Source of the DNA: Nostoc sp. CENA543
Lineage (GTDB): Bacteria > Cyanobacteriota > Cyanobacteriia > Cyanobacteriales > Nostocaceae
Length of the DNA: 64,000 bases
NCBI RefSeq assembly: GCF_002896875.1
Contig: NZ_CP023278.1
Location: 4,348,501-4,412,500 of the forward strand
Direction: 5' to 3'
Shown: positions 1-64,000 of the stretch, piece by piece
Numbering within the stretch: the first letter of the stretch is position 1
Layout: each line of letters starts with the position of its first letter
Translations under genes and position numbers: made by a program
Notes under the pieces: generated by a model
The model's input: the letters and a program-made list of their open reading frames with translations, nothing else
Database searches by the model: none
Told to the model about the DNA's origin: nothing

Positions 1-927
1 AATACTAATAATATTAATAAAGTAGTCAGAATCGTCCGTTCTAAACAACTGACAGCATTAGCAGTTCTAGAACAAAAACGCATATTAGAACAAAGATTAG
101 AACCTTTAGGCTACAAGGTGGAGTGGCCTGAGTTTGCTGCTGGCCCTCAGCAATTAGAAGCCTTAAATACAAACGCGCTGGATATTGCTTCAACAGCAGA
201 ATCACCTCCTATTTTTGCCCAAGCCGCCGGGACACCTCTGGTTTATTTAGCGGCTAATTCTTCCGATGGGAAAGCAGTTTCACTTTTAGTTCCTGCTAAC
301 TCGACTGCTAAAAGTGTGAAAGATTTAAAAGGAAAAAAAATTGCCTTCCAAAAAGCATCTATTGGTCATTATCTCTTAGTGAGAGCCGTAGAGAGAGAAG
401 GGTTAAAACTCAGTGATATACAGTCCATTTTCTTACCACCTCCAGATGCGAATGTAGCATTTAGCCAGGGAAAAGTTGATGCTTGGTTTATTTGGGAACC
501 ATTTGTGACTAGAAATGTTCAGCAGAAGGTAGGGAAAGTATTGACAGATGGTGGTAATGGTTTGCGAGATACTAATAACTTTTTCTCTACAACCCGTAAG
601 TTTTATCAAGAAAATCCTGAAGTCATTAAGATTTTTCTAGAAGAACTGCAAAAAGCTCAGAATTGGTCTAAAAATAATCCTAAAGAACTAGCAACATTAC
701 TTGCTCCAATTACTCAACTTGATGCACCTACACTAGAGATTATGCACAGTAAGTATGACTTTACACTCATACCAATTACTGAGCAGATTATTACTAAACA
801 GCAAGAAGTGGCTGATAAGTGGTACACCTTGGGACTGATACCCAAAAAAGTCAATGTTAGAGATGGTTTTTTAACACCAGAACAATATACTGCAATTACT
901 CCTCAAGAAGTTTTAGCTAAAAAATAA
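1..927 (+). CDS. Sulfonate-type ABC substrate-binding protein, 5' end outside window
   Basis: The reading frame is open from base 1, so the N-terminus with any signal peptide or lipobox lies outside the window. An internal GTG at 118 is not the real start, because the coding frame continues upstream with a plausible strand-helix pattern. About 308 residues are visible. The protein belongs to the SsuA/NMT1-like periplasmic binding fold for aliphatic sulfonates, taurine or nitrate. It shares the FxAGPxxLEAL and APPIFAQA-type segments with the lipoprotein at 50264-51304, which places both in the SsuA branch. It should capture an organosulfur ligand outside the cytoplasmic membrane. No permease or ATPase gene follows it; a terminator hairpin lies directly downstream. 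Confidence 0.85.
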   Translation, partial: NTNNINKVVRIVRSKQLTALAVLEQKRILEQRLEPLGYKVEWPEFAAGPQQLEALNTNALDIASTAESPPIFAQAAGTPLVYLAANSSDGKAVSLLVPANSTAKSVKDLKGKKIAFQKASIGHYLLVRAVEREGLKLSDIQSIFLPPPDANVAFSQGKVDAWFIWEPFVTRNVQQKVGKVLTDGGNGLRDTNNFFSTTRKFYQENPEVIKIFLEELQKAQNWSKNNPKELATLLAPITQLDAPTLEIMHSKYDFTLIPITEQIITKQQEVADKWYTLGLIPKKVNVRDGFLTPEQYTAITPQEVLAKK

Positions 928-990
928 TATTGGGAGAATTTGCTGTTCACTTGATTCTGAATTGAGCTTTTAACCAAAAATATTTGATAA

Positions 991-1023
991 AAAACCCTGG
1001 TTTATTCAACAAACTAGGGTTTT
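991..1023 (+). terminator. Rho-independent terminator after the first binding-protein gene
   Basis: Thirteen-base arms at 991-1003 and 1011-1023 pair with one G-U wobble around a seven-base loop, and the 3' arm ends in TTTT. It lies 64 bases after the stop codon of the upstream gene. Confidence 0.8.
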
Positions 1024-1085
1024 GCATTTATTTCTTGCTAAAATTAGATAATGTATAATTATATCCAGCTTATACATATAATATT

Positions 1086-1898
1086 ATGCAAAAAAATAAC
1101 ATTCCTAAAAATTTGCAAATCACGTCTTATTTATCTCCCAATTGGTTTGAATTTTATCAAGCGATCGCTACTTATTTAAGTCGTTGTTTACAAATAGATT
1201 TACACTTACAACAAAGTGAATATGACCCTTTAGTAGACCCCCTATTGTTGCAAGACCAAATAGACCTAGCTTTTATTTGTGGATTACCGCTAATTCGCTA
1301 CAGTCAAACAGTTCCCAATCAATGGCAAACTCTGGTTGCACCTGTAATGCAATCATCGAGATATCATAATCAGCCCATTTATTATGCAGATGTAATTGTC
1401 AATTCCCAGAGTGATATTCATAAGTTTACAGATTTAGCAGACAAAATATTTTGTTATAACGACTCTGGTTCTAATAGCGGTTACAATTTACTTTGTCAGA
1501 GATTAACTCAAGAAAAAAGTCCTCAAAATTTCTTTAGCAAAACTCTCCAATCAGGCTCACATCAGCACTCAATTCGCTGGGTAATTGAGGGATTAGCAGA
1601 TTGTGCTGCAATTGATAGTGTGGTACTCGAACAGGAATTAAAGGATTTTCCCGAACTATCACAGTATTTGCGTGTGGTGGAAGTGTTAGGGCCTTCACCG
1701 ATGCCACCATTAGCAGCAGCACAACATCTGGGTATATCTTTAACTCAACAAATACAGTTGGCATTACTCCAACCAGATGAGCAACTGCAAAAAGTAATGC
1801 AACAATTTGGAGTCAGACGTTTTGCACCAGTGCAATTAGAGGACTATGAAATATTAAATCAAATTTATCGCGATCGCTCTTTTCTCACTTTGTCCTAA
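1086..1898 (+). CDS. PhnD-like substrate-binding-fold protein without signal peptide
   Basis: This 270-residue protein resembles the PhnD/phosphonate and transferrin-like class of ABC binding proteins. It has the early LQI-type first strand, the DLAFICGLP segment where the ligand loop is expected, and a SGSNSGYN segment in the middle. The N-terminus (MQKNNIPKNLQ) is hydrophilic and shows no signal peptide or lipobox, so the protein should be cytoplasmic unless the start is wrong; no better upstream start was seen. It stands alone between a terminator and a repeat-rich gap and has no permease beside it. The ligand is unknown; by context it could be an oxyanion or organosulfur compound. Confidence 0.7.
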   Translation: MQKNNIPKNLQITSYLSPNWFEFYQAIATYLSRCLQIDLHLQQSEYDPLVDPLLLQDQIDLAFICGLPLIRYSQTVPNQWQTLVAPVMQSSRYHNQPIYYADVIVNSQSDIHKFTDLADKIFCYNDSGSNSGYNLLCQRLTQEKSPQNFFSKTLQSGSHQHSIRWVIEGLADCAAIDSVVLEQELKDFPELSQYLRVVEVLGPSPMPPLAAAQHLGISLTQQIQLALLQPDEQLQKVMQQFGVRRFAPVQLEDYEILNQIYRDRSFLTLS

Positions 1899-1952
1899 AG
1901 AATAACGACAACCGTTAGAAACTATGTAAGTAGAATGGTGTAGATAATTCAA

Positions 1953-2050
1953 GGTTTGTAGTGTACCCCTGCGGGGAAGCAAGCTACGCGCAAGCGTCTC
2001 GTAGAGAGGACTAAAGTCCTCTAATAAGGACTGAAGTCCTTACTACGAAC
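1953..2050. repeat. Dispersed palindromic repeat, GTTTGTAGT/ACTACGAAC ends
   Basis: The element begins with GTTTGTAGTG and ends with TACTACGAAC, which is nearly its inverse. It contains two internal hairpins built from AGAGGACT/AGTCCTCT (2005-2022) and AAGGACT/AGTCCTT (2026-2041). A shorter relative with the same ends and the same GGACTAAAGTCC core lies at 63604-63655. It contains no gene. Confidence 0.7.
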
Positions 2051-2122
2051 TAGATTCCAATCTTTTCACATTACTTCACATAGTTTGTTTTTTTCAAGTC
2101 GTTCTACTTAGCCAGTTGATTT

Positions 2123-3370
2123 TCAAGAAACTGCATAAACCCAACTCTCCTTTTGTACTGTTAATAGAGCATCTTGATAAATCTGCCGAAATAAAACTCG
2201 CTGTGCATGACTCCCGCCAATTTCATGCAACCTTGATAAAACCGGCTGTAATTCTGCAATAGTTGTGCGAAAATCGCCCTTGGCGTGAGCAAACATTCCT
2301 CTAGCGGCAGGAATTGCTACTTCCAACCAACTCCGACGTAAGAAAGGATTAATACTGAAAGTGTGATGCTGCATACTCACAAGCATTTGATGCACCCAAT
2401 CATCATGTCCGGCTCTGGTAAGAGCATAGACATAATGCAAATCTTGAAATGGTAAAGCGTGTTCATCAATGCGGCTGTAAAGATAAGGACTGATACCTTG
2501 CCAGCGATCGCCCACATTCACACCACGCAACTCTAGCCGCAATAATAATGAAATTGCCCCCACTTGGTCTTTAGGAGATTGTTTATTAGCACGCTGCCAA
2601 ATGTGCTGATCGTAAAGTTGCAGAACTTTTTGGTAATTTTTTAAATCTAAATAATACAGTGCGATGTGCCACCAGTTGTGGGTGTAGAGCATGGAGTTGC
2701 AATTTTCCCAGGTATCTGCAAAATTCTCCATCCAAGCTATCCCCTCATCGACTCTTCCTTGAGTTTCCATCACATGAGCAATAGCATGATGCGCCCAAGC
2801 ATCATATCGATTTAACGCGATCGCCTGACGTGCTATCTTTTCTGCGGCATTGAGTTGATGACATTGTTCTAAACCAAACGCCACCATACCGTATAAATAA
2901 TGATTCTCAGGATTGCTTGGTAAAACTTTCTGGGCAATTTTGCATAATTTATCTTTGTTGCCAGTGTAAAAATAGTGATACTGTCCCTGCTGTACGGAAA
3001 TCAAATCACGAGGAAACTGATCAGTAATTTGTTCATGTAAGGCGATCGCGACATCAATTTCTTGATTTGCCCAAGCTGAAATAGCTTGCACATATAAATA
3101 TTCTCTTTTAGTAATTTTGGCGCAATTTTGTTGTGCTGTTTGCAGATATGGTAGAGCTTGCTGCCAAGCTTTGCGGTTTTCTTGGGTGAGATAATAAGCC
3201 GCCGCATAAGCATGGGCTAATGCACAAGTGGGATCTGCCGCAATTGCTTCTAAAATTGCTGTTTCTGCATCTTTACCATAGGCCAACATCTGATCGCTAA
3301 AACGGTTAATGGCGGCGATCGCTTGGGTTGAATCTGTCGTAACTATTAATCCCTGTGCATCTTTAAGCAT
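2123..3370 (-). CDS. TTC38-like tetratricopeptide repeat protein
   Basis: The 415-residue protein resembles the TTC38 family. It opens with a D-x-x-G-x-x-x-TTDS pattern, carries a YNxxL-like helical pair, and has the typical WAHHAIAHVMETQGR helix in the middle, followed by a NWWHIALYYLDL helix. The ATG at 3370 is chosen because AAGGGG sits seven bases upstream and the family consensus begins there; an ATG at 3421 would add 17 residues. No signal peptide is visible, so it should be cytoplasmic. It is divergent from ssuD and shares a control region with it, which hints at sulfur-linked expression. The biochemical role of the family is not established. Confidence 0.75.
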   Translation of the reverse strand: MLKDAQGLIVTTDSTQAIAAINRFSDQMLAYGKDAETAILEAIAADPTCALAHAYAAAYYLTQENRKAWQQALPYLQTAQQNCAKITKREYLYVQAISAWANQEIDVAIALHEQITDQFPRDLISVQQGQYHYFYTGNKDKLCKIAQKVLPSNPENHYLYGMVAFGLEQCHQLNAAEKIARQAIALNRYDAWAHHAIAHVMETQGRVDEGIAWMENFADTWENCNSMLYTHNWWHIALYYLDLKNYQKVLQLYDQHIWQRANKQSPKDQVGAISLLLRLELRGVNVGDRWQGISPYLYSRIDEHALPFQDLHYVYALTRAGHDDWVHQMLVSMQHHTFSINPFLRRSWLEVAIPAARGMFAHAKGDFRTTIAELQPVLSRLHEIGGSHAQRVLFRQIYQDALLTVQKESWVYAVS

Positions 3371-3590
3371 AATAAACCCCTTGCACCACAATTTTCGAGA
3401 AGTGGTAATCACATCTCTCAAACAAAACTCCGGTAAGTTGGTCGGAATAATGTACTTATGGACATGAGTATGTCACACTCACCACAAAACCGCAACCAGT
3501 AAAATACTAAAACTCGGTAGACAAACTGTATTTAATTTTGTAAAAGTATTGATTTACCGACATATCTGTGGCATATTCTAAAAGTGAAAT

Positions 3591-3620
3591 AATACGGTAA
3601 ACCGATAAACTCACCGTAAT
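3591..3620. promoter_or_regulatory. Putative operator between TTC38-like gene and ssuD
   Basis: An inverted repeat TACGGT (3593-3598) and ACCGTA (3613-3618) encloses the word ACCGATAAA (3601-3609). A further TTTACCG lies at 3553-3559. The same words recur in other sulfur-gene intergenic regions of this window. Binding by a shared regulator is inferred, not shown. Confidence 0.5.
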
Positions 3621-3654
3621 TAAAATCAGGAAATGTTGTTCTGGCAAAGATATC

Positions 3655-4815
3655 ATGCAGCTACTTTGGTTTATTCCGACTCACGGTGAAGGACGCTATT
3701 TAGGTACTGCCATAGGGGGGCGAGTAGTCAACTTTGATTACTGGCGACAGATTGCTCAAGCAGTGGATCACTTAGGTTTTGCTGGAGCATTATTGCCTAC
3801 AGGACGTTCTTGTGAAGATGCTTGGATTTTGGCATCAACTTTAGTGACGCATACCAAACAGATGAAGTTTTTGGTAGCCATACGTCCAGGTTTGATGTCA
3901 CCAGGAGTAGCAGCCAGGATGGCGGCAACATTTGATCGCATTTCCGGTGGGAGGTTATTAATTAACGTGGTGACTGGGGGCGATCCAGTAGAATTGGCTG
4001 GAGATGGATTGCATCTGTCCCATGACGATCGCTACAAACTCACAGATGAATTTTTAGGAGTGTGGCGAGAAATTGCCGCCGGAGAAACAGCCAATTTCCA
4101 AGGAGATTATCTAAATATTCAAGATGGTAAGCTGTTATTTCCCACAGTCCAGAAACCTTATCCACCTTTGTGGTTCGGTGGTTCTTCTCCCATAGCTCAA
4201 GAAATTGCTGCCAAACACGTAGATGTGTATTTAACTTGGGGTGAACCACCAGCGCAAGTTGCCCAAAAGATAGCTAATGTACGCCGATTAGCCGCAGAGC
4301 AAGAGAGAACATTACGCTTTGGGATTCGTCTCCACGTAATTGTGCGGGAGACGGAAAGCCAAGCTTGGGATGCAGCTAACGACTTAATTCGCTATGTGGA
4401 TGATGCGGCGATCGCCAAAGCCCAAAAAGCTTACGCACGGATGGATTCCGAAGGACAACGCCGGATGACTACACTACACAACGGCTCTCGCGAAGCCCTA
4501 GAGATCAGCCCCAACCTATGGGCGGGAGTTGGTTTAGTGCGTGGTGGTGCGGGAACTGCCTTAGTAGGTGATCCTGATACTGTGGCGCAGAGAATGTTGG
4601 AATATCAAGAATTAGGTATCGATACCTTCATCTTCTCCGGCTATCCCCACCTAGAAGAAGCTTACCGAGTAGCAGAATTACTTTTCCCACGTTTGCCCTT
4701 ACAGCATCAACCAACCTTAGAACCGCAACTATTAAGCCCCTTTGGTGAAGTTGTAGCCAACCAAGAATTCCCCGATCAACTAACCAAAACTCGGACAATT
4801 GCCACTGTAGATTAA
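3655..4815 (+). CDS. ssuD: FMNH2-dependent alkanesulfonate monooxygenase SsuD
   Basis: This 386-residue enzyme converts alkanesulfonates, reduced flavin and O2 to the aldehyde and sulfite in the cytoplasm. It follows E. coli SsuD closely along its length: the FxPTHGxGxYLGT start, the [10 protein letters not shown] segment with Cys53 (equivalent to Cys54 of E. coli), the [11 protein letters not shown] segment with the Arg and His of the active site, and the [21 protein letters not shown] segment including the conserved mobile-loop Arg. It extends about 25 residues beyond the usual end. ssuE follows in the same direction and would supply FMNH2. The putative operator at 3591 lies 35 bases upstream. 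Confidence 0.96.
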
Positions 4816-4837
4816 TCCCAGGACATCTTTCATAGCA

Positions 4838-4869
4838 ATTTTGGATTTTGGATTTTGGATTTTGGATTC
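4838..4869. repeat. Heptanucleotide tandem repeat (TTTTGGA)n
   Basis: Four or more copies of the seven-base unit TTTTGGA lie in tandem between ssuD and ssuE. This is the short tandemly repeated repetitive sequence type known from heterocystous cyanobacteria. Confidence 0.8.
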
Positions 4870-4935
4870 AAAACCTAGATTCTTAGACTATTCCCGAATC
4901 TCGAAACAATACTATTGATCCCAATTCAGTATCAC

Positions 4936-5502
4936 ATGACACATATATTAGCGATCGCCGGCAGTCCCTCTCATCCTTCCAGAACTTACGCTATTCTAGA
5001 ACACGCTGCCAAAACTTTATCACAGCCAGGTATAGATATAGATATCATCTCAGTTCGAGATATACCAGCCGAAGACTTAGCCTATGGACGCTATGATAGT
5101 GCTGCATTACAAAAACCCAAAGCTTTAATAGAAAAAGCCAGTGGTATCATTATTGCTACTCCCATTTACAAAGCAGCTTACACAGGTGTCCTGAAAGCAT
5201 TTTTAGACTTATTACCCCAGAAAGCCTTCGTAGGCAAAGTCATACTACCAATAGCAACAGGTGGGACAATTGCCCATTTATTATCAGTTGAGTATGCCCT
5301 AAAACCTGTGTTATCTGAATTAGGCGCACGACATATATTAAGCACAGTATACGCAGTTGATAAGCAAATTCAAATTCTCACTGATGGTAGTGTACAAATT
5401 GATGAAGAAATCAACCAAAGATTGCAAGATGTCCTGAAAGAGTTTGCTCTTGCAGTGGATTATTCCCAGAATCAAACTAAACAATTAGCCCACAGTAACT
5501 AA
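4936..5502 (+). CDS. ssuE: NAD(P)H-dependent FMN reductase SsuE
   Basis: The product is a 188-residue flavodoxin-fold reductase that supplies FMNH2 to SsuD. It starts THILAIAGSPSHPSRT, matching the LAGSPRxPSRS phosphate-binding loop of SsuE, and has the ATPIYKAAYTGVLKAFLDLLP segment of the family near residues 80-100. The ATG at 4936 is preferred to an in-frame TTG at 4915 because the family begins just before the first beta strand; no strong ribosome binding site is visible for either. It is downstream of ssuD after a 120-base gap that contains a tandem repeat. The length is normal for SsuE. Confidence 0.92.
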   Translation: MTHILAIAGSPSHPSRTYAILEHAAKTLSQPGIDIDIISVRDIPAEDLAYGRYDSAALQKPKALIEKASGIIIATPIYKAAYTGVLKAFLDLLPQKAFVGKVILPIATGGTIAHLLSVEYALKPVLSELGARHILSTVYAVDKQIQILTDGSVQIDEEINQRLQDVLKEFALAVDYSQNQTKQLAHSN

Positions 5503-5512
5503 ATTTACGCGA

Positions 5513-5730
5513 TGTGCAACTTAATTTTTGAAACCCCTCTCCATAGAGCGAAGCTCTTCTCGTAGAGTACCTCTCCCCTCCAAGGAGAAGCCACTGCGTT
5601 GGGCGGGTTTCCCGACTTGTTCGCGTAGCGTCTCCCCTTGGGAGAAGCAAGTGGCGTAGAGGCTCTAAATCTTGCTCCCCTTCCCTACAAGGGAAGGGGT
5701 TGGGGGTTAGGTTTGAGAGAAAGTTGCACA
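5513..5730. repeat. MITE-like element with perfect 10-bp inverted ends
   Basis: TGTGCAACTT at 5513-5522 and AAGTTGCACA at 5721-5730 are perfect inverted ends of a 218-base element with no real gene. The interior is rich in CCCCTCTCC and GGAGAAG tracts and holds a hairpin CCCCTTCCC/GGGAAGGGG at 5677-5699. It resembles the non-autonomous dispersed repeats common in Nostoc genomes. Confidence 0.7.
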
Positions 5731-5763
5731 CGGCGTTAAATTTCTCATTGATTCTTTTTTTCT

Positions 5764-5797
5764 AGCAGATGGGCTATTTCCAACCATCTGCTGTTTT
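5764..5797 (+). terminator. Terminator hairpin between convergent ssuE and ssuC
   Basis: AGCAGATGG (5764-5772) pairs with CCATCTGCT (5784-5792), followed by GTTTTTG. The U tract fits the plus strand; the hairpin lies right after the stop of the minus-strand permease gene and may also protect that end. Confidence 0.55.
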
Positions 5798-5799
5798 TG

Positions 5800-6684
5800 C
5801 TAAAGTTCTCTAGGATTTGGTCGCCAGCGCAAAACGTAGGCTTCTAAAACGCGTACTCCCCAATCTAGTAAAACACTGATAAATGCCAAAATTACCAATA
5901 TTGCCCAGGCTTTATCAACGTTTAAAGTTCCCTGTGCTGCCATCAATAGATAACCTAAACCCTGGGTTGAACCAATATATTCAGCTACCAAAGCTCCGAC
6001 TAAAGCCATACCCAAACTCGTGCGAATCCCAGCTATTACCCAACTCAGAACCGAAGGTAGTACAACCATATGCAACATCTGCCAGCGATTCGCACCCATA
6101 ACTTGAAAAGCTGCAACTAACTCGCGTTCAATACTTTGGAGTCCCTGATAAGTGGTAAAAAATATAGGGAAAAAAGCGGCTAAAGCAGCTAGCAAGACTT
6201 TGGAGAGTAATCCAATCCCAAACCAGACAATAAAGAAGGGAGCTAAAGCAATACGAGGTAAAGAATTAAATATCTGCACATAAGGAAGAGCTATCCTTGC
6301 ACCTGATGGGGAATAAGCCAGAACAATTCCCAAGCTAATACCGCCAATCATTGCTAAGACTAACCCAGTCATTGCCTCTTGAAAGGTGACAAAAATATGT
6401 TGAAATACACTACCGCTAGATAATAAATCCCATACCTCTAGGACGATCGCACTCGGTTTCCCCACCAGTGCAGGTTCAATAAACTGAGGAATATTAAACG
6501 CCCCTGTACCGACTTCCCACACCAGCAGAATCACAGCTAGAGGTGTTAGCTGGATTGCTAGTTGGAGTATGCTTTTTCCCCATTTACTTTGAATGTTCTG
6601 AGAATCGGAATTTTGGGGTTTTTTCTCACTAGCAGAGAGAGGAGATTGTCCAAGGTTTAAGGTGCGATTGCGGGTAGTTCTCAT
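5800..6684 (-). CDS. ssuC: ABC transporter permease SsuC
   Basis: This is a 294-residue inner-membrane permease of the sulfonate/nitrate/taurine family. A hydrophilic N-terminal stretch of about 35 residues is followed by about six hydrophobic segments. The cytoplasmic EAA-type coupling loop is visible as ELVAAFQVMGANRWQMLHMVVLPS. The ATG at 6684 is preferred to a TTG at 6693 that directly abuts the stop of ssuB. It is the last gene of a minus-strand operon: binding protein (8612), ATPase (7491), permease. This is the only permease of this type in the window, although several binding proteins are present. Confidence 0.92.
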   Translation of the reverse strand: MRTTRNRTLNLGQSPLSASEKKPQNSDSQNIQSKWGKSILQLAIQLTPLAVILLVWEVGTGAFNIPQFIEPALVGKPSAIVLEVWDLLSSGSVFQHIFVTFQEAMTGLVLAMIGGISLGIVLAYSPSGARIALPYVQIFNSLPRIALAPFFIVWFGIGLLSKVLLAALAAFFPIFFTTYQGLQSIERELVAAFQVMGANRWQMLHMVVLPSVLSWVIAGIRTSLGMALVGALVAEYIGSTQGLGYLLMAAQGTLNVDKAWAILVILAFISVLLDWGVRVLEAYVLRWRPNPREL

Positions 6685-6693
6685 GTTATCCAA

Positions 6694-7491
6694 TTAACTT
6701 TTAAAAAGTGCAAATCCTCGGTCTTGCTGTTGTAATACCTGTGTCGTCAATTCTGACCACATCTCACGCTGAATTTGTTGAAATCTGGGATCTGTACGAA
6801 TAGCGATCGCGGATCGTTCTTTGGGTAAATCAATCTGAAATTCCTTGACAATTTTGCCAGGACGCGCACTCAATAAAAATACTCGCTCAGAAAGCGCGAT
6901 CGCTTCATCTAAGTCATGAGTTACTAAGATAAAAGTGCATCCCGTATCACGCCATAATCGCAGAAATTCATCCTGTAACAGAGCGCGTGTTTGAGCATCT
7001 AAACTACTCAAAGGCTCATCAAGTAACACTACATCTGGTTCATAAATCAGCGTCCGAATCAGCAACACACGCTGCTGCATTCCTCCCGAAAGTTCTCTGG
7101 GAAAACTCTGCTCAAACCCCGACAAACCATATTTTTCTAGCAATGCTAAGGCTTTTTTTCTGCCTTCAGTTTTGGGTAAACCACGAATTTCTAAAGGTGC
7201 AGTGACGTTATCTATGACTGTACGCCAGGGTAGTAAAGTTTGCTTTTGAAACAAATAGCCAATTTCTTTAATCCCACTCGTATTAAAACTACCATTCACC
7301 TCTGTACCAGGACTAACTAACCCTGCAATCACATTCAGTAATGTACTTTTGCCGCAGCCACTAGGGCCAATTAAGCTGACAAATTCGCCAGCATTAATGC
7401 TTAAGCTCACATTCTGTAATGCCTCAATCCGCTTATTCTTACTCCAATAAGCAATACTGAGATTTTGGGTATCAATCATCGGGGTTGACAT
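6694..7491 (-). CDS. ssuB: ABC transporter ATPase SsuB
   Basis: The 265-residue nucleotide-binding subunit energises sulfonate import. Walker A GPSGCGKST is at residues 42-50, the Q-loop glutamine at 82, the LSGGMQQ signature at 134-140, Walker B VVLLDEP at 154-160 and the H-loop in LVTHD near 191. The domain order and length match SsuB/TauB. Its stop codon abuts the permease gene, so translation is probably coupled. It lies 95 bases after the Tat-type binding protein gene, in the same orientation. Confidence 0.93.
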   Translation of the reverse strand: MSTPMIDTQNLSIAYWSKNKRIEALQNVSLSINAGEFVSLIGPSGCGKSTLLNVIAGLVSPGTEVNGSFNTSGIKEIGYLFQKQTLLPWRTVIDNVTAPLEIRGLPKTEGRKKALALLEKYGLSGFEQSFPRELSGGMQQRVLLIRTLIYEPDVVLLDEPLSSLDAQTRALLQDEFLRLWRDTGCTFILVTHDLDEAIALSERVFLLSARPGKIVKEFQIDLPKERSAIAIRTDPRFQQIQREMWSELTTQVLQQQDRGFALFKS

Positions 7492-7586
7492 ATTTCAGAT
7501 TCTCCCTACGCTTTCACAAGAAAATATGTGTTGGGAGTTCTGTTGTCTCCCCTGGTTTTGACTCAGAAATTATCAGGATAGCTAAA

Positions 7587-8612
7587 CTAGGCTCTACGTC
7601 CTGCAAACTTATCAAATACACCTTGAGAATAAGGAACTACTTTCTTAATAATTCCCGTATTTACAAATACTCTTTGGTCTGCAAGATATGCTGCTTGACT
7701 AATAGAAGCATTGCGAGGAACAGAACGCTTGAGTTCCGTCCGCAGACCTGTGAGAATAGCATCTAAATTAGTACGATCAAAACGTTTACCTACCACTTTC
7801 AAGATTTGTTCCGGTGGGGTTTGGTGCATATAAGTGAAAGTCCGATTGACGACTGTAACCAATCTTTTCACGGCTTCCGGCTTTTGGGATGTCACTCTGT
7901 CGTGACTGAGCCAAGCACGCGTCATCGCCTCATTAGCTCCAAAATATTTCTTATGCACGTTTGGATCTAAACCATTCAGCAGTTGAAAAACCGTTCCTTC
8001 TTTGATTAGTCTGTGTAGGTCAGGCGCACCTGCGATCGCTGCATCCACCTGACGAGTTTTCAACAGTGTATAAGTAGAAGCCGTCGTACTTTGAACATAT
8101 TCGACATCTTTGTCGCTCAAACCATGTTGACGCAGGTATGTGACAAACACAGCCCAACTCCAAGTACCAATTTCTCCAGCTGAAACCTTTCTTCCCTTCA
8201 GGTCATTAACACTCTTAATTTGAGAACGCAAATCAGAACGTACTACTAAGGAAGTATCAACTAGATTACGACGGTTAGCGACAATATTTAGAGGCACTCC
8301 TCTGAGCCGCGATAAGTAGACGTGTAAAGGTGCTTGAGCCGCAAAATCAATTTCTCCTGCAATCAACGCATCGCGCATCTTCGCACCACTTTGAAAAGTA
8401 ATTACTTGAGCATTCAAGCCAGCCGCATCAAAATAACCCAAGTCTTCGGGAATCCAAACGTCAATGGAATTAATCCCGCTTACTGCTCCTAGTTTGACGC
8501 TGATAGTTCCTTGGCTAGCAGCAGGCTGAGTGATGCTATCCCAAGCTGTTGTTGCTAGAGCAGTCGTAGCTCCTAAAGACGCATATTTCAAGAATTCTCT
8601 ACGTGTGTGCAT
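7587..8612 (-). CDS. Tat-exported sulfonate-type substrate-binding protein
   Basis: The 341-residue protein starts MHTRREFLKYASLG, a twin-arginine signal with RR at residues 4-5, followed by an alanine-rich hydrophobic core. The mature part is an SsuA/NMT1-type binding protein: IPEDLGYFDAAGL near residue 60, then a SVNDLKGRKVS segment. The ATG at 8612 is chosen because an upstream TTG (8636) would push the twin-arginine motif away from the N-terminus. It is the first gene of the operon with ssuB and ssuC and is the natural partner of that transporter. Export in folded form by Tat is unusual for this family but known for cyanobacterial binding proteins. Confidence 0.88.
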   Translation of the reverse strand: MHTRREFLKYASLGATTALATTAWDSITQPAASQGTISVKLGAVSGINSIDVWIPEDLGYFDAAGLNAQVITFQSGAKMRDALIAGEIDFAAQAPLHVYLSRLRGVPLNIVANRRNLVDTSLVVRSDLRSQIKSVNDLKGRKVSAGEIGTWSWAVFVTYLRQHGLSDKDVEYVQSTTASTYTLLKTRQVDAAIAGAPDLHRLIKEGTVFQLLNGLDPNVHKKYFGANEAMTRAWLSHDRVTSQKPEAVKRLVTVVNRTFTYMHQTPPEQILKVVGKRFDRTNLDAILTGLRTELKRSVPRNASISQAAYLADQRVFVNTGIIKKVVPYSQGVFDKFAGRRA

Positions 8613-8750
8613 TTGTTTACTCAAGATTGATGCCAATTAGTTTTTATAATTAAAACTTATACTCAGGCATTCTTATGTATTTAGTCGATTTTAGAGAGTC
8701 TCATCGTTCCGTGTGCTTAAAAACCCCTTGCCAAAATGCTTTACTACCTC

Positions 8751-8793
8751 AAAAAAAACGTGGGTTTTCCCTAATTTGGAGCAGCCCACGTTT
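8751..8793 (-). terminator. Terminator of the signal-less binding-protein gene
   Basis: On the minus strand AAACGTGGG and CCCACGTTT form the arms and are followed by a run of T residues (complement of the A tract at 8751-8758). It separates the gene at 8815-9753 from the downstream ssu operon, so these are separate transcription units. Confidence 0.75.
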
Positions 8794-8814
8794 GTAGGGC
8801 GAGAGATGACACAA

Positions 8815-9753
8815 TCAATTGGCTGTAAGAACTCTGTTATCAACTATTTGTTGGAAGGACGCATCAGGTTGAATGAGTCCCCACTTCACCATCCAGTTGT
8901 ATGTGCGTTGAAAATCAGCTTCAGAGTATGGTGCCGGATCTGAGTAGCGCAGACGGTTACGACGGAAATCTGAAGGTTCAAGTTGGACAATCTCTTCAGA
9001 TACGTCATCTATAAGATACTTTGTATAGCGGATGGGGTCTGCTTGTAGATCCTTGACAGCTCGACGAATAGCTTTGTTGATAGCCTCGAAGCTCTCTTGA
9101 TCTACTTCTGAACTAGCAATTTCTAGCCCCACATAGTGAGCCTCAGCAATAATTTTGTAGCCCAGTTTTTCTGCAACCGTAATCCAAGGTTCCATCACTG
9201 CAACCGCATCAACCAGTCCATCACGCAAAGCCACAAAGCGGTTGAATTGTTTATTTTGTCCACCACCTTCAATGTGTACGACTTTAATCTCTTCTTGAGG
9301 TAAAAAGCCTTCTAGGGTTTGAATAGCAATGTAGTGAGAACCGTGATGGAAGTTGACTCCTACCGGTACATTAGCTAAGTCTTGGGGGATATTATAGGGC
9401 GAGTCTGGACGCACAATAATGGCTTGGCTAGCAATCGCAGCTCGTTTAGCGATTACCTGTCCACCACGACAACTATCATATGTGCGACGTACTTGACCCC
9501 ATTCGCAAGCCCGATAGAGGCTGCTTCGGCCTTGCTCAAACAAAGACGTACCACCAAAAGAACTTACTTGACGATGATCATCAATCAGTGTGATATTGGC
9601 AGGGCGATCGCCATAATTCCGTTTAACAAACTCTATCTCTATTCCTAAGTCAGCAAAATAGCCTTGGTCACGAGCTACATAGTAGGGAAGTGAGAAGACT
9701 GTCCCACTAATCTCAGTAGTAATTTTCTTGAGTGCCAGATTGGTGTTACTCAA
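8815..9753 (-). CDS. Signal-less substrate-binding-fold protein of the sulfonate/nitrate family
   Basis: The product has 313 codons and the two-lobe NMT1/SsuA-like fold: SLPYYVARDQGYFADLGIE near residue 21, SSFGG near 63, and a second-lobe VDAVAVMEPW segment. It begins at TTG 9753. AAGGAG lies seven bases upstream, an in-frame stop precedes it, and no methionine occurs until near the C-terminus, so the TTG start is well supported. There is no signal peptide, twin-arginine motif or lipobox, so it is expected in the cytoplasm. It is flanked by its own terminator and by a 16-base palindrome upstream. Possible roles are ligand sensing or an enzymatic variant of the fold; the function is unknown. 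Confidence 0.78.
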   Translation of the reverse strand: MSNTNLALKKITTEISGTVFSLPYYVARDQGYFADLGIEIEFVKRNYGDRPANITLIDDHRQVSSFGGTSLFEQGRSSLYRACEWGQVRRTYDSCRGGQVIAKRAAIASQAIIVRPDSPYNIPQDLANVPVGVNFHHGSHYIAIQTLEGFLPQEEIKVVHIEGGGQNKQFNRFVALRDGLVDAVAVMEPWITVAEKLGYKIIAEAHYVGLEIASSEVDQESFEAINKAIRRAVKDLQADPIRYTKYLIDDVSEEIVQLEPSDFRRNRLRYSDPAPYSEADFQRTYNWMVKWGLIQPDASFQQIVDNRVLTAN

Positions 9754-9790
9754 GGTCTATCTCCTTATTTGTATAAGCAAGTTTTATTCT

Positions 9791-9810
9791 CCGGTAAATA
9801 CTAGTATTTA
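9791..9810. promoter_or_regulatory. Palindrome upstream of the signal-less binding-protein gene
   Basis: A perfect 16-base palindrome, TAAATACTAGTATTTA, covers 9795-9810 and is preceded by CCGG, giving the word CGGTAAA seen in other sulfur-gene upstream regions. It lies about 40 bases from the TTG start and is a good operator candidate. Confidence 0.45.
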
Positions 9811-9862
9811 GTCAAGATTAAAAATATTTTTTTACACTCTTACAGAGAATGATGGCTCTGAG

Positions 9863-10942
9863 CTAAAGTGTGACATCAGAGAGGGTTTTTAAACCTAAAG
9901 ATTGTCGAAAGTTAATCACTAGCTGATTAAGAACTGCTGTATCAATTAAAAAAGCATCATGACCATAGCTAGATTGCAACCAGCCCAGTTGAGCATGAGG
10001 GATGAAATCTGCGAGTTCTTGTTGTTCTATCGGCGGATAAAGAATGTCAGAATCAATAGCCACAACTAAAGCAGGTTGTTTAATGCTTTGCAAAACAGAT
10101 TGATAATCTCGACCTTGAGCAATATCATGACTATCCATTGCTTGGGTGAGAGTGATGTAAGTGTTAGCATCAAATCTTTGTACTAGCTTTTGACCATGAT
10201 GTTGTAAATAGCTAGCGATCGCAAATTGATCAGCCACATCATCATATTGTCGTCCAAAACGGTCTGTAAAGCTGTGCCAAGAACGGTAAGCACTCATCGC
10301 CATCATCCGCGCTACCGCAAGTCCTTGGCTGGGTGGCTGTTCTGGTGTGTAGTTACCCCCTTTCCAGTTAGGATCAGCATAGATAGCCTGTCTTTGAGCT
10401 TCACTCAAGCCAATACACCAAGCTGAATGTCTACCGGAAGTGGCAATAGGTGCGATCGCTTGTACGATTTCTGGATATAGTAACGCCCACTCTAGTACCT
10501 GCATCCCGCCCAGTGAGCCACCAATGACTAACTGTAAAGATTTAATTCCCAGATGTTGAATCAGTACAGCTTGTAAGCGCACCATATCCCGAATCGTAAT
10601 TGCTGGAAATGATGCACCGTAAGGGATTCCGGTTTGGGGATTGATGCTAGTTGCTCCCGTAGTGCCGTAACAACTGCCCAAAATATTGCTGCATATAATA
10701 AAATCGCGATCGCTATCTAGTGCTTTGTTTGCACCCAACAAACCTTCCCACCATTCGTCAGCATCAGCCGAACCAGTTAAAGCATGACAAATCAGCACTC
10801 CATTATCACCGGCCGAGTTCAACTTTCCCCAAGTCCGATAAGCGACCTGAACCCCAGTTAAAACTTCGCCTCCTTCTAACTCAAATGGCTTTGGTAAATG
10901 ATAATACTGAGTTTGTGGTGAAATGAAATGCTGGTAGTTCAT
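9863..10942 (-). CDS. metX: Homoserine O-acetyltransferase MetX
   Basis: The 359-residue alpha/beta-hydrolase-fold enzyme makes O-acetyl-L-homoserine from homoserine and acetyl-CoA. The nucleophile elbow GGSLGGMQ places Ser at residue 143. The acid lies in DSDILYPP and the histidine in YGHDAFL near the C-terminus. The ALTGSADADEWW segment is typical of MetX. The gene follows metY by 106 bases on the same strand, so the two supply substrate and enzyme for direct sulfhydrylation. Acetyl versus succinyl specificity cannot be settled by sight. A tandem repeat begins at its start codon. Confidence 0.94.
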   Translation of the reverse strand: MNYQHFISPQTQYYHLPKPFELEGGEVLTGVQVAYRTWGKLNSAGDNGVLICHALTGSADADEWWEGLLGANKALDSDRDFIICSNILGSCYGTTGATSINPQTGIPYGASFPAITIRDMVRLQAVLIQHLGIKSLQLVIGGSLGGMQVLEWALLYPEIVQAIAPIATSGRHSAWCIGLSEAQRQAIYADPNWKGGNYTPEQPPSQGLAVARMMAMSAYRSWHSFTDRFGRQYDDVADQFAIASYLQHHGQKLVQRFDANTYITLTQAMDSHDIAQGRDYQSVLQSIKQPALVVAIDSDILYPPIEQQELADFIPHAQLGWLQSSYGHDAFLIDTAVLNQLVINFRQSLGLKTLSDVTL

Positions 10943-10990
10943 GGGGAATGGGGCATGGGGAATAGGGCATGGGGCATAGGGAATTGGGCA
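10940..10990. repeat. Heptanucleotide-type repeat (GGGGCAT/GGGGAAT) at metX start
   Basis: Units of about seven bases alternating GGGGCAT, GGGGAAT and close variants lie directly over and upstream of the metX start codon. The repeat occupies the ribosome-binding region, which may affect translation. Confidence 0.65.
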
Positions 10991-11035
10991 GGAATATTCT
11001 CTTTTCCGTTACATTCCTACACCCTTCCCGTTCTC

Positions 11036-12359
<1,324 letters not shown>

Positions 12360-12488
12360 TTACAGACAGGCAATATATACTGCTAAATAAGCATAAGTCT
12401 ATAGGCTTTAAGTATATTAGCATTCAAGTTTAAAATTCAAGATTATGTGACTGTTAACTTTCATAAGTCAATAGTCAGCGAAGAGATT

Positions 12489-12516
12489 AGGGGAAGCAGT
12501 TTTTCTTTCTTCCCCT
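12489..12516 (-). terminator. Weak terminator candidate after the first ferredoxin gene
   Basis: AGGGGAAG (12489-12496) and CTTCCCCT (12509-12516) form an 8-bp stem about 90 bases past the ferredoxin stop. No clear U tract follows on the minus strand. Confidence 0.35.
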
Positions 12517-12607
12517 GCCTTCTTTGGTCAACAAACCAAAAAGATGATTGTCTAAATTAGTCTTCTTGATACTCTGTTTAGCGAAGGTATTAAATCAAAC
12601 ATCCCAA

Positions 12608-12949
12608 TTAACTTTGATATGGACGCGGGAGTTGGCGCAGTTTATGAGCAGTATCTAATTCACTATTGTTTTTTCTACCATATCCCCAACCCAAGATGCG
12701 TCGGTATTCACCCATGATGCCACTAGCAATTAAATCATCTTCATTGACTGCGACATTGGTATGAGATTCCGGCGCGACATAGAGCGCGTCCGCAGGACAA
12801 TATGCTTCACACATGAAACAAGTTTGACAATCTTCCTGGCGGGCGATCGCCGGTGGTTGGTCGGGAACTGCATCAAAGACATTGGTCGGACACACTTTGA
12901 CGCACACATTGCAATTAATACAAAGCTGATGGCTGACAAGTTCAATCAT
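12608..12949 (-). CDS. Two-[4Fe-4S] ferredoxin, AprB-like partner of flavoprotein
   Basis: The 113-residue protein has two full cysteine sets: Cys10, 13, 16, 20 and Cys41, 44, 47, 51, each in CxxCxxCxxxCP form, so it should carry two [4Fe-4S] clusters. It follows the AprA-like flavoprotein gene by four bases, and the two proteins are almost certainly an electron-transfer pair. It is very similar to the ferredoxin at 29854-30159 in sequence (both start with IELVS and share PTNVFDAVP) and in partner. The C-terminal 40 residues after the clusters are a family-specific tail. No transmembrane segment or signal is present. Confidence 0.9.
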   Translation of the reverse strand: MIELVSHQLCINCNVCVKVCPTNVFDAVPDQPPAIARQEDCQTCFMCEAYCPADALYVAPESHTNVAVNEDDLIASGIMGEYRRILGWGYGRKNNSELDTAHKLRQLPRPYQS

Positions 12950-12953
12950 AAAA

Positions 12954-14615
12954 TTATACTGAGGCTGGAGTGGGATTGTTAACTACTGGGGATGTGGCAA
13001 TTGGTTCTGTAATCCAATCTCGTCTCACCCATAACTTGTCTAAGCCACCTGTGGCTTGATAATAACGCTGATTAATATCGGTTTCGGGATAATCAACGCG
13101 GATATGTTCACTGCGGCTTTCTGTGCGATGTAAAGCACTAAAATATGCCCATCGAGCGACAGCAGTCAGAGCCGCAGCACGGCGCGAAACTTCTATATCG
13201 CGTACACTATCTTGTTTCGGGGTCATTTGTAATTGCTGCCAAAGTGTTTCTAATTTGGCGAGAGAATCCAGCAGACCCTTCTCTGAGCGTAAATAATTCT
13301 TCTCTAGTGGAAACATCTCAGCTTGGACACCGCGCACGATCGCTTCACTATCAAATGTTTCGGAAGTTGGTGAAGGCGTTGCCCGAAGGGGTTGCCGCAG
13401 GCATCGTAATCCCACTTGACCAGCAGGACGCACCACTCGTTGATGAGCATGAACACCTAGACTCTTGGCAAATTCTGCTGCTCCTACTCCCGCCCATTGT
13501 CCTGTAGAGATTGCCCAAGCCGCATTCGGCCCGCCACCTCCAGAAGCTAAACCAGCGAGAAACTCCCGTGACGCTGCATCCCCAGCCGCATAAAGACCAG
13601 GAACTGTTGTGCCACAACTATCGTTAATAATTCTAATTCCACCGGTACCGCGCACTGTACCTTCTAAAACCAGAGTGACTGGTACTCTCTCTGTATAGGG
13701 ATCAATCCCAGCTTTTTTATAGGGCAGAAAAGCGATGAAATGGGACTTTTCAATCACAGCTTTCACCTCTGGTGTAGCCCTATCCAAACGAGCGTAAACA
13801 GAGCCTTTTAAAAGAGCATTAGGAAGAAAAGCAGGGTCACGGCGACCATTGATATAACCACCTAAATCATTACCTGCTTCATCGCTATAACTAGCCCAGC
13901 CAAAAGGAACGCCCCTTGTGACTGTGGCATTAAAACCTGTGGAGATGGCATAGTGATTTGAAGCTTCCATACTAGAGAGTTCGCCACCAGCTTCCACCGC
14001 CATCAGCATTCCATCACCTGTATTAGTATTGCAACCTAATGCTTTACTCAAGAATGCACAACCGCCATTAGCCATGACTACTGCACCAGCACGAACAGTA
14101 TAGGTACGATGATTTTGTCTCTGTACACCTCTGGCTCCTGCCACTGAGCCATCTTCAGCCAACAAAAGTTCTAAAACAGGACTCTGATCAAGAATCTCCA
14201 CCCCGACACGTAAGAGGTTTTTTCGCATTACCCGCATATATTCCGGGCCGTAATAACTCTGACGCACCGATTCCCCATTTTCTTTAGGGAAACGATAGCC
14301 CCAGTTTTCCACTAAGGGTAAACTGAGCCAAGTTTTTTCGATCACCCTCTCAATCCAACGTAAGTTAGCGAGGTTTTTTCCTATGCGATAACGCTCTGAT
14401 ACAACCTTTTCCCAATTTTCTGGAGAAGGAGCCATAATGCCATTACCACTAGCGGCAGCTGCACCACTTGTACCGAGAAATCCTTTATCAGCAATGATGA
14501 CTTTAACACCTTGAGTTGCAGCCGCCCAAGCTGCCCATGCAGCAGCAGGGCCACCACCAATGACCAATACATCAGCAGTTAACTGTAGTTCATCTTCACT
14601 ATAATTTGTAAGCAA
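12954..14615 (-). CDS. AprA/fumarate-reductase-type FAD flavoprotein (module 1)
   Basis: The 553-residue protein has an N-terminal FAD-binding GGGPAAAWAAWAA loop near residue 19, a TSGAAAASGNG segment, and the second FAD motif TVPGLYAAGDAASRE near residue 365. The C-terminal RTESRSEHIRVDYPETD segment corresponds to the helical domain of AprA/SdhA enzymes. Translation starts at TTG 14615: a perfect AGGAGG lies eight bases upstream and no ATG occurs near. The substrate is unknown; electrons probably pass to the ferredoxin encoded immediately downstream. Near residues 405-420 it has extra residues (LRQPLRATPSP) absent from its relative at 31700, encoded by what looks like an inserted palindromic repeat. 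Confidence 0.88.
   Translation of the reverse strand: MLTNYSEDELQLTADVLVIGGGPAAAWAAWAAATQGVKVIIADKGFLGTSGAAAASGNGIMAPSPENWEKVVSERYRIGKNLANLRWIERVIEKTWLSLPLVENWGYRFPKENGESVRQSYYGPEYMRVMRKNLLRVGVEILDQSPVLELLLAEDGSVAGARGVQRQNHRTYTVRAGAVVMANGGCAFLSKALGCNTNTGDGMLMAVEAGGELSSMEASNHYAISTGFNATVTRGVPFGWASYSDEAGNDLGGYINGRRDPAFLPNALLKGSVYARLDRATPEVKAVIEKSHFIAFLPYKKAGIDPYTERVPVTLVLEGTVRGTGGIRIINDSCGTTVPGLYAAGDAASREFLAGLASGGGGPNAAWAISTGQWAGVGAAEFAKSLGVHAHQRVVRPAGQVGLRCLRQPLRATPSPTSETFDSEAIVRGVQAEMFPLEKNYLRSEKGLLDSLAKLETLWQQLQMTPKQDSVRDIEVSRRAAALTAVARWAYFSALHRTESRSEHIRVDYPETDINQRYYQATGGLDKLWVRRDWITEPIATSPVVNNPTPASV
13363..13412. repeat. Palindromic repeat inserted in frame in flavoprotein gene
   Basis: The stretch contains CCCGAAGGGG and TTGCCGCAGG blocks like those of Nostoc intergenic repeats and encodes residues missing from the related protein at 31700-33313. 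It keeps the frame open. The insertion is inferred from this single comparison. Confidence 0.5.
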
Positions 14616-15042
14616 TTCTTTTTCCTCCTGGTGGATATTGATTTGTCAATTCCTCAGAGTTCGTTCCACAGTCTATAAAACCTTTGACATAGTTAACCTC
14701 AAGACGAACCCCCTCAAAGAGCAAGTCTGAGTTTATTGTTTTAGACAGTAGGAACAATCTTTAAAATATTCATTATGATACACTAAATATTAGGTTTTCT
14801 AAGTTTTCTTTAGAAAAATAATTCCAGATTGAACTCTGGAACTGAAATCTTGAGTGAATATATTTTTGTTAGTAGTTTCTTAATGTGGCAGTCCCACCAG
14901 TAGTTCACCAACCCCTAATTGCTAGGCTAGGGCAAGCAGAGGTTCCAGGGAAAGAAAGAGATTTTGTACTGCTATTAACCTTGCCAACTTCTCTTGGCAG
15001 AACACCAGAAACTCTTGACTTTTGACTCAAAACTCAGCACTC
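14616..15042. other. 427-base gap upstream of flavoprotein gene
   Basis: The right part of the flavoprotein promoter region contains a perfect ribosome binding site (complement at about 14624-14629) for the TTG start. The rest is AT rich, with a weak TGCCAA/TTGGCA hairpin at 14982-14999 near the end of the next minus-strand gene. No gene was found. Confidence 0.5.
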
Positions 15043-16230
15043 TCAACTTAGATGGAACAAAGGACGTAGCTTAATACCAATTGCAGTACCTAACAAAGCG
15101 CAAATGATCCAAACCCAACCATGTAGGCTAGTGGAAGCAATGGCACTGAAAAAGGCACTGACATTACATCCGAAGGCAGTAAAAGCACCATAACCCATGA
15201 TTAAACCACCAATCAATGTAGCAAAAATTTTTGATGGGCTAACTTGAGTTTGCGGCGTAAGTTTTCCGGCTAAGGCGGCTGCTAATAATGCACCCAAGAC
15301 AATACCCAAATTCATCACAGATGTCACATCTGCAAACACGCTATCGGATAAGGCTGTGTCGCCATCCCAAAACTGACTTGTGGAGGGATTCCAACCAAAA
15401 ACTATGGCAATTTTGGCTGTCCACAAAGCAAAGCCCCAAGTAATTCGCCAAGGTTCACCAGAAATTATCAGGGTAAGCCAATTAAGTACAGCTAAGGCTA
15501 TTCCTCCTGTAAATATTGACCAAGAGCCAGATAAAAATCCTAAGCCTACGGGTGAAGGAGGTTCTGCTGATGCTGGTTTGCTGGTTTGACTCCACAACCA
15601 TAGCAACCCTGCTAACAACAGTAGAATTCCTAACTGTAGAACTACCGCACCCGTCCAACCCAGAGTTTCGCCTAAAACGATGGGTTCAGTCTTGGGTAAG
15701 CTAGCCCAGAGGTGTCTAGTTAAACTAGCCCAAAATGCACCTAGACAAAAGGTGAGCAAGGTGATAAGCATAGTGTAACTACCACCACCGATAGTATAAA
15801 GTGTACCGCAACCACAAGCACCACCTAATTGCATTCCGATGCCAAAAATGAATGCACCGATCGCACCTGATATACCCACAGGCGCGATCGCACCTGTAAC
15901 TTCTTGACCAAAAACCTTGCCAGCAGCTAACACTGGCGCAAATAACACCGTAGCGATCGCTAACATCAACAACTGGGCGTATATTCCTCGCGCATCCTTG
16001 TTCAACAGTAGTTTACGGTAAGCAGACGCAAAACCAAAACTAGAATGATAAAGGCTGATGCCCAATAAACCACCAATGAGAAATAATACACTTTGTCGCC
16101 AGCCAAATTCACTTAATAAGACTGCTCCGGCTGTAAAAAAGAAGATTGCGATCGCCACAATTAATTTTTGTGGTCGGGGAGGTAATAATCGAGATTCAGA
16201 TGGATGTATATTCTCAACACCACTACTCAT
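15043..16230 (-). CDS. YeeE/YedE-family (TsuA-like) thiosulfate/sulfur transporter
   Basis: The 395-residue membrane protein has about ten hydrophobic segments and the two-fold repeated sulfur-transport domain. The conserved cysteines for persulfide relay are visible: Cys139 and Cys141 in GGACGCGTLY, and Cys355 in the AFGCNVSAF motif, which match the GxxxGCG and FGCxxxAF motifs of TsuA/YeeE. The family imports thiosulfate or moves sulfane sulfur across the cytoplasmic membrane. The ATG at 16230 is chosen; the alternative GTG at 16287 lies inside a terminator. The rhodanese gene is just upstream on the same strand but separated by that terminator. Confidence 0.9.
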   Translation of the reverse strand: MSSGVENIHPSESRLLPPRPQKLIVAIAIFFFTAGAVLLSEFGWRQSVLFLIGGLLGISLYHSSFGFASAYRKLLLNKDARGIYAQLLMLAIATVLFAPVLAAGKVFGQEVTGAIAPVGISGAIGAFIFGIGMQLGGACGCGTLYTIGGGSYTMLITLLTFCLGAFWASLTRHLWASLPKTEPIVLGETLGWTGAVVLQLGILLLLAGLLWLWSQTSKPASAEPPSPVGLGFLSGSWSIFTGGIALAVLNWLTLIISGEPWRITWGFALWTAKIAIVFGWNPSTSQFWDGDTALSDSVFADVTSVMNLGIVLGALLAAALAGKLTPQTQVSPSKIFATLIGGLIMGYGAFTAFGCNVSAFFSAIASTSLHGWVWIICALLGTAIGIKLRPLFHLS

Positions 16231-16277
16231 AATTAGTCTTGCCAGATATAACTTGCTTTTAGTTAGGTAAGCAACAA

Positions 16278-16305
16278 AACCCAACACGTAAACAGGTGTT
16301 GGGTT
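16278..16305 (-). terminator. Strong terminator after the rhodanese/small-protein unit
   Basis: Perfect 10-bp arms AACCCAACAC (16278-16287) and GTGTTGGGTT (16296-16305) with an eight-base loop. On the minus strand the hairpin is followed by TTTGTTG. It ends the transcript of the two genes at 16335-17519. Confidence 0.85.
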
Positions 16306-16334
16306 ATTTGTTTAACCTTCTGTCTTATTCAAAA

Positions 16335-16508
16335 TTAAGCTCTAGAACTGTCTTTTTTATCGTCTGTGGTTTGACCGTCTTTACTCCTTGTACAAGCTAC
16401 TAAACTGTCTTGATCTGAATTATTAGCAGCTTGACTAGCTTGGAGTATATCCACTACACCAAAAGTGGGTAGTAATACAGCAAAAAATAGCATTGCGAAT
16501 TTCATCAT
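16335..16508 (-). CDS. Small exported protein of unknown function
   Basis: This 58-codon gene starts at ATG 16508 behind AGAGGAT, a good ribosome binding site. Residues 1-27 (MMKFAMLFFAVLLPTFGVV and on) form a signal peptide with probable cleavage near QASQA|A, leaving a mature peptide of about 30 polar residues with one cysteine (LVACTRSKDG). It lies 48 bases after the rhodanese gene and before a strong terminator, so the two are probably cotranscribed. A periplasmic sulfur-related role for the single cysteine is speculation. I do not recognise the family. Confidence 0.6.
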   Translation of the reverse strand: MMKFAMLFFAVLLPTFGVVDILQASQAANNSDQDSLVACTRSKDGQTTDDKKDSSRA

Positions 16509-16556
16509 TTTTATCCTCTTAGTTGAAAAGAACACCTTCACTAATATCCAGCATCT

Positions 16557-17519
16557 CTAACTTACCTGTTCCGGGCCAGTAGCAATAGGTAAGTCTGATT
16601 GAGTGCTGTACTCAGTCCAAGAACCTTCATAAACTCGAACTTTGGGGTAGCCTAACAAATGCTTTAACACCACATATTGCAGAGTGGCTTCCCGTCCTGT
16701 ACTGCAACTAACGATGATGTCATCAGCAGGAGTAATTTTCTTGTCAGCTAGGATTTGTTTGATTTCCTCTAAAGATTTGAGTTTGTGAGGATTTTGAGCA
16801 TCTGTAAAGGTCGGCCAAGGGATATTTCGCGCACCAGGAATATGTCCGTTCCGTACCCAAAGATTTTCCTTACCTTGGAATAAATCTGCCGGTCTGGGGT
16901 CGATAAATGTAACACCTTTCTTGCCAATCAGTTTTCTCACGTCACTTAATGAGACACGCACAGCAGGATTATCTTTAACTGTAAATCGACCTACCTTGTA
17001 TTTAGGAAATTCCTTAGTTACTGTTTGGGATGCTGCTGTGTAACCTTTGTAGCCACCATCCAATACAGCTATGTTCTGCACTCCAGAACGTTCTAGCAAA
17101 TAAGCCACCATCGTTGCGCCTAGTACATCTCTACCGTCAGAGTAAACGAGGACACGACTGTTATTGGTAACTCCTGAATTAGCAAGTATTTGACCCAATT
17201 TCTGATTGTCCCAATATTGCACCGGTAGACCTTCTCTGGGGCCACGAAAGGCTGTATCAGCAATATTTACTGCTCCAGGTAAGTGTCCATCGATATAGTC
17301 TAGAGGTAAATTTCTCACATCTAAAATTCTCAGGTTGGGATCTTTGGCATTCTCTACCACCCAATTAGGCGAAACGAACTGAATCTTTGCAGCAGATGTA
17401 GCTCCCCACACTGGTAAATGCAGTATGGGAGTAATTAAAAAACAGGCACAAATTGCTAGTCCTAATGCAAAGAGTCTGTTGTTCTTAAACTTTGCCCAGG
17501 AAAATTTCCGTGTCTTCAT
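16557..17519 (-). CDS. Exported two-domain rhodanese (sulfurtransferase)
   Basis: The 320-residue protein begins with a basic region and one hydrophobic segment (LFALGLAICACFLITPIL), a signal peptide or membrane anchor, then two rhodanese domains. The N-terminal domain has LDVRNLPLDYIDGHLPGAVN and no catalytic cysteine; the C-terminal domain carries the active Cys272 in SCSTGREAT. It should transfer sulfane sulfur from thiosulfate or mercaptopyruvate outside the cytoplasm. ATG 17519 is used; an ATG at 17576 would add 19 residues before the basic region. It heads a unit with a small exported protein, upstream of the TsuA-like transporter, which suggests thiosulfate handling at the cell surface. 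Confidence 0.9.
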   Translation of the reverse strand: MKTRKFSWAKFKNNRLFALGLAICACFLITPILHLPVWGATSAAKIQFVSPNWVVENAKDPNLRILDVRNLPLDYIDGHLPGAVNIADTAFRGPREGLPVQYWDNQKLGQILANSGVTNNSRVLVYSDGRDVLGATMVAYLLERSGVQNIAVLDGGYKGYTAASQTVTKEFPKYKVGRFTVKDNPAVRVSLSDVRKLIGKKGVTFIDPRPADLFQGKENLWVRNGHIPGARNIPWPTFTDAQNPHKLKSLEEIKQILADKKITPADDIIVSCSTGREATLQYVVLKHLLGYPKVRVYEGSWTEYSTQSDLPIATGPEQVS

Positions 17520-17850
17520 GATTGTTGTTAATTGTCTACATATTCCAAGCGAAATTTGCCAGATGTTAGGCCACATCTAGCACCAGATAAATTACTCTAG
17601 CCGCAGAATTTACTGTAAATCGAGCGATAAACGGGATTTTGTTTTATGTATATAAGCATTCCATATATACACGCGGAACACAAGTGCTATAAAAGCCGAA
17701 ACTGTAGTCAGAGGTATAAGTATTCAATATAGTATAAATAGATATTCATAATAATTACTTGTGCTAAATATAAGGACAAGCTATAAATTGTCAATAGATG
17801 GCAGTATTTTGCGGAGAAACTGGAAGGAAGAGGGAAAAAGCGATCGCTAA
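17520..17850. other. 330-base gap, promoter region of the rhodanese unit
   Basis: AT-rich DNA with a GCGATAAAC word near 17621, related to but not matching the recurring ACCGATAAA word, and an ATATATAC-type palindrome near 17650. No gene was found. Confidence 0.4.
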
Positions 17851-17895
17851 TTTTTTGGTAGGGAATGAATTATAGAAAACTTCCCCAACCAAAAA
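17851..17895. terminator. Bidirectional terminator candidate after cystathionine lyase gene
   Basis: TTTTTGGTAGGGAA and TTCCCCAACCAAAAA form an imperfect stem flanked by T and A runs, 32 bases past the stop of the minus-strand lyase gene. Confidence 0.5.
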
Positions 17896-17926
17896 TGAGC
17901 ATCTCTGTTCCCTAAACTCCAAATTT

Positions 17927-19063
17927 TCAACTCAAAGCATTTTCCAAATCAGCTTGCAAGTCTAATACGTTTTCAATTCCCACAGAAAGACGGACTAAAT
18001 TATCATTAATTCCTCGTTTATATCTTTCCTCCTGTGGTAAAGAACCATGAGTCATTTTTGCCGGGTAGCAAAGTAGTGATTCTACACCGCCTAAACTTTC
18101 TGCTAACAAAAATAGCTGGAGACGAGCAGCAAATTTTTCCACTTCGGCAAAATCGCCTTTTAATTCCAGACTAATCATCCCGCCAAAACCAGACATTTGC
18201 GATTTAGCTAATTGATGTTGTTCATGACTAGGTAAACCTGGATAATAAACCCGTTCGACTTTGGGATGCTGTTCTAAAAATTTAGCTAACAATAAAGCAT
18301 TTTTTTCGTGTTCTCGCATTCTCACAGCTAAAGTTTTAATCCCTCGCAGCACTAACCAACTATCAAAGGGACTAGGAACAGCCCCAATTGCATTTTGATA
18401 AAATTTCAATTCAGTATATAGTTGCTCATTGGATGTCACCACTGCACCACCAATAATATCACTGTGTCCTCCTAGATATTTGGTGGTACTATGAACTACA
18501 ATATCAGCCCCTAATTCTAGTGGTCTTTGAAAGTAAGGACTAGCAAAAGTGTTATCAACTACTAAAATGAGATTATTTTGATGAGCAATATTTGCTAGTG
18601 CGGCAATATCAATGATTTTTAATAGGGGATTAGTAGGAGTTTCTACCCAAATCAACTTAGTGTTGGGTTGAATAGACTTTTCAAAGTTAGAAATATCATC
18701 AATATCTACATAGGTAGTGGTTACACCCCAATTTTTCACCACCTTTTCTAACAAGCGATAAGTACCACCATACAGATCATCACCAGCCACAATATGATCG
18801 CCGCTTTTAAGTAGACTTAAGACAGTAGTAGTAGCCGCTAAACCAGAAGCAAATGCTAACCCATATTGAGCATTTTCAATTGCTGCTAAAGCTTCTTCTA
18901 AAGCATTACGTGTAGGGTTTCCTGTGCGAGAATATTCATATCCTTTGTGCTGACCTATAGCTGCTTGTTGATATGTAGAAGTTAAATAAATCGGCACAAT
19001 CACCGCACCAGTTTGTGGATCTGATTGTTGACCTTCATGAATAGCTTTGGTTTCAAATTCCAT
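17927..19063 (-). CDS. Cystathionine gamma-lyase (PLP)
   Basis: This 378-residue PLP enzyme of the Cys/Met family begins EFETKAIHEGQQSDPQTGAV and has YSRTGNPTR, the PLP lysine Lys195 in STTKYLGGHSD, and the SLGGVESL segment near the C-terminus that marks the gamma-lyase/synthase branch. It would cleave cystathionine to cysteine, and possibly desulfhydrate homocysteine. Its start overlaps the end of the upstream cystathionine beta-synthase gene by 11 bases, so the two are translationally coupled and form the reverse transsulfuration pathway. Cystathionine gamma-synthase activity cannot be excluded by sequence alone, but the operon partner favours the lyase. Confidence 0.9.
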   Translation of the reverse strand: MEFETKAIHEGQQSDPQTGAVIVPIYLTSTYQQAAIGQHKGYEYSRTGNPTRNALEEALAAIENAQYGLAFASGLAATTTVLSLLKSGDHIVAGDDLYGGTYRLLEKVVKNWGVTTTYVDIDDISNFEKSIQPNTKLIWVETPTNPLLKIIDIAALANIAHQNNLILVVDNTFASPYFQRPLELGADIVVHSTTKYLGGHSDIIGGAVVTSNEQLYTELKFYQNAIGAVPSPFDSWLVLRGIKTLAVRMREHEKNALLLAKFLEQHPKVERVYYPGLPSHEQHQLAKSQMSGFGGMISLELKGDFAEVEKFAARLQLFLLAESLGGVESLLCYPAKMTHGSLPQEERYKRGINDNLVRLSVGIENVLDLQADLENALS

Positions 19064-20438
19064 TGTTTACCTTTGATTTTTCTTGGTTTTGACTAATCCA
19101 ATATCTAATTAAATCGGCTCTGGTAATTAAACCAACGGGAATCTCATTACGAGTAATAATAATCCCAGTTGTTCCTGATAACAGCACTCGATAAGCTTCA
19201 GCAACATCTACATTTTCATCGAGAATTGGGAGAGGTTTACCCATCACAGCTAAAACTTGCTGATTTGAGAAATTAATCCCGTCATAGAGAAATTTCATCA
19301 AAGATGCTTCATTAAGGCTACCTACTACATGATGATGATCAATTACAGGTAACTGAGAGATATTGAGTTTTTGTAGTAAGTTGGTGGCTTGGCTTAAAGT
19401 ATCACTAGGACTAACAGCAACTAAAGAAGGAAAATCAGTTTTTTGGTGTAGAATCTCACCAATTTTTATAGTTTTAACTGTTTCACCTTCCCAAAAACCA
19501 TTCTCTTGCATCCAAGCATCAGAGTAAATTTTATTAATGTAATTTCTCCCTGTATCTGGTAACAAAACTACGATATATTTTGGCTGTGATAATCGTGCTG
19601 CATATTTGAGGGCGGCGGCTACTACTGTACCACAAGAACCTCCCACTAATAAGCCTTCTTCCCTAGCAAGACGACGCGCCATATTAAAAGATTCTTTATC
19701 GCTAACGCGAATCATTTCATCAACTAATTGACGATTAAAAGTCTTAGGAATAAAGTCTTCCCCAATACCTTCAACTTTATAGGATTTAGGGCTATCTCCT
19801 GAGAGGATAGAACCTTCTGGATCTGCACCAACAATAATAATATTTGGGTTTTGTTCTTTGAGATATTTAGCAACTCCAGAAATTGTTCCACCAGTCCCCA
19901 TACCAGCGACAAAAACATCAATTTTACCTTGACTATCTGCCCATATTTCTGGAGCAGTTGTTAAATAATGAGCTAAAGGATTATTGGGGTTTTCAAATTG
20001 ATTTGGTCTATACGCACCAGGAATTTCTTTAGCTAGTCTTTCCGCGACACCGTTGTAACTTTCTGGGGAGTCAGGCGGTACAGAGGTAGGAGTAACAACA
20101 ACTTCTGCACCATAAGCTTTGAGCAGGTTAATTTTATCCTGACTCATTTTATCAGGCATGACAAAAATACAGCGATATTTTTTGACTGCGGCAATGAGTG
20201 CTAATCCCACACCGGTATTACCTGCGGTAGCTTCAATAATAGTTCCCCCTGGTTGCAGTTGACCTGTTTTTTCGGCATTTTCAATCATAGATAGGGCAAT
20301 TCTATCTTTGGTACTACCACCAGGATTCAGATACTCTACTTTCGCATAAATAGGAGATTGAATATTGGCAGTAACTCGATTGAGTTTCACTAAAGGAGTC
20401 TGACCAATTACTTGTAAAATATTTTCATAAGTAGCCAT
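19053..20438 (-). CDS. Cystathionine beta-synthase with CBS domains
   Basis: The 461-residue protein has a PLP fold II catalytic domain (residues 1-320) and a tandem CBS-domain region (about 335-450). Lys44 in NPGGSTKDR binds PLP, EATAGNTGVGLA follows near residue 70, and GTGGTISGVAKYL is the phosphate loop. It condenses serine and homocysteine to cystathionine. The GGSCGT segment near 268 matches cystathionine beta-synthase better than cysteine synthase. The C-terminal CBS pair probably senses a nucleotide or S-adenosylmethionine. It is upstream of and overlaps the gamma-lyase gene; both are preceded by an aminotransferase gene 45 bases away. Confidence 0.92.
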   Translation of the reverse strand: MATYENILQVIGQTPLVKLNRVTANIQSPIYAKVEYLNPGGSTKDRIALSMIENAEKTGQLQPGGTIIEATAGNTGVGLALIAAVKKYRCIFVMPDKMSQDKINLLKAYGAEVVVTPTSVPPDSPESYNGVAERLAKEIPGAYRPNQFENPNNPLAHYLTTAPEIWADSQGKIDVFVAGMGTGGTISGVAKYLKEQNPNIIIVGADPEGSILSGDSPKSYKVEGIGEDFIPKTFNRQLVDEMIRVSDKESFNMARRLAREEGLLVGGSCGTVVAAALKYAARLSQPKYIVVLLPDTGRNYINKIYSDAWMQENGFWEGETVKTIKIGEILHQKTDFPSLVAVSPSDTLSQATNLLQKLNISQLPVIDHHHVVGSLNEASLMKFLYDGINFSNQQVLAVMGKPLPILDENVDVAEAYRVLLSGTTGIIITRNEIPVGLITRADLIRYWISQNQEKSKVNNGI

Positions 20439-20483
20439 ATTTACCCCTACTCAGTTCAGTTATGAAAAAATTTGATCAATTTG

Positions 20484-21671
20484 TTATGTAATTTTTAAAT
20501 TTGACTGCAATTTTAGTAATCTTTCGCCTGCTGATTTTAGTGTTTCTGGTTTTTTACTAAAGCAAAATCGGATGAATGAATTTCCTTTTTCTGGTTGACT
20601 AAAAAAGCTCGAACCAGGAACCATAGCCACACCAATTTCTTTAATTAGATAGTTAGTGAATTCTATATCGGTTTTGTAGCCAAATTTGGCAATATTGGCA
20701 AAGACGTAGTAAGCTCCTTTAGGGACAAAATAAGGAATACTCACCTGGTCTAAAATCTGTAAAATGCTGTCTCTTTTTTGACGATAAAGTCTAGCTAATT
20801 CTTCATAGTAAGATGGTGGTAGTTGCATTGCCGCTACTCCGGCTCTTTGCAAAGGCGCAGGCGCACCAACTGTGAGAAAATCGTGGACTTTTCTAATTGC
20901 TCCTGTTAATTCAGGTGTTGCTAAAATATAGCCGACTCGCCAACCAGTAACACTGTAGGTTTTAGAAAGACCGTTAATAGTAATAGTGCGCTCTTCCATT
21001 CCTGGAAGGGTTGCTAAAGCTATGTGTTGAGTTCCATCATAGAGAATGTGTTCATAGATTTCATCGGTGAAGGCTAAAACATCCCACTTTTGGCATAGTT
21101 CAGCAATCAAGTTCAGTTCTTCGCGTGTAAAGACTTTGCCTGTGGGATTATGTGGAGTGTTAATAATGATGGCTTTAGTATTGTTGTTAAAGGCTTGACG
21201 CAATTCATTTGCATCGAATCTCCAGTCGGGCGGATGGAGAGTGATATATCTGGGTATAGCACCAGCTAAAATCGCGTCAGGGCTGTAGTTTTCATAATAT
21301 GGTTCAAAAACAATCACTTCATCCCCAGGATCAATAGTTGCTAGCATGACAGCAGCCATTGCTTCTGTAGAGCCACAGGTGACGGTGATTTGTGTTTCTG
21401 GGTTAATGTCTAAACCTAAATACCAATTTACTTTATGAGCGATCGCTTCCCGAAATAGTCTATCTCCCCAAGTGATGGCATATTGATTAATATCCGTCTC
21501 AATCGCCTCATAAGCTGCTTGTTTCAATTCTGGTGGACAAGGAAAATCAGGAAACCCTTGCGCTAGATTGACTGCACCATACTGCACTGCTATTCTCGTC
21601 ATTTCCCGAATCACCGACTCGGTAAACTGCTTCGCCTTCGTTGATATTTTGGGACGCTGAATCTCTCTCAC
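20484..21671 (-). CDS. Class I/II PLP aminotransferase
   Basis: The 396-residue enzyme resembles the kynurenine/methionine aminotransferase branch: VNLAQGFPDFPCP, the INTPHNPTGKV segment and PLP Lys237 in NGLSKTYSVTGWR. GTG 21671 is chosen as the start because CGGAG lies seven bases upstream; an upstream TTG at 21710 lacks a ribosome binding site. It is the first gene of a three-gene operon with cystathionine beta-synthase and gamma-lyase, so a methionine or cysteine keto-acid role is likely. Glutamine/phenylpyruvate specificity is possible too. A TTTACCG word lies in the upstream region. Confidence 0.85.
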   Translation of the reverse strand: MREIQRPKISTKAKQFTESVIREMTRIAVQYGAVNLAQGFPDFPCPPELKQAAYEAIETDINQYAITWGDRLFREAIAHKVNWYLGLDINPETQITVTCGSTEAMAAVMLATIDPGDEVIVFEPYYENYSPDAILAGAIPRYITLHPPDWRFDANELRQAFNNNTKAIIINTPHNPTGKVFTREELNLIAELCQKWDVLAFTDEIYEHILYDGTQHIALATLPGMEERTITINGLSKTYSVTGWRVGYILATPELTGAIRKVHDFLTVGAPAPLQRAGVAAMQLPPSYYEELARLYRQKRDSILQILDQVSIPYFVPKGAYYVFANIAKFGYKTDIEFTNYLIKEIGVAMVPGSSFFSQPEKGNSFIRFCFSKKPETLKSAGERLLKLQSNLKIT

Positions 21672-21730
21672 TGAGTAACTCCGGCTGTATCTAGATTCCT
21701 GTAGGAACAATTAAAGCACATAAAGCTTAT

Positions 21731-21775
21731 AGATTTACCGTAGTATATATGATTCCCTATAGCGGAATAAAGTCT
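21731..21775. promoter_or_regulatory. Upstream region of aminotransferase/transsulfuration operon
   Basis: GATTTACCGTAG at 21732-21743 contains the TTTACCG word seen upstream of other sulfur genes. A regulatory role is inferred from recurrence only. Confidence 0.35.
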
Positions 21776-21842
21776 TGCCTGTGAGTACAGAGACTTCAAC
21801 TATAGTGTCAGCTTAGTTGGAGTAGTTTACACATCTCTTCTT

Positions 21843-21884
21843 ATATATGGCAGTCCTATCTGATTTGTGTGAACTGCTATATAG
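21843..21884. repeat. Short inverted repeat beside pseudogene
   Basis: ATATGGCAGTCC and GAACTGCTATAT are imperfect inverted arms about 15 bases apart, at the point where the pseudogene's homology begins. It resembles a small dispersed Nostoc repeat. Confidence 0.45.
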
Positions 21885-21895
21885 TTATCGTTTTG

Positions 21896-22235
21896 CGAGT
21901 CAACAGAATTATTAACTGTACAGGTGCAAATTGTAGCTATCGGAGATTACAACATCCATTAATTGCTAATCTCCAAGAACAACGTCTCATGCGTCCCCAC
22001 CCGCTATCAATTGGTATTGATACTGCTAGCAACGGTGCTTTGATTGATGCTGAAGGTAAAGCTTCGCAACAATTATACACACTAGGAACACCACGTAAAG
22101 GAAATCTTTGCGAAAGCACAGCTAGCTGTTCCTGAAATTCGCCCTCAAGCCGCGAATTTGGCACAAGAGTTACTGCAATCCCTCAACTACAAACCCTACA
22201 CTAACAATCTGGTACACGAGTTATTCAAACCGACT
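21896..22235 (+). pseudogene. C-terminal remnant of an FAD/NAD(P)-binding protein
   Basis: Translation gives the C-terminal signature of the NAD_binding_9-type family: INCTGANCSYRRLQHPL, then LMRPHPLSIGID and LYTLGTPRKGN. After LCESTA the frame is lost at GCTAGCT (22121-22127). A four-base duplication explains this, because the next frame continues AVPEIRPQAANLAQELLQSL, the expected family ending. The N-terminal FAD-binding part is absent; upstream DNA is an inverted repeat. Both truncation and frameshift mark it as dead. It directly precedes the persulfide dioxygenase gene, and a naive start at TTG 22158 would wrongly join its tail to that gene. Confidence 0.8.
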
Positions 22236-22946
22236 ATGCTATTTCGTCAACTCTTTGATAAAGAATCGAGTACCTATACTTACCTAATTGGTGATGCAGC
22301 AACTAAAGCCGCTATCTTAGTAGATCCTGTTTTAGAACAAGTCGAACGGGACTTGCAAATACTAAGAGAAATGGGATTAACTCTGCACTACTGCATAGAA
22401 ACTCATGTTCATGCTGACCATATAACTGGAGCCGGTCAACTGCGACAATATACAGGGTGTGTAAATATCTTTCCTGAGAATGCTGGTGTTGTGGGTGCAG
22501 ATGGCTACATCCGTGATGGAGAAATATTACAACTAGGTAGTGTCAAAATACAAGCGATCGCTACCCCAGGTCATACAGATAGCCATATGGCTTACTTAGT
22601 CAATGGGACTCATTTATTAACTGGAGATGCTTTATTAATTCGGGGTTGTGGACGTACAGACTTCCAAAATGGTGACGCGGGATTGCTATACGATGTCATC
22701 ACACAAAAACTCTTTACCCTTCCTGATGAAACCTTCGTCTATCCTGGCCACGACTACCAAGGACATACTGTCTCTACTATTGGAGGTGAAAAACGTTGCA
22801 ATCCTCGGTTTGTTGGACGTAACCGCCAGCAGTTTATTGAATTAATGAAAAACTTGAACTTACCTTACCCCAAAAAAATGTCAGAAGCTTTACCTGCTAA
22901 TCAGCATGGGGGCAAAATTGTAGTAACCCTAGACTATCAAATCTAG
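22236..22946 (+). CDS. ETHE1-like persulfide dioxygenase (MBL fold)
   Basis: The 236-residue metallo-beta-lactamase-fold protein has THVHADHITG (His57, His59, Asp61, His62), the PGHTDSH loop with His113, and LTGDALLIRGCGRTDFQ with Asp131. The GCGRTDF segment is characteristic of ETHE1 and related persulfide dioxygenases, which use a mononuclear iron held by two His and one Asp to oxidise glutathione persulfide to sulfite. The ATG at 22236 is chosen, since upstream codons belong to the pseudogene. No ribosome binding site is obvious. It fits the sulfane-sulfur theme set by the rhodanese and TsuA-like genes. Confidence 0.9.
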   Translation: MLFRQLFDKESSTYTYLIGDAATKAAILVDPVLEQVERDLQILREMGLTLHYCIETHVHADHITGAGQLRQYTGCVNIFPENAGVVGADGYIRDGEILQLGSVKIQAIATPGHTDSHMAYLVNGTHLLTGDALLIRGCGRTDFQNGDAGLLYDVITQKLFTLPDETFVYPGHDYQGHTVSTIGGEKRCNPRFVGRNRQQFIELMKNLNLPYPKKMSEALPANQHGGKIVVTLDYQI

Positions 22947-22964
22947 GGTGTTAAAGAACTCAGA

Positions 22965-23357
22965 TTAGGTCTTAAATTTTTCATCCACCGGAATTCGATA
23001 ACCGTTGGCGAGACGATTAGTCATGTTGGCGGTAGCTACTATGGCCATTAATTCCCCAAACATTGTTTCATTCATGCCCTTAGCATATCCCGCAGCCGTA
23101 TGTGAAGCAATGCAATACTCACAGCCATTAGTGACACTCACCGCAATATAAATTAATTCGCGCACCAACGGATCGAGTTCTCCAGGACTAGTCATCACTT
23201 CTTTGACTGCCTGCCATGTTCGTTGTAAGGTAGGGGGATGATTGGCTAAAGCTTTCCAAAAGTTGTTAATTTCGTCAGTCTTACGTGTAGCCCGAATGTC
23301 ATCATACACAGCCCGGACTTCATCACTACTATCTTCGTACTCAATTAACTTTGTCAT
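22965..23357 (-). CDS. AhpD/carboxymuconolactone decarboxylase-like protein
   Basis: The 130-residue all-helical protein carries the NGCEYCIASH motif with Cys79, Cys82 and His86, the redox CxxC-xxx-H centre of the AhpD-like family. Such proteins act as peroxidase partners or thiol-disulfide oxidoreductases. It is convergent with the persulfide dioxygenase gene (18 bases between stops) and separated by a terminator from the SDR gene on the right. The actual substrate is unknown. Confidence 0.85.
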   Translation of the reverse strand: MTKLIEYEDSSDEVRAVYDDIRATRKTDEINNFWKALANHPPTLQRTWQAVKEVMTSPGELDPLVRELIYIAVSVTNGCEYCIASHTAAGYAKGMNETMFGELMAIVATANMTNRLANGYRIPVDEKFKT

Positions 23358-23463
23358 TGCAGTAAGAATAAACTATGTTTTGTCTTGAGATAATTTAATA
23401 CATATCTGCTAAAGATGAATATTTAAATTTAATTTCCATAGCAATCCTCAATTAGTCACAAAC

Positions 23464-23504
23464 AAAAAGATACCCAATTTATTCAATAAATTAGGTATCT
23501 TTTT
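23464..23504 (-). terminator. Strong bidirectional terminator after SDR gene
   Basis: Arms AAAAAGATACC...AATTTATT and AATAAATT...GGTATCTTTTT are almost perfectly complementary over about 18 bases, 22 bases beyond the SDR stop on the minus strand. Confidence 0.9.
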
Positions 23505-23525
23505 GTTAATATTTGCAATCAATAT

Positions 23526-24326
23526 TTAAACACCAGGAGTAGTACCGCCATCAACTAAAATTTCTGCCCCAGTGATGGAAGATGCTAGATCAGAAACTAA
23601 AAATAATGCTAGATTTGCAATTTCTTCTGGTTTCACAATCTTACCCAGAGGTATTGTTTTTAATGATTCTGCCTTAATTTCTTCTACACTGACACCACGG
23701 GCTTGAGCATTTTGTTCTGCCAGACGTTCAGCGCGTTCAGTACCAGTTAAACCAGGGGAGATAGCATTAATCCGAATGTTATACTCGGCTAACTCTTTAG
23801 CAATTCCGCGTGTGAAATTTAATAAAGCCGCATTAGTTGTACCACCAGGGAGAAAGTTCGGGCGGGGTGTGCGTCCTGCACCGCCAATAATGTTGACAAT
23901 TCGCCCGTCACGCCGATTTTTTTGATATGGAACAACTGCTCTAACTAATCGGATATAGCCCAATAATTTCAGATTCCACGCATCTAAAAAAGCCTCATCA
24001 CCCAATTCTAAAAAAGACCCAGCACGGGCTGAACCAGCATTATTAATTAAAATATCAATTTGACCAAATTGTGCCAAAGTCGTAGAAACTATTTGCTCAA
24101 TACTTTCTACTTGAGTCAAATCAGCACTAACAGAAATTACCTTAGCACCTGGAGTTGGTAATGATTGGATATCAAGTACAGCTTGCTCCAGTCTTTCTGG
24201 ATTACGCGCCGCAATTACTACATTCACACCCTCACTATAAAGAGCTTTGGCTGTAGCTAATCCAATTCCTGCACTTCCGCCTGTGACAATTGCGGTTTTC
24301 CCTGATAGTTTAAGTTCTAAGCTCAT
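23526..24326 (-). CDS. Atypical short-chain dehydrogenase lacking the catalytic triad
   Basis: This 266-residue Rossmann protein has the NAD(P) loop TGGSAGIG (residues 15-22), NNAG (95-98) and the C-terminal GAEILVDGGTTPGV of classical SDRs. The catalytic Ser-Tyr-Lys are not there: the Ser site reads IIGGAG (Gly148) and the YxxSK site reads GGTTN (Gly161, Asn165). Some SDR subfamilies keep this pattern, so it may bind cofactor without classical hydride chemistry, or use other residues. GAGG lies upstream of ATG 24326. It is the third gene of a minus-strand set with a HAD phosphatase and a DUF1932 dehydrogenase, bounded by a strong terminator. Confidence 0.85.
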   Translation of the reverse strand: MSLELKLSGKTAIVTGGSAGIGLATAKALYSEGVNVVIAARNPERLEQAVLDIQSLPTPGAKVISVSADLTQVESIEQIVSTTLAQFGQIDILINNAGSARAGSFLELGDEAFLDAWNLKLLGYIRLVRAVVPYQKNRRDGRIVNIIGGAGRTPRPNFLPGGTTNAALLNFTRGIAKELAEYNIRINAISPGLTGTERAERLAEQNAQARGVSVEEIKAESLKTIPLGKIVKPEEIANLALFLVSDLASSITGAEILVDGGTTPGV

Positions 24327-24407
24327 CTAAAATTTTCCTCAAAATGTAATTTTGAAAATAGCGATCGCAATCTAGTTAATCTTTGTACTCTTAGCAAGAT
24401 GTTGATT

Positions 24408-25052
24408 TTACTGTTCTAACAGTTTCAGTAGTAATCTCATGTCATCAAAGACAACAGATGCACCAACTGCTTTTAGTTGTTCCGGTTTGGTCACTTCTGC
24501 ATAACCAAACACTGTCATACCTGCATCAACTCCTGCTTTTACACCTACAGGTGTATCTTCAATAACTACACATTCATGGGGATAAAACCCCATTTTTTCT
24601 GCCGCGTATAAAAATACATCTGGATATGGTTTGCTACGTGCTACAGCAGTAGCACTAAATATTTTTCCAGAGAAATAAGGTAGTAAATCTGTGGCAATTA
24701 AGGCTTGATTTATCCAATTATGGTTACTATTGGAAGCAACACAATAAGGAAGATTTAATTTGCTTAGAACATCATGTATCCCTTGCACTGGTTGCAAATC
24801 TGTTGAAAACGCTTGCATTGTGCGCTGCTCAAACTCACTAGCAAAGTTCTCTGGTGGAGATTTACCAAGCATATTTTTCACTATTTCTAAGCATATAAAC
24901 ATAGATGCGCCGAGAAAGATATCAAACACCTCTTCCCAAGTCAGAAATAGTCCTAATTCGTTGAGCATTTCCAACAAAATAGTATTGGCAATTCTTTCAC
25001 TATCTATTAGAACACCATCACAATCGAAAATAACTAACTTTATTTTGTCCAT
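24408..25052 (-). CDS. HAD-superfamily phosphatase/phosphoglucomutase-like hydrolase
   Basis: The 214-residue protein begins MDKIKLVIFDCDGVLIDSE, giving nucleophile Asp10 and acid/base Asp12. A helical cap (residues 16-85), the Thr/Ser-type ASNSN motif near 111, and the VIEDTPVGVKAG motif near 167 follow. It is a subfamily I HAD hydrolase that would remove phosphate from a small metabolite or isomerise a sugar phosphate. The ATG at 25052 is preferred over a TTG at 25064. A clear paralogue lies at 39172-39810, also beside genes of an organosulfur cassette. Substrate is unknown. Confidence 0.85.
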   Translation of the reverse strand: MDKIKLVIFDCDGVLIDSERIANTILLEMLNELGLFLTWEEVFDIFLGASMFICLEIVKNMLGKSPPENFASEFEQRTMQAFSTDLQPVQGIHDVLSKLNLPYCVASNSNHNWINQALIATDLLPYFSGKIFSATAVARSKPYPDVFLYAAEKMGFYPHECVVIEDTPVGVKAGVDAGMTVFGYAEVTKPEQLKAVGASVVFDDMRLLLKLLEQ

Positions 25053-25105
25053 GAATTTACACAAAATTTATAGCTTAAAGATTGCATAGGTGTAACCAGC
25101 CTGGC

Positions 25106-26008
25106 TCAGATATTGTTACTCAATAGAGTTAATATAGTTTCGTCAGAAAGGGTAGTGATGATATCTTTCAATTTGCGTTCTCTATCGCTCTGTTCTGGTG
25201 TTTCTTTACCTAAAGAGGTATCCTTCACCAAGCGATAAACATCAGCCGCACCGTAAAAAATGCGCTCAGTTAAACCTAAGTCTTTGAAAGTTTCTGCAAT
25301 CTCTTCCATTTCCCCTACCCAACGATGTGCTTTTGGTGTCATAGATGGAATGGAACGTAATAATATAGCAGCAAGTGCAGGCTGGCTACTAGTTACTTCG
25401 TTCCATAGTTGCTCATCTAAACCTAAACGATGGGCAGCAACGAGTAATTCTGTAGAGATTGCTGTGAGTCCTTTTGTTAAAGCGGCGTAAGACATCTTCA
25501 ATCCAGAAGCCTGACCAATTTCATCACTGATGACTCGGATATCCAATCCATAGTTACTCAGTTGTTGGAATTCTCCAGCTTGTTTTCCTGAAGCATAGAT
25601 GTGAGTGCGTCCAAGAACTCTGGGAGGCGGGCCAATGATGGAAGCATCTACAAAGGTTGCACCCGATGATTCGATGATTTGGGCAATACTTTTGACTTTT
25701 TGGGGTGCGATCGCATTTGCATCCACATAAAGAATCTGTTTCCCTACATTACCGATGACCTCAGCTACTTGCTGGGCTACCTCTGCGGCGGCGGCGGGGA
25801 CTAAGATTGATAAAATCACATCAGATTCAATGACCAATTGTGTGAGAGAACCTACATCCTGAATGTTGCCTGCGGTGGCTAATTTTCGGGTTCTTTCACT
25901 ACGATTTTCTAAAGCTGCGATCGTCCTCAACCCATGTTGATTGAGGACATATGCAACTGCTTGCCCCATATCGCCAGGACTTAAAATACCAACGGTTTTG
26001 ATTTGCAT
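25106..26008 (-). CDS. NAD(P)-binding dehydrogenase with DUF1932 C-terminal domain
   Basis: The 300-residue protein has a Rossmann start TVGILSPGDMGQAVA (residues 5-19) typical of the 6-phosphogluconate/3-hydroxyisobutyrate dehydrogenase family and a helical C-terminal domain of the DUF1932 type (about 190-265). The family lysine is in LKMSYAALTKG near residue 170-180. It would oxidise a beta-hydroxy acid. It heads a minus-strand set with HAD and SDR genes. The putative operator at 26076-26106 lies about 70 bases upstream, linking this set to the sulfur regulon. A role in breaking down a hydroxylated sulfonate carbon skeleton is plausible but unproven. Confidence 0.82.
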   Translation of the reverse strand: MQIKTVGILSPGDMGQAVAYVLNQHGLRTIAALENRSERTRKLATAGNIQDVGSLTQLVIESDVILSILVPAAAAEVAQQVAEVIGNVGKQILYVDANAIAPQKVKSIAQIIESSGATFVDASIIGPPPRVLGRTHIYASGKQAGEFQQLSNYGLDIRVISDEIGQASGLKMSYAALTKGLTAISTELLVAAHRLGLDEQLWNEVTSSQPALAAILLRSIPSMTPKAHRWVGEMEEIAETFKDLGLTERIFYGAADVYRLVKDTSLGKETPEQSDRERKLKDIITTLSDETILTLLSNNI

Positions 26009-26075
26009 GGAAAGCCTAATTTAGCTTTGTTCAGCCTTGAATGCGCTGACACAGGGTGATTGAGTTCTGAGATAA

Positions 26076-26106
26076 ACTACTATAAACCGATAAACTTATC
26101 GTAGTT
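26076..26106. promoter_or_regulatory. Putative operator upstream of the DUF1932 dehydrogenase operon
   Basis: ACCGATAAA lies at 26086-26094, within a near-inverted arrangement ACTAC...GTAGT (26076-26105). The word and its spacing to TATCGTAG resemble the ssuD and sulfatase upstream sites. Confidence 0.5.
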
Positions 26107-26165
26107 AGTCTACAGAAAAACTATCACAAATCATTAGCAAAAAGCAAGCTACTCCACGACCTGAT

Positions 26166-27989
26166 TTAAACCGTCACCCTTCTACCATCAAACTTGGTGA
26201 AGGTGAAACCGTTAAAGCGTTCGTTATATCCCAATCGTTCATCTCGCAGGATACTGATAGCAACTTCTTCACCCAACGCCAAGCCAGCTGCACCATCAGA
26301 ACGCCAATGAATACCACCATGACCACGCCCAATGTAATAGTTTGTCGCTAACTTATTCAACTCACCCCCAACTGTCAAAGGTGCGCCGTTATAGGGAATC
26401 AATTTAGTGGGGTCATTGGGATCAGGTTCTACAGGATTGGGAATAATAAAATTCTCATCAAAAAAGGCTTTTAACAAAGTAGCTTGCACACCTGCAATAG
26501 AAGCAGCCCCACCAGTGTAAGAAGAATGAAATGGTGCGCCTTCTGGATACGCATGGGGTAATAAATAAGTGCCGAAGGTGCTGAAGGTGCGAGCTAAGGC
26601 TGTGGAATTGAAGACTTGGGAATTAATCGGATAGTTAGTTCCATTCACAATATTATTGTGGACTAATCCGCCATAGGCTTCTGGTCTTAAACGCCGATGC
26701 ACATAAAATTTTTGCCAATAGGATGCTCTGATGGCTCGTGAAGGAGCTAAGTTGAGTAAGGCTTGAAAATGTCCTGGCGCAAAGGTAGCAGCAGAACCAA
26801 CTTGAGTCTTGGAGTTGATGTAGGGGTTGCCTGGATTTAAAGGTGCGCCAATGCCACTGAGAATTAATAAGGCTCCAAAGAACAAAGCCCCACCAATATG
26901 TGATAATTCGCTGAGATCACGAACAGTGAAGATAAAACGGCGTGTGGGATCGTACTTAATGGCTTTGCCGGAGCTACCTCCATTCTGAACAGTTAGCCAT
27001 TCGTTGTAATTGGTAAGGAAATCATTTTCTCTACCAGCTAGAGCTGTGCGAATCAAAGGCGAAATAACTTGGGTATTGTAGGGAATTTCCCGCAACAGAA
27101 ATTGAGAGATATGTGGGCCATCTAGCACTCCTGGAGGAGTAAAGTATTTTGTTGTTCTCCCTGAGCGATCGCGCTCATCAGTATAGATGACACTACCACG
27201 AAATAGGGTTTGAGGTGTCACAAAACCATTCTGTTTTGGTCCTCGGAATCCTGGCAGACTATTGAGTTCTGCGATCGCTGCTGCAACATTTGGATCTTGA
27301 GCGAACTGATGAAAGGGTACATCCCGCAGTAAAGCCTGCCAATAGAGTTCAATAGCTTCCGCAGCTTGTTCTGCACTATCTAAAGTTGGTGGTGGTGGAA
27401 CTGCTATCTGAGACGCATTGATTCCTTCTAAACTAATTGCCAAAGGGCCTTGAGGGTTAACTAGCTTCCTTGTACCACCCAAAATAATTCTTTCGTAATC
27501 ATCTGGGTTCTGGGTTGTTAAAGCCTTAATCAAAGAATTGTAAGCTCTTTGATCAACTTCGCCTTTTTGATCATGTGGTAATCCCCTCGTATCTGTAGCA
27601 ATTTTGTTAGGATAGCGTTCTTCATCACCGTTTGTCGGATGTGGTGGAATATCAATTTGCCGATTATTTTGCGCTGCTTGGAGACGCACTTGAAAGGCTT
27701 GCTGGCGAAACCGAATATAGCTAGAATTGCGATTTCTACCCTGAGCAATTTCTCTAGCTTGTACAACATCTCCCTTCGAGGAAGAGAAAGACGAACCGAC
27801 TATCCCAGTCACAAAACTAGTAGCAGTAAACAAACTAGCGTGATTTAGAAATGAACGTCTACTCACACCATTACGCCAAAAACGTCTGCTGCGTTTTTTT
27901 TCACCACTACGAGATTGAAAATTTGTTGCTTCATTCTGGGTTTGTGTATCTTCTTGAGAAGGTTGAGAGGAATTATGTTCAGATTGCAT
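26166..27989 (-). CDS. Tat-exported vanadium-haloperoxidase-like protein with altered SGH motif
   Basis: The 607-residue protein has a long polar N-terminus, then SRRSFLNHASLF, a twin-arginine signal near residues 43-55. The C-terminal half belongs to the vanadium bromoperoxidase/PAP2-like fold. Vanadate ligands seen are Lys427 and Arg435 in KFYVHRRLRPEA, Arg555 and His561 in GRGHGGIHWRSDG, with the expected spacings. The middle Ser-Gly-His motif, which supplies two ligands and the catalytic His, is replaced by Gly493-Gly494-Ala495 (YTGGAAS). The protein may therefore be inactive as a haloperoxidase or have another activity, such as phosphatase-like binding. It stands alone on its strand, in a sulfur context. 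Confidence 0.85.
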   Translation of the reverse strand: MQSEHNSSQPSQEDTQTQNEATNFQSRSGEKKRSRRFWRNGVSRRSFLNHASLFTATSFVTGIVGSSFSSSKGDVVQAREIAQGRNRNSSYIRFRQQAFQVRLQAAQNNRQIDIPPHPTNGDEERYPNKIATDTRGLPHDQKGEVDQRAYNSLIKALTTQNPDDYERIILGGTRKLVNPQGPLAISLEGINASQIAVPPPPTLDSAEQAAEAIELYWQALLRDVPFHQFAQDPNVAAAIAELNSLPGFRGPKQNGFVTPQTLFRGSVIYTDERDRSGRTTKYFTPPGVLDGPHISQFLLREIPYNTQVISPLIRTALAGRENDFLTNYNEWLTVQNGGSSGKAIKYDPTRRFIFTVRDLSELSHIGGALFFGALLILSGIGAPLNPGNPYINSKTQVGSAATFAPGHFQALLNLAPSRAIRASYWQKFYVHRRLRPEAYGGLVHNNIVNGTNYPINSQVFNSTALARTFSTFGTYLLPHAYPEGAPFHSSYTGGAASIAGVQATLLKAFFDENFIIPNPVEPDPNDPTKLIPYNGAPLTVGGELNKLATNYYIGRGHGGIHWRSDGAAGLALGEEVAISILRDERLGYNERFNGFTFTKFDGRRVTV

Positions 27990-28520
27990 AATAACGAGTC
28001 TCCATGATCAGAAAATGAAACTGTCTAGATTAGACTAGAAATAAATACACCTAAATCTATTTGCAGATATGCAAAGTAAGTTCCCAAATTAGGAAACTTG
28101 CTGAGTACCTAAATCCTAAGTATGTATAGTCAACAAAATAGCTCCAGATAGGCGTGTAAACGAAGTTTACGAGCGTGATACGTAAAGCCCCTCTTATTCA
28201 TGTGGGGAGCATCAATATCTATACGAACCACGATTATCTAGATGCTATTCATAACATCTGCTATGTGAAATTTTTGACTTGATAACTTTCAAAACACAAT
28301 TACTCATGAATCAACTTTGAAAAAGCCTTTTCTAGAGTCTTTTAACTTATTGTGACTACTGACTTATGCAGTTGACTATCAACAAATAAAATACTTAAAG
28401 TAGATAGACTTACTGTACTTATCGTTAAAATCAAATTTTGCATAAAAATATGAAAAACGCAATATGTTTGGTTTAAAAAAGTTTCTAGTAGTCTGCCAAA
28501 CAAATTATGAGAGGTCGTAG
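27990..28520. other. 530-base gap upstream of the haloperoxidase-like gene
   Basis: It contains small inverted repeats (GTAAACGAAGTTTAC near 28157), and a CTTATCGTTAAAA word near 28418 weakly like the sulfur motif. The DNA is AT rich. No gene was found. Confidence 0.4.
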
Positions 28521-28549
28521 ATACCCGACTTTTTCAAAAGGTCGGGTAT
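28521..28549. repeat. Near-perfect 29-base hairpin
   Basis: ATACCCGACTTTTT and AAAAGGTCGGGTAT pair with one wobble and almost no loop. It borders the dispersed repeat at 28549 and lies 105 bases beyond the hydrolase stop. It may serve as a terminator, though no U tract follows. Confidence 0.5.
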
Positions 28550-28641
28550 GCTAATCGTCATTCATTTCTCCACACTGATTCGCTTGTAGTAAGGGCTTTA
28601 GCCCTGGCTTTATGCAACTTAAATGCTAATTAGCTTATCTG
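28549..28641 (-). repeat. Dispersed repeat, inverted copy of 43706-43800
   Basis: Read on the minus strand this segment matches 43706-43800 nearly base for base, including GGGCTAAAGCCCTTACTAC, CAAGCGAATCAG and AATGACGATTAGC. Its ends are inverted repeats (AAGCTAATTAGCATT and AATGACGATTAG). It is a small non-coding element. Confidence 0.85.
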
Positions 28642-28654
28642 AAAAACAGCGAAT

Positions 28655-29491
28655 CTAGGCTGAAACCCCATACTGTTTAAACCATGCTTGGAGGCGTTTC
28701 CAACCGTCTTGAGCTTCTTTTTCTCTGTAGGAAGGACGGTAATCGGCAAAAAAGGCGTGGGGTGCGTCGGGATACACAACAATTTCCGATTTACTACTGC
28801 CAGATTTTAAGCGATCGCGCATCTGTTCCACTGTCTCCACAGGAATACCTGTATCTTTTCCTCCATACAATCCCAACACTGGCACTTTCAAACTAGAGGC
28901 AATATCCACAGGATGTTTCGGCGTTAATTCTGTAGAATTACCCACCAATCGACCATACCATGCTACACCTGCTTTAACTTTGGGGTTATGTGCTGAATAT
29001 AACCACGTAATTCGACCACCCCAACAAAAGCCTGTAATAGCTAATTTATTTGTATTACCTTTAGATGATTTCACAGCCCAATTGACGGTGGCATCCAGGT
29101 CAGATATTACCTGGGCATCCGGTACTTTTGCCACCACCTGGCGAATTTCATCAATATTGCTTAACTTCGAGACATCACCTTGACGAGCAAATAATTCTGG
29201 CGCGATCGCTAAATATCCCAACTTGGCAAAGCGACGACAAACATCTTGGATGTGTTCATGTACACCGAAAATTTCTTGAATTACCAACACAATCGGAAAA
29301 TCCCTCCCAGTTGCAGGTAAAGCTCTGTAAGCTGGAATTTCAACCCCTTGAACGGGAATTTTCACCGCACCAGCAACGAGTCCTTGTGTATCAGTAGTAA
29401 TCACTTGGGCAAAAATCGGTTTGACGGCCAAAGCAAAGCCTGTTGTCAGAGTCGCAGTAGCGATAAATTGGCGACGGGTGATCTGTTGCAT
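28655..29491 (-). CDS. Tat-exported dienelactone hydrolase-family protein
   Basis: The 278-residue protein begins [15 protein letters not shown], a twin-arginine signal with RR at 6-7, and a cleavage site near IFAQ|V. The mature part is an alpha/beta hydrolase of the DLH family with nucleophile Cys156 in GFCWGGR, the acid in GGKDTGIP near 218 and His in [14 protein letters not shown] near 250. The [13 protein letters not shown] segment is the DLH oxyanion region. It would hydrolyse an ester or lactone outside the cytoplasm. It is transcribed alone, upstream of the haloperoxidase-like gene on the same strand but more than 600 bases away. Confidence 0.88.
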
Positions 29492-29853
29492 CGTCTTGAC
29501 TCAGAATTATTTGGTTACAGTTTTATTTGGGCGGAAAATGTAAATTTTTGTCAACTTCCTTTAAGTATAGTTCTATTTAAAATAATCTCAAGGTCACTAA
29601 ATATTAGACTTACTAAAAATTAATTAAACATATATTTTATCCGCTAAAGACTTGAATTTTATCCGGTATCGTGCAATACTGCTAAATTAATCACCGTTAA
29701 ATCGGTCGATAATTAGTATTATACGTAAAATATCCGTACTATCTTACAAAGGAAAACTGCTATGGTGAGCAGGGAAGTGTTAAGAGACATCTGATCTGAA
29801 CGAGATTGAATGGAGCAAGAACAAGAATTTGTCAATAGGGGGTTAGTAGGACT
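29492..29853. promoter_or_regulatory. Divergent control region with sulfur-type motifs
   Basis: This 362-base gap separates the minus-strand hydrolase and the plus-strand ferredoxin. It holds ATCCGGTATCG (29661-29671) and CACCGTTAAATCGGTCGATAA (29692-29712), both similar to the words upstream of other sulfur genes. The rest is AT rich. No gene was found. Confidence 0.4.
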
Positions 29854-30159
29854 GTGATTGAACTAGTCAGTGAATCTCGCTGTGTTAAATGTAATCTTTG
29901 CGTTACTGCTTGTCCTACCAACGTCTTCGACGCAGTACCAGGAAGTGCGCCGAGAATTGCCCGTCAAAGTGATTGTCAAACTTGTTATATGTGCGAGCTG
30001 TACTGCCCCGTAGATGCACTGTATGTTGACCCCAATGCGGATGAGTCAGTCCCCGTAGATGAAGAGACGTTGATAGCAGCAGGCTTTCTGGGCAGTTATC
30101 GAAAAAACGTTGGCTGGGGAAAGAGACGTACACCAGCTGCTAAGGGACTTCCAACTTAA
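29854..30159 (+). CDS. Two-[4Fe-4S] ferredoxin, AprB-like (module 2)
   Basis: The 101-residue protein has Cys10, 13, 16, 20 and Cys41, 44, 47, 51 in two CxxCxxCxxxCP sets and lines up without gaps with the ferredoxin at 12608-12949 through the cluster region. It starts at GTG 29854, the position homologous to the ATG of that relative; AGGA lies just upstream. It is followed by a binding-protein gene and an AprA-like flavoprotein gene. The last residues (KGLPT) and stop codon are encoded by the end of an inserted repeat, so the tail differs from its relative. It should carry electrons to or from the flavoprotein at 31700. Confidence 0.9.
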   Translation: MIELVSESRCVKCNLCVTACPTNVFDAVPGSAPRIARQSDCQTCYMCELYCPVDALYVDPNADESVPVDEETLIAAGFLGSYRKNVGWGKRRTPAAKGLPT

Positions 30160-30268
30160 AAAATATACTATCACTGTGTAGGCAGAGGGGCAGGGAGCAG
30201 GGAGCAGGGGGAAAAACAGTTGTTTTGGAGAAGATACATTTGGATAGTTTATTTTCTGGAGTTCCTAA
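30141..30268. repeat. MITE-like element, copy 1 (TAAGGGACTTCC ends)
   Basis: TAAGGGACTTCC at 30141 and GGAGTTCCTAA at 30258-30268 are inverted ends of a 128-base element with a GGGAGCAG heptamer tract inside. Copy 2 lies at 43475-43603. Both sit over the 3' end of a coding gene. Confidence 0.75.
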
Positions 30269-30443
30269 AACCTAGAAATCTGCTGATTATTCGCTATGCA
30301 AAGTAACAGTAATTTGTCTACAGATGCCCCAGTAAAATCTTTCTTGGGGAAACACAACATACTAATTAGTAATGTCCATATAGTTACAACTCAAAAACAG
30401 TTTCACTTTTGACTACCCAGTCCCTATTTTTCAATATTTAGCT

Positions 30444-31490
30444 ATGAATTCCCAAGTCGTCGAGTGCGGTTTTTTTCACCGTCTTTTAGTTTCATTTACA
30501 ACCGTGGCACTGTTATTTACCCTGACTGGTTGTACTTCTCAACAAAGTCAGTCTAGCAACTCAGCAGTAGCTTCATCTAATACGGGAGGCAATTCAGGCG
30601 AGTCAAAAACACTAGTTTTAAAAGTTGGTTTTATCAGTTCTGAGAGTAAATTGCCCATCGGCCCGGAAGGTTGGGCGTTGCAAAAAGGAACCTTAACACC
30701 AGGACTCAAAAGCTTGGGTGTAACGGAAGTCAAATTTATTCCCTTTGTGGGTGGGCCAGCACTCAATGAAGCTTTAGTTAGTGGTCAATTAGACATGGGT
30801 TTGTATGGAGATACCCCAGCTTTAGTTGGTAAGGCAGCAGGTTTACCAACTCGATTAATTAATCAAACCAGGGTGGGTCAGAATGCTTGGTTAATTACTA
30901 ATAAAAATGGGGCGCGCTCAATTGCTCAACTCAAAGGGACAAAAATTGGTGTAGCTAAAGGTACTTATCCCCATAGATATCTCATGGGTTTGTTAGATAA
31001 AGAGGGTTTGACTAAGGATGTAAAAGTAGTACAAATTCCGTCTGCGGATGCTAGAGCTGCATTAGAAAGGGGTGATATATCTGCATATCCATTTGCGACG
31101 GGAGCAGGGCCAACATTAGTGTCTCAAGGCTTTCCAGTCATTGACCAAGCTAAAGATCATCAGGGATTAGTTGGTACGGGAGTAAGTGTCGTCACAGAAA
31201 ACATTCTGGCTCGTCATCCAGAATTACCGCAAAAGTGGAATCAAATTAGGCTCGAAGCTTTGCAGGATATTAAAGCCAATCCAGAGGCATTTTATCAGTT
31301 TGCCGCACAAGCTAGCGGAAATGTGCCATTGGCGATCGCTAAAGAATCCTATCCAGTAGAACTTTATCCCACAGAACCTTTCACCCCAGAAGGATTGCAA
31401 CTTTTAAATTCCACAAAACAGTTTCTTGCTAGACAGAAATTGTTGAAATCAGATTTTGAGATCAAAGATTGGCAAATTCCCAATCCTTAA
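30444..31490 (+). CDS. Sulfonate-type binding lipoprotein (module 2)
   Basis: The 348-residue protein has a lipoprotein signal with lipobox LTGC and Cys30, then a serine/glycine-rich linker and an SsuA/NMT1-type binding domain: VGGPALNEALVSGQLDMGLYGDTPALVG near 115 and IAQLKGTKIGVAKGTYPHRYL near 170. It should bind an organosulfur ligand at the outer face of the cytoplasmic membrane. It lies between the ferredoxin gene and the AprA-like flavoprotein gene, all in the same direction. No permease or ATPase gene accompanies it, so it must use one encoded elsewhere, possibly SsuBC at 5800-7491. Confidence 0.9.
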   Translation: MNSQVVECGFFHRLLVSFTTVALLFTLTGCTSQQSQSSNSAVASSNTGGNSGESKTLVLKVGFISSESKLPIGPEGWALQKGTLTPGLKSLGVTEVKFIPFVGGPALNEALVSGQLDMGLYGDTPALVGKAAGLPTRLINQTRVGQNAWLITNKNGARSIAQLKGTKIGVAKGTYPHRYLMGLLDKEGLTKDVKVVQIPSADARAALERGDISAYPFATGAGPTLVSQGFPVIDQAKDHQGLVGTGVSVVTENILARHPELPQKWNQIRLEALQDIKANPEAFYQFAAQASGNVPLAIAKESYPVELYPTEPFTPEGLQLLNSTKQFLARQKLLKSDFEIKDWQIPNP

Positions 31491-31505
31491 AAGTTTTTAC
31501 AAGTG

Positions 31506-31636
31506 TTATACCAATTCACTAAAATCATGAAACAAATCCAAATTCAGAAATCCTTGCAAAATATGGATTTCTTAATTTTGAATTTTGTAGGCGTAAGCCT
31601 TCCCGTAAGGGTATTTTGAATTTTGAATTGGTATTA
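31506..31636. repeat. MITE-like element with ATACCAATTC ends, copy A
   Basis: TTATACCAATTC at 31506 and GAATTGGTATTA ending at 31636 are inverted ends of a 131-base non-coding element between the binding-protein and flavoprotein genes. Related elements lie at 33381-33552 and 37748-37803. Confidence 0.75.
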
Positions 31637-31699
31637 CTCTCGCATCGCCGGGGAAGCTCCGCCCTTCCCCTTTTCTTAATTCTATAAGGAGTAAATCTC

Positions 31700-33313
31700 A
31701 TGAATAGTTATACTCATCAAAATACGTCTCATATTGATTTAATTACTGATGTCTTAATTATTGGAGGTGGGCCGGCTGGAACTTGGGCAGCTTGGAGTGC
31801 AGCCAGCAGTGGTGCAAAAGTCGTTTTAGTAGATAAAGGTTATTGCGGTACGAGTGGCGCAGCCGCCGCTTCTGGAAATGGTGTATGGTATGTTCCACCA
31901 GACCCAGAACAACGGGAAGCAGCAATGGCTAGTCGGGAAGCAATGGGAGGCTTTTTAGCAGACCGGCATTGGATGACTAGGGTATTAGATCGCACCTACG
32001 ATAATATTAATTACTTGGCAGATGAAGGTTATCCTTTCAGTGTGGATGCTAATGGCCAAGTCATTCGTCGTTCCTTGCAAGGCCCTGACTATATGCGCTT
32101 TATGCGGAAGAAAATTAAGCAAGCAGGGGTGAAAATATTAGACCATAGCCCAGCTTTAGAGTTGCTCTTAGATGCAGAAGGTGCGGTGGCTGGAGCTAAA
32201 GGAGTTAATCGTCAATCTGGCGAACCTTGGACAGTCAAAGCCGGGGCAGTTGTCATTGCTACAGGTGGTTGTGCTTTCTTGAGTAAGGCTCTTGGTTGTA
32301 ATGTCTTGACTGGAGATGGTTATTTAATGGCGGCTGAGGCGGGTGCTGACTTCTCTGGGATGGAATTTTCTAATGCTTACGCCATTTCTCCAGCTTTTTC
32401 TTCTGTCACCAAGACTCGGTATTATGATTGGGCTTCTTTTACCTATGAAGATGGTACGGTAATTGAAGGTGCAGGTTCTAAACGTGGTCGCTCTGTAATT
32501 GCTAAAACACTACTGACTCAGCCAGTTTATGCTCGTCTTGACCAAAATATGGATGAGGCAACAAAAGCTTGGATGCGAGCCTCTCAGCCTAACTTTTTTG
32601 TAGCTTTTGATCGTGCTGGTATAGATCCCTTCACACAGAGATTCCCCATCACCTTGCGTTTAGAAGGAACTGTACGCGGTACTGGTGGGATTCGGGTTGC
32701 AGATTATACCTGTGCTACTTCAGTCCGTGGACTGTACGCGGCGGGAGATGCAGCCACTAGAGAGTTAATTTGTGGTGGCTTTACAGGTGGTGGTAGTCAC
32801 AATGCCGCCTGGGCAATGTCTTCTGGCTATTGGTCTGGACAATCTGCTGCTGATTATGCCCTCAGTTTGGGAGAACAAGCCAACCAGCGCAGTGTCAGGG
32901 GAATCGGAGAAGCGGGATTACGTGGTGAAGGTAACAATAGATTCTCAGCAGATGAAGCGATCGCCGCAACTCAGTCTGAGGTTTTTCCTTATGACCGCAA
33001 CCTGTTCCGCAGTTCTACAGGGTTACACGCATCTCTGGAAAGACTAGATGATCTCTGGGAAGAAATCCGCCATAGCCATACACCAGATGATACTCAAATT
33101 GTGCGATCGCGGGAAGCAGCAGCGATGGTTGCAACTGCACGTTGGATGTACAACAGTGGTTTGCAACGTCAAGAAACTAGAGGTATGCACAAACGCATGG
33201 ATTACCCACAACAAGACCCCAATCAGCAATATAGATTACTGAGTGGTGGGTTAGACAAAATTTGGGTCAAACCTGAATCAGTAGTTAGCAATCGAGAATT
33301 AGTTACGGTGTGA
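31700..33313 (+). CDS. AprA/fumarate-reductase-type FAD flavoprotein (module 2)
   Basis: The 537-residue protein is a relative of the flavoprotein at 12954-14615. It has the FAD loop IIGGGPAGTWAAWSAA near residue 19, TSGAAAASGNG near 52, and VRGLYAAGDAATRE near 350, with a RQETRGMHKRMDYPQQD segment in the C-terminal helical domain. AAGGAG lies nine bases before ATG 31700. The reaction is unknown; by operon it acts with the ferredoxin (29854) and with a ligand delivered through the lipoprotein (30444). It lacks the extra LRQPLRATP residues of the module 1 protein. No signal peptide is present, so it is cytoplasmic. A strong terminator follows. Confidence 0.88.
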   Translation: MNSYTHQNTSHIDLITDVLIIGGGPAGTWAAWSAASSGAKVVLVDKGYCGTSGAAAASGNGVWYVPPDPEQREAAMASREAMGGFLADRHWMTRVLDRTYDNINYLADEGYPFSVDANGQVIRRSLQGPDYMRFMRKKIKQAGVKILDHSPALELLLDAEGAVAGAKGVNRQSGEPWTVKAGAVVIATGGCAFLSKALGCNVLTGDGYLMAAEAGADFSGMEFSNAYAISPAFSSVTKTRYYDWASFTYEDGTVIEGAGSKRGRSVIAKTLLTQPVYARLDQNMDEATKAWMRASQPNFFVAFDRAGIDPFTQRFPITLRLEGTVRGTGGIRVADYTCATSVRGLYAAGDAATRELICGGFTGGGSHNAAWAMSSGYWSGQSAADYALSLGEQANQRSVRGIGEAGLRGEGNNRFSADEAIAATQSEVFPYDRNLFRSSTGLHASLERLDDLWEEIRHSHTPDDTQIVRSREAAAMVATARWMYNSGLQRQETRGMHKRMDYPQQDPNQQYRLLSGGLDKIWVKPESVVSNRELVTV

Positions 33314-33344
33314 TGATTGCAAATTGATTCCGTATTTCTTGATG

Positions 33345-33376
33345 AAAAACTCCATCCTCTTGTGGATGGAGTTTTT
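33345..33376 (+). terminator. Strong terminator of module 2 operon
   Basis: Perfect 13-base arms AAAAACTCCATCC (33345-33357) and GGATGGAGTTTTT (33364-33376), six-base loop, 31 bases past the flavoprotein stop. Confidence 0.92.
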
Positions 33377-33380
33377 GGAG

Positions 33381-33552
33381 TTATACCAATTCAAAATAAC
33401 TTACTGCTGAATCCTTCGGATATGCTTCTCCACGAGACGCTACGCGTTAACGTTTCTGAAACAGAAGCTAAAGCTACACAATTAAGCAAGCCTGATTTCA
33501 TCAGGGTTTCTGGTTTTATATCTGTTTCAAAATTTTAGTGAATTGGTATTAG
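33381..33552. repeat. MITE-like element with ATACCAATTC ends, copy B
   Basis: TTATACCAATTC at 33381 and GAATTGGTATTA at 33541-33552 are inverted ends of a 172-base element that starts just after the terminator. Its interior contains GCTTCTCCACGAGACGCTACGCG, a common Nostoc repeat block, and no real gene. Confidence 0.75.
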
Positions 33553-33835
33553 GGGGAAAGTTCAATAGTTGAGCAAAATTCGATTTATGAATGCAGAGAG
33601 GGAACAGCGTAAAAAATTGGGTAAATCAATTTGCCTGGCTACTTAAACCGTGCCATAAACCCTAATATAGCCAGATTTTGGCTCATAATGTCTGTTTTGG
33701 GAATTTTAACTTTATAAATATTCTACAAATTCGCTACAGAATTATGATGTCTACATCAAGTTATGTAGTTTATTGATATTAACTATTCTGTGCTGTGTAT
33801 TTATTCTCAAACAATTGAGATGCAGAGAAAAGACT
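33553..33835. other. Non-coding gap downstream of PEP-CTERM gene
   Basis: AT-rich DNA between the repeat element and the stop of the minus-strand PEP-CTERM gene. No clear terminator, motif or gene was seen. Confidence 0.4.
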
Positions 33836-34579
33836 TTAAGACAGACGTTTACCAGGTATCACACCCAATTTTTGTTTGACTCTAGTTTTGAGAATGAACC
33901 CAGCACCAAAAACAACAACCATCAATGCTGGTACAGCATTGGGTTCGGGAACCGTGGTCAAACGGAAACTATCAAATGTCCAAGCTCCACCGTCTGGATT
34001 TGTCCCATCATCGACTTGTAAACGGATGCCTAAAGAGGAATATCCGTTATTAATAGCACTATTGAAAATTGAGGTGATATCAAAACTCAAGGTGTCTCCA
34101 GCCGCTAGATTGGCTGTACTAAAAGATCCTATAGTGGCAATGGATGGAGCTTGATAATCATATAGATTTTCCTCATTGTTACCAAGGTAGCTAAGAACCT
34201 TGATATTTCCCGTAAAAGGGAAGTCATTTTGAGCAGGAAACAGTCCACCTGACTGAAATACATTAAAACTGACCGTTGCTAATGATGTAGTAGACAAGCC
34301 TGCAAGATTGTATTCAGAAAGACCGCGAATATCTTCGTTGTAATAGCTACCAACTTCATTCTTACCAGGAGGATTGCTAAATGGATTGCTGGTACTGGAG
34401 CTAAAGTAAATACCATATCCGTTGGGATCAGGCCCACTAGAGACAGAAAATGCTAACCCTTGGACTGTTGCAGCTTTGACTGGAGAGGGTGAGGCGACGG
34501 AAAAAGTAGCAAGTGCCGCTAATGCGACTGGGGTGATAGCGATCGCAGATCCTTTTTTGATTTGAGTTAGAGCTTTCAT
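33836..34579 (-). CDS. PEP-CTERM anchored exported protein
   Basis: The 247-residue protein has a signal peptide (residues 1-36, ending near PVKAA) and a C-terminal sorting signal: VPEPNAVPALM, a hydrophobic stretch VVVFGAGFIL, then KTRVK. The middle is Ser/Gly/Asn rich with probable beta structure and no recognised domain. PEP-CTERM proteins are sorted by an exosortase and end up at the cell surface or matrix. It is divergent from the sulfatase gene, and the region between carries sulfur-type motifs, which suggests coordinate expression. Unlike most PEP-CTERM proteins, the C-terminal tail is long (about 16 residues after the hydrophobic segment). Confidence 0.85.
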   Translation of the reverse strand: MKALTQIKKGSAIAITPVALAALATFSVASPSPVKAATVQGLAFSVSSGPDPNGYGIYFSSSTSNPFSNPPGKNEVGSYYNEDIRGLSEYNLAGLSTTSLATVSFNVFQSGGLFPAQNDFPFTGNIKVLSYLGNNEENLYDYQAPSIATIGSFSTANLAAGDTLSFDITSIFNSAINNGYSSLGIRLQVDDGTNPDGGAWTFDSFRLTTVPEPNAVPALMVVVFGAGFILKTRVKQKLGVIPGKRLS

Positions 34580-34654
34580 AACCTGAACTTTACTAGGTAA
34601 ATAGTTGAGTTAATATTCCATCCTTGGTAAAAATTACCATCTATAGTACAGCTT

Positions 34655-34822
34655 GTCTACCGATAAACCGTAAAAATAATTGTTCCTATATTTAGTAATG
34701 TCCTTAACACAAAGTTAAAGAATAAATTTGGACAATCTAAGTGCTTGACTTTGCTTTACTGGCCATGTGATACTCCTAGCTGTAATATTAACCCGGTATC
34801 TCAATCAAATTACCGTAGATAT
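34655..34822. promoter_or_regulatory. Divergent operator region, PEP-CTERM gene and sulfatase
   Basis: ACCGATAAACCGTA occurs at 34659-34672, and CCCGGTATC plus AATTACCGTAG occur at 34793-34818. These are two clusters of the recurrent sulfur-type words in one divergent intergenic region. Confidence 0.5.
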
Positions 34823-34946
34823 TTACTAACTAAACTTTATACATCCCAAACTTGTGAACAAGTTAATTGGGAGAAGCTTTGCTATGTGTAGATTCTTATA
34901 CCTCATCGAGTCGATATAGTTTCCATACTGAAGGGGAGATTAATCA

Positions 34947-36320
34947 ATGACACAGTACATACGTGGCGGTGTGAATCGTCGTAAGTTCTTAGGTATGACT
35001 GCTGCTGGTACTGTTATGGCCACAGCTAGTGCCAATTTATTCTCAAGAGCGACAGCCCAATCTAGTCGCCCAAACGTGGTGTTTATTTTAGTTGATGATA
35101 TGGGTTGGGGCGACCTGAGCATCTATGGACGCACAGATTACGAGACTCCTAATTTAGACAGACTGGCACGGCAGGGAGTACGTTTCACTAATGCTTACGC
35201 GAATCAAACCGTTTGCACTCCTACACGAATAGCTTTCTTAACAGGACGATATCAAGCGCGATTACCCGTCGGCTTACGAGAACCTCTAGGCGCTCGCTCG
35301 CAACCAGCTAGTAATAACATAGGAATACCAGCCAATCAACCCACCATTGCCTCACTACTGAAAGCAAATGGTTATGAAACTGCGTTGGTTGGTAAGTGGC
35401 ACGCTGGTTATCCTCCTAACTTTGGGCCTCTCCAAAAGGGCTTTGACGAGTATTTTGGACACTTAAGCGGTGGGATTGAATATTTCACACATACAGGTAC
35501 AGATCGGATATTGGATCTCTATGAAAATGATGTACCTGTACAGCGTTCTGGGTATGTTACAGATTTGTTTACAGACAGAGCAGTTGAATTCATTCAACGT
35601 CCACGCTCTCGCCCATTTTATCTAAGTTTGCACTACAATGCGCCCCATTGGCCTTGGCAGGGGCCAAATGATCAAGCATCAACTGCTTTTTATCTTACTA
35701 ACGGTTATACAGCAGGCGGTTCACAAGCAACCTATGCTGCAATGGTCAAGAGTTTAGATGACGGAGTAGGCAGGGTATTAGATGCACTGGAAGCAAGCGG
35801 ACAGGCTGATAATACCTTAGTGATTTTTACCAGTGATAATGGTGGTGAACGATTCTCCAACTTTGGGCCATTCCAGGCTAGAAAGGGTAGTTTGTACGAA
35901 GGTGGTATACGAGTGCCTGCTATCATTCGCTATCCTGGTGTGACTCAAGCTAATCAAGTGAGCAATCAGGTGATTATCACTTTTGATTTAACTGCAACTA
36001 TTCTTGCTGCCACTGGCACAAGTTTTCATCCCAACTATCCACCAGATGGTCAAAATTTACTTCCCTTACTACGTGGTGAGCGCAGTGAGTTTTCCCGCAC
36101 CTTGTTTTGGCGTTTTGGGGCGGCGTTAGCAACAAGGCAAAGAGCTGTGCGAAGCGGTGATTGGAAGTATTGGAGACAAGGAAACCAAGAAGCTTTGTTT
36201 AACCTAGCAACTGATCCAGGCGAAACAACAGACCTTAAGGATAGTAATGCACAGGTATTTACACGACTACGCAACCAATTCCAACATTGGGAATTGCAAA
36301 TGTTGCCTTATGGATCTTAA
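34947..36320 (+). CDS. Tat-exported type I arylsulfatase
   Basis: The 457-residue sulfatase has a twin-arginine signal (VNRRKFLGMTAAG, RR at 11-12), with cleavage near ATAQ|S. The catalytic motif is Cys90-Thr-Pro-Thr-Arg, in which Cys90 is converted to formylglycine. Metal ligands are seen in VDDMGWGD (residues 49-56) and in TSDNGG near 294, and the conserved Lys/His in GKWHAG near 152. It hydrolyses sulfate esters in the periplasm and would release sulfate for uptake. AAGGGGAG lies before ATG 34947. The gene for its maturation enzyme follows 100 bases downstream. It is about as long as typical bacterial arylsulfatases. Confidence 0.95.
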   Translation: MTQYIRGGVNRRKFLGMTAAGTVMATASANLFSRATAQSSRPNVVFILVDDMGWGDLSIYGRTDYETPNLDRLARQGVRFTNAYANQTVCTPTRIAFLTGRYQARLPVGLREPLGARSQPASNNIGIPANQPTIASLLKANGYETALVGKWHAGYPPNFGPLQKGFDEYFGHLSGGIEYFTHTGTDRILDLYENDVPVQRSGYVTDLFTDRAVEFIQRPRSRPFYLSLHYNAPHWPWQGPNDQASTAFYLTNGYTAGGSQATYAAMVKSLDDGVGRVLDALEASGQADNTLVIFTSDNGGERFSNFGPFQARKGSLYEGGIRVPAIIRYPGVTQANQVSNQVIITFDLTATILAATGTSFHPNYPPDGQNLLPLLRGERSEFSRTLFWRFGAALATRQRAVRSGDWKYWRQGNQEALFNLATDPGETTDLKDSNAQVFTRLRNQFQHWELQMLPYGS

Positions 36321-36420
36321 CTATTAAGAAATAGGGGTGTAGGGAAAAATCAGTTCTTCTTTTATTTATACCCTTTACTCCCTCTTTCCAGTTTGGGTTA
36401 ATTACGTTAGATAACAGTTT

Positions 36421-37443
36421 ATGAAACAGCATAGACAAAGTGAGGTAGCGATCACCTACGGTGGGCGGAACGCCATCGCCACGCCAAAGCCCAAATCTGC
36501 AGGCAGACCACCAGGCAAAGATATGGTTTGGATACCGGGTGGTACATTTACAATGGGGTCAGATGATCATTACCCAGAAGAAGCACCTGCTCGGCGCGTT
36601 ACCGTCACTGGATTCTGGATGGATAAATATGCTGTGACAAATAAACAGTTTCAGCGATTCGTTAAGGCAACTAAATATGTGACCGTTGCTGAACGCTCAC
36701 CAAATCCAGAGGATTATCCGGGAGCTTTACCAGAACTGCTAGTACCTGCCTCGTTAGTTTTTGAGCAACCACCTTATCCAGTTGATTTAAACTCCTGTAA
36801 TTGGTGGAATTATGTTCCCGGCGCAAACTGGAGACATCCCGAAGGGCCTGGTAGTTCAATTAAAGGACGGGAAAACTACCCTGTTGTGCATATTGCTTAC
36901 GAGGATGCTGAGGCATATGCAAAATGGGCAGGGAAAGCATTACCGACGGAAGCACAATGGGAATTTGCCGCCCGTGGTGGTTTAGAAAGTGCTGTTTATG
37001 TCTGGGGTAATGAGTTTTCTCACAACAAGTTATTAGCTAACATCTGGCAAGGGGAGTTTCCTTGGCAAAACCTCAAATCTCACCCACCCCGACCTGAACC
37101 CGTCGGCTCTTATCCTCCTAATAACTATGGTTTGTATGACATGACGGGTAATGTTTGGGAATGGACGATGGATTGGTATCGTTCACAACCTCTCCCATCC
37201 AAACCAAAATCTTGTTGTATCCCCGTCAACCCCAGAGGCGGGACTTTAGAAGAAAGTTTTGATCCAAACTTTTCAGACATCCGTATTCCCAGAAAAGTCT
37301 TGAAAGGTGGATCTTTTCTTTGTGCAGAAAATTATTGCTTTCGCTATCGTCCAGCCGCCCGCCATGCAGAAACAATAGACACTTCAACCTGCCATATTGG
37401 ATTCCGTTGTGTATCATCCCATGAGAGCCAGGAACAGGATTAA
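36421..37443 (+). CDS. Formylglycine-generating enzyme (SUMF1/FGE)
   Basis: The 340-residue protein matures type I sulfatases by oxidising the Cys of CxPxR to formylglycine. The domain runs from MVWIPGGTFTMGSD (residue 37) to GFRCVSS near the end. The copper-binding active-site pair is Cys301 and Cys306 in GGSFLCAENYCFRYR, matching the CxxxxC of FGE and distinguishing it from the many FGE-like proteins without cysteines. No signal peptide is seen, so it should act in the cytoplasm before Tat export of the folded sulfatase. It lies directly downstream of the sulfatase gene and in the same orientation; the start has no clear ribosome binding site. Confidence 0.94.
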   Translation: MKQHRQSEVAITYGGRNAIATPKPKSAGRPPGKDMVWIPGGTFTMGSDDHYPEEAPARRVTVTGFWMDKYAVTNKQFQRFVKATKYVTVAERSPNPEDYPGALPELLVPASLVFEQPPYPVDLNSCNWWNYVPGANWRHPEGPGSSIKGRENYPVVHIAYEDAEAYAKWAGKALPTEAQWEFAARGGLESAVYVWGNEFSHNKLLANIWQGEFPWQNLKSHPPRPEPVGSYPPNNYGLYDMTGNVWEWTMDWYRSQPLPSKPKSCCIPVNPRGGTLEESFDPNFSDIRIPRKVLKGGSFLCAENYCFRYRPAARHAETIDTSTCHIGFRCVSSHESQEQD

Positions 37444-37746
37444 AAGTTGGTTGGTATATACTTTTATTCTTAAAATTGATATCTGATTTACCTGTAATCT
37501 GCGTTAATTGTTGCTTTTTAAATTAACCGTTTGGCTCAAAAATCTCTGTTACACAATGTTAGTGGTCTTTGTCCAAAAATCTGATAAGTTTGTAGTCAGC
37601 ATTTTAGTGCTTAAAGATTTGAGAAATAAAGTCCTGACGACAAGTTATAGATACCCATCATTAATGAATACGAGAGACTACTAAGTTTAGTTGAGCAAGA
37701 GCGCGGGCGTTTGCATTTTGTCTGATAAGGAAGCCTGTTCGCAGAG
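37444..37746. other. 303-base gap between FGE and MFS genes
   Basis: AT-rich DNA without recognised terminator, motif or gene. It ends at a short inverted-repeat element. Confidence 0.4.
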
Positions 37747-37747
37747 T

Positions 37748-37803
37748 AATACCAATTTTCCCACATTCAGTCACAGAGATTTTTCAGGAATTTTAATTGG
37801 TAT
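37748..37803. repeat. Short MITE-like element with AATACCAATT ends, copy C
   Basis: AATACCAATTTT at 37748 and AATTTTAATTGGTAT ending at 37803 are inverted ends of a 56-base element, a reduced relative of the copies at 31506 and 33381. Confidence 0.65.
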
Positions 37804-37870
37804 CTAGCTAACCTAAATCTTAGTAATGTTGGGTTTCCTTGCGTCAATTCAAACTACGCAAATATTATTA

Positions 37871-39139
37871 ATGAAATTACTACAGAAATTCAGGTTAAAT
37901 TTGAATTTTGATCTACCTGCTTTTAGATCACGTAATTATCGCCTCTACTTTGCTGGACAAGCTTTCTCAATGACTGGGAATTTCATGACGCAAGTAGCGG
38001 TGCTTTGGTTGATTTATCGATTAACTGATTCAGCTTTACTTTTGGGGTTAGCTGGATTTTTTGGGCAATTACCAGTGTTTGCATTAGCTCCAATTTCAGG
38101 AATTTTAGCCGATCGCTACAACCGTCATCACCTGTTGCTCATGCTTCAGATCGTGGGTATTTCTTTATCAATAATTCTGACAGTCATCACATTTATGGGT
38201 GGTGCAAATTTTTGGACATTGCTGAGTTTTAGTGCCTTATTAGGTGTACTCAAAGGGTTAGATGTTCCTGTACGTCAGGCATTTGTCAGTGATATGGTGA
38301 GTCGGGAACTGATGGCAAATGCGATCGCTCTCAATGCCGCTTTTCTTCATACTGCACGCCTCATTGGCCCTGCTTTGGGTGGTATTTTGATTGCTCAGTT
38401 GGGCGCAGGTTATTGCTTTTTGTACGATAGTCTGAGCTATCTTTTGGCTATTTGGGCGATCTCAGCAATGCAAATTACATCTAGAACCATAGAAATACAT
38501 AACAGCAATACATGGCATAAATTACAGGAAGGGTTTCAATATGCTTACCGTTTCTTGCCTGTGCGTTCTATCCTCTCATTATTAGCATTAACCAGCTTAG
38601 TTGGTATGTCATATACAACACTGCTACCCATCTTTGCAGTAGAAGTTCTAAGCGGCGACTCGGAAACCTTGGGTTTTCTCTCAGCCGCAGCAGCGATGGG
38701 TTCAGTGTTGGCGTGTGTCTATCTGAGTTTTCGCCAAAACGTGGCAGGTTTAGAACGTTTAATTGCTTTTTCTCCAGTTTTTATGGGAATTGGCTTCATT
38801 CTTTTCTCGGTATCCCAAGTTTTCTGGATTTCCCAATTAGCTTTAGTTCTAGTTGGTTGGAGTTCCACGCTTCAGGTAGCTGCTAGTAATACAGTGTTGC
38901 AATTCATTGTGGAAGACAGCAAACGGGGAAGGGTGATGAGTTTTTATGCTATGTGTTTTATGGGTATGGCTCCTTTCGGTAATTTATTAGCAGGAACCTC
39001 AGCTCATTACTTGAAAGCTCCGAATACATTGATTTTGGGCGGTATCGTTTGTATTGTGGGTTCGGTGCTATTTCTACAACAGCTACCCCAGATTGTGAAG
39101 TTAATGCACTTGGGGAAAAATCAAGTGGTGACTAATTAG
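37871..39139 (+). CDS. MFS transporter of the EntS-like exporter group
   Basis: The 422-residue protein has twelve probable transmembrane segments. It starts with FRSRNYRLYFAGQAFSMTGNFM, a hallmark of the MFS_3/EntS-like group, and has GILADRYNRHHLL in the loop between helices 2 and 3, the MFS signature position. The ATG at 37871 is preferred over an upstream ATG at 37826, because the family starts there. These proteins usually export small molecules such as siderophores, and macrolides. It faces the minus-strand HAD gene with 32 bases between stops. The substrate is not evident, and a link with the sulfur genes is not shown. Confidence 0.85.
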   Translation: MKLLQKFRLNLNFDLPAFRSRNYRLYFAGQAFSMTGNFMTQVAVLWLIYRLTDSALLLGLAGFFGQLPVFALAPISGILADRYNRHHLLLMLQIVGISLSIILTVITFMGGANFWTLLSFSALLGVLKGLDVPVRQAFVSDMVSRELMANAIALNAAFLHTARLIGPALGGILIAQLGAGYCFLYDSLSYLLAIWAISAMQITSRTIEIHNSNTWHKLQEGFQYAYRFLPVRSILSLLALTSLVGMSYTTLLPIFAVEVLSGDSETLGFLSAAAAMGSVLACVYLSFRQNVAGLERLIAFSPVFMGIGFILFSVSQVFWISQLALVLVGWSSTLQVAASNTVLQFIVEDSKRGRVMSFYAMCFMGMAPFGNLLAGTSAHYLKAPNTLILGGIVCIVGSVLFLQQLPQIVKLMHLGKNQVVTN

Positions 39140-39171
39140 GTTAGTGATGTCTGTAGGGAAACATTTATTAT

Positions 39172-39810
39172 TTAAATTAGGTTAGGTAATTGATACATGG
39201 AATAAAAAACATCTGCTCCACATTCTTTGAGTTGATGAGCTTCATTTTTGGTAGTGTAACCTAAAACTTTCATCCCAGCAGCAATCCCCGCGCGTACACC
39301 TAAAATACTATCTTCCACAACAGTACAAAATTGAGCTTGAACTCCCATATTTTTAGCTGCATATAAAAATAAGTCGGGTGCAGGTTTCCAACTACCAATT
39401 TCATAGGAACTAAAAATACATCCTGCAAATCTTGGTAATAAATTAGTGACACGCAATGCCAACTGAATTTTTTCAATTGGCCCACTGGATGCAACGCAAA
39501 TTGGTAAATTAATTTGGTCTAAAGCTGTTTCTATTCCTTGTACTGGAAGTAGTTCGCTCTCAAATGCCTGAGCAGTAAAGGTACGAAGTTGAGTGACAAA
39601 ATCTGGCGGCATTTTTCTCCCCAATCTTCGCTCAATCACAGTAACACAATCAGCCATTTTGCCGCCTTTAAATAACCGAATAGCTTCTTCCAGTGACAGT
39701 TTTAAGCCAAACTCGGCGACAAATTCCACAAGCACACGATTACCTAATGTCTCACTGTCTACTAATACTCCATCACAATCGAAAATAACCAGTTTTGTTT
39801 GTGCTTGCAT
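39172..39810 (-). CDS. HAD-superfamily phosphatase, paralogue of 24408 gene
   Basis: The 212-residue protein has LVIFDCDGVLVDSE with Asp11 and Asp13, a helical cap, ASSGPIEK near 110 and VVEDSILGVRAG near 165. It follows the protein at 24408-25052 closely along its length, so it is a paralogue with a probable small phosphate-ester substrate. It lies 20 bases after the racemase-like gene on the same strand, and the two form one operon divergent from the GST-CmcJ-TauD operon. The presence of both paralogues beside organosulfur genes suggests a common type of substrate. Confidence 0.85.
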   Translation of the reverse strand: MQAQTKLVIFDCDGVLVDSETLGNRVLVEFVAEFGLKLSLEEAIRLFKGGKMADCVTVIERRLGRKMPPDFVTQLRTFTAQAFESELLPVQGIETALDQINLPICVASSGPIEKIQLALRVTNLLPRFAGCIFSSYEIGSWKPAPDLFLYAAKNMGVQAQFCTVVEDSILGVRAGIAAGMKVLGYTTKNEAHQLKECGADVFYSMYQLPNLI

Positions 39811-39830
39811 GATTTTATTGGTTGTATTTG

Positions 39831-40580
39831 CTATCTATGAAATAGTATGCCTCTGGGTTTGAGCGCAGATTCAATTGCGGCGCATCTTGCTAAACTCCAG
39901 ATGGTGGCTTGGTTGGCTGTAACTACGGGAATATTTAAATCAGCTTCTAATTCTTCGATGATTTCAAATGTTCTCCAGGCTGTACAAGGCAAAACAATTG
40001 CATCTGCATTTTGGTGAGTGATTTCCTTAATAAAAGCTGCGGCTTGATGCGGTGACTGATGCCAAAGATAACTGTCTTGAGCTAATTCTTTCGGACGTTC
40101 ATCACCTTTAAAGCCAACTATTTCAAAAGGTAATTCACTCAAAAATGTTTTGAGAGTCTGGTTGTTCCATTCGGGATAAGGGGTAACTATAGAAATTTTC
40201 TTTACCTGGAGATGTATTAATGCGTCTACTAAGGCTAGAGATGGCACAACAACGGGTACTCCTAAATTCTGCGTCAACATTTGCGCCAATTGTTCAGCAA
40301 AAACTCGTCCTCGGTAAAATGTTGCTGTTGTGAAACCGTATGCGCCAATATCTACTCTAGCTCTAGCTAATTTTTTGACTTCTTTAATGGCCTCTTGATT
40401 AATATCATCCATCGATTCTTTACTCTCGTAGGCGTGTATCCTTTGAGCTATGACGCGATGAGCATGAATAGTCACTAGGCTAGAAAAAGCAGAGTGAAAG
40501 TCAGGCTCAAATGTAGTGTTACCTGCTGGGATGAGTAAGCCGATGCGAAACTGTCTGTGAGAGTCAGCTGTTAAATACAC
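39831..40580 (-). CDS. Asp/Glu racemase-superfamily protein with a single active-site Cys
   Basis: The 250-codon protein resembles maleate isomerase/arylmalonate decarboxylase: FRIGLLIPAGNTTFEPDF at residues 11-28 and a second half with LPCTAWRT, where Cys199 is the catalytic residue. The first catalytic cysteine of the family is missing; the site reads YGFTTATF (Phe83). One-cysteine members include arylmalonate decarboxylase, so a decarboxylase or a lyase is more likely than a racemase. GTG 40580 is chosen, since AAAGGGG lies just upstream; a TTG at 40607 is possible. It heads an operon with the HAD gene and is divergent from the GST-CmcJ-TauD genes. Confidence 0.75.
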   Translation of the reverse strand: MYLTADSHRQFRIGLLIPAGNTTFEPDFHSAFSSLVTIHAHRVIAQRIHAYESKESMDDINQEAIKEVKKLARARVDIGAYGFTTATFYRGRVFAEQLAQMLTQNLGVPVVVPSLALVDALIHLQVKKISIVTPYPEWNNQTLKTFLSELPFEIVGFKGDERPKELAQDSYLWHQSPHQAAAFIKEITHQNADAIVLPCTAWRTFEIIEELEADLNIPVVTANQATIWSLARCAAIESALKPRGILFHR

Positions 40581-40679
40581 ATGACACCCCTTTCTGATCT
40601 GGCACAATCTTTGGCATTCATTTAGTTAATCTAACAATTAGGTTTACATATTCTAAAAAGAATGTATAATTACTAAACA

Positions 40680-40720
40680 ACGGTAACTCGACCGATAAAG
40701 TGTAATATACCATAAACCAA
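40680..40720. promoter_or_regulatory. Putative operator, divergent region racemase-like/GST operons
   Basis: ACGGTAACTCG is directly followed by ACCGATAAA at 40691-40699. This repeats the arrangement of the ssuD site, where CGGTAA precedes ACCGATAAA. Confidence 0.5.
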
Positions 40721-40850
40721 ACATAAGCACTTGCCAGTCAAATTCACTAAAGTCGTAGTTATCAGAACAGCTTGCTTTTGTATTATTGGTCTGATTTGGG
40801 TTGTGCAAGCTTAAAACCTGCGTTCAAAATCACTACCAGGACAGGATTTT

Positions 40851-41516
40851 ATGAGCAATATCCAACTTTACTTTGCTAAAGCTTCTACTTTCTCACAACG
40901 TACCCGTGTAGTTTTACTAGAAAAAGGTATTGACTTTACCCCGATAGAGATTGATTTACAGAATAAACCAGAGGGTTACACGCAGATTTCCCGCTATGGT
41001 AAAGTTCCAGCGATTCAACATGGGGATGTTGTGATCTATGAATCTGCAATTATTAATGAGTATTTAGAGGAAGTGTTTCCCGAACCAGCATTATTACCCC
41101 ATGAGCCGGCAAAAAAAGCGATCGCTCGCATCTGGATAGACTACGCCAATACTCGCCTTGTCCCAGCTTTTAACAAATTTCTCCGTGGTAAAGATAGTCA
41201 AGAACGGGAACAGGGAAGACAAGAGTTCACAGAAGCACTTTTATATTTGGAACAAGAAGGATTAGGTAAAGGTGATTATTTCTTGGGTGATCAGTTTAGT
41301 CTCGTTGATATTAGTTTTTATCCCTGGTTTGAACGTTTACCACTCTTGGAACATTTCCGTCAATTTGCACTACCAGCAGAAACACCACGTTTGCAGACAT
41401 GGTGGAATCTGGTGCGCGATCGCCACTCAATTCAAGGAGTAGCAAATCCTGTAGACTTCTATTTACAAAGATTTGCCAAAATTTTAGGTGAACCTGTTCC
41501 CGTTGGTGCAAAGTAA
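40851..41516 (+). CDS. Glutathione S-transferase family protein
   Basis: The 221-residue protein has a thioredoxin-like domain (residues 1-80) with [11 protein letters not shown] at the helix 1 catalytic region, GKVPAI with the cis-proline near 53, and [12 protein letters not shown] with the Glu-Ser glutathione contact near 64-66. An alpha-helical C-terminal domain follows. It would conjugate glutathione, or reductively remove a group from an organic substrate. It is the first gene of an operon with CmcJ-like and TauD genes, downstream of the operator at 40680. It may detoxify an intermediate or make the true substrate of the dioxygenases. Confidence 0.88.
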
Positions 41517-41598
41517 AAGGTAAAAGGCAAAAGGTAAGAAATCTTGATAGTTTTTTGCCTTGTGAGTATTTCATACACAAGATCAATGGGGATGAACT

Positions 41599-42462
41599 AT
41601 GAGCTTAAATCAAGTTCTAGACAGACCGATTTCCCAAACACTGCCATATGTGGAGGCTGAACTGACTTACCTCGTCCCGATGGCAGAAAAGCTCGTTAAC
41701 TATACCTATGAACCGCCAGCAGGCATTCTCCGCAGCAATGGAACTTATCAGGCGCATAAGTTACCTATTTATAATGCTCGTTCCATCGCAAAAGATATCT
41801 CTTTAGATAAAGAAGGCTTTGGATTTACTCAACATCAAACTCAGGTGCATAACTTTTATGATGAAGAGGAATTACGCCGCGTTTACTATCTTGAAGCAGA
41901 GCAATTATTACAAGAGGTGACAGGTGCAGAGCAGGTAGTGATATTTGATCACACCTTGCGGAATGCTGCTCAATCCAAGGCTAATGAGAATAGCATTAAA
42001 GAACCTGTCAAACGCGTCCATAATGATTTCACAGCCAAATCTGGCTATACTCGCGCTCGTTTAGAATTAGCGACACGGGGAATAGACAATATTGATGAGC
42101 TTTTACAACGACGGTTTGCGATCATTAATGTTTGGCGTGCGATCGCTCAACCCATTCAAGAATCACCATTAGCAGTGTGTGATGCCCAAAGTATTGCACC
42201 TACAGACCTTGTAGCTGGTGATTTAGTATATCGCGGTCGCGTCGGTGAAACCTACGCCGTTACTTATAACCAAGAACACAAATGGTTTTATTTTCCGCAA
42301 ATGCACAGGGACGAAGCCTTATTTATCAAGTGTTTTGACTCTGCAACAGACGGACGCGCTAGGTTTGCTGCTCACACAGCTTTTGAAGATCCCACCAGTC
42401 CTTCAGATGCACCGCCAAGAGAAAGTATAGAGTTGCGGACATTCGTTTTCTATCCCGATTAG
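41599..42462 (+). CDS. CmcJ/NvfI-family oxidoreductase
   Basis: The 287-residue protein matches the CmcJ/NvfI family: VVIFDHTLRNA, RVHNDFTAKSG near residue 135, INVWRAIAQPIQESPLAVCDA near 175, and HTAFEDPTSPSDAPPRESIE near the end. Members act in secondary metabolism on hydroxylation or related steps and are thought to be iron-dependent oxygenases. Histidines in HNDFT and HTAFED could bind metal. GGGGATGA lies before ATG 41599. It lies between GST and TauD genes in one operon, which suggests a multi-step oxidative attack on one compound. The substrate is unknown. Confidence 0.88.
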   Translation: MSLNQVLDRPISQTLPYVEAELTYLVPMAEKLVNYTYEPPAGILRSNGTYQAHKLPIYNARSIAKDISLDKEGFGFTQHQTQVHNFYDEEELRRVYYLEAEQLLQEVTGAEQVVIFDHTLRNAAQSKANENSIKEPVKRVHNDFTAKSGYTRARLELATRGIDNIDELLQRRFAIINVWRAIAQPIQESPLAVCDAQSIAPTDLVAGDLVYRGRVGETYAVTYNQEHKWFYFPQMHRDEALFIKCFDSATDGRARFAAHTAFEDPTSPSDAPPRESIELRTFVFYPD

Positions 42463-42508
42463 TAATGTTGTTTTTTACCTGCTGTTATACAAACTTTGGA
42501 GAATAGAC

Positions 42509-43477
42509 ATGGGTTACAAACATATAGAGGTTAAACCGACTTCTGGGTTCACTGGTGCTGAAATCAGTGGCGTGAATCTTGCAAAGGATGTGCAAGATGA
42601 GGTAGTTGCCGAAATTCGCAAAGCATTATTGAAGTGGAAGGTTGTGTTCTTTCGCAATCAAAATATAGATCATGCTGCACAGATTGCCTTTACAGCTCGT
42701 TTTGGTGAAGTTACCTACGCACATCCCCACGAAGATGAGCCAATAGATGGCTTTTCGCAAATCTTACCCATTGACCGCAGCCGCTTTGAACGGCGCAATG
42801 GTATACAACGTTCTAGCTACGAAAGCCGTTGGCACACTGATGTGACTGCGGTTGTTAACCCTCCTGCGGGTTCAATTTTGCGTGCAGTTAACGTTCCTAG
42901 CTTTGGTGGTGACACACAGTGGACTAATTTGGTTGCAGCTTACGAGGGTTTATCGGAACCTCTACGAAAATTAGCTGATGGATTAAAAGCTGAACATCGG
43001 TTTAACGCACGTTTGCGGATACCTAGTAATAGCAAATATGCCCAACGTATAGCAGCTAATCCCCAAGTTTCAATTCACCCAGTGGTGCGCGTTCATCCTG
43101 AGACTGGTGAAAAAGCATTGTTTGTCAACCCTGGCTTCACTTCACACATTCTCGATGTATCACCACAAGAAAGCGAACTGCTGCTGGAGTTGTTCTTCAA
43201 ACAAATCACTAAACCTGCCTACACTACCCGCTTCCGGTGGAATAATGGTGATATTGCCTTCTGGGACAACCGCGCTACATCGCATTTAGCACCCCAAGAT
43301 TTAGATCATATAGAAGTTGAGCGCGTACTCTATCGCACTACTATTACAGGTGATATTCCAGTCGGGCCTGATGGGTTTAAATCACAAATAGTTGAAGGTG
43401 AACCATTAACTAGTGATTTACCAACAGTCCTGAAGCAAAAATCTGAAAAAGTGTTAGCAGAACCAGCACTCAATTAA
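42509..43477 (+). CDS. TauD-family Fe(II)/2-oxoglutarate dioxygenase
   Basis: The 322-residue dioxygenase belongs to the TauD/TfdA family, which uses iron, O2 and 2-oxoglutarate to hydroxylate the carbon next to sulfur and release sulfite. The iron ligands are His109 and Asp111 in WHTDVT and His259 in TSHLAPQD; the 2-oxoglutarate Arg is in ERVLYRTT near 270. The N-terminal GAEISGVNL segment matches TauD. GGAG lies upstream of ATG 42509. It is longer than E. coli TauD (283 residues) by a C-terminal extension of about 30. The stop codon overlaps the end of an inserted repeat. Taurine is a possible substrate but other sulfonates are equally likely. Confidence 0.92.
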   Translation: MGYKHIEVKPTSGFTGAEISGVNLAKDVQDEVVAEIRKALLKWKVVFFRNQNIDHAAQIAFTARFGEVTYAHPHEDEPIDGFSQILPIDRSRFERRNGIQRSSYESRWHTDVTAVVNPPAGSILRAVNVPSFGGDTQWTNLVAAYEGLSEPLRKLADGLKAEHRFNARLRIPSNSKYAQRIAANPQVSIHPVVRVHPETGEKALFVNPGFTSHILDVSPQESELLLELFFKQITKPAYTTRFRWNNGDIAFWDNRATSHLAPQDLDHIEVERVLYRTTITGDIPVGPDGFKSQIVEGEPLTSDLPTVLKQKSEKVLAEPALN

Positions 43478-43603
43478 GAGACTTCCAACTAAAACAATAT
43501 ACAATCGCTGTGGTGAGCAGGGGTGCAGGGGGCAGGGAGCAGGGGGAAAATCAAAATATTCTCTCTCGGAATTTGAATAATTTATTTTCTAGAAGTCCCT
43601 AAG
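43475..43603. repeat. MITE-like element, copy 2 (TAAGAGACTTCC ends)
   Basis: TAAGAGACTTCC at 43475 and AGAAGTCCCTAA at about 43591-43602 are inverted ends of a 129-base element with an internal GGGAGCAG/GGGGCAG tract. It corresponds to the copy at 30141-30268. Its first three bases are the stop codon of the TauD gene. Confidence 0.75.
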
Positions 43604-43610
43604 TTAGAAA

Positions 43611-43687
43611 TTATAGCGTTTCTCAATTCAAAGAAGTACATTTATAAAAAGTTTAGGTGTATTTCGATTACCAGAGAAACGCTATAA
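43611..43687. repeat. 77-base element with TTATAGCGTTTCTC inverted ends
   Basis: TTATAGCGTTTCTC (43611-43624) and GAGAAACGCTATAA (43674-43687) are perfect 14-base inverted ends. The interior is AT rich and non-coding. Confidence 0.8.
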
Positions 43688-43705
43688 ATCCGCACCCTAG
43701 CAAAT

Positions 43706-43800
43706 AGGTAAGCTAATCAGCATTTAAGTTGGATAAAGCTAGGGCTAAAGCCCTTACTACAAGCGAATCAGTCTGAAAAAATGAATGACGATTAGCTTAT
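43706..43800 (+). repeat. Dispersed repeat, copy of 28549-28641
   Basis: The segment has ends GTAAGCTAATCAGCATT and AATGACGATTAGCTTAT, which are inverted repeats, and a GGGCTAAAGCCCTTACTAC centre. It matches 28549-28641 in the opposite orientation. It ends about 35 bases before the first possible start of the EamA gene. Confidence 0.85.
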
Positions 43801-43834
43801 TAAGAAAAAAAGTGTTTTTAGCAATACAATCGGG

Positions 43835-44821
43835 TTGTCCTTTCGTAGCTTTTTGATAGTGTTGGGCATCCTTACTGTTCTTCTATCTGCCTTTGTTTTG
43901 TCATTCCATAACATTACAGTACGAGTTTTGTTTTCCGAACATCTCGTACTGGGTTTCTTTTTACTTGGTGGATATGTAAAACCGGATCTACCAAATTCTT
44001 TCTTACTAATGTTTATGCGAATGTTATTAGTAGTACCACTAATGGCATTAGTAGCATTTAAACTATATCCATCAGCACTGACAGAATTGCGAGACTTGTT
44101 CAGCCGAGAAAGGAGGGACATTTTATTTCAAGCTTTTGGCTGCGGGATACTAATGTTTGTGTATATTGCTTTACTTTACGTTGCTATTGGCTTAATTCCC
44201 ACTGGAATTGCTCTCACCTTATTTTTTACCTATCCTATATTTACGGCTCTTCTATCTTGGAAATTTTTTGGCGATCGCCCCACATGGTTATGTTGGCTGG
44301 TAATGGCTATTATTCTGATAGGTAGTGTGCTGACAGTACCTCAATCTTCTACTACCTACAGTAACCAGTCTATTAACATTGGTATCATCACAAGTGTTAG
44401 TTCTGGGATAGTTTACGCTTTTTATAACATCATTGCCCAAAAATGCTTAACTAGATTTCATCCAGTTCCCTTCACCTGGATTAGCTTTGCCTCTACTCTC
44501 ATACTTTCTGGTGTTTGTTTACTGTTTTGGCCGTCTCCCGGCACGCAACTTGATTGGACACCTTTGTGGATTGGCAGTATTTTTTCTGGTTTAGTCAGCT
44601 TTATTGGACACACAATGAATAATGCCGGAATTCGGATGATTGGCGCAACTACCGCCTCAATCATTGGTTCTAGCAGTCCAGCATTAACAGCGTTAGTTGC
44701 ATGGTTAACAATTAGCGAAGCGTTAAATGCGACGCAAAATGTGGGAATTGGGATTGTAACTTTCGGAATTGCGCTGTTGAGTGGAGAAAAGTGGATTAAA
44801 TCATTGAATATGAGGAGTTAA
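43835..44821 (+). CDS. EamA/RhaT-type drug/metabolite transporter
   Basis: The 328-residue protein has about ten hydrophobic helices in two EamA repeats: LFMRMLLVVPLMALVAF-like segments in the first half and GATTASIIGSSSPALTALVAW in the second, which is the typical second-repeat motif. Only TTG starts are available near the N-terminus (43835, 43853); no ribosome binding site is evident, and the first helix begins almost at once. A dispersed repeat ends 34 bases upstream, so the original start may have been lost. It probably exports a small metabolite or amino acid. It is convergent with the apbC gene. Confidence 0.8.
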   Translation: MSFRSFLIVLGILTVLLSAFVLSFHNITVRVLFSEHLVLGFFLLGGYVKPDLPNSFLLMFMRMLLVVPLMALVAFKLYPSALTELRDLFSRERRDILFQAFGCGILMFVYIALLYVAIGLIPTGIALTLFFTYPIFTALLSWKFFGDRPTWLCWLVMAIILIGSVLTVPQSSTTYSNQSINIGIITSVSSGIVYAFYNIIAQKCLTRFHPVPFTWISFASTLILSGVCLLFWPSPGTQLDWTPLWIGSIFSGLVSFIGHTMNNAGIRMIGATTASIIGSSSPALTALVAWLTISEALNATQNVGIGIVTFGIALLSGEKWIKSLNMRS

Positions 44822-44870
44822 TCTCATTTAATTTTCGGGAATTCCCTACAAGTTCAGTGCATAACCATAA

Positions 44871-45866
44871 TCATCTGTAACAAAAAGTGGTGTTTAGTGC
44901 GATCGCAATATTTCTAAAAACCTCACTTGCTGTGGAAGCTTGTTTATTTGTGGCGATGGGATTTCCGCTATCCCCACCGCTACAAATCCGCGAATCAATA
45001 GGGATTTGTCCCAGTAGAGGCGTTTGTAATTCGGCTGCGAGTTGTTCACCGCCACCACTACCAAAAATATATGTGCGTGAACCACAATCCCCACAGGTTA
45101 AGTAACTCATATTTTCTACGATACCCAGTACCGGCACACCGACTTGGCGAAACATATATATATTACGTCGAACATCTGCAACAGCTACTTGCTGCGGAGT
45201 CGTCACCAAAATCACGCCACAAATTGGACTTTCTTGAATAATCGTAATTTGAGCATCACCCGTACCTGGGGGTAAATCTATCAATAAATAATCTAACTCC
45301 CCCCATTCCACATCATTGATAAATTGGGTAATAATTTTGTGCAGTACAGGCCCCCGCCAAGCCAAAGGACGATTTTCTTCTGCTAGTAAACCCACCGACA
45401 TTAATTTAATTCCCTGCACTTCTAAAGGTAAAAACTTCTCACCTGTAGGAGTCTGAATGACTTCAACATCAGCTTGTCCTAAACCCAACATTTGCGGCAC
45501 ATTCGGCCCATAAACATCCGCGTCTAATAGCCCAACTTTTGCCCCTTGTAAACTTAAAGCGGCGGCAATATTTACAGCAGTTGTTGATTTACCAACACCA
45601 CCTTTACCACTAGAAATTCCTAGAGTTATTTTCACACCAGGAATTGTGCAAATTTGAATATAAGTCTTTTTACACCAAGACAAAGCTGATAATTTAGCTT
45701 CAACTTCTGTTTGTAATTCCTGCTGATGAGAACCAATATATAAACGCAAGTAAACATAGTCATCAACTATGCGGAGATTCCGCACCATGCCCAAACTTAC
45801 AATGTCATTTTTTAAAGTTGGTTCAACAACTTGTTTGAGCAGTTCTACTACTTCTTGTTGACTCAT
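44871..45866 (-). CDS. apbC: Mrp/ApbC-type Fe-S cluster carrier ATPase
   Basis: The 331-residue protein has an N-terminal MIP18/DUF59-like domain (residues 1-75) and a P-loop ATPase with deviant Walker A SSGKGGVGKST (85-95), DADVYGPNVPQ near 117, and a CxxC in LTCGDCGS near 256, which bridges a [4Fe-4S] cluster in the dimer. Such proteins deliver Fe-S clusters. It is the last gene of an operon that includes an AprA-like flavoprotein and a two-cluster ferredoxin, so it could mature that ferredoxin specifically. Its ATG abuts the stop codon of the DUF4058 gene. A general housekeeping role is also possible. Confidence 0.92.
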   Translation of the reverse strand: MSQQEVVELLKQVVEPTLKNDIVSLGMVRNLRIVDDYVYLRLYIGSHQQELQTEVEAKLSALSWCKKTYIQICTIPGVKITLGISSGKGGVGKSTTAVNIAAALSLQGAKVGLLDADVYGPNVPQMLGLGQADVEVIQTPTGEKFLPLEVQGIKLMSVGLLAEENRPLAWRGPVLHKIITQFINDVEWGELDYLLIDLPPGTGDAQITIIQESPICGVILVTTPQQVAVADVRRNIYMFRQVGVPVLGIVENMSYLTCGDCGSRTYIFGSGGGEQLAAELQTPLLGQIPIDSRICSGGDSGNPIATNKQASTASEVFRNIAIALNTTFCYR

Positions 45867-46628
45867 TTAAACAGTTGCCAAAATATCTTTTATCCAAGCC
45901 TCTTCTTCGGGCGATCGCCTGATTTTCAAAGGTTGTGTATAATCAATTGCTAAATCAAATCTAGCACGTTCGTATACTTCATTGAGTAACCTTTGTAAGT
46001 CAACAATTGGCTCAGATTCACTTTCATGCAAAGGTATAGGAAAAACCGGAATTGGACTTTTCAAATCGAAGGTATATAAATCGGCATCAGGTCTGTTGTA
46101 GCTGCGACTTACCAAAATACTATAATCTGTGATTTTTACACCTAAAATTGGCATTGGCTCACCTTGCTTTAGCAGGTCAATTTCTACCAAATTAGTCGCA
46201 GAAGCTAAAATTTTATGTCGTTTGTTCTCGTAAGCAATTCTACCTTCTTTTGAGATTTTATTTTTAGGTGAAAGTATTTCAATGACAGCTACTACTTCTT
46301 TATTTTGAGTTGAGCGCACCTCTAAAAATCTTTCAGTTACCTGTTCAGGTATGGGAACTTTAACTTTAGTAGGTTCGCTAAGTTTTGCAGCAGTCAAAGT
46401 TGTGCTGCTATCTGGAATATTACGGTTAGCAACTGCTACATCAGCAATTCCCACCAGTAAGATATCATCTACACTTGTATAAACTCGCTCTTCAATAGAA
46501 ACTCGGTATTTAGGCGCGATTTGAGGAGTCAAATCATCAGCTATAGCGACAATCAAACGATTATGAACTTGATGCCAAAGTTCAGGCTGTTCTAAATACG
46601 GGTTCATTCCAGGAAATGGATTTCCCAT
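45867..46628 (-). CDS. DUF4058 protein
   Basis: The 253-residue protein begins NPFPGMNPYLEQPELW, the signature of the DUF4058 family, and has VIEILSPKNK near residue 118, a feature shared with the PD-(D/E)XK-like nuclease superfamily in which DUF4058 is sometimes placed. The family is abundant in cyanobacteria and its function is unknown. It is tightly packed between HEAT and apbC genes: its stop codon touches the apbC start and it begins 22 bases after the HEAT gene. Whether it takes part in the sulfur function or is a passenger is open. Confidence 0.9.
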   Translation of the reverse strand: MGNPFPGMNPYLEQPELWHQVHNRLIVAIADDLTPQIAPKYRVSIEERVYTSVDDILLVGIADVAVANRNIPDSSTTLTAAKLSEPTKVKVPIPEQVTERFLEVRSTQNKEVVAVIEILSPKNKISKEGRIAYENKRHKILASATNLVEIDLLKQGEPMPILGVKITDYSILVSRSYNRPDADLYTFDLKSPIPVFPIPLHESESEPIVDLQRLLNEVYERARFDLAIDYTQPLKIRRSPEEEAWIKDILATV

Positions 46629-46650
46629 GACACTTTCCCTTAATTATTGA

Positions 46651-47622
46651 CTACTCCCCTGATACTATTTTATCTGTTTGTATCTTGTTAATTGCTCGTT
46701 GTGCTTGAATAGCAACTTCCCTATCAGGATCATCTAAAGCTTGTTGCAGAGCGATGATAACATCACAATGAGCTAAATTACCAAGAGCAATTACAGCTTC
46801 TTTGCGAACATCTGCGTATTCATCTGCTAAAGCTTGAATTAATTTCGGCATAACTTGCATATCTGGAATTTTTTGTAAAGCTTGTGCTGTTGCTTTTCTG
46901 ACTTGCCAATGTTCATCACTGAAAGCAGTTTCTAAGGCGAAAATTGCTTGATGATTTGCATGAATAGCTAGAGATTGAGCTGCATTACGCCGCACTTGCC
47001 AGTCATGATCATTAGTCAGTGCTTGACTAAGTTTATTAATTACTTCTGTATCTTGCAAATGTCCCAGAGTCAAAGCCGCAGCCCGCCGCACAACTGCTGA
47101 ATCATCAAAAATTAAATCTAAAGCTTCTGGGCATTTATCTAATTGATTCAGATAACGCAATGTAGTGATTGCGGTTTCTCTTAACTCAGGATTATCTGAT
47201 TGTAAAAATGATAATATATAAGGTAAAGATTGAATATCATGAATTTTACGCAACAGCACTAAAATATTAATTTGTGTATTGATATCATCAATTTGTAGTT
47301 TATCTAGTAAAAGTAATAAATCATCTGGACTAACTAACTCATTTAAAGCTGACGCAGCTTCAGTGCGAATATCTTCATCTTGCGAACTCAAGCAGTCAAT
47401 TAAAGCAGGAATCGCCACAGGATTAGCAATTTCCCAAAGAGCAGATATAGCTATTTTCTGGACAGCAACATTTTCATCATTAAGGGCAATAATTAAAGCA
47501 TCAATTGTCTCTTCTTCGCCGAGATGTTGTAGAGTTTTGACAGCTACTAAGCGGTCATTGACATCAGGCGATCGCAACATTTCCAACCATTGATTTAATT
47601 CAGAATCAGCACTTATAGACAT
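46651..47622 (-). CDS. HEAT-repeat protein
   Basis: The 323-residue protein consists of about nine HEAT repeats of about 31 residues, each with an A-L-x-D-E/x-V-R-x-x-A core, such as ALTNDHDWQVRRNAAQSL and AFSDEHWQVRKATAQAL. It forms an all-helical scaffold and has no signal peptide. In cyanobacteria such proteins act as chaperone-like or lyase-like factors for cofactor attachment; HEAT proteins also occur with Fe-S and phycobilin enzymes. Its position between the AprB-like ferredoxin and apbC genes suggests that it assists assembly of the oxidoreductase. This is inference from gene order. Confidence 0.9.
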   Translation of the reverse strand: MSISADSELNQWLEMLRSPDVNDRLVAVKTLQHLGEEETIDALIIALNDENVAVQKIAISALWEIANPVAIPALIDCLSSQDEDIRTEAASALNELVSPDDLLLLLDKLQIDDINTQINILVLLRKIHDIQSLPYILSFLQSDNPELRETAITTLRYLNQLDKCPEALDLIFDDSAVVRRAAALTLGHLQDTEVINKLSQALTNDHDWQVRRNAAQSLAIHANHQAIFALETAFSDEHWQVRKATAQALQKIPDMQVMPKLIQALADEYADVRKEAVIALGNLAHCDVIIALQQALDDPDREVAIQAQRAINKIQTDKIVSGE

Positions 47623-47704
47623 CCTAAATCCTCTCCAAAACTCTTTCTCTCTGCGCCTCTACGCCTCTGTGTGAAATTCACATTATTCCTAAATAACGAC
47701 CTAA

Positions 47705-47932
47705 TTACCGCAACAAAAAAGGAATCTGCACCGTAATAGCATTAGTAGGACATTCCTTTTCACAAGGTAAACAAAACCAACATTCATCATATTTCATATA
47801 AGCTTTCCCCGTCTCTGGATTCTTAGCCAACACATCTAAAGGACAAACTTCAATGCAAGCCATACATTTTTCCAAACATTTTGATTCATCAACAATGACA
47901 GGAACATCTACCCTCTGATTAATTAAAGCCAT
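47705..47932 (-). CDS. AprB-like two-[4Fe-4S] ferredoxin (module 3)
   Basis: The 75-residue protein resembles AprB of sulfate reducers. First set: Cys19, 23, 26, 30 in CLEKCMACIEVCP, with an x3 spacing between the first pair. Second set: Cys51, 54, 57, 61 in CWFCLPCEKECP, preceded by GKAYMKYDE and followed by NAITVQIP; AprB has a similar AY...CWECYSCVKMCP...AIDV pattern. It would pass electrons between the AprA-like flavoprotein (48486) and a partner. It lacks the long C-terminal tail that AprB wraps around AprA. A GNAT gene separates it from its flavoprotein gene. Confidence 0.9.
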   Translation of the reverse strand: MALINQRVDVPVIVDESKCLEKCMACIEVCPLDVLAKNPETGKAYMKYDECWFCLPCEKECPTNAITVQIPFLLR

Positions 47933-47955
47933 AAAACTCCTATTTGATTTTGTAA

Positions 47956-48465
47956 TTAAACAGTTAGGCGGTAAAATAGATGAGGTAAATTAGCATGGAT
48001 AATTTCACGCTCATACTTAAATCCCAACTTTTCCATTACTCTTTGCGAAGCTTCATTCGTCGTGAGCGTAAAGCAAACTATATCTTTTAATTTCAGTAAC
48101 TCAAAACCAATTTTTAAGATTTGCTCACCCATTTCTGTAGCCAATCCTTGACCCCAAAATTTATCCATGAGTGCATAAGCTAATTCCACCTCATTAATAC
48201 CTTCTACAATAGTATTGCGAAGTCCAGCACGACCAACAAATTGATGATTATTCTTGTCTCGAAATACCCATAAGCCAAAACCGTAACTTTGCCAATGATG
48301 TAAGTTATTGAAAATAAATAGCCGTGTCTCTTCATCAGAACGCACACCGCCTAAAGTAGTCATAACTTTTTGATTTTGGTGCATTCGACAAAGTTCATGC
48401 AAATGCTGGAATTGTAGCCGCTCTGCTAGCAGACGAGATGTAGAAAATGTTTCTATTATCTGCAT
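47956..48465 (-). CDS. GNAT-family acetyltransferase
   Basis: The 169-residue protein resembles the RimJ/RimL group: TSRLLAERL at the first strand, FVGRAGLRN near 92, then FWGQGLATEMG, the acetyl-CoA pyrophosphate loop, near 120, and EASQRVMEKLGFKYE near 150. ATG 48465 is the family start; a GTG at 48489 that overlaps the flavoprotein stop (GTGA) is the alternative. It lies inside the AprA-AprB-like operon. Its acceptor is unknown; it could modify a protein of the system or an amine intermediate, or be unrelated. Confidence 0.85.
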   Translation of the reverse strand: MQIIETFSTSRLLAERLQFQHLHELCRMHQNQKVMTTLGGVRSDEETRLFIFNNLHHWQSYGFGLWVFRDKNNHQFVGRAGLRNTIVEGINEVELAYALMDKFWGQGLATEMGEQILKIGFELLKLKDIVCFTLTTNEASQRVMEKLGFKYEREIIHANLPHLFYRLTV

Positions 48466-48485
48466 ATTTTTGATTATTTTAACTA

Positions 48486-50195
48486 TCACCTCACAGCTAC
48501 ATTGTATAATTCTTGGGCTGTATCTACTTTGACAATATAAGGTTCTACTGGACGCTTAAACAATATCATTTGTCCTGATTCATTTTTTCTTAAGTTGGTG
48601 TGACAAAACCATTCATCATCATTTTTTTCTGGATAATCTAAACGGTAATGATATAATCCCCAGCGAGTTTCTTGGCGATATAATGATGCTCTGGCTGCCA
48701 TTTCTGCACAGTCTCGAATAAAATGTACTTCCAGAGAACGCATTAATTCATGGGGGTCACGCGCACCCATTAAATCTAATGTTTGTTGATATTGGACAAA
48801 ATGTTTTAAGCCAATTTCGATTTTGTTACCTGATTTGGGTGGTTGGAGATAATCATTAACTAAGCGTCTGAGTTTATATTCTACCTGGGTATGAGGTACG
48901 CCATTTGGTCTAGTTAATGGGGCATAAATTCTGGTTTTTTCTGTTTCTAAAAACTCGGCATCTGGTTCGCTAAAATCTAAATCTTGGATATATTCAATGG
49001 CATGAGTTCCGGCTATGCGACCGAACACAAAAGCCCCAATCATATAATTATGGGGAACGCTGGCCATATCTCCGGCTGCATATAAACCGGGGACTGTAGT
49101 TTGAGCGTTTTCATTTACCCACACGCCAGAAGCACTATGACCGCTACATAAGCCAATTTCAGAAATGTGCATTTCTACGCCGTGGGTGCGGTAATCTTCA
49201 TTTCTCCCTTGATGGAAACGTTCTCTACTTGGTCTTTCATTTGCCCAAAGTATGGATTCAATTTCGGCAATTGTATCTTCATCAAGATGGGTCATTTTGA
49301 GTTGGACTGGCCCTTTTCCTGAGTTTAACTCTTTCCAGATTTCCAACATCATTTGACCACTCCAATAGTCACAACTAATGAAGCGATTTCCTTCGGCGTT
49401 GGCTGTATGTGCGCCAAAAGGCCCGGCGACATAGGCGCAGGCGGGGCCGTTGTAATCTTTAATTAAGGGATTAACTTGAAAGCATTCAATGTTGCTAAGT
49501 TCTGCACCTGCGTGATAAGCCATTGAATAGCCATCGCCGGCGTTAGTAGGATTTTCGTAAGTGCCGTAGAGATAGCCGGAAGCAGGTAAGCCGAGTCTGC
49601 CACAAGCACCTGTACAAAGGATGACGGCCTTGGCTTGAATGATTATATAGTCGCCGTTTCTGACATCAAATCCTACCGCACCAACAGCGCGTCCGTCTTT
49701 GACTAATACACGGGTAGCCATCACACGGTTTGTAACTTTGACTTTGTGGCGTTTGACTTGACGGGTGAGAATGGTTTTCAGGTCTTTGCCTTCTGGCATG
49801 GGTAAGACGTATTTACCCACACGATGCACCTGTTTTAAGTCGTAGTTACCTTGGGCATCTTTTTGAAACTTCACACCCCAACTTTCTAATTCTTGAATGA
49901 CTTCGTGACCTAATTTACCGGTTTGATAGACGGCTTTTTGGTTAAGAATGCCATCGTTGGCGAGGGTGATTTCCCGGACGTACTGTTCTGGGGTGGAGTG
50001 TCCGGGGATGATGGCGGTATTGACTCCATCCATCCCCATTGCGATCGCACCACTCCTTCTGATGTTAGCCTTTTCTAATATCAGCACCTCTGCATCTGGA
50101 TTTGCCTGCTTGGCTTTAATACCTGCCATTGTGCCAGCCGTACCGCCACCAATGACGAGTACATCAGTTTTTATCCGTTGAGTATTGATATCCAT
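48486..50195 (-). CDS. AprA-like (adenylylsulfate reductase alpha-type) flavoprotein (module 3)
   Basis: The 569-residue protein follows AprA of sulfate reducers along its length: TDVLVIGGGTAGTMA for FAD near residue 12, EKANIRRSGAIAMGMDGVNT near 40, AKAVILCTGA near 180, VPGLYAAGDM near 372, and a C-terminal ARDPHELMRSLEVHF, RQETRWGLYHYRLDYPEKNDDEW block that is almost AprA-like word for word. ATG 50195 is chosen; an upstream ATG at 50243 would add residues encoded by a tandem repeat. It is in one operon with an SsuA lipoprotein and an AprB-like ferredoxin. No sat or QmoABC genes are present, so the reaction may be on an organosulfur compound or sulfite. Confidence 0.9.
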   Translation of the reverse strand: MDINTQRIKTDVLVIGGGTAGTMAGIKAKQANPDAEVLILEKANIRRSGAIAMGMDGVNTAIIPGHSTPEQYVREITLANDGILNQKAVYQTGKLGHEVIQELESWGVKFQKDAQGNYDLKQVHRVGKYVLPMPEGKDLKTILTRQVKRHKVKVTNRVMATRVLVKDGRAVGAVGFDVRNGDYIIIQAKAVILCTGACGRLGLPASGYLYGTYENPTNAGDGYSMAYHAGAELSNIECFQVNPLIKDYNGPACAYVAGPFGAHTANAEGNRFISCDYWSGQMMLEIWKELNSGKGPVQLKMTHLDEDTIAEIESILWANERPSRERFHQGRNEDYRTHGVEMHISEIGLCSGHSASGVWVNENAQTTVPGLYAAGDMASVPHNYMIGAFVFGRIAGTHAIEYIQDLDFSEPDAEFLETEKTRIYAPLTRPNGVPHTQVEYKLRRLVNDYLQPPKSGNKIEIGLKHFVQYQQTLDLMGARDPHELMRSLEVHFIRDCAEMAARASLYRQETRWGLYHYRLDYPEKNDDEWFCHTNLRKNESGQMILFKRPVEPYIVKVDTAQELYNVAVR

Positions 50196-50202
50196 AATTT
50201 TC

Positions 50203-50243
50203 GGGGATTGAGGATTGGGGACTGGGGACTGGGGATTGGGCAT
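50203..50243. repeat. Heptanucleotide repeat (GGGGATT/GGGGACT)n
   Basis: About five heptamer units directly upstream of the AprA-like start codon, occupying the ribosome-binding region. The same unit occurs near 52135, 61589 and 62671. Confidence 0.75.
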
Positions 50244-50263
50244 TTCTCCCCCTGCTCCCTGCC

Positions 50264-51304
50264 TTATTTATTGCCTTGCCAAACTATGTCTTTGACTTGA
50301 ATTTGCTTGGGAATGAGTTTGATTTTGTAAAAGGTATCGGCAATATCTTGTTGTTTGTTAATTACTTCATCGGTTAACGGCAGAACACCATACTGTCGGC
50401 GTTTCTCGGCAACTTCTAAAGCGGCGGCGGGAATGCCTAATTCTGGTTCTAGAAATTTAGCTACTTCTTGGGGATTATTGGCTGCCCATTTATCGACTTT
50501 GGTGACTTCATCTAACAGGGTTTTCAATACATCTGGGTGGGAATTTACAAAGGCTTGACTCGCCAGATAGTAGCCCCGATTGGGTGCTAAATTTGTGGCA
50601 TCTGTAAGAATTCTTGCACCTGTAGCCTGTTCAACTGCTGCCAAGAAAGGGTCCCAAATTGCCCAGGCATCAACGTTACCACCTTCAAAGGCTGCACGGG
50701 CATCTGCGGGGGTGAGATAGGCGGGTTTTATGTCAGTATAGTTTAGTCCGGCTGCTTCTAGGGCTTTGACTACTAAATAGTTAGTGTTAGAACCTTTAGC
50801 GAAGGCAACTCTTTTACCCTTGAGTTCCGCTACAGTTTTAATCGGTGAATCTTTCGGCACAATAATCGCTTCGGCTTTGGGACTCCAAGGATCGTAAGCT
50901 ACATACAGCAATGGAACTCCTCCAGCTTGGGCAAATATAGGCGGTGCTTCGCCTGTGTAACCAAAGTCAATACTACCTGCATTCATCGCTTCTAGCATCG
51001 GCGGCCCAGCAGGAAATTCTGTCCATGTCACCTTTGCCCCAGCAGCCGTTAAAGCCTTTTCTACATCTCCCTTGGTTCTCATCGTGTTGAGAATAGTAGC
51101 TGCTTTTTGATAACCAATCCGAACTGCAACACCTTGTTTTGTGGGACTAGAGTTTGTTGTGGGTGTGACGGCAGAGTTGTTTGTATTGCCAGGGGAACAA
51201 GCCGAGACAACAAAGCTCAAACTTAGTCCCAAGGTAAAACAGCAAATAAGTTGATGAATTCTAGATATCTGATAATTCCGAAGAAAGTTGTTGACTCTCT
51301 TCAT
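50264..51304 (-). CDS. SsuA-type sulfonate-binding lipoprotein (module 3)
   Basis: The 346-residue protein starts at ATG 51304 with a basic N-terminus, a hydrophobic core and a VVSAC lipobox. The domain has VAVRIGYQKAATIL, the FPAGPPMLEAMNAGSIDFGYTGEAPPIFAQAGG ligand loop and KTVAELKGKRVAFAKGSN, which match SsuA. It delivers an aliphatic sulfonate-like ligand. It heads the minus-strand operon that continues with the AprA-like flavoprotein 68 bases later, and it has no permease gene beside it. Upstream GTG (51340) and ATG (51334) starts are less likely, as they put a polar extension before the signal. The intergenic region with the O-methyltransferase holds a sulfur-type motif. Confidence 0.92.
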   Translation of the reverse strand: MKRVNNFLRNYQISRIHQLICCFTLGLSLSFVVSACSPGNTNNSAVTPTTNSSPTKQGVAVRIGYQKAATILNTMRTKGDVEKALTAAGAKVTWTEFPAGPPMLEAMNAGSIDFGYTGEAPPIFAQAGGVPLLYVAYDPWSPKAEAIIVPKDSPIKTVAELKGKRVAFAKGSNTNYLVVKALEAAGLNYTDIKPAYLTPADARAAFEGGNVDAWAIWDPFLAAVEQATGARILTDATNLAPNRGYYLASQAFVNSHPDVLKTLLDEVTKVDKWAANNPQEVAKFLEPELGIPAAALEVAEKRRQYGVLPLTDEVINKQQDIADTFYKIKLIPKQIQVKDIVWQGNK

Positions 51305-51382
51305 CCATTGAGGCGATACAAACTGACTCCACATAAGCACAGTGATTACATAACCACAATAAATACTACGGCATTTTGAGCA

Positions 51383-51407
51383 ATTTACCGTATTTTTGTG
51401 GTAAAAT
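51383..51407. promoter_or_regulatory. Putative operator, divergent region of module 3 and O-methyltransferase
   Basis: TTTACC (51384-51389) and GGTAAA (51400-51405) form an inverted repeat ten bases apart, and the first arm continues to TTTACCGT. The same words precede other sulfur operons. Confidence 0.5.
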
Positions 51408-51462
51408 ATTCACATAGATAAATAGCTACAATAATTTGTAATTCCTGACTACCACTAAAAAT

Positions 51463-52131
51463 ATGTCTACTGGCAAAAAACTGAGTCTGACAGATGATTT
51501 GTACCAATATCTGTTGTCTGTATCCCTGCGCGAACCGGAAATTTTATTACAACTGCGCCAAGAAACTGCTAAACATCCGCGTGCAAATATGCAGGTGGCA
51601 CCAGAACAAGGACAATTTTTGGCATTTTTAGTACAGCTAATTGGTGCAAAAAAAACTTTAGAAGTAGGTGTATTTACTGGTTATAGTTCTTTGAGCGTGG
51701 CTTTGGCATTACCAGCAGATGGTAAGGTTGTAGCCTGTGATGTCAGTGAGGAGTTTACATCTGTGGCTCGTCGCTATTGGGAACAAGCGGGAGTAGCAGA
51801 TAAGATTGACTTACATCTTGCGCCAGCTACGGAAACTTTAGAACATTTATTAGCTCAAAATCAAGCAGAAAGCTTTGATTTTGCCTTTATTGATGCTGAT
51901 AAGGAAAATTATTATCGCTATTACGAACTAGCATTACAGTTGGTTAGACCTGGTGGTTTAATTGCAATTGATAATGTATTGTGGTCTGGACAAGTAGCTC
52001 AACCGGAAATACAAGATACAGCTACCGTCGCCATTCGGGAGTTTAATAGTAAGCTAGCCCAAGACGATCGCATAGATATTAGTTTAATTACGATCGCAGA
52101 TGGGCTAACTTTAGCACGTAAACGGCATTAA
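51463..52131 (+). CDS. Class I SAM-dependent O-methyltransferase (CCoAMT-like)
   Basis: The 222-residue protein has the CCoAMT/catechol O-methyltransferase fold: TLEVGVFTGYSSLSVALALP (motif I, near residue 63), VVACDVSEE, FDFAFIDADKENYYRYYE with metal-binding Asp residues near 145, and GGLIAIDNVLWSG near 167. It would methylate a hydroxyl of a small aromatic or polyketide with S-adenosylmethionine. It is divergent from the SsuA gene and may share the operator at 51383. Such genes are common in cyanobacteria; a special role in sulfur metabolism is not evident. Confidence 0.9.
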   Translation: MSTGKKLSLTDDLYQYLLSVSLREPEILLQLRQETAKHPRANMQVAPEQGQFLAFLVQLIGAKKTLEVGVFTGYSSLSVALALPADGKVVACDVSEEFTSVARRYWEQAGVADKIDLHLAPATETLEHLLAQNQAESFDFAFIDADKENYYRYYELALQLVRPGGLIAIDNVLWSGQVAQPEIQDTATVAIREFNSKLAQDDRIDISLITIADGLTLARKRH

Positions 52132-52134
52132 GAT

Positions 52135-52322
52135 TGGGGATTGGGCATTGGACATTGGGCATCGGGCATTGGGCAGAATAGCACTAAGTTAATCGCAAAG
52201 CATTGATATAAATGGCTTTTTGAGTGTGGGGAGTGTGGGGGGAAAGATTTCTTCCCCATCCCCCCACACCTCCCACACCTCCCACACCCTGCCCCCTGCC
52301 CCCTGCCCCCTGCCCCCTGCGA
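52135..52322. repeat. Cluster of heptanucleotide repeats
   Basis: Three tracts: GGGGATT/GGGCATT-type units (52135-52176), GTGTGGGGA-type units (52226-52242) and CCCCCTG units, four or more in tandem (52288-52320). They fill the space between two convergent genes. No gene was found. Confidence 0.75.
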
Positions 52323-52353
52323 ATATTAATATGCAAATTAAAAGCACAACAGC

Positions 52354-54204
52354 TTAATTCTGCGGCTTTTCGGGAATAACTGGTAACTTTGGTTGTTGCT
52401 GTTCTTGCTGTTGTTTTAATTTTTCCTGGGCAATGGTTTGATTAGTTTGGGCTATGGTGTTTTTCGGATCTAGTGCTAATGTGGCTGTAAATGCAGCGAT
52501 CGCATCTTCTAATTTCCCTAGTTTTAATAAAGCTATCCCTTTTCCTAAGAGGATGTTTGCATCTTTGGGTGTGAGGGTGTCGGCGCGATTGTAGGCGGTG
52601 AAGGCTTCTTGGTAGCGTCTGAGGTTCAATAGCACTACGCCCCGATTGTACCATCCTAAAGATAATTCTGGATTGATGCCAATGGCGCGATCGGCTGAGG
52701 CTAAGGCTTCTTGATGGCGTGATAAATGCCATAAAATGACACTACGATTTGCCAAGCTATTGGCTAGTAGTGTATTTTCTGTAGATTTACTATTTTCTAT
52801 AGCTTTATTATATGCCGCTAGTGCTTCTGGATAGCGTTCTAAACTTTTGAGAATTCTTCCTTTATTAAACCAAGCTTGGGCATATTTAGGGTTAATAGTT
52901 GTAGCGCGATCGCTATTAGCAATAGCTTGGGAATATCTACCTAAATACCATTGGGTGACGGCGCGATTGTTCCAGGCTTCGGCGTAGTTGGGATTGAGGG
53001 CGATGGCGCGATCAATTGAAGCTAATCCTTCTTCATAGTTACCCATTCCCGCTAACGCAATTCCCCGTTGTTCCCAAGCTAGTGCGGGAGTTGTATCACC
53101 CCATCTGTTATCACCTTGAATGGCTTGTTCACTGGCTGCTTGAGCTTCTTTATATTTGCCTAATTTATTCAATGTGGCACTTTGATGTGCTAATGCCAAG
53201 GAATAGTTAGGGCTTAATTTTACGGCAAATTCAAAGGAAACACTAGCCTGTGCGGGTTTATCGACGCTGGCTAAAGCTTTGCCGTGGGTAAGCCAGATAT
53301 CTGCATCCTTGGGATTCATGGCTATGGCTTGATCAAATGAGGCGATCGCTTCTTCTATTTGACCATTTTTTTGTTGTGCTAATCCTTTGTGATACCATGC
53401 GATCGCCGGTGAACTATCGCCCCAATTTTGATTAGCTTTGATGGCTTGATCACAGGTTTCAATTGCTTCGTATAATCTTGCTAAGTTTGTTAAAGCTTGG
53501 CACTTACCCACCAGGGCTAAAGAGTTTTGAGAATTGAGATTTAGTGCTTGGTTAAATGAGTCTGTAGCTTCCAAGAATTTGCCTAATTTACTTTCAGCAA
53601 TCCCCTTATTATACCAAGCTAATTCTGCTGTGGTATCACCCCAATTACCATCAGCACGCAAAGCTAAATCACAGGCTGCATTCGCCTCGGCATATTTATT
53701 TAAATTTAACAAGGCTTGACAGCGTTGGGCGATGGCTAAGGCATATTTTGGTTGCAGACGCAAGGCGCGTTCTGCTGATACTAAAGCTTCGCTATATTTG
53801 GCTTGTTTAATTAAAATATCGGTTCTTAATACCCAAATATCAGCATTTTCCGGTTTAAGGGCAATGGCTTGATTACAGGCTGCGATCGCTTCTTCGTATT
53901 TCTTTTCCTCTCCCAAGAGTTTACAAAAACTCTCCCAATAATCAAAGTCTTTTAGTTCTAGTTTTTCTTGGGCTAATAAGGCTGTGGGTATTAGCCCAGT
54001 GATCAATAAAAATATGAAGCTGAGTAAATAACCTTTGCGGAAAAATATTTTGGGTAAAGATGAATTAGATTTGATCTGATTGGTGAACTCCACCACCGGA
54101 ACATAGAGTTTTAATGCAGGCTTGTTATTTGGTGTTGGTAAATAGTAGAGTCTTTCCCTGGTGAGTGTCCGCCGCTTTTGGGTTTTGGCGAAGAATTTTT
54201 GCAT
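52354..54204 (-). CDS. TPR protein with N-terminal membrane anchor
   Basis: The 616-residue protein has one hydrophobic segment (YLLSFIFLLITGLIPTALLAQ, about residues 58-79), then about fourteen TPR units, e.g. AWNNRAVTQWYLGRYSQAIANSDRATTINP, and a Gln/Pro-rich tail. Three repeats contain a special NWGDTTxxLAW insertion (about residues 187, 259 and 367) that extends the first helix; this suggests that the array arose by duplication of a larger block. The long 57-residue tract before the hydrophobic segment may mean that the true start is internal, although no good alternative was found. It probably binds other proteins in the periplasm or at the membrane. Confidence 0.85.
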   Translation of the reverse strand: MQKFFAKTQKRRTLTRERLYYLPTPNNKPALKLYVPVVEFTNQIKSNSSLPKIFFRKGYLLSFIFLLITGLIPTALLAQEKLELKDFDYWESFCKLLGEEKKYEEAIAACNQAIALKPENADIWVLRTDILIKQAKYSEALVSAERALRLQPKYALAIAQRCQALLNLNKYAEANAACDLALRADGNWGDTTAELAWYNKGIAESKLGKFLEATDSFNQALNLNSQNSLALVGKCQALTNLARLYEAIETCDQAIKANQNWGDSSPAIAWYHKGLAQQKNGQIEEAIASFDQAIAMNPKDADIWLTHGKALASVDKPAQASVSFEFAVKLSPNYSLALAHQSATLNKLGKYKEAQAASEQAIQGDNRWGDTTPALAWEQRGIALAGMGNYEEGLASIDRAIALNPNYAEAWNNRAVTQWYLGRYSQAIANSDRATTINPKYAQAWFNKGRILKSLERYPEALAAYNKAIENSKSTENTLLANSLANRSVILWHLSRHQEALASADRAIGINPELSLGWYNRGVVLLNLRRYQEAFTAYNRADTLTPKDANILLGKGIALLKLGKLEDAIAAFTATLALDPKNTIAQTNQTIAQEKLKQQQEQQQPKLPVIPEKPQN

Positions 54205-54405
54205 ATAAATTATGAAAAATTAAATTTAGTTAATTTTATTTACAGCTAATATAGCTGTAATGCAACACAGATAAAAATATAGCAAAATTCGGGAATTAAT
54301 TGATACTATGCAAACATTTGCAAACATCAAATATGACTAGGGCTAGAACATGACAAAATGCAGCCAAATACGATAATAAATTAGGAAAAATTTTCATCAA
54401 AATTT

Positions 54406-57400
54406 ATGAATCCAGTGATTTCGATTGTGATTCCCGTTTATAATCGGGAGCATTATCTTGATGCTGCTATTACTAGTGTTTTAGCTCAAACTCGGTCAGA
54501 TTTAGAATTACTGATTTGGGATGATGGTTCTACAGATAATTCTCTAGCCATTGCGCGTGAGTATGAACGATATGATCATCGGGTGCGGGTGGTAGCATCT
54601 AGAAATCAGGGAATGACCAAGGCTATAAACGCAGCGATCGCCCAAACTCGTGGTAAATATATTGGTTGGGTGGATAGTGATGATTTGTTAGCACCCACCG
54701 CATTACAAGAAACAGCTGCGGTGTTAGATACAAAATCGGATATTGGTTGGGTGTACACTGACTATTTAGATATTGATACGCAAAATAATTTTCTGAGTTA
54801 TGGTTATCGTTGTCTCATTCCCTACAATCGTGAAGAACTGTTAAATAAGTTTATGACATTTCACTTCCGATTAATGCGGCGGGAAGTGTTTGAGTTAGCT
54901 GGGGGAATAGACACAGATATACCATATGCAGAAGACTATGATTTATGTTTACGTCTGTCGGAAATCAGTCAAGTTGAACATATTTTTAAACCACTATATT
55001 ATTATCGTCATCATGCAGAAAATTTATCTATTAAATATACGGCTTTACAGGCTAAATATGCTCGTCAAGCGGTAAAAAAAGCCAAACAAAGACGTAAATC
55101 GCAGAAAGCCAAAACCAGTTTAGTTAGTATCTTTTTATTATTGGGGTTATGTCCTAGTATTGCTCAAGCACAGTCCATTACACCAGCTAATGATGGTACT
55201 GGGACGATTGTGAATAATCAAGGCAATCAGATTGATATTAGTGGCGGTAGTTTGAGTAGCGATCGCGCCAATCTTTTTCACAGTTTCTCACAGTTTGGTC
55301 TGGATAGTAATCAAACGGCAAATTTCCTATCCCAACCATCTATTCAAAATATTTTAGGGCGTGTTACGGGTGGGAATGCTTCCTATATTAACGGTTTAAT
55401 TAAAGTCACGGGTGGTAATTCTAACTTATTTTTAATTAATCCCAATGGGATTATTTTCGGCAACCATGCTAGCTTAAATGTTCCCGCTTCATTTACCGCC
55501 ACTACCGCCAACCATATTGGCTTTAGTCATAGTAATAGTTACTTTCATACCCAGGGTTGGAATGATTACGTTAATCTGCTAGGAACACCTAATAGTTTTG
55601 TCTTTGATGCTAACGCCAACGGAACGATTGTTAATACAGCTAATCTGGGCGTGACACCAGGTAATAACTTAACTTTATTAGGTTCTACTGTTGTCAGCAC
55701 AGGCGAACTTTCCGTACCAGGTGGCAAGATTAATGTTGCTGCTGTCCCTGGTTCTAGTTTAGTCCGTCTGAGTATACCTGGTAATCTTTTAAGTTTAGAA
55801 ATTCTGCCTCCATCTACTAATCTCAATAATTACCAAAATTCCCTGGCTAACCTATTGACTGGAGGCGGTGGAAATCATGCAACACAATTAATAGTCAATA
55901 ATCTGGGTGAAGTAGAATTAGTTGGTTCTGGTTTACCAGTGAATCGCAATGATGTAGTTGTAAAACACGCCAATGCTCAAACAGTGAGTTTGCTAGCCCA
56001 TCAAAATTTAATATTACCAGAAACTAAAATTACGACAACTAATAATTTAAACTTACTGGCGAATAATTCTGTTATAGTGCGTGATACTACCACAAATAAT
56101 GTTTCTATAATTGCAGGTAATAATCTTTTACTACAAGGTAATGCAGGGATTGATATATTAGCCATTAATCATCTCAATCGCACAAGTTTTATTAGCGGCG
56201 GAGATTTAACTTTAATCAGCAATGGCAAGATTTCTCTAGATACTCACTTTGCTAGTGGCGGTAAATTTTCTATTCTGAATAATCAGGGTAATCGGGGTAA
56301 TTTTATCAGTCTTTATGACCCAATTATTAGTGCTAATGGTGATGTTTCCTTTGGTGACTACACTGGCCCCGCTTTAAAAGTAGAGTCTACAGGTAGTATT
56401 ACAGCAGGTAATATTACAATTAATAGTCCAGATTTTACACTTTGTCCATATGGTATTTGTTCCGCCGATGAAAGGATTTTAGCTGATGAACCTGCCTTAA
56501 TTTTAAGAGCCGGTTTGAGTAGTTTAGAATCTACTGCTAACGTTCCTCCTGATATTACGGAATCGGGAACTGTATTTAGCGGCACTGGTAGTTCATCTAC
56601 ACCAGCTAATATACAAGTCGGAGATATTGACACTAGCACAAGTGCATCTAGTTTCATTTATCAGCTTGGTGGTAGCGTAATTTTACAATCTGTGAGTGGA
56701 GATATTTCCACAGGTGAAATTAATTCTTCTGCGAGTTTCTTTGATGAAGTACCTGCTGATGTCATAGCTGGTTCAGTTGATATTCAAGCTTTTGGTAATG
56801 TGAAAACAGGTAATATTAACTCTTCTACTAGTGATTCTAATTCAGATAATTTGACTAGTGGGTCAATTAATATTCAAGCTGGTGGCAATGTAACTACAGG
56901 TGATATTAATTCATCATCCAGCATGATGAGTTCTGCTAATCTTACGGCGGGCAATATTAATATCACATCTGGAGGAGATGTTTCCACAGGGAATATTAAT
57001 ACATCATTACTTAGCCCTAATTCTAGTTTTTCTGATACTAACACTGCGGGTTCAGTGAGCATTACAGCTACAGGTAATCTCACAACAAATATCATTGATG
57101 CTTTTGCTACTAGTGGCTACGGCACGATTCAAGCAGGAAGTATTAATTTACTATCCAGCAAAAATATTACTTTTACTAGTATTAACACTAAAGCCCAGAC
57201 GACAAATTTTGGTGATGCTAACGCCGGAAATGTGAGTGTTTTAGCTAATGGAGTCGTCAAAGGATTAGGAGAAGTTATTGATAGGGACTTTCCAGGTAAT
57301 ACTATCTTGACTGTGGGAGGTAGGATTTCCGGTAAGGTGGAAATTCAACATGATGGGGGTGTTGATAATGTACCATTCAAAGTTGGTGATGCTAGCGAAA

Positions 57401-59283
57401 ATGGTACATCAGGTAGTATTAGTACAGGCAGTTCTGAAATTACTCCAAGTTCACCAGTTAATATATTTCCGGTTTTAGAAAATGGTGGAATAGCTAGTGA
57501 TACTCCAAGTGGGATTAGGATTATATCTATTAATAATCCGCCGACTGTCACCGCCAATAATAATATTCCCAGCACAGAAGTAAATAAGTCGATAACATTT
57601 AATTTTGGTGATTTAAATGTTACAAGTGATGATGCCAATCTAGATAACCGCACCATAACTTTTACAGCATTAAAAAGCGGTACATTAACATTAGCAGACG
57701 GCACAATCATCACGCCAGGAACAACCCTAGATGCAGATACAACGTTAATTTACACACCGCCCACTGATGCGACTGGTGACATTACAGCCTTTAGTATTAC
57801 AGCTAGCGATCGCGTTTCTGTTTCATCTGAGCAAAATATTACTGTTAAAGTTACGCCAACACCTACACCTGCACCCACACCTGCACCCACACCTGCACCT
57901 GCACCTGCACCTACACCTGCACCTACACCTGCACCCATAATTCCAGACAATTCTCCTAACCCTGCAATCTTAGAAAAAATTTCTCCTACCTTTCCCACTA
58001 TCGTCACCCCACAGGCGGTGGTGAATCAAATCGTTCCCGAAATTGATGAAAAATTCACGAATCAAATTCAGCAATACTTAGGTAGAACATCTCTCCCTAG
58101 AATTGCCAACACCAATACAGCCCAGAATATATTACAAGATATTGAAAGTGCGACAGGTGTGAAGCCTGCATTGATTTACGTGAGTTTTGTACCGCAGATT
58201 TCTGCTAATCCCAATCAAGCTGCAAGCAACAAAGCACTAGAAATTCAATCTGCTGACGATCGCCTAGAATTAATAGTCGTCACAGCTAAGAATAACCCAG
58301 TCCGTAAAGTTTTACCCATCACGCGATCGCAAATATTAGCTGTAGCGAGAACATTTAAAAGCCGCATCACAGATCCTAGCTTGCGAAAAGACTATATAGA
58401 ATCAAGCCAGCAATTACATGAATGGCTAATTCAACCCATCGCCAGCGAATTACAACAATATGGTGTGCAGAATTTAGTATTTATCATGGATAGCGGATTG
58501 CGATCGCTACCCATCGCCGCCCTTTACGATGGTAAACAATATCTCGTCGAAAAATACAGCGTCGGCTTAATGCCCAGTCTCAGCCTCACCGATACCAAAT
58601 ATGTAGATGTGAGGAAATCCCAAGTTTTAAGCATGGGTGCATCACAATTCACCAACCAGCAACCTTTACCAGCCGTACCCACAGAACTCAACGCCATTAC
58701 CCCCCGCCTTTGGGCGGGTAAATCCTTCCTCAACGAAGCCTTTACCCTGAAAAATCTCCAAACCCAACGCCAACGAACACCTTTTGGGATTATCCACTTA
58801 GCCACCCACGGTGAATTTAAACCAGGCGCGCCTGGTAACTCCTATATTCAACTGTGGGATACACAATTGCAAATGGATCAAATCCGCCGACTGGGTTGGA
58901 ATGATCCGCCTGTAGAATTAGTAGTATTAAGTGCCTGTCGTACCGCCCTTGGAGATGAGGAAGCCGAGTTAGGCTTTGCTGGTTTTGCAGTACAAGCCGG
59001 TGCTAAGTCAGCCTTAGCTAGTTTGTGGTATGTCTCCGACGAGGGGACATTAGGTTTAATCAGTGAATTTTACAACCGTTTGAAAACCGCCCCCATCAAA
59101 GCCGAAGCCCTCCGCCAAGCCCAAGTAGCAGCCCTCAAAGGGGAGGTACGTTTAGAAAACGGTAAACTAGAAACCACCAGGGGAGGTGTGATTTTACCCC
59201 CTATTTTAGCCGAACTAGGTGACAAAGATATCAGCCATCCCTATTTTTGGTCTGCCTTTACGATGATTGGGAATCCTTGGTAG
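54406..59283 (+). CDS. Fusion of GT2 glycosyltransferase, haemagglutinin-type secretion domain and CHAT protease-like domain
   Basis: This 1625-residue open frame has four parts. Residues 1-215 are a GT2 glycosyltransferase (VIPVYNREHYLDAAI, DDGSTDNS, GWVDSDDLL). A basic region and a signal peptide (about 233-255, ending SIAQAQ) follow. Residues 255-430 are a filamentous-haemagglutinin-type secretion domain (NLFLINPNGIIFG), then a beta-helix-like repeat region to about 1025 and a cadherin-like domain (1046-1150). A Thr-Pro-Ala linker at 1150-1180 leads to a CHAT caspase-like domain (1250-1625) with His1468 in HLATHGEF and Cys1511 in LSACRTA. A cytosolic GT2 before an export signal is odd. No internal start codon lies near the signal, so it may be a recent gene fusion. 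Confidence 0.85.
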   Translation: MNPVISIVIPVYNREHYLDAAITSVLAQTRSDLELLIWDDGSTDNSLAIAREYERYDHRVRVVASRNQGMTKAINAAIAQTRGKYIGWVDSDDLLAPTALQETAAVLDTKSDIGWVYTDYLDIDTQNNFLSYGYRCLIPYNREELLNKFMTFHFRLMRREVFELAGGIDTDIPYAEDYDLCLRLSEISQVEHIFKPLYYYRHHAENLSIKYTALQAKYARQAVKKAKQRRKSQKAKTSLVSIFLLLGLCPSIAQAQSITPANDGTGTIVNNQGNQIDISGGSLSSDRANLFHSFSQFGLDSNQTANFLSQPSIQNILGRVTGGNASYINGLIKVTGGNSNLFLINPNGIIFGNHASLNVPASFTATTANHIGFSHSNSYFHTQGWNDYVNLLGTPNSFVFDANANGTIVNTANLGVTPGNNLTLLGSTVVSTGELSVPGGKINVAAVPGSSLVRLSIPGNLLSLEILPPSTNLNNYQNSLANLLTGGGGNHATQLIVNNLGEVELVGSGLPVNRNDVVVKHANAQTVSLLAHQNLILPETKITTTNNLNLLANNSVIVRDTTTNNVSIIAGNNLLLQGNAGIDILAINHLNRTSFISGGDLTLISNGKISLDTHFASGGKFSILNNQGNRGNFISLYDPIISANGDVSFGDYTGPALKVESTGSITAGNITINSPDFTLCPYGICSADERILADEPALILRAGLSSLESTANVPPDITESGTVFSGTGSSSTPANIQVGDIDTSTSASSFIYQLGGSVILQSVSGDISTGEINSSASFFDEVPADVIAGSVDIQAFGNVKTGNINSSTSDSNSDNLTSGSINIQAGGNVTTGDINSSSSMMSSANLTAGNINITSGGDVSTGNINTSLLSPNSSFSDTNTAGSVSITATGNLTTNIIDAFATSGYGTIQAGSINLLSSKNITFTSINTKAQTTNFGDANAGNVSVLANGVVKGLGEVIDRDFPGNTILTVGGRISGKVEIQHDGGVDNVPFKVGDASENGTSGSISTGSSEITPSSPVNIFPVLENGGIASDTPSGIRIISINNPPTVTANNNIPSTEVNKSITFNFGDLNVTSDDANLDNRTITFTALKSGTLTLADGTIITPGTTLDADTTLIYTPPTDATGDITAFSITASDRVSVSSEQNITVKVTPTPTPAPTPAPTPAPAPAPTPAPTPAPIIPDNSPNPAILEKISPTFPTIVTPQAVVNQIVPEIDEKFTNQIQQYLGRTSLPRIANTNTAQNILQDIESATGVKPALIYVSFVPQISANPNQAASNKALEIQSADDRLELIVVTAKNNPVRKVLPITRSQILAVARTFKSRITDPSLRKDYIESSQQLHEWLIQPIASELQQYGVQNLVFIMDSGLRSLPIAALYDGKQYLVEKYSVGLMPSLSLTDTKYVDVRKSQVLSMGASQFTNQQPLPAVPTELNAITPRLWAGKSFLNEAFTLKNLQTQRQRTPFGIIHLATHGEFKPGAPGNSYIQLWDTQLQMDQIRRLGWNDPPVELVVLSACRTALGDEEAELGFAGFAVQAGAKSALASLWYVSDEGTLGLISEFYNRLKTAPIKAEALRQAQVAALKGEVRLENGKLETTRGGVILPPILAELGDKDISHPYFWSAFTMIGNPW
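57851..57938. repeat. In-frame tandem repeat encoding Thr-Pro-Ala linker
   Basis: ACACCTGCACCC-type units in tandem encode TPAPTPAP residues. The repeat is likely to vary in copy number between strains. Confidence 0.85.
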
Positions 59284-59335
59284 TCAATAGTCAATAGTCA
59301 ATAGTCATTAGTCATTAGTCATTAGTCATTAGTCA
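59283..59335. repeat. Heptanucleotide repeat (GTCAATA/GTCATTA)n after the fusion gene
   Basis: About three GTCAATA units and five GTCATTA units follow the stop codon directly. The TAG stop is the beginning of the repeat. Confidence 0.85.
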
Positions 59336-59441
59336 GTTTCTTTTTCCTCTACTCCTAAACCCCTACGCTATACATACATCTTCGGATAAATGCAAAATAG
59401 TAAAACTTGCAACTGTGTATTTACAAGTGTGGGGTGAAATT

Positions 59442-59693
59442 TTGGTACTGATCATCAGGGAAAGAGCAACACTAGAACAAGTTGAGCAAATGCTGCAAAC
59501 CTTAGAACTTTATATCAAAATAGCAGTAGATATAGAGAGAAATATTTTAGCAGGTGGAGGAGAAAAACACGCTTTCTGTGAAGCAGTATTGCTGGAAGAT
59601 GGTAGTAGACAACGAGATATTTGGGGTGCTGATTGGATTCCCTTTAACCAGTCAATCGCTTATGAGTCAATTATTAACATTCGCCCCAGTTAA
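59442..59693 (+). CDS. DUF5674 protein, probably cut short by a nonsense codon
   Basis: The 84-codon protein starts at TTG 59442 behind GGGGTG and has the DUF5674 pattern: LIIRERATLEQVEQML, AVDIERNILAGGGEKHAFCEAVLLEDGS and QRDIWGADWIPFNQ. Remembered family members continue with NNRSM-like residues. Here a TAA (59691-59693) interrupts, and the same frame then reads NNRSMLIQDPEIRERVK to a stop at 59793. A single CAA to TAA change would explain this. The protein may be truncated, read through or restarted at ATG 59706. The function of the family is unknown. The next gene overlaps the lost tail. Confidence 0.7.
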   Translation: MVLIIRERATLEQVEQMLQTLELYIKIAVDIERNILAGGGEKHAFCEAVLLEDGSRQRDIWGADWIPFNQSIAYESIINIRPS

Positions 59694-59772
59694 AATAATC
59701 GCTCAATGTTAATTCAAGATCCAGAGATTCGAGAACGTGTTAAAAAAATCGCTCAGGAGTTAATAGGGGGAT

Positions 59773-60132
59773 ATGAAGCAGAATTTAAATGAAAACAAAG
59801 CGCGATTTCAAGGTGATAACCCATCAAAACGCTTGGGATACATAGCGGAAAACTTATCCAGAATTAGAACATTTTCTCATACTGCTGATAAAGAAGCAGT
59901 TGAGAGTGTAGTAGATGAAACCATATGCTTTATTGAGTGGACAGCCCCAGAAATTGAACCGGAATATGCAGAGGAATTAGTTAACATTCAAGTTGAATTA
60001 GCACGATGGAAATTAAAGTTTGATAATCTTTGGATTGATGATAGCGAACGTAAAAAAATGGAGGAACAATCTAGTGCTTGGTCAGAGCAAGTCTTAGATA
60101 TGTCTGGATTACAATCTCAGTTCATAGCATAA
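59773..60132 (+). CDS. Conserved hypothetical helical protein
   Basis: The 119-residue protein is acidic and likely all helical, with FIEWTAPEIEPEYAEELVNIQVELARWKL as its central part. No cysteine pairs, signal or membrane segment is present. GGGGG lies close before ATG 59773. It overlaps the tail of the DUF5674 frame by 21 bases in another frame, so the two were probably cotranscribed. I do not recognise a named family; its codon usage and ribosome binding site support a real gene. Confidence 0.65.
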   Translation: MKQNLNENKARFQGDNPSKRLGYIAENLSRIRTFSHTADKEAVESVVDETICFIEWTAPEIEPEYAEELVNIQVELARWKLKFDNLWIDDSERKKMEEQSSAWSEQVLDMSGLQSQFIA

Positions 60133-60175
60133 TCATCAATCCATTTATACAGAAATAATTAATCGTATCCACCGA

Positions 60176-61534
60176 TTATTTTCCCAACTTATTGGGAATA
60201 CCTTCACAACCGCCGGGAATTGTGCTTCTGGTTTTTTCTCCACCCCAAGCGCAGCAGTAATAACGATTAGCATCAGACATTCTCTGCACGTTGCTGAAAT
60301 CAGCGTTTTCTACTACTGCGCCTGTGTGTTCGCCAGTCTCATAGTCTGGGGGTTCGGTGCGGCTGCGGGGTGATGCGGCTTCTAGTGAGCCATAGAATAG
60401 GCGTACACCATTGAAGTCAGCACCCCTTAAATCCGCATCATATAGAATGGTGCGGGAAAGGTTGGCTTTGACTAAATCGCAACCACTGAGGTTAGCGCGG
60501 ACAAGGTTGGCTTCACTCAAATCAGTCCAGCGTAAATCTGTGTTAGCAAGGTCGGCTGCTGCTAACATGACACCTAAATCTATCACCCGCACGCCTTCTA
60601 AACGGTCTTCTGCATAACCGCCAACACCGTTGAGGATGGCTCTACCAAGACGACGATCGCGTTTTAGGGGTGTGAGTAATTTAGAACGGGACAAAAAACG
60701 CAAAATTTTCGCTTTCCCACTACCATCAACACTACTAAAAATCGCTGCCGTCCGACCTTCTGCGATCGCTCTTTCTTGTGGCCAGTCTTCTAGTAATCCT
60801 TCTTCATCTAACACCAAGTCAGAAACGCCTTGAAAATAAGAATCGATGGTTTGTTGTTGGGTAATAATATTTTGCTGCACCGTTAGCAGATTTTGCTGAA
60901 TTGTCAAGTCTTTAGAAATAATGTACTGTCGCCAAGCCACAAACACAGCAATAATCGCAATCAAAATTTGTCCCAATGCACCGAACCATTCCGCCAAAGT
61001 TCCCGACGCATCCCAATTAACCCGTTTACCCCAAAACAGCAAGCGATCGCTCACACCAGTAAACTTCAATACGCCAACGAGCGAGACTATTAACCCCATT
61101 AAGGCAATAAATATAGTTCTATTCTGCTCAGATAACCGTTCCTGGACTAGATACTTTATCCAAGGCCAAAGGATTAACAAAGATAGCAGCAACGTTAACA
61201 CCGTTCCCACCACACCGATAATCCCATTATTCACAGCCACGCCAACACAAGTCATGGCGATCGCCACCACAGTCATTAACAATGCTCTAGGCTTAATTGT
61301 TAATTGAGGCTTGCGGCTCATGGAAAAACTAGAACGAGCGTTTTGTAAGGCTACGGTATTTTGCGGAGATTGCAAAGACGAAATCGCCGCCAAAGCTTGC
61401 TGTGTAGCCAGCGTTTCTGATGTCAGGCGATTTTCCTCACCTGGACTTGCACCATCAAAATCATCTGGTTGCAAGTCATCATCAAGTCCCGATTCTGGGT
61501 TTAGGGGTTTAGAAGAATTAGATTCAATCGTCAT
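60176..61534 (-). CDS. Membrane pentapeptide-repeat protein
   Basis: The 452-residue protein has an acidic N-terminus, then hydrophobic segments (about residues 85-125, 142-160 and 183-203), a short coiled-coil rich in Gln (LTIQQNLLTVQQNIITQQQT, about 208-228), and a C-terminal run of pentapeptide repeats from about 325 (AAADLANTDLRWTDLSEANLVRANL). Pentapeptide repeats form a right-handed beta-helix for protein contacts. It has no close neighbour on its strand. Function is unknown. Confidence 0.88.
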   Translation of the reverse strand: MTIESNSSKPLNPESGLDDDLQPDDFDGASPGEENRLTSETLATQQALAAISSLQSPQNTVALQNARSSFSMSRKPQLTIKPRALLMTVVAIAMTCVGVAVNNGIIGVVGTVLTLLLSLLILWPWIKYLVQERLSEQNRTIFIALMGLIVSLVGVLKFTGVSDRLLFWGKRVNWDASGTLAEWFGALGQILIAIIAVFVAWRQYIISKDLTIQQNLLTVQQNIITQQQTIDSYFQGVSDLVLDEEGLLEDWPQERAIAEGRTAAIFSSVDGSGKAKILRFLSRSKLLTPLKRDRRLGRAILNGVGGYAEDRLEGVRVIDLGVMLAAADLANTDLRWTDLSEANLVRANLSGCDLVKANLSRTILYDADLRGADFNGVRLFYGSLEAASPRSRTEPPDYETGEHTGAVVENADFSNVQRMSDANRYYCCAWGGEKTRSTIPGGCEGIPNKLGK

Positions 61535-61845
61535 GTCTACTATTTTGCACTAGCAAGTCAATTACCTAAAGTATTCCCTCTGAAAGATGAAGGGGATTGG
61601 GGATTGGGGACTGGGGAGACAAGGTAGATTTGTCTTTCTATGCCCTGATGCTAATGACTGTTGACTATTGACTATTCATCTATCAGTAAAAATATGCTAC
61701 TGTTATGTATAATTTCCCAACATATTGTTACAAACAGTAAACAGTCAAAACACACACAAAACTATCTAAACGCATTCGTGATAGTTGATACGATTCTAAA
61801 AAATGGGTAGTTTTAACATTGTTTTATGAGTTCTGTCGTTACAGC
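61535..61845. other. Gap between divergent genes, holds a repeat block
   Basis: It contains GGGGATT heptamers at 61589-61615, then GACAAGGTAGATTTGTCTTTCT (61618-61639 region) and a GACTGTTGACTATTGACTATT tract. These are an inverted version of 62580-62708. No gene was found. Confidence 0.6.
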
Positions 61846-62595
61846 ATGGCTTCTTGGCGTGGCTTAATTGCCTGTGGTTTTATTACTTGTTTGACTTTTG
61901 GGTGTAGTGGTGATCTAAACGCATCCACAGCCAAGACTCAGGAAGTAGTCAAGAAAATTAATGTTTCCCAATTTGTTGCTGAAGCACAAGATAGTAAACA
62001 GGCAGAAAAGTTATTTGTACAAGGAAATAATCTATTAGATGCGCGACGCTATCAAGACGCTATAGGGATGTATGATCAAGCGATCGCCATTCAACCAGAA
62101 AATGCAGATATTTGGATTAACCGAGGTAATGCCCTAGCATCTTTACAAAAGTATAAAGACGCTCTCTCATCCTACGATAAAGCGATCGCCCTCCAGCCAG
62201 AACAGGATGAAGCTTGGTATAACCGAGGTAACGTGTTAATTACCTGGCAAAACTATAAAGATGCAATAGCAGCATACGATAAAGCGATCGCCCTTGCACC
62301 TGACAAAGCCGCAGCCTGGATTAATCGGGGAATTTCCCTTAGTAAACTGCAACGCTATCCAGAAGCTTTAAAGTCCTATGAGCGAGCGATCGCCATCAAG
62401 CCAGATAAACCCGAAGCCTACTATAATCGAGCTTGTACCTACGCCTTACTTAGTGATACCAAACTAGCAACCCAAAACTTACAAAAAGCCATACAACTTG
62501 CCCCTAATAAGTATCAAGAATTAGCCAAAACTGACCCAGATTTTGATAAAGTACGTAATAGTAAGGAATTTAGGGCGATAGTCAATAGTCAATAG
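61846..62595 (+). CDS. TPR lipoprotein
   Basis: The 249-residue protein starts at ATG 61846 with a lipoprotein signal and lipobox LTFGC (Cys20), then a short linker and four to five TPR units beginning at about residue 55 (LFVQGNNLLDARRYQDAIGMYDQAIAIQP). It should be anchored at a membrane and act in protein contacts. The last residues (VNSQ) and stop are encoded by a heptanucleotide repeat. An upstream TTG at 61819 would spoil the signal. The gene sits between inverted copies of a composite repeat block. Confidence 0.85.
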   Translation: MASWRGLIACGFITCLTFGCSGDLNASTAKTQEVVKKINVSQFVAEAQDSKQAEKLFVQGNNLLDARRYQDAIGMYDQAIAIQPENADIWINRGNALASLQKYKDALSSYDKAIALQPEQDEAWYNRGNVLITWQNYKDAIAAYDKAIALAPDKAAAWINRGISLSKLQRYPEALKSYERAIAIKPDKPEAYYNRACTYALLSDTKLATQNLQKAIQLAPNKYQELAKTDPDFDKVRNSKEFRAIVNSQ

Positions 62596-62708
62596 TCATT
62601 AGTCAATAGTCATTAGTCATTAGTCATTAGTCATTAGGGCTTAGAAAGACAAATCTACCTTGTCTACCTTGTCCCCAATCCCCAGTCCCCAATCCCCAAT
62701 CCCCAATC
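62580..62708. repeat. Composite heptamer repeat block, inverse of 61587-61680
   Basis: GTCAATA/GTCATTA units (62580-62637), then AGAAAGACAAATCTACCTTGTC and CCCCAAT units (62671-62708). The order is the reverse complement of the block upstream of the TPR gene. It reaches to the base before the start codon of the next gene. Confidence 0.8.
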
Positions 62709-62709
62709 T

Positions 62710-63600
62710 ATGAAAAAACTTTTAATCACTGGAGCAAGCGGATTTTTGGGGTGGCATTTGTGCCAAATAGCTCAAGAAAATTGGGAAGTTTATGGAACAT
62801 ATTATTCCCATGATATAGAAATTCCAGGTATTAAATTAATCAAATTAAATTTAACAAACTTTGCTGAAATTAAGCAGGCATTTAGTGAAATTAAACCAGA
62901 TGCAGTAATTCATACAGCCGCTTCTTCACAGCCCAACTTTTGCCAGCTTCACCCTGAAGAATCATACACAATTAACGTCACTGCATCTTGTAATATTGCT
63001 GGACTTTGTGCAGACTATCAAATTCCTTGCGCTTTTACATCCACTGACTTAGTTTTTGATGGTTTGAACGCACCTTATCAAGAAACAGATGCCACTTGTC
63101 CTGTGAATATTTATGGTGAGCAAAAAGTCATGGCAGAAATCGGAATGCTAGAACGCTACCCCATGACAGCAGTGTGCAGAATGCCTTTAATGTTTGGTAA
63201 TGCCACACCTACTGCTAACAGTTTTATCCAGCCATTTATTGATATTTTAAAACAGGAAAAAGAACTGAAGTTATTTACTGACGAATTTCGCACACCAACG
63301 AGTGCTAATACTGCGGCACGAGGTTTATTATTAGCCTTAGCAAAAGTCAATGGTATCATTCATTTAGGCGGCAAAGAAAGAATTTCCCGCTATGATTTTG
63401 GCAGAATTTTAGTTGAAGTGTTCCAACTTCCCGCCACCGGATTAAAAGGCTGTCTGCAAACAGATGTCAAAATGGCTGCACCCAGACCAAAGGATGTCTC
63501 CTTAAATAGTTATCAAGCCTTTAAATTAGGATACAAACCTCTTTCTATCAAAGAAGAATTAGCATCTCTTTATTCTGAGTACAAGATGGTAAATAATTAA
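62710..63600 (+). CDS. RmlD-like NAD(P)-dependent sugar reductase/epimerase
   Basis: The 296-residue extended SDR has GASGFLG (residues 8-14) for the dinucleotide, AASSQPNFCQLHPE near 71 in the place of the RmlD AAxTxVDxAExxP motif, STDLVFDG with the catalytic Ser/Thr near 116, and YGEQK with Tyr and Lys near 137-141. It resembles dTDP-4-dehydrorhamnose reductase and would reduce a nucleotide-sugar or similar ketone. ATG 62710 has no ribosome binding site, because a repeat fills the upstream region. No other dTDP-rhamnose genes are near. Confidence 0.85.
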   Translation: MKKLLITGASGFLGWHLCQIAQENWEVYGTYYSHDIEIPGIKLIKLNLTNFAEIKQAFSEIKPDAVIHTAASSQPNFCQLHPEESYTINVTASCNIAGLCADYQIPCAFTSTDLVFDGLNAPYQETDATCPVNIYGEQKVMAEIGMLERYPMTAVCRMPLMFGNATPTANSFIQPFIDILKQEKELKLFTDEFRTPTSANTAARGLLLALAKVNGIIHLGGKERISRYDFGRILVEVFQLPATGLKGCLQTDVKMAAPRPKDVSLNSYQAFKLGYKPLSIKEELASLYSEYKMVNN

Positions 63601-63603
63601 AGT

Positions 63604-63655
63604 TTTGTAGTGAGAACTTTAGTTCTCGGAGTAGGACTAAAGTCCTTACTACGAA
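63604..63655. repeat. Dispersed palindromic repeat, relative of 1953-2050
   Basis: TTTTGTAGTG to TTACTACGAAC with internal AGAACTTTAGTTCT and GGACTAAAGTCC hairpins, directly after the reductase stop codon. Confidence 0.7.
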
Positions 63656-63695
63656 CTTTATTTTATCATTATTTATTGCGAACTGCGAATTGGTA

Positions 63696-64000
63696 TTATG
63701 GTGTACGCAAATAAATTACCTGATTTTGATTGTTATAGATAAATAAAGGTAAACTGGCATTTTCACTAATGACTATTAATGCTTCTTGTAGACCTTGCCA
63801 ATGATTGGCAATATCAGCGATCGCACCGGAATTATTATTAGTATCTTCAGAAAGACTATTTTGGAGAAGTTGTTCGTATTCAGGGGTGATTCTGACAATA
63901 ATTCCCTTTTCATCGACTGTGAAGTTGCAAATTCTGATATTACTAGAACAGGTTTTTTCTAAATCGACACGAGTTTGTCGCCAGGCATTATCTAGTTCTA
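63696..64000 (-). CDS. C-terminal part of an unrecognised protein, 5' end outside window
   Basis: On the minus strand a frame stays open from the window edge to a TAA at 63696-63698, giving about 101 residues: ...VDLEKTCSSNIRICNFTVDEKGIIVRITPEYEQLL, then a helix with NHWQGLQEALIVI and a final FIYNNQNQVIYLRTP. It contains no in-frame stop over 300 bases and a HIP1 site, which support coding. I do not recognise the family. Confidence 0.6.
   Translation of the reverse strand, partial: ELDNAWRQTRVDLEKTCSSNIRICNFTVDEKGIIVRITPEYEQLLQNSLSEDTNNNSGAIADIANHWQGLQEALIVISENASLPLFIYNNQNQVIYLRTP

Follow-up and report, generated by a model that had tools for sequence, protein, structure and literature searches.

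A GST–CmcJ gene core with a likely organosulfur role in Nostoc, and the predicted operators upstream of it

The locus considered here sets AMDase-like and HAD genes back to back with genes for a GST, a CmcJ-like oxygenase and a TauD-type dioxygenase, and it raises the question of whether these genes work together and, if so, on what. A large organosulfur island surrounds it in a 7.2-Mb genome of Nostoc type; the whole stretch analysed, 64,000 nucleotides long, is called the window herein. The divergent arrangement described in an earlier note is real, as the open reading frames of the window place AMDase-like and HAD genes on one strand and GST, CmcJ and TauD on the other, and family matches confirm both groups (Table 1). 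The EamA transporter gene is possibly also part of the locus. SsuD of the window scores 622 bits with the equivalog model for alkanesulfonate monooxygenase, above its cut-off of 518, and no convincing Rfam match was found in 39000-44000, where the one hit (E 0.21) was far under its gathering score. Judged from sequence, an organosulfur role of the gene set is well supported, and we think it probable that the locus is an inducible module that obtains sulfur from an organosulfur compound.

Table 1. Genes and predicted control elements of the locus, in window positions.
Feature	Position	Strand	Basis or remark
EntS-like MFS transporter	37826..39139	+	MFS_3; operator 1 with one mismatch at 37804-37823
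HAD-IA phosphatase-like protein	39172..39810	-	ORF; PF13419; just beyond the range 39831-43477 given earlier
AMDase-like protein, Asp/Glu racemase superfamily, one catalytic-site Cys	39831..40607	-	PF17645 E 9.7e-23
Operator 1, LysR-type box TTAG-N5-CTAA-N3-TTAG	40622-40641	+	one base short of -35
Predicted promoter	40643..40670	+	-35 TTTACA 40643-40648, 16-base spacer, -10 TATAAT 40665-40670
Operator 2, CGGTAA...ACCGATAAAGTGTAA	40680..40705	+	3' of inferred transcription start
Core GST, Ser-type	40851..41516	+	GST_N_3/GST_C_2
CmcJ/NvfI-family Fe(II)/2-oxoglutarate oxygenase	41599..42462	+	NF041278 333.6 bits
TauD-type dioxygenase (TauD1)	42509..43477	+	PF02668 E 8.8e-57
EamA transporter, frequent 3' neighbour	43835..44821	+	EamA E 1.2e-23

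Both the N- and C-terminal domains of the GST are present, as seen in GST_N/GST_C and structure-database matches; the solved structures closest to it are GSTs, SspA and omega GSTs, and its best NCBIfam match is SspA, under that model's cut-off. The core GST carries Ser12 at the position of the Cys in the CPYA motif of its paralogue GST2; Ser12 is found in the 30 core-type sequences of 34 aligned, and the four GST2 have Cys, although this same motif was used to sort the two groups. The CmcJ-like protein matched NF041278 (CmcJ_NvfI_EfuI; cut-off 80 bits) over positions 1-263 of 263 and NvfI at E 7e-31. Its H141/D143/H259 align with the NvfI iron ligands H135/D137/H250 and are invariant (32/32 aligned). 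The NvfI paper prints the triad as His135-His137-Asp250, which the NvfI sequence does not bear out. Arg255 was considered as a marker of the sulfur-linked CmcJ group (38/38 versus 1/8 others) and dropped, as NvfI and 7EUS likewise have Arg at the corresponding position.

TauD1 belongs to the TauD/TfdA family (PF02668, 193.5 bits versus 27) and misses the NCBIfam taurine dioxygenase equivalog (254.6 bits versus 313). Its Fe ligands by alignment are H109/D111/H259. The taurine-site residues of E. coli TauD are His70, Tyr73, Asn95 and Arg270, with His70 and Arg270 binding the sulfonate; these last two align with H72 and R276 of TauD1, while Tyr73 and Asn95 align with Glu (E75 and E105), the Asn95 region being gapped. 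Glu75 is present in 7/7 TauD1 sequences and Glu105 in 3/7, the other four having a gap there. Since Glu stands at the Tyr73 and Asn95 positions, taurine is unlikely to be the TauD1 substrate. Sulfoquinovose dioxygenase was also considered and not adopted.

On the opposite strand, the AMDase-like protein passes Amdase PF17645 (81.4 bits, cut-off 25.9) and falls under the arylmalonate decarboxylase equivalog (83.4 bits versus 225); the EutA model scores it slightly higher, at 91 bits, against a cut-off of 318. The earlier note had credited this racemase-like protein with only the second catalytic Cys and a Phe at the first site, and alignment bears this out. Phe83 and Cys199, counted from a GTG start at 40580, are F92 and C208 of the longer ORF and align with Gly74 and Cys188 of arylmalonate decarboxylase. 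Cys208 occupies the second site, and Phe92 the first (11/11), where that enzyme has Gly; F92, T93, Y144 and C208 are invariant in 11 aligned sequences, the window's included. The HAD protein reached 179 bits with PRK10563, under the cut-off of 211.

The five genes had been expected to form a conserved unit, an idea ruled out by 30 related loci, none of which holds all five together (0/30). GST and CmcJ are adjacent in 28/30 core-type loci, and this pair is the core of the gene set; since the Nostoc loci are related to each other, neither this count nor those that follow are independent. The slot 3' of CmcJ is filled in 18/30, by TauD2 in 17 and TauD1 in one, with neither in 12; it is thus interchangeable between two TauD types, which are 43–44% alike. 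An EamA gene lies no more than 3.5 kb past CmcJ, on its downstream side, in 10/30, as it does in the window. Two loci (L036 and L039) have no GST beside CmcJ and show the order ArsR-CmcJ, then TauD1. The AMDase-like gene, intact in 10/30 loci and broken or fragmentary in 5/30, is accessory, and an intact upstream HAD gene is a rarer companion still (2/30). What stands of the expected co-occurrence is therefore GST, CmcJ and TauD, with HAD nearly absent.

The earlier note had placed an operator shared by the divergent genes at 40680. A rare conserved block does precede the GST gene there, its ACCGATAAAGTGTAA lying at 40691-40705, and it is kept upstream of orthologous GST genes; the CGGT...ACCG inverted repeat is not, as its first arm is lost in most of 30 upstream regions, across which ACCGA(T/C)AAA is mostly kept. 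The core, ACCGATAAANNGTAA, is matched exactly at two places in the genome, this one and 34659 before a sulfatase gene, and at 12 in related loci versus 0 in the control, all 12 before core GST. ACCGATAAA also occurs upstream of ssuD and at 26086. With one mismatch, ACCGATAAANNGTAA was not enriched in the whole genome (13 versus 25 in the reversed control).

Operator 1 is the stronger element. It adjoins a predicted promoter that is conserved in an alignment of the 30 upstream regions and would start transcription near 40677. Three of its five exact copies in the genome fall in the window, and the five precede GST, a FAD-flavoprotein gene, dienelactone hydrolase/ferredoxin, TauD2/MFS and an ABC transporter, with TauD2/MFS belonging to a second sulfonate-type island of the same genome. 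Related loci (635 kb) held 41 sites versus one in the control; among relatives, exact sites also precede TauD1 and flavin-monooxygenase genes and, in three loci (L014, L017 and L040), the relatives of the EntS-like MFS gene. In genome G002, where GST and CmcJ lie apart, operator 1 stands before each. That operator 1 is common to GST and other organosulfur genes holds for exact matches only: with one mismatch there was no enrichment in the whole genome (47 versus 97 in the reversed control), and with two the window held 16 against a mean of 9.5, a count reached by 4/100 shuffles. In module genomes, 10/23 operator-1 sites examined had no gene alongside that could be recognised as belonging to sulfur metabolism, export or the module. 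To our knowledge, TTAG-N5-CTAA-N3-TTAG has not been described before as an operator.

Across 58 genomes, CmcJ was strong in 11 and core GST occurred in 10, all of them CmcJ-positive, with the two genes unlinked in five. CmcJ-positive genomes and the others differed in TauD1 (11/11 versus 3/47), TauD2 (10/11 versus 1/47) and SsuD (11/11 versus 9/47), giving Fisher p values with CmcJ, kinship ignored, of 2e-9, 2e-9 and 7e-7, respectively, and 2e-10 for core GST. Thus core GST was confined to CmcJ-positive genomes, and CmcJ to genomes with ssuD and TauD1. Outside cyanobacteria, CmcJ relatives of 42-50% identity on proteobacterial plasmids had organosulfur-type genes in 6/6 loci examined (12 are known): TauD, SsuD, an annotated sulfonate transporter, or CysB with serine acetyltransferase in four; in L102 and L103 they are limited to ABC genes of sulfonate type or a flavoprotein of the island type. 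No GST was seen beside CmcJ in the five Burkholderiales loci examined, and a Geminicoccaceae GST beside CmcJ did not match core GST. Relatives at or below 36% identity lay mostly in other catabolic loci. The sulfur-linked label was clustered on the CmcJ tree (2 changes versus a shuffled mean of 7.6), but since this tree does not fix its deep branches, we make no claim that sulfur-linked CmcJ is monophyletic.

These distributions bear on what else the genes might do. In natural-product tailoring, the CmcJ/NvfI oxygenase and GST would modify a small molecule that EamA, MFS or ABC-2 pumps then export, as might be suggested by the fungal natural-product role of NvfI, the best-matched solved member, by the operator 1 sites of neighbouring transporters, and by methyltransferase and GNAT-like genes near some loci. 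We consider this quite unlikely, as ssu- and tau-type genes are always alongside, CmcJ co-occurs with ssuD and tauD, and the ORFs listed for window positions 1-48000 showed no evident assembly-line or scaffold gene. Alternatively, the GST and oxygenases could guard against electrophiles or reactive sulfur during sulfur shortage rather than release sulfur. GSTs are typical detoxifiers, this one has SspA as its best NCBIfam match, albeit below cut-off, and exporters have the same operator; such redox or detoxification work is nevertheless highly unlikely given two Fe/2OG oxygenases on one presumed transcript, the TauD-family one keeping the sulfonate-site His and Arg, and given the TauD and SsuD link across genomes. 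That the genes are chance neighbours in a patchwork sulfonate island, with no joint pathway, would fit the missing five-gene set and the coming and going of AMDase-like and HAD genes, but is very remote given GST–CmcJ adjacency, their co-occurrence even when unlinked, and the operator common to both in G002.

An inducible sulfur-releasing module remains the probable reading. The multi-step sulfonate path of the earlier note keeps its organosulfur context and linked GST, CmcJ and TauD, and loses the joint conservation of five genes; its aromatic or complex sulfonate, and GST activation ahead of TauD desulfonation, stay conjectural. By computation, the iron motifs are intact, GST and CmcJ co-occur, an operator is shared, and the surroundings are of organosulfur type in cyanobacteria and proteobacteria. 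The reactions, step order, substrate, regulation and regulators that we infer would be as follows. Operator 1, beside the -35, would be the target of a LysR-type regulator, and the CGGTAA/ACCGATAAA element, close to where transcription begins, that of another factor. Transcription of gst-cmcJ-tauD would start from this promoter, a region that may also serve the divergent amdase-had pair. The Ser-type GST would add glutathione to an organosulfur substrate or displace a group from it, the CmcJ-type oxygenase would hydroxylate or desaturate the position beside sulfur in this substrate or in the product formed from it, and TauD would hydroxylate the sulfonate-bearing carbon, releasing sulfite for assimilation. 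Where present, the AMDase-like enzyme may decarboxylate or isomerise the carbon skeleton. It is possible, though doubtful, that this is a distinct CmcJ/NvfI set for organosulfur assimilation, in which glutathione-assisted oxidative desulfonation with a Ser-type GST, apart from TauD/SsuD and under a LysR-type operator, lets plant-associated Nostoc take host sulfonates. Already on the main reading, a family known from natural-product chemistry gains a second likely role, sulfur scavenging, in cyanobacteria and proteobacteria, and operator 1 offers a handle on which genes of Nostoc organosulfur islands may switch on together.

Sulfonate assimilation in E. coli relies on tauABCD and ssuEADCB under CysB/Cbl. 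The present locus shares with it a TauD-family dioxygenase, SsuD and sulfonate-type ABC genes in the island, and a LysR-type box; it differs in its GST and CmcJ/NvfI core, its cyanobacterial host and the two departures at the taurine site. Arylmalonate decarboxylase (PDB 2VLB/3DG9) likewise has a single Cys at the second site and none at the first, with Thr-Thr and Tyr at the dioxyanion positions, whereas the AMDase-like protein has Phe for Gly and stays below the equivalog cut-off. With CmcJ/NvfI/EfuI (NvfI PDB 7DE2/7EMZ/7ENB; 7EUS), the oxygenase shares a family model passed widely and aligned, invariant iron ligands; NvfI serves fungal natural-product synthesis, in contrast to the organosulfur-type loci of Nostocales and Burkholderiales here. 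Among the open-access PMC papers retrieved, none, judged by title and abstract opening, tied CmcJ/NvfI to sulfur assimilation or described a GST–CmcJ–TauD set. In the accessible portions of work on Nostoc-moss exchange, N. punctiforme does not colonise feathermoss when it lacks a putative alkanesulfonate monooxygenase (PMC7784912), and Nostoc depletes moss taurine, sulfoacetate and choline-O-sulfate (PMC7784912, PMC8941135). Those portions share with our locus Nostoc organosulfur genes, including alkanesulfonate monooxygenase, and name neither GST-CmcJ-TauD nor the operator; they indicate that organic sulfur passes between mosses and nitrogen-fixing Nostoc, with few enzymes assigned beyond that monooxygenase. 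Finally, the RbcR-type LysR operator, given as ATTA(G/A)-N5-(C/T)TAAT in the available part of its description (PMC13249358), has the same TTAG-N5-CTAA core as operator 1, which differs in carrying a third half-site, TTAG, 3 bases on and in standing before organosulfur and export genes.

All five genes of the earlier note (AMDase-like and HAD genes, divergent from GST, CmcJ-like and TauD genes) were present and intact; the range it gave for them leaves HAD outside. As claimed, the AMDase-like protein has a single catalytic-site Cys, C208 (Cys199 from the GTG start), with Phe at the first site, and alignment placed Thr-Thr and Tyr at the AMDase dioxyanion-hole positions. Since it fell under the equivalog cut-offs of both AMDase and EutA, we call it AMDase-like and nothing narrower. 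The CmcJ-like protein widely exceeded the CmcJ family model cut-off, and its iron ligands line up with those of NvfI and were invariant in 32/32 sequences. In the window's TauD (TauD1) the iron ligands are kept, as are the counterparts of the sulfonate-binding His70 and Arg270 of E. coli TauD; Glu75 stands at the Tyr73 position in 7/7 sequences and Glu105 at the Asn95 position in 3/7, with a gap in 4. In a GST alignment (n = 34), 30 core GSTs (28 adjoining CmcJ, that of locus L027 and the window's) have Ser12 and four GST2 paralogues the Cys of CPYA, the two groups having been sorted by that same motif. Read through the known GST classes, Ser versus Cys at position 12 suggests that the core GST would conjugate or substitute, and that GST2 would remove glutathione.

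The window also encodes SsuD (622 bits in the alkanesulfonate monooxygenase model, cut-off 518), MetX (above one of its two acetyltransferase model cut-offs) and, by family models, an O-acetylhomoserine sulfhydrylase-type enzyme, a sulfatase with an FGE-type sulfatase-modifying factor, and FAD-flavoproteins of fumarate-reductase type; a family model likewise backed TauD. Putative ssuA, ssuB and ssuC, ABC genes of sulfonate/taurine/nitrate type, are labelled by resemblance only; the island's ABC ATPase was below equivalog cut-offs, one binding protein matched NMT1/THI5, and for others NCBIfam showed nothing at the limit used. Directly upstream of the window, a Cys-type GST (CPYA) gene adjoins a binding-protein gene, and an arylsulfotransferase-like protein is also encoded. 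A second HAD_2 phosphatase-like gene of the island adjoins genes for an NAD-binding DUF1932 protein and an SDR. A 607-aa protein, presumably vanadium-haloperoxidase-like, has relatives in 12/36 CmcJ loci; neither NCBIfam nor Pfam matched it at the limits used.

Positions of features (window coordinates unless a locus, L, or genome is named)
Feature	Position	Context
Window	4348501-4412500 of contig 1	7.2-Mb Nostoc-type genome
Operator 1	14783	before FAD-flavoprotein gene
Operator 1	29597	between dienelactone hydrolase and ferredoxin gene, then binding protein and flavoprotein
Operator 1	40622	before GST
Operator 1	genome 3670686	between TauD2 and MFS gene, second sulfonate-type island
Operator 1	genome 4780753	before ABC transporter
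Operator 1	L099:753; L044:16489	before ABC-2 type transporter operon
ACCGATAAANNGTAA	40691
ACCGATAAANNGTAA	34659-34673	before sulfatase gene
ACCGATAAA	3601	before ssuD
ACCGATAAA	26086
Cys-type GST	L060:11336-12001	directly upstream of window
HAD_2 gene	24408-25064	same island
607-aa protein	26166-27989
Second sulfonate-type island	L097:4463-16183 (G000:C1:3669463-3681183)	same genome; TauD2, MFS, ABC genes, operator 1
NifE-like gene	L014:17102-18487	organosulfur-type island
CmcJ plasmid locus	L065:6028-11572	Variovorax

Among the 58 genomes common to all the protein scans, orthologue-like matches (E < 1e-100 for CmcJ, 1e-90 for core GST, 1e-110 for TauD, 1e-150 for SsuD and 1e-60 for the AMDase-like protein) placed CmcJ in 11, with one stop in the G008 match, and core GST in 10, every one among those 11; the eleventh (G029) has a 52%-identical GST adjoining CmcJ. 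Genomes G005 and G013 hold fragments of CmcJ only. TauD1 occurred in 11/11 CmcJ-positive genomes versus 3/47 others, TauD2 (the alternative TauD type) in 10/11 versus 1/47, SsuD in 11/11 versus 9/47 and the AMDase-like gene in 3/11 versus 0/47, Fisher tests on these counts ignoring relatedness and serving as a guide only. GST and CmcJ are unlinked, ~30 kb to ~3 Mb apart, in G002, G006, G008, G015 and G030.

With the CmcJ protein as query, genome contigs yielded 36 loci, the nearest named one in Nostoc sp. CMAA1605; 30 are of core type (L009-L035, L037, L040, L043; 78-98% identity), and six more distant ones (L036, L038, L039, L041, L042, L044) were left out of the counts. For L020, where no CmcJ ORF survived the ORF pick, tblastn rows were used. 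GST lies directly upstream of CmcJ in 28/30, the exceptions being L027 (GST 1.7 kb upstream) and L032 (which starts at a contig end). The slot directly downstream (<700 bases) holds TauD2 in 17, TauD1 in one (L009) and neither in 12, including L033, which ends 240 bases past CmcJ; as TauD1 and TauD2 are only 43-44% identical, different genes fill this slot in different lineages. EamA lies beyond it in 10/30 loci and the window. Ten of the 30 have an intact AMDase-like gene (229-255 aa), five have an interrupted or fragmentary one (L012, L013, L016, L017, L025), and in 15 none was seen, among them L023 and L032, with too little upstream DNA; HAD is intact in two (L013, L040). Conservation of all five genes together was not borne out (0/30). 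In L010, L021 and L028 a CPYA-type GST, in pieces in L028, and the core GST are arranged divergently around one common operator 1. A second CmcJ type (~70% identical; L036, L038, L039) has a divergent ArsR-family regulator and no adjoining GST, with TauD1 downstream in L036 and L039 and no TauD in L038.

Inspected by eye, an alignment of 30 GST upstream regions shows conservation that begins at TTTATTTAG and runs up to the start codon; in regions lacking the AMDase-like gene, this conserved block breaks off sharply on its 5' side. Within it sits operator 1, TTAG-N5-CTAA-N3-TTAG, with five exact sites in its own genome (counted without an exact-match control). A close match of the ABC transporter at its fifth site also carries the box in Anabaena FACHB-1237, divergent from flavin-monooxygenase genes. 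Related loci (635 kb) held 41 exact sites versus one of the reversed pattern, none inside called genes; 24 of the 41 precede core GST genes and several others overlap each other, so the 41 are not independent. In 14 hand-picked genomes, sites versus reversed control numbered 43 versus 22 in the six with the module (the GST-CmcJ-centred gene set) and 8 versus 24 in the eight without (Fisher 2e-4). Recognised sulfur, exporter or module genes adjoin 13/23 and 2/7, respectively, of the 30/51 sites fetched. G002 has the box before both GST and an unlinked CmcJ. With one mismatch, whole-genome sites were not enriched (47 versus 97 control). Operator 1 also precedes an ABC-2 type transporter operon in L099, L044, G002, G004, G008, G011, G021 and G024, of which G011 and G024 are without the module.

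The shared operator proposed at 40680 (operator 2) held up as a conserved-region element with a rare core, ACCGATAAANNGTAA, which has two exact genome sites; it is a second element beside operator 1, and with one mismatch the core was not enriched in the genome (13 sites versus 25 control). ACCGATAAA occurs at two further places, and TCGACCGATAAA with at most two mismatches at 10 sites in the window versus a shuffle mean of 3.5.

A tblastn search of 72,556 plasmids with CmcJ yielded 23 records, 14 of which were read: six of 12 at at least 42% identity and eight of eleven at 36% or below (L066, L104-L110). Of the former, L062-L065 each carry TauD, SsuD, a transporter annotated for sulfonates, or serine acetyltransferase together with CysB, and L102 and L103 carry sulfonate-type ABC genes, L102 also having an island-type flavoprotein (contents of L063 and L102, which have no gene table, come from tblastn with window proteins). 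In the latter, one CmcJ is near a sulfinopropanoyl-CoA desulfinase and flavin oxidoreductase, another near a flavin oxidoreductase, and the other six have no recognised sulfur gene nearby. Among the records read, the link to sulfur is thus borne out for nearer CmcJ relatives and should not be carried over to the whole family. In L065, genes for rhodanese, serine acetyltransferase and a family 2A encapsulin whose cargo is cysteine desulfurase lie downstream of the CmcJ gene.

Context, co-occurrence and shared operators support a role in organosulfur metabolism and the GST-CmcJ-TauD link, as the earlier note had proposed, and a natural-product reading of the GST-CmcJ genes is weakened. We judge the organosulfur explanation probable, though the weaker contexts of two of the six plasmid loci and the lack of enrichment of operator 2 with a mismatch make it slightly less likely and two rival explanations marginally more so.

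Operator 1 half-sites are like those of the RbcR motif described in PMC13249358; owing to this resemblance a LysR-type regulator would likely act at operator 1, possibly an RbcR relative. Behind overlapping operator 1 boxes, L014 encodes a NifE-like protein (TIGR01283, 568 bits, cut-off 505), shorter in L017 and L040. Since Rhodobacter isethionate assimilation is reported to require a nitrogenase-like enzyme (PMC11423573), a sulfur role for the NifE-like protein is conceivable by analogy.
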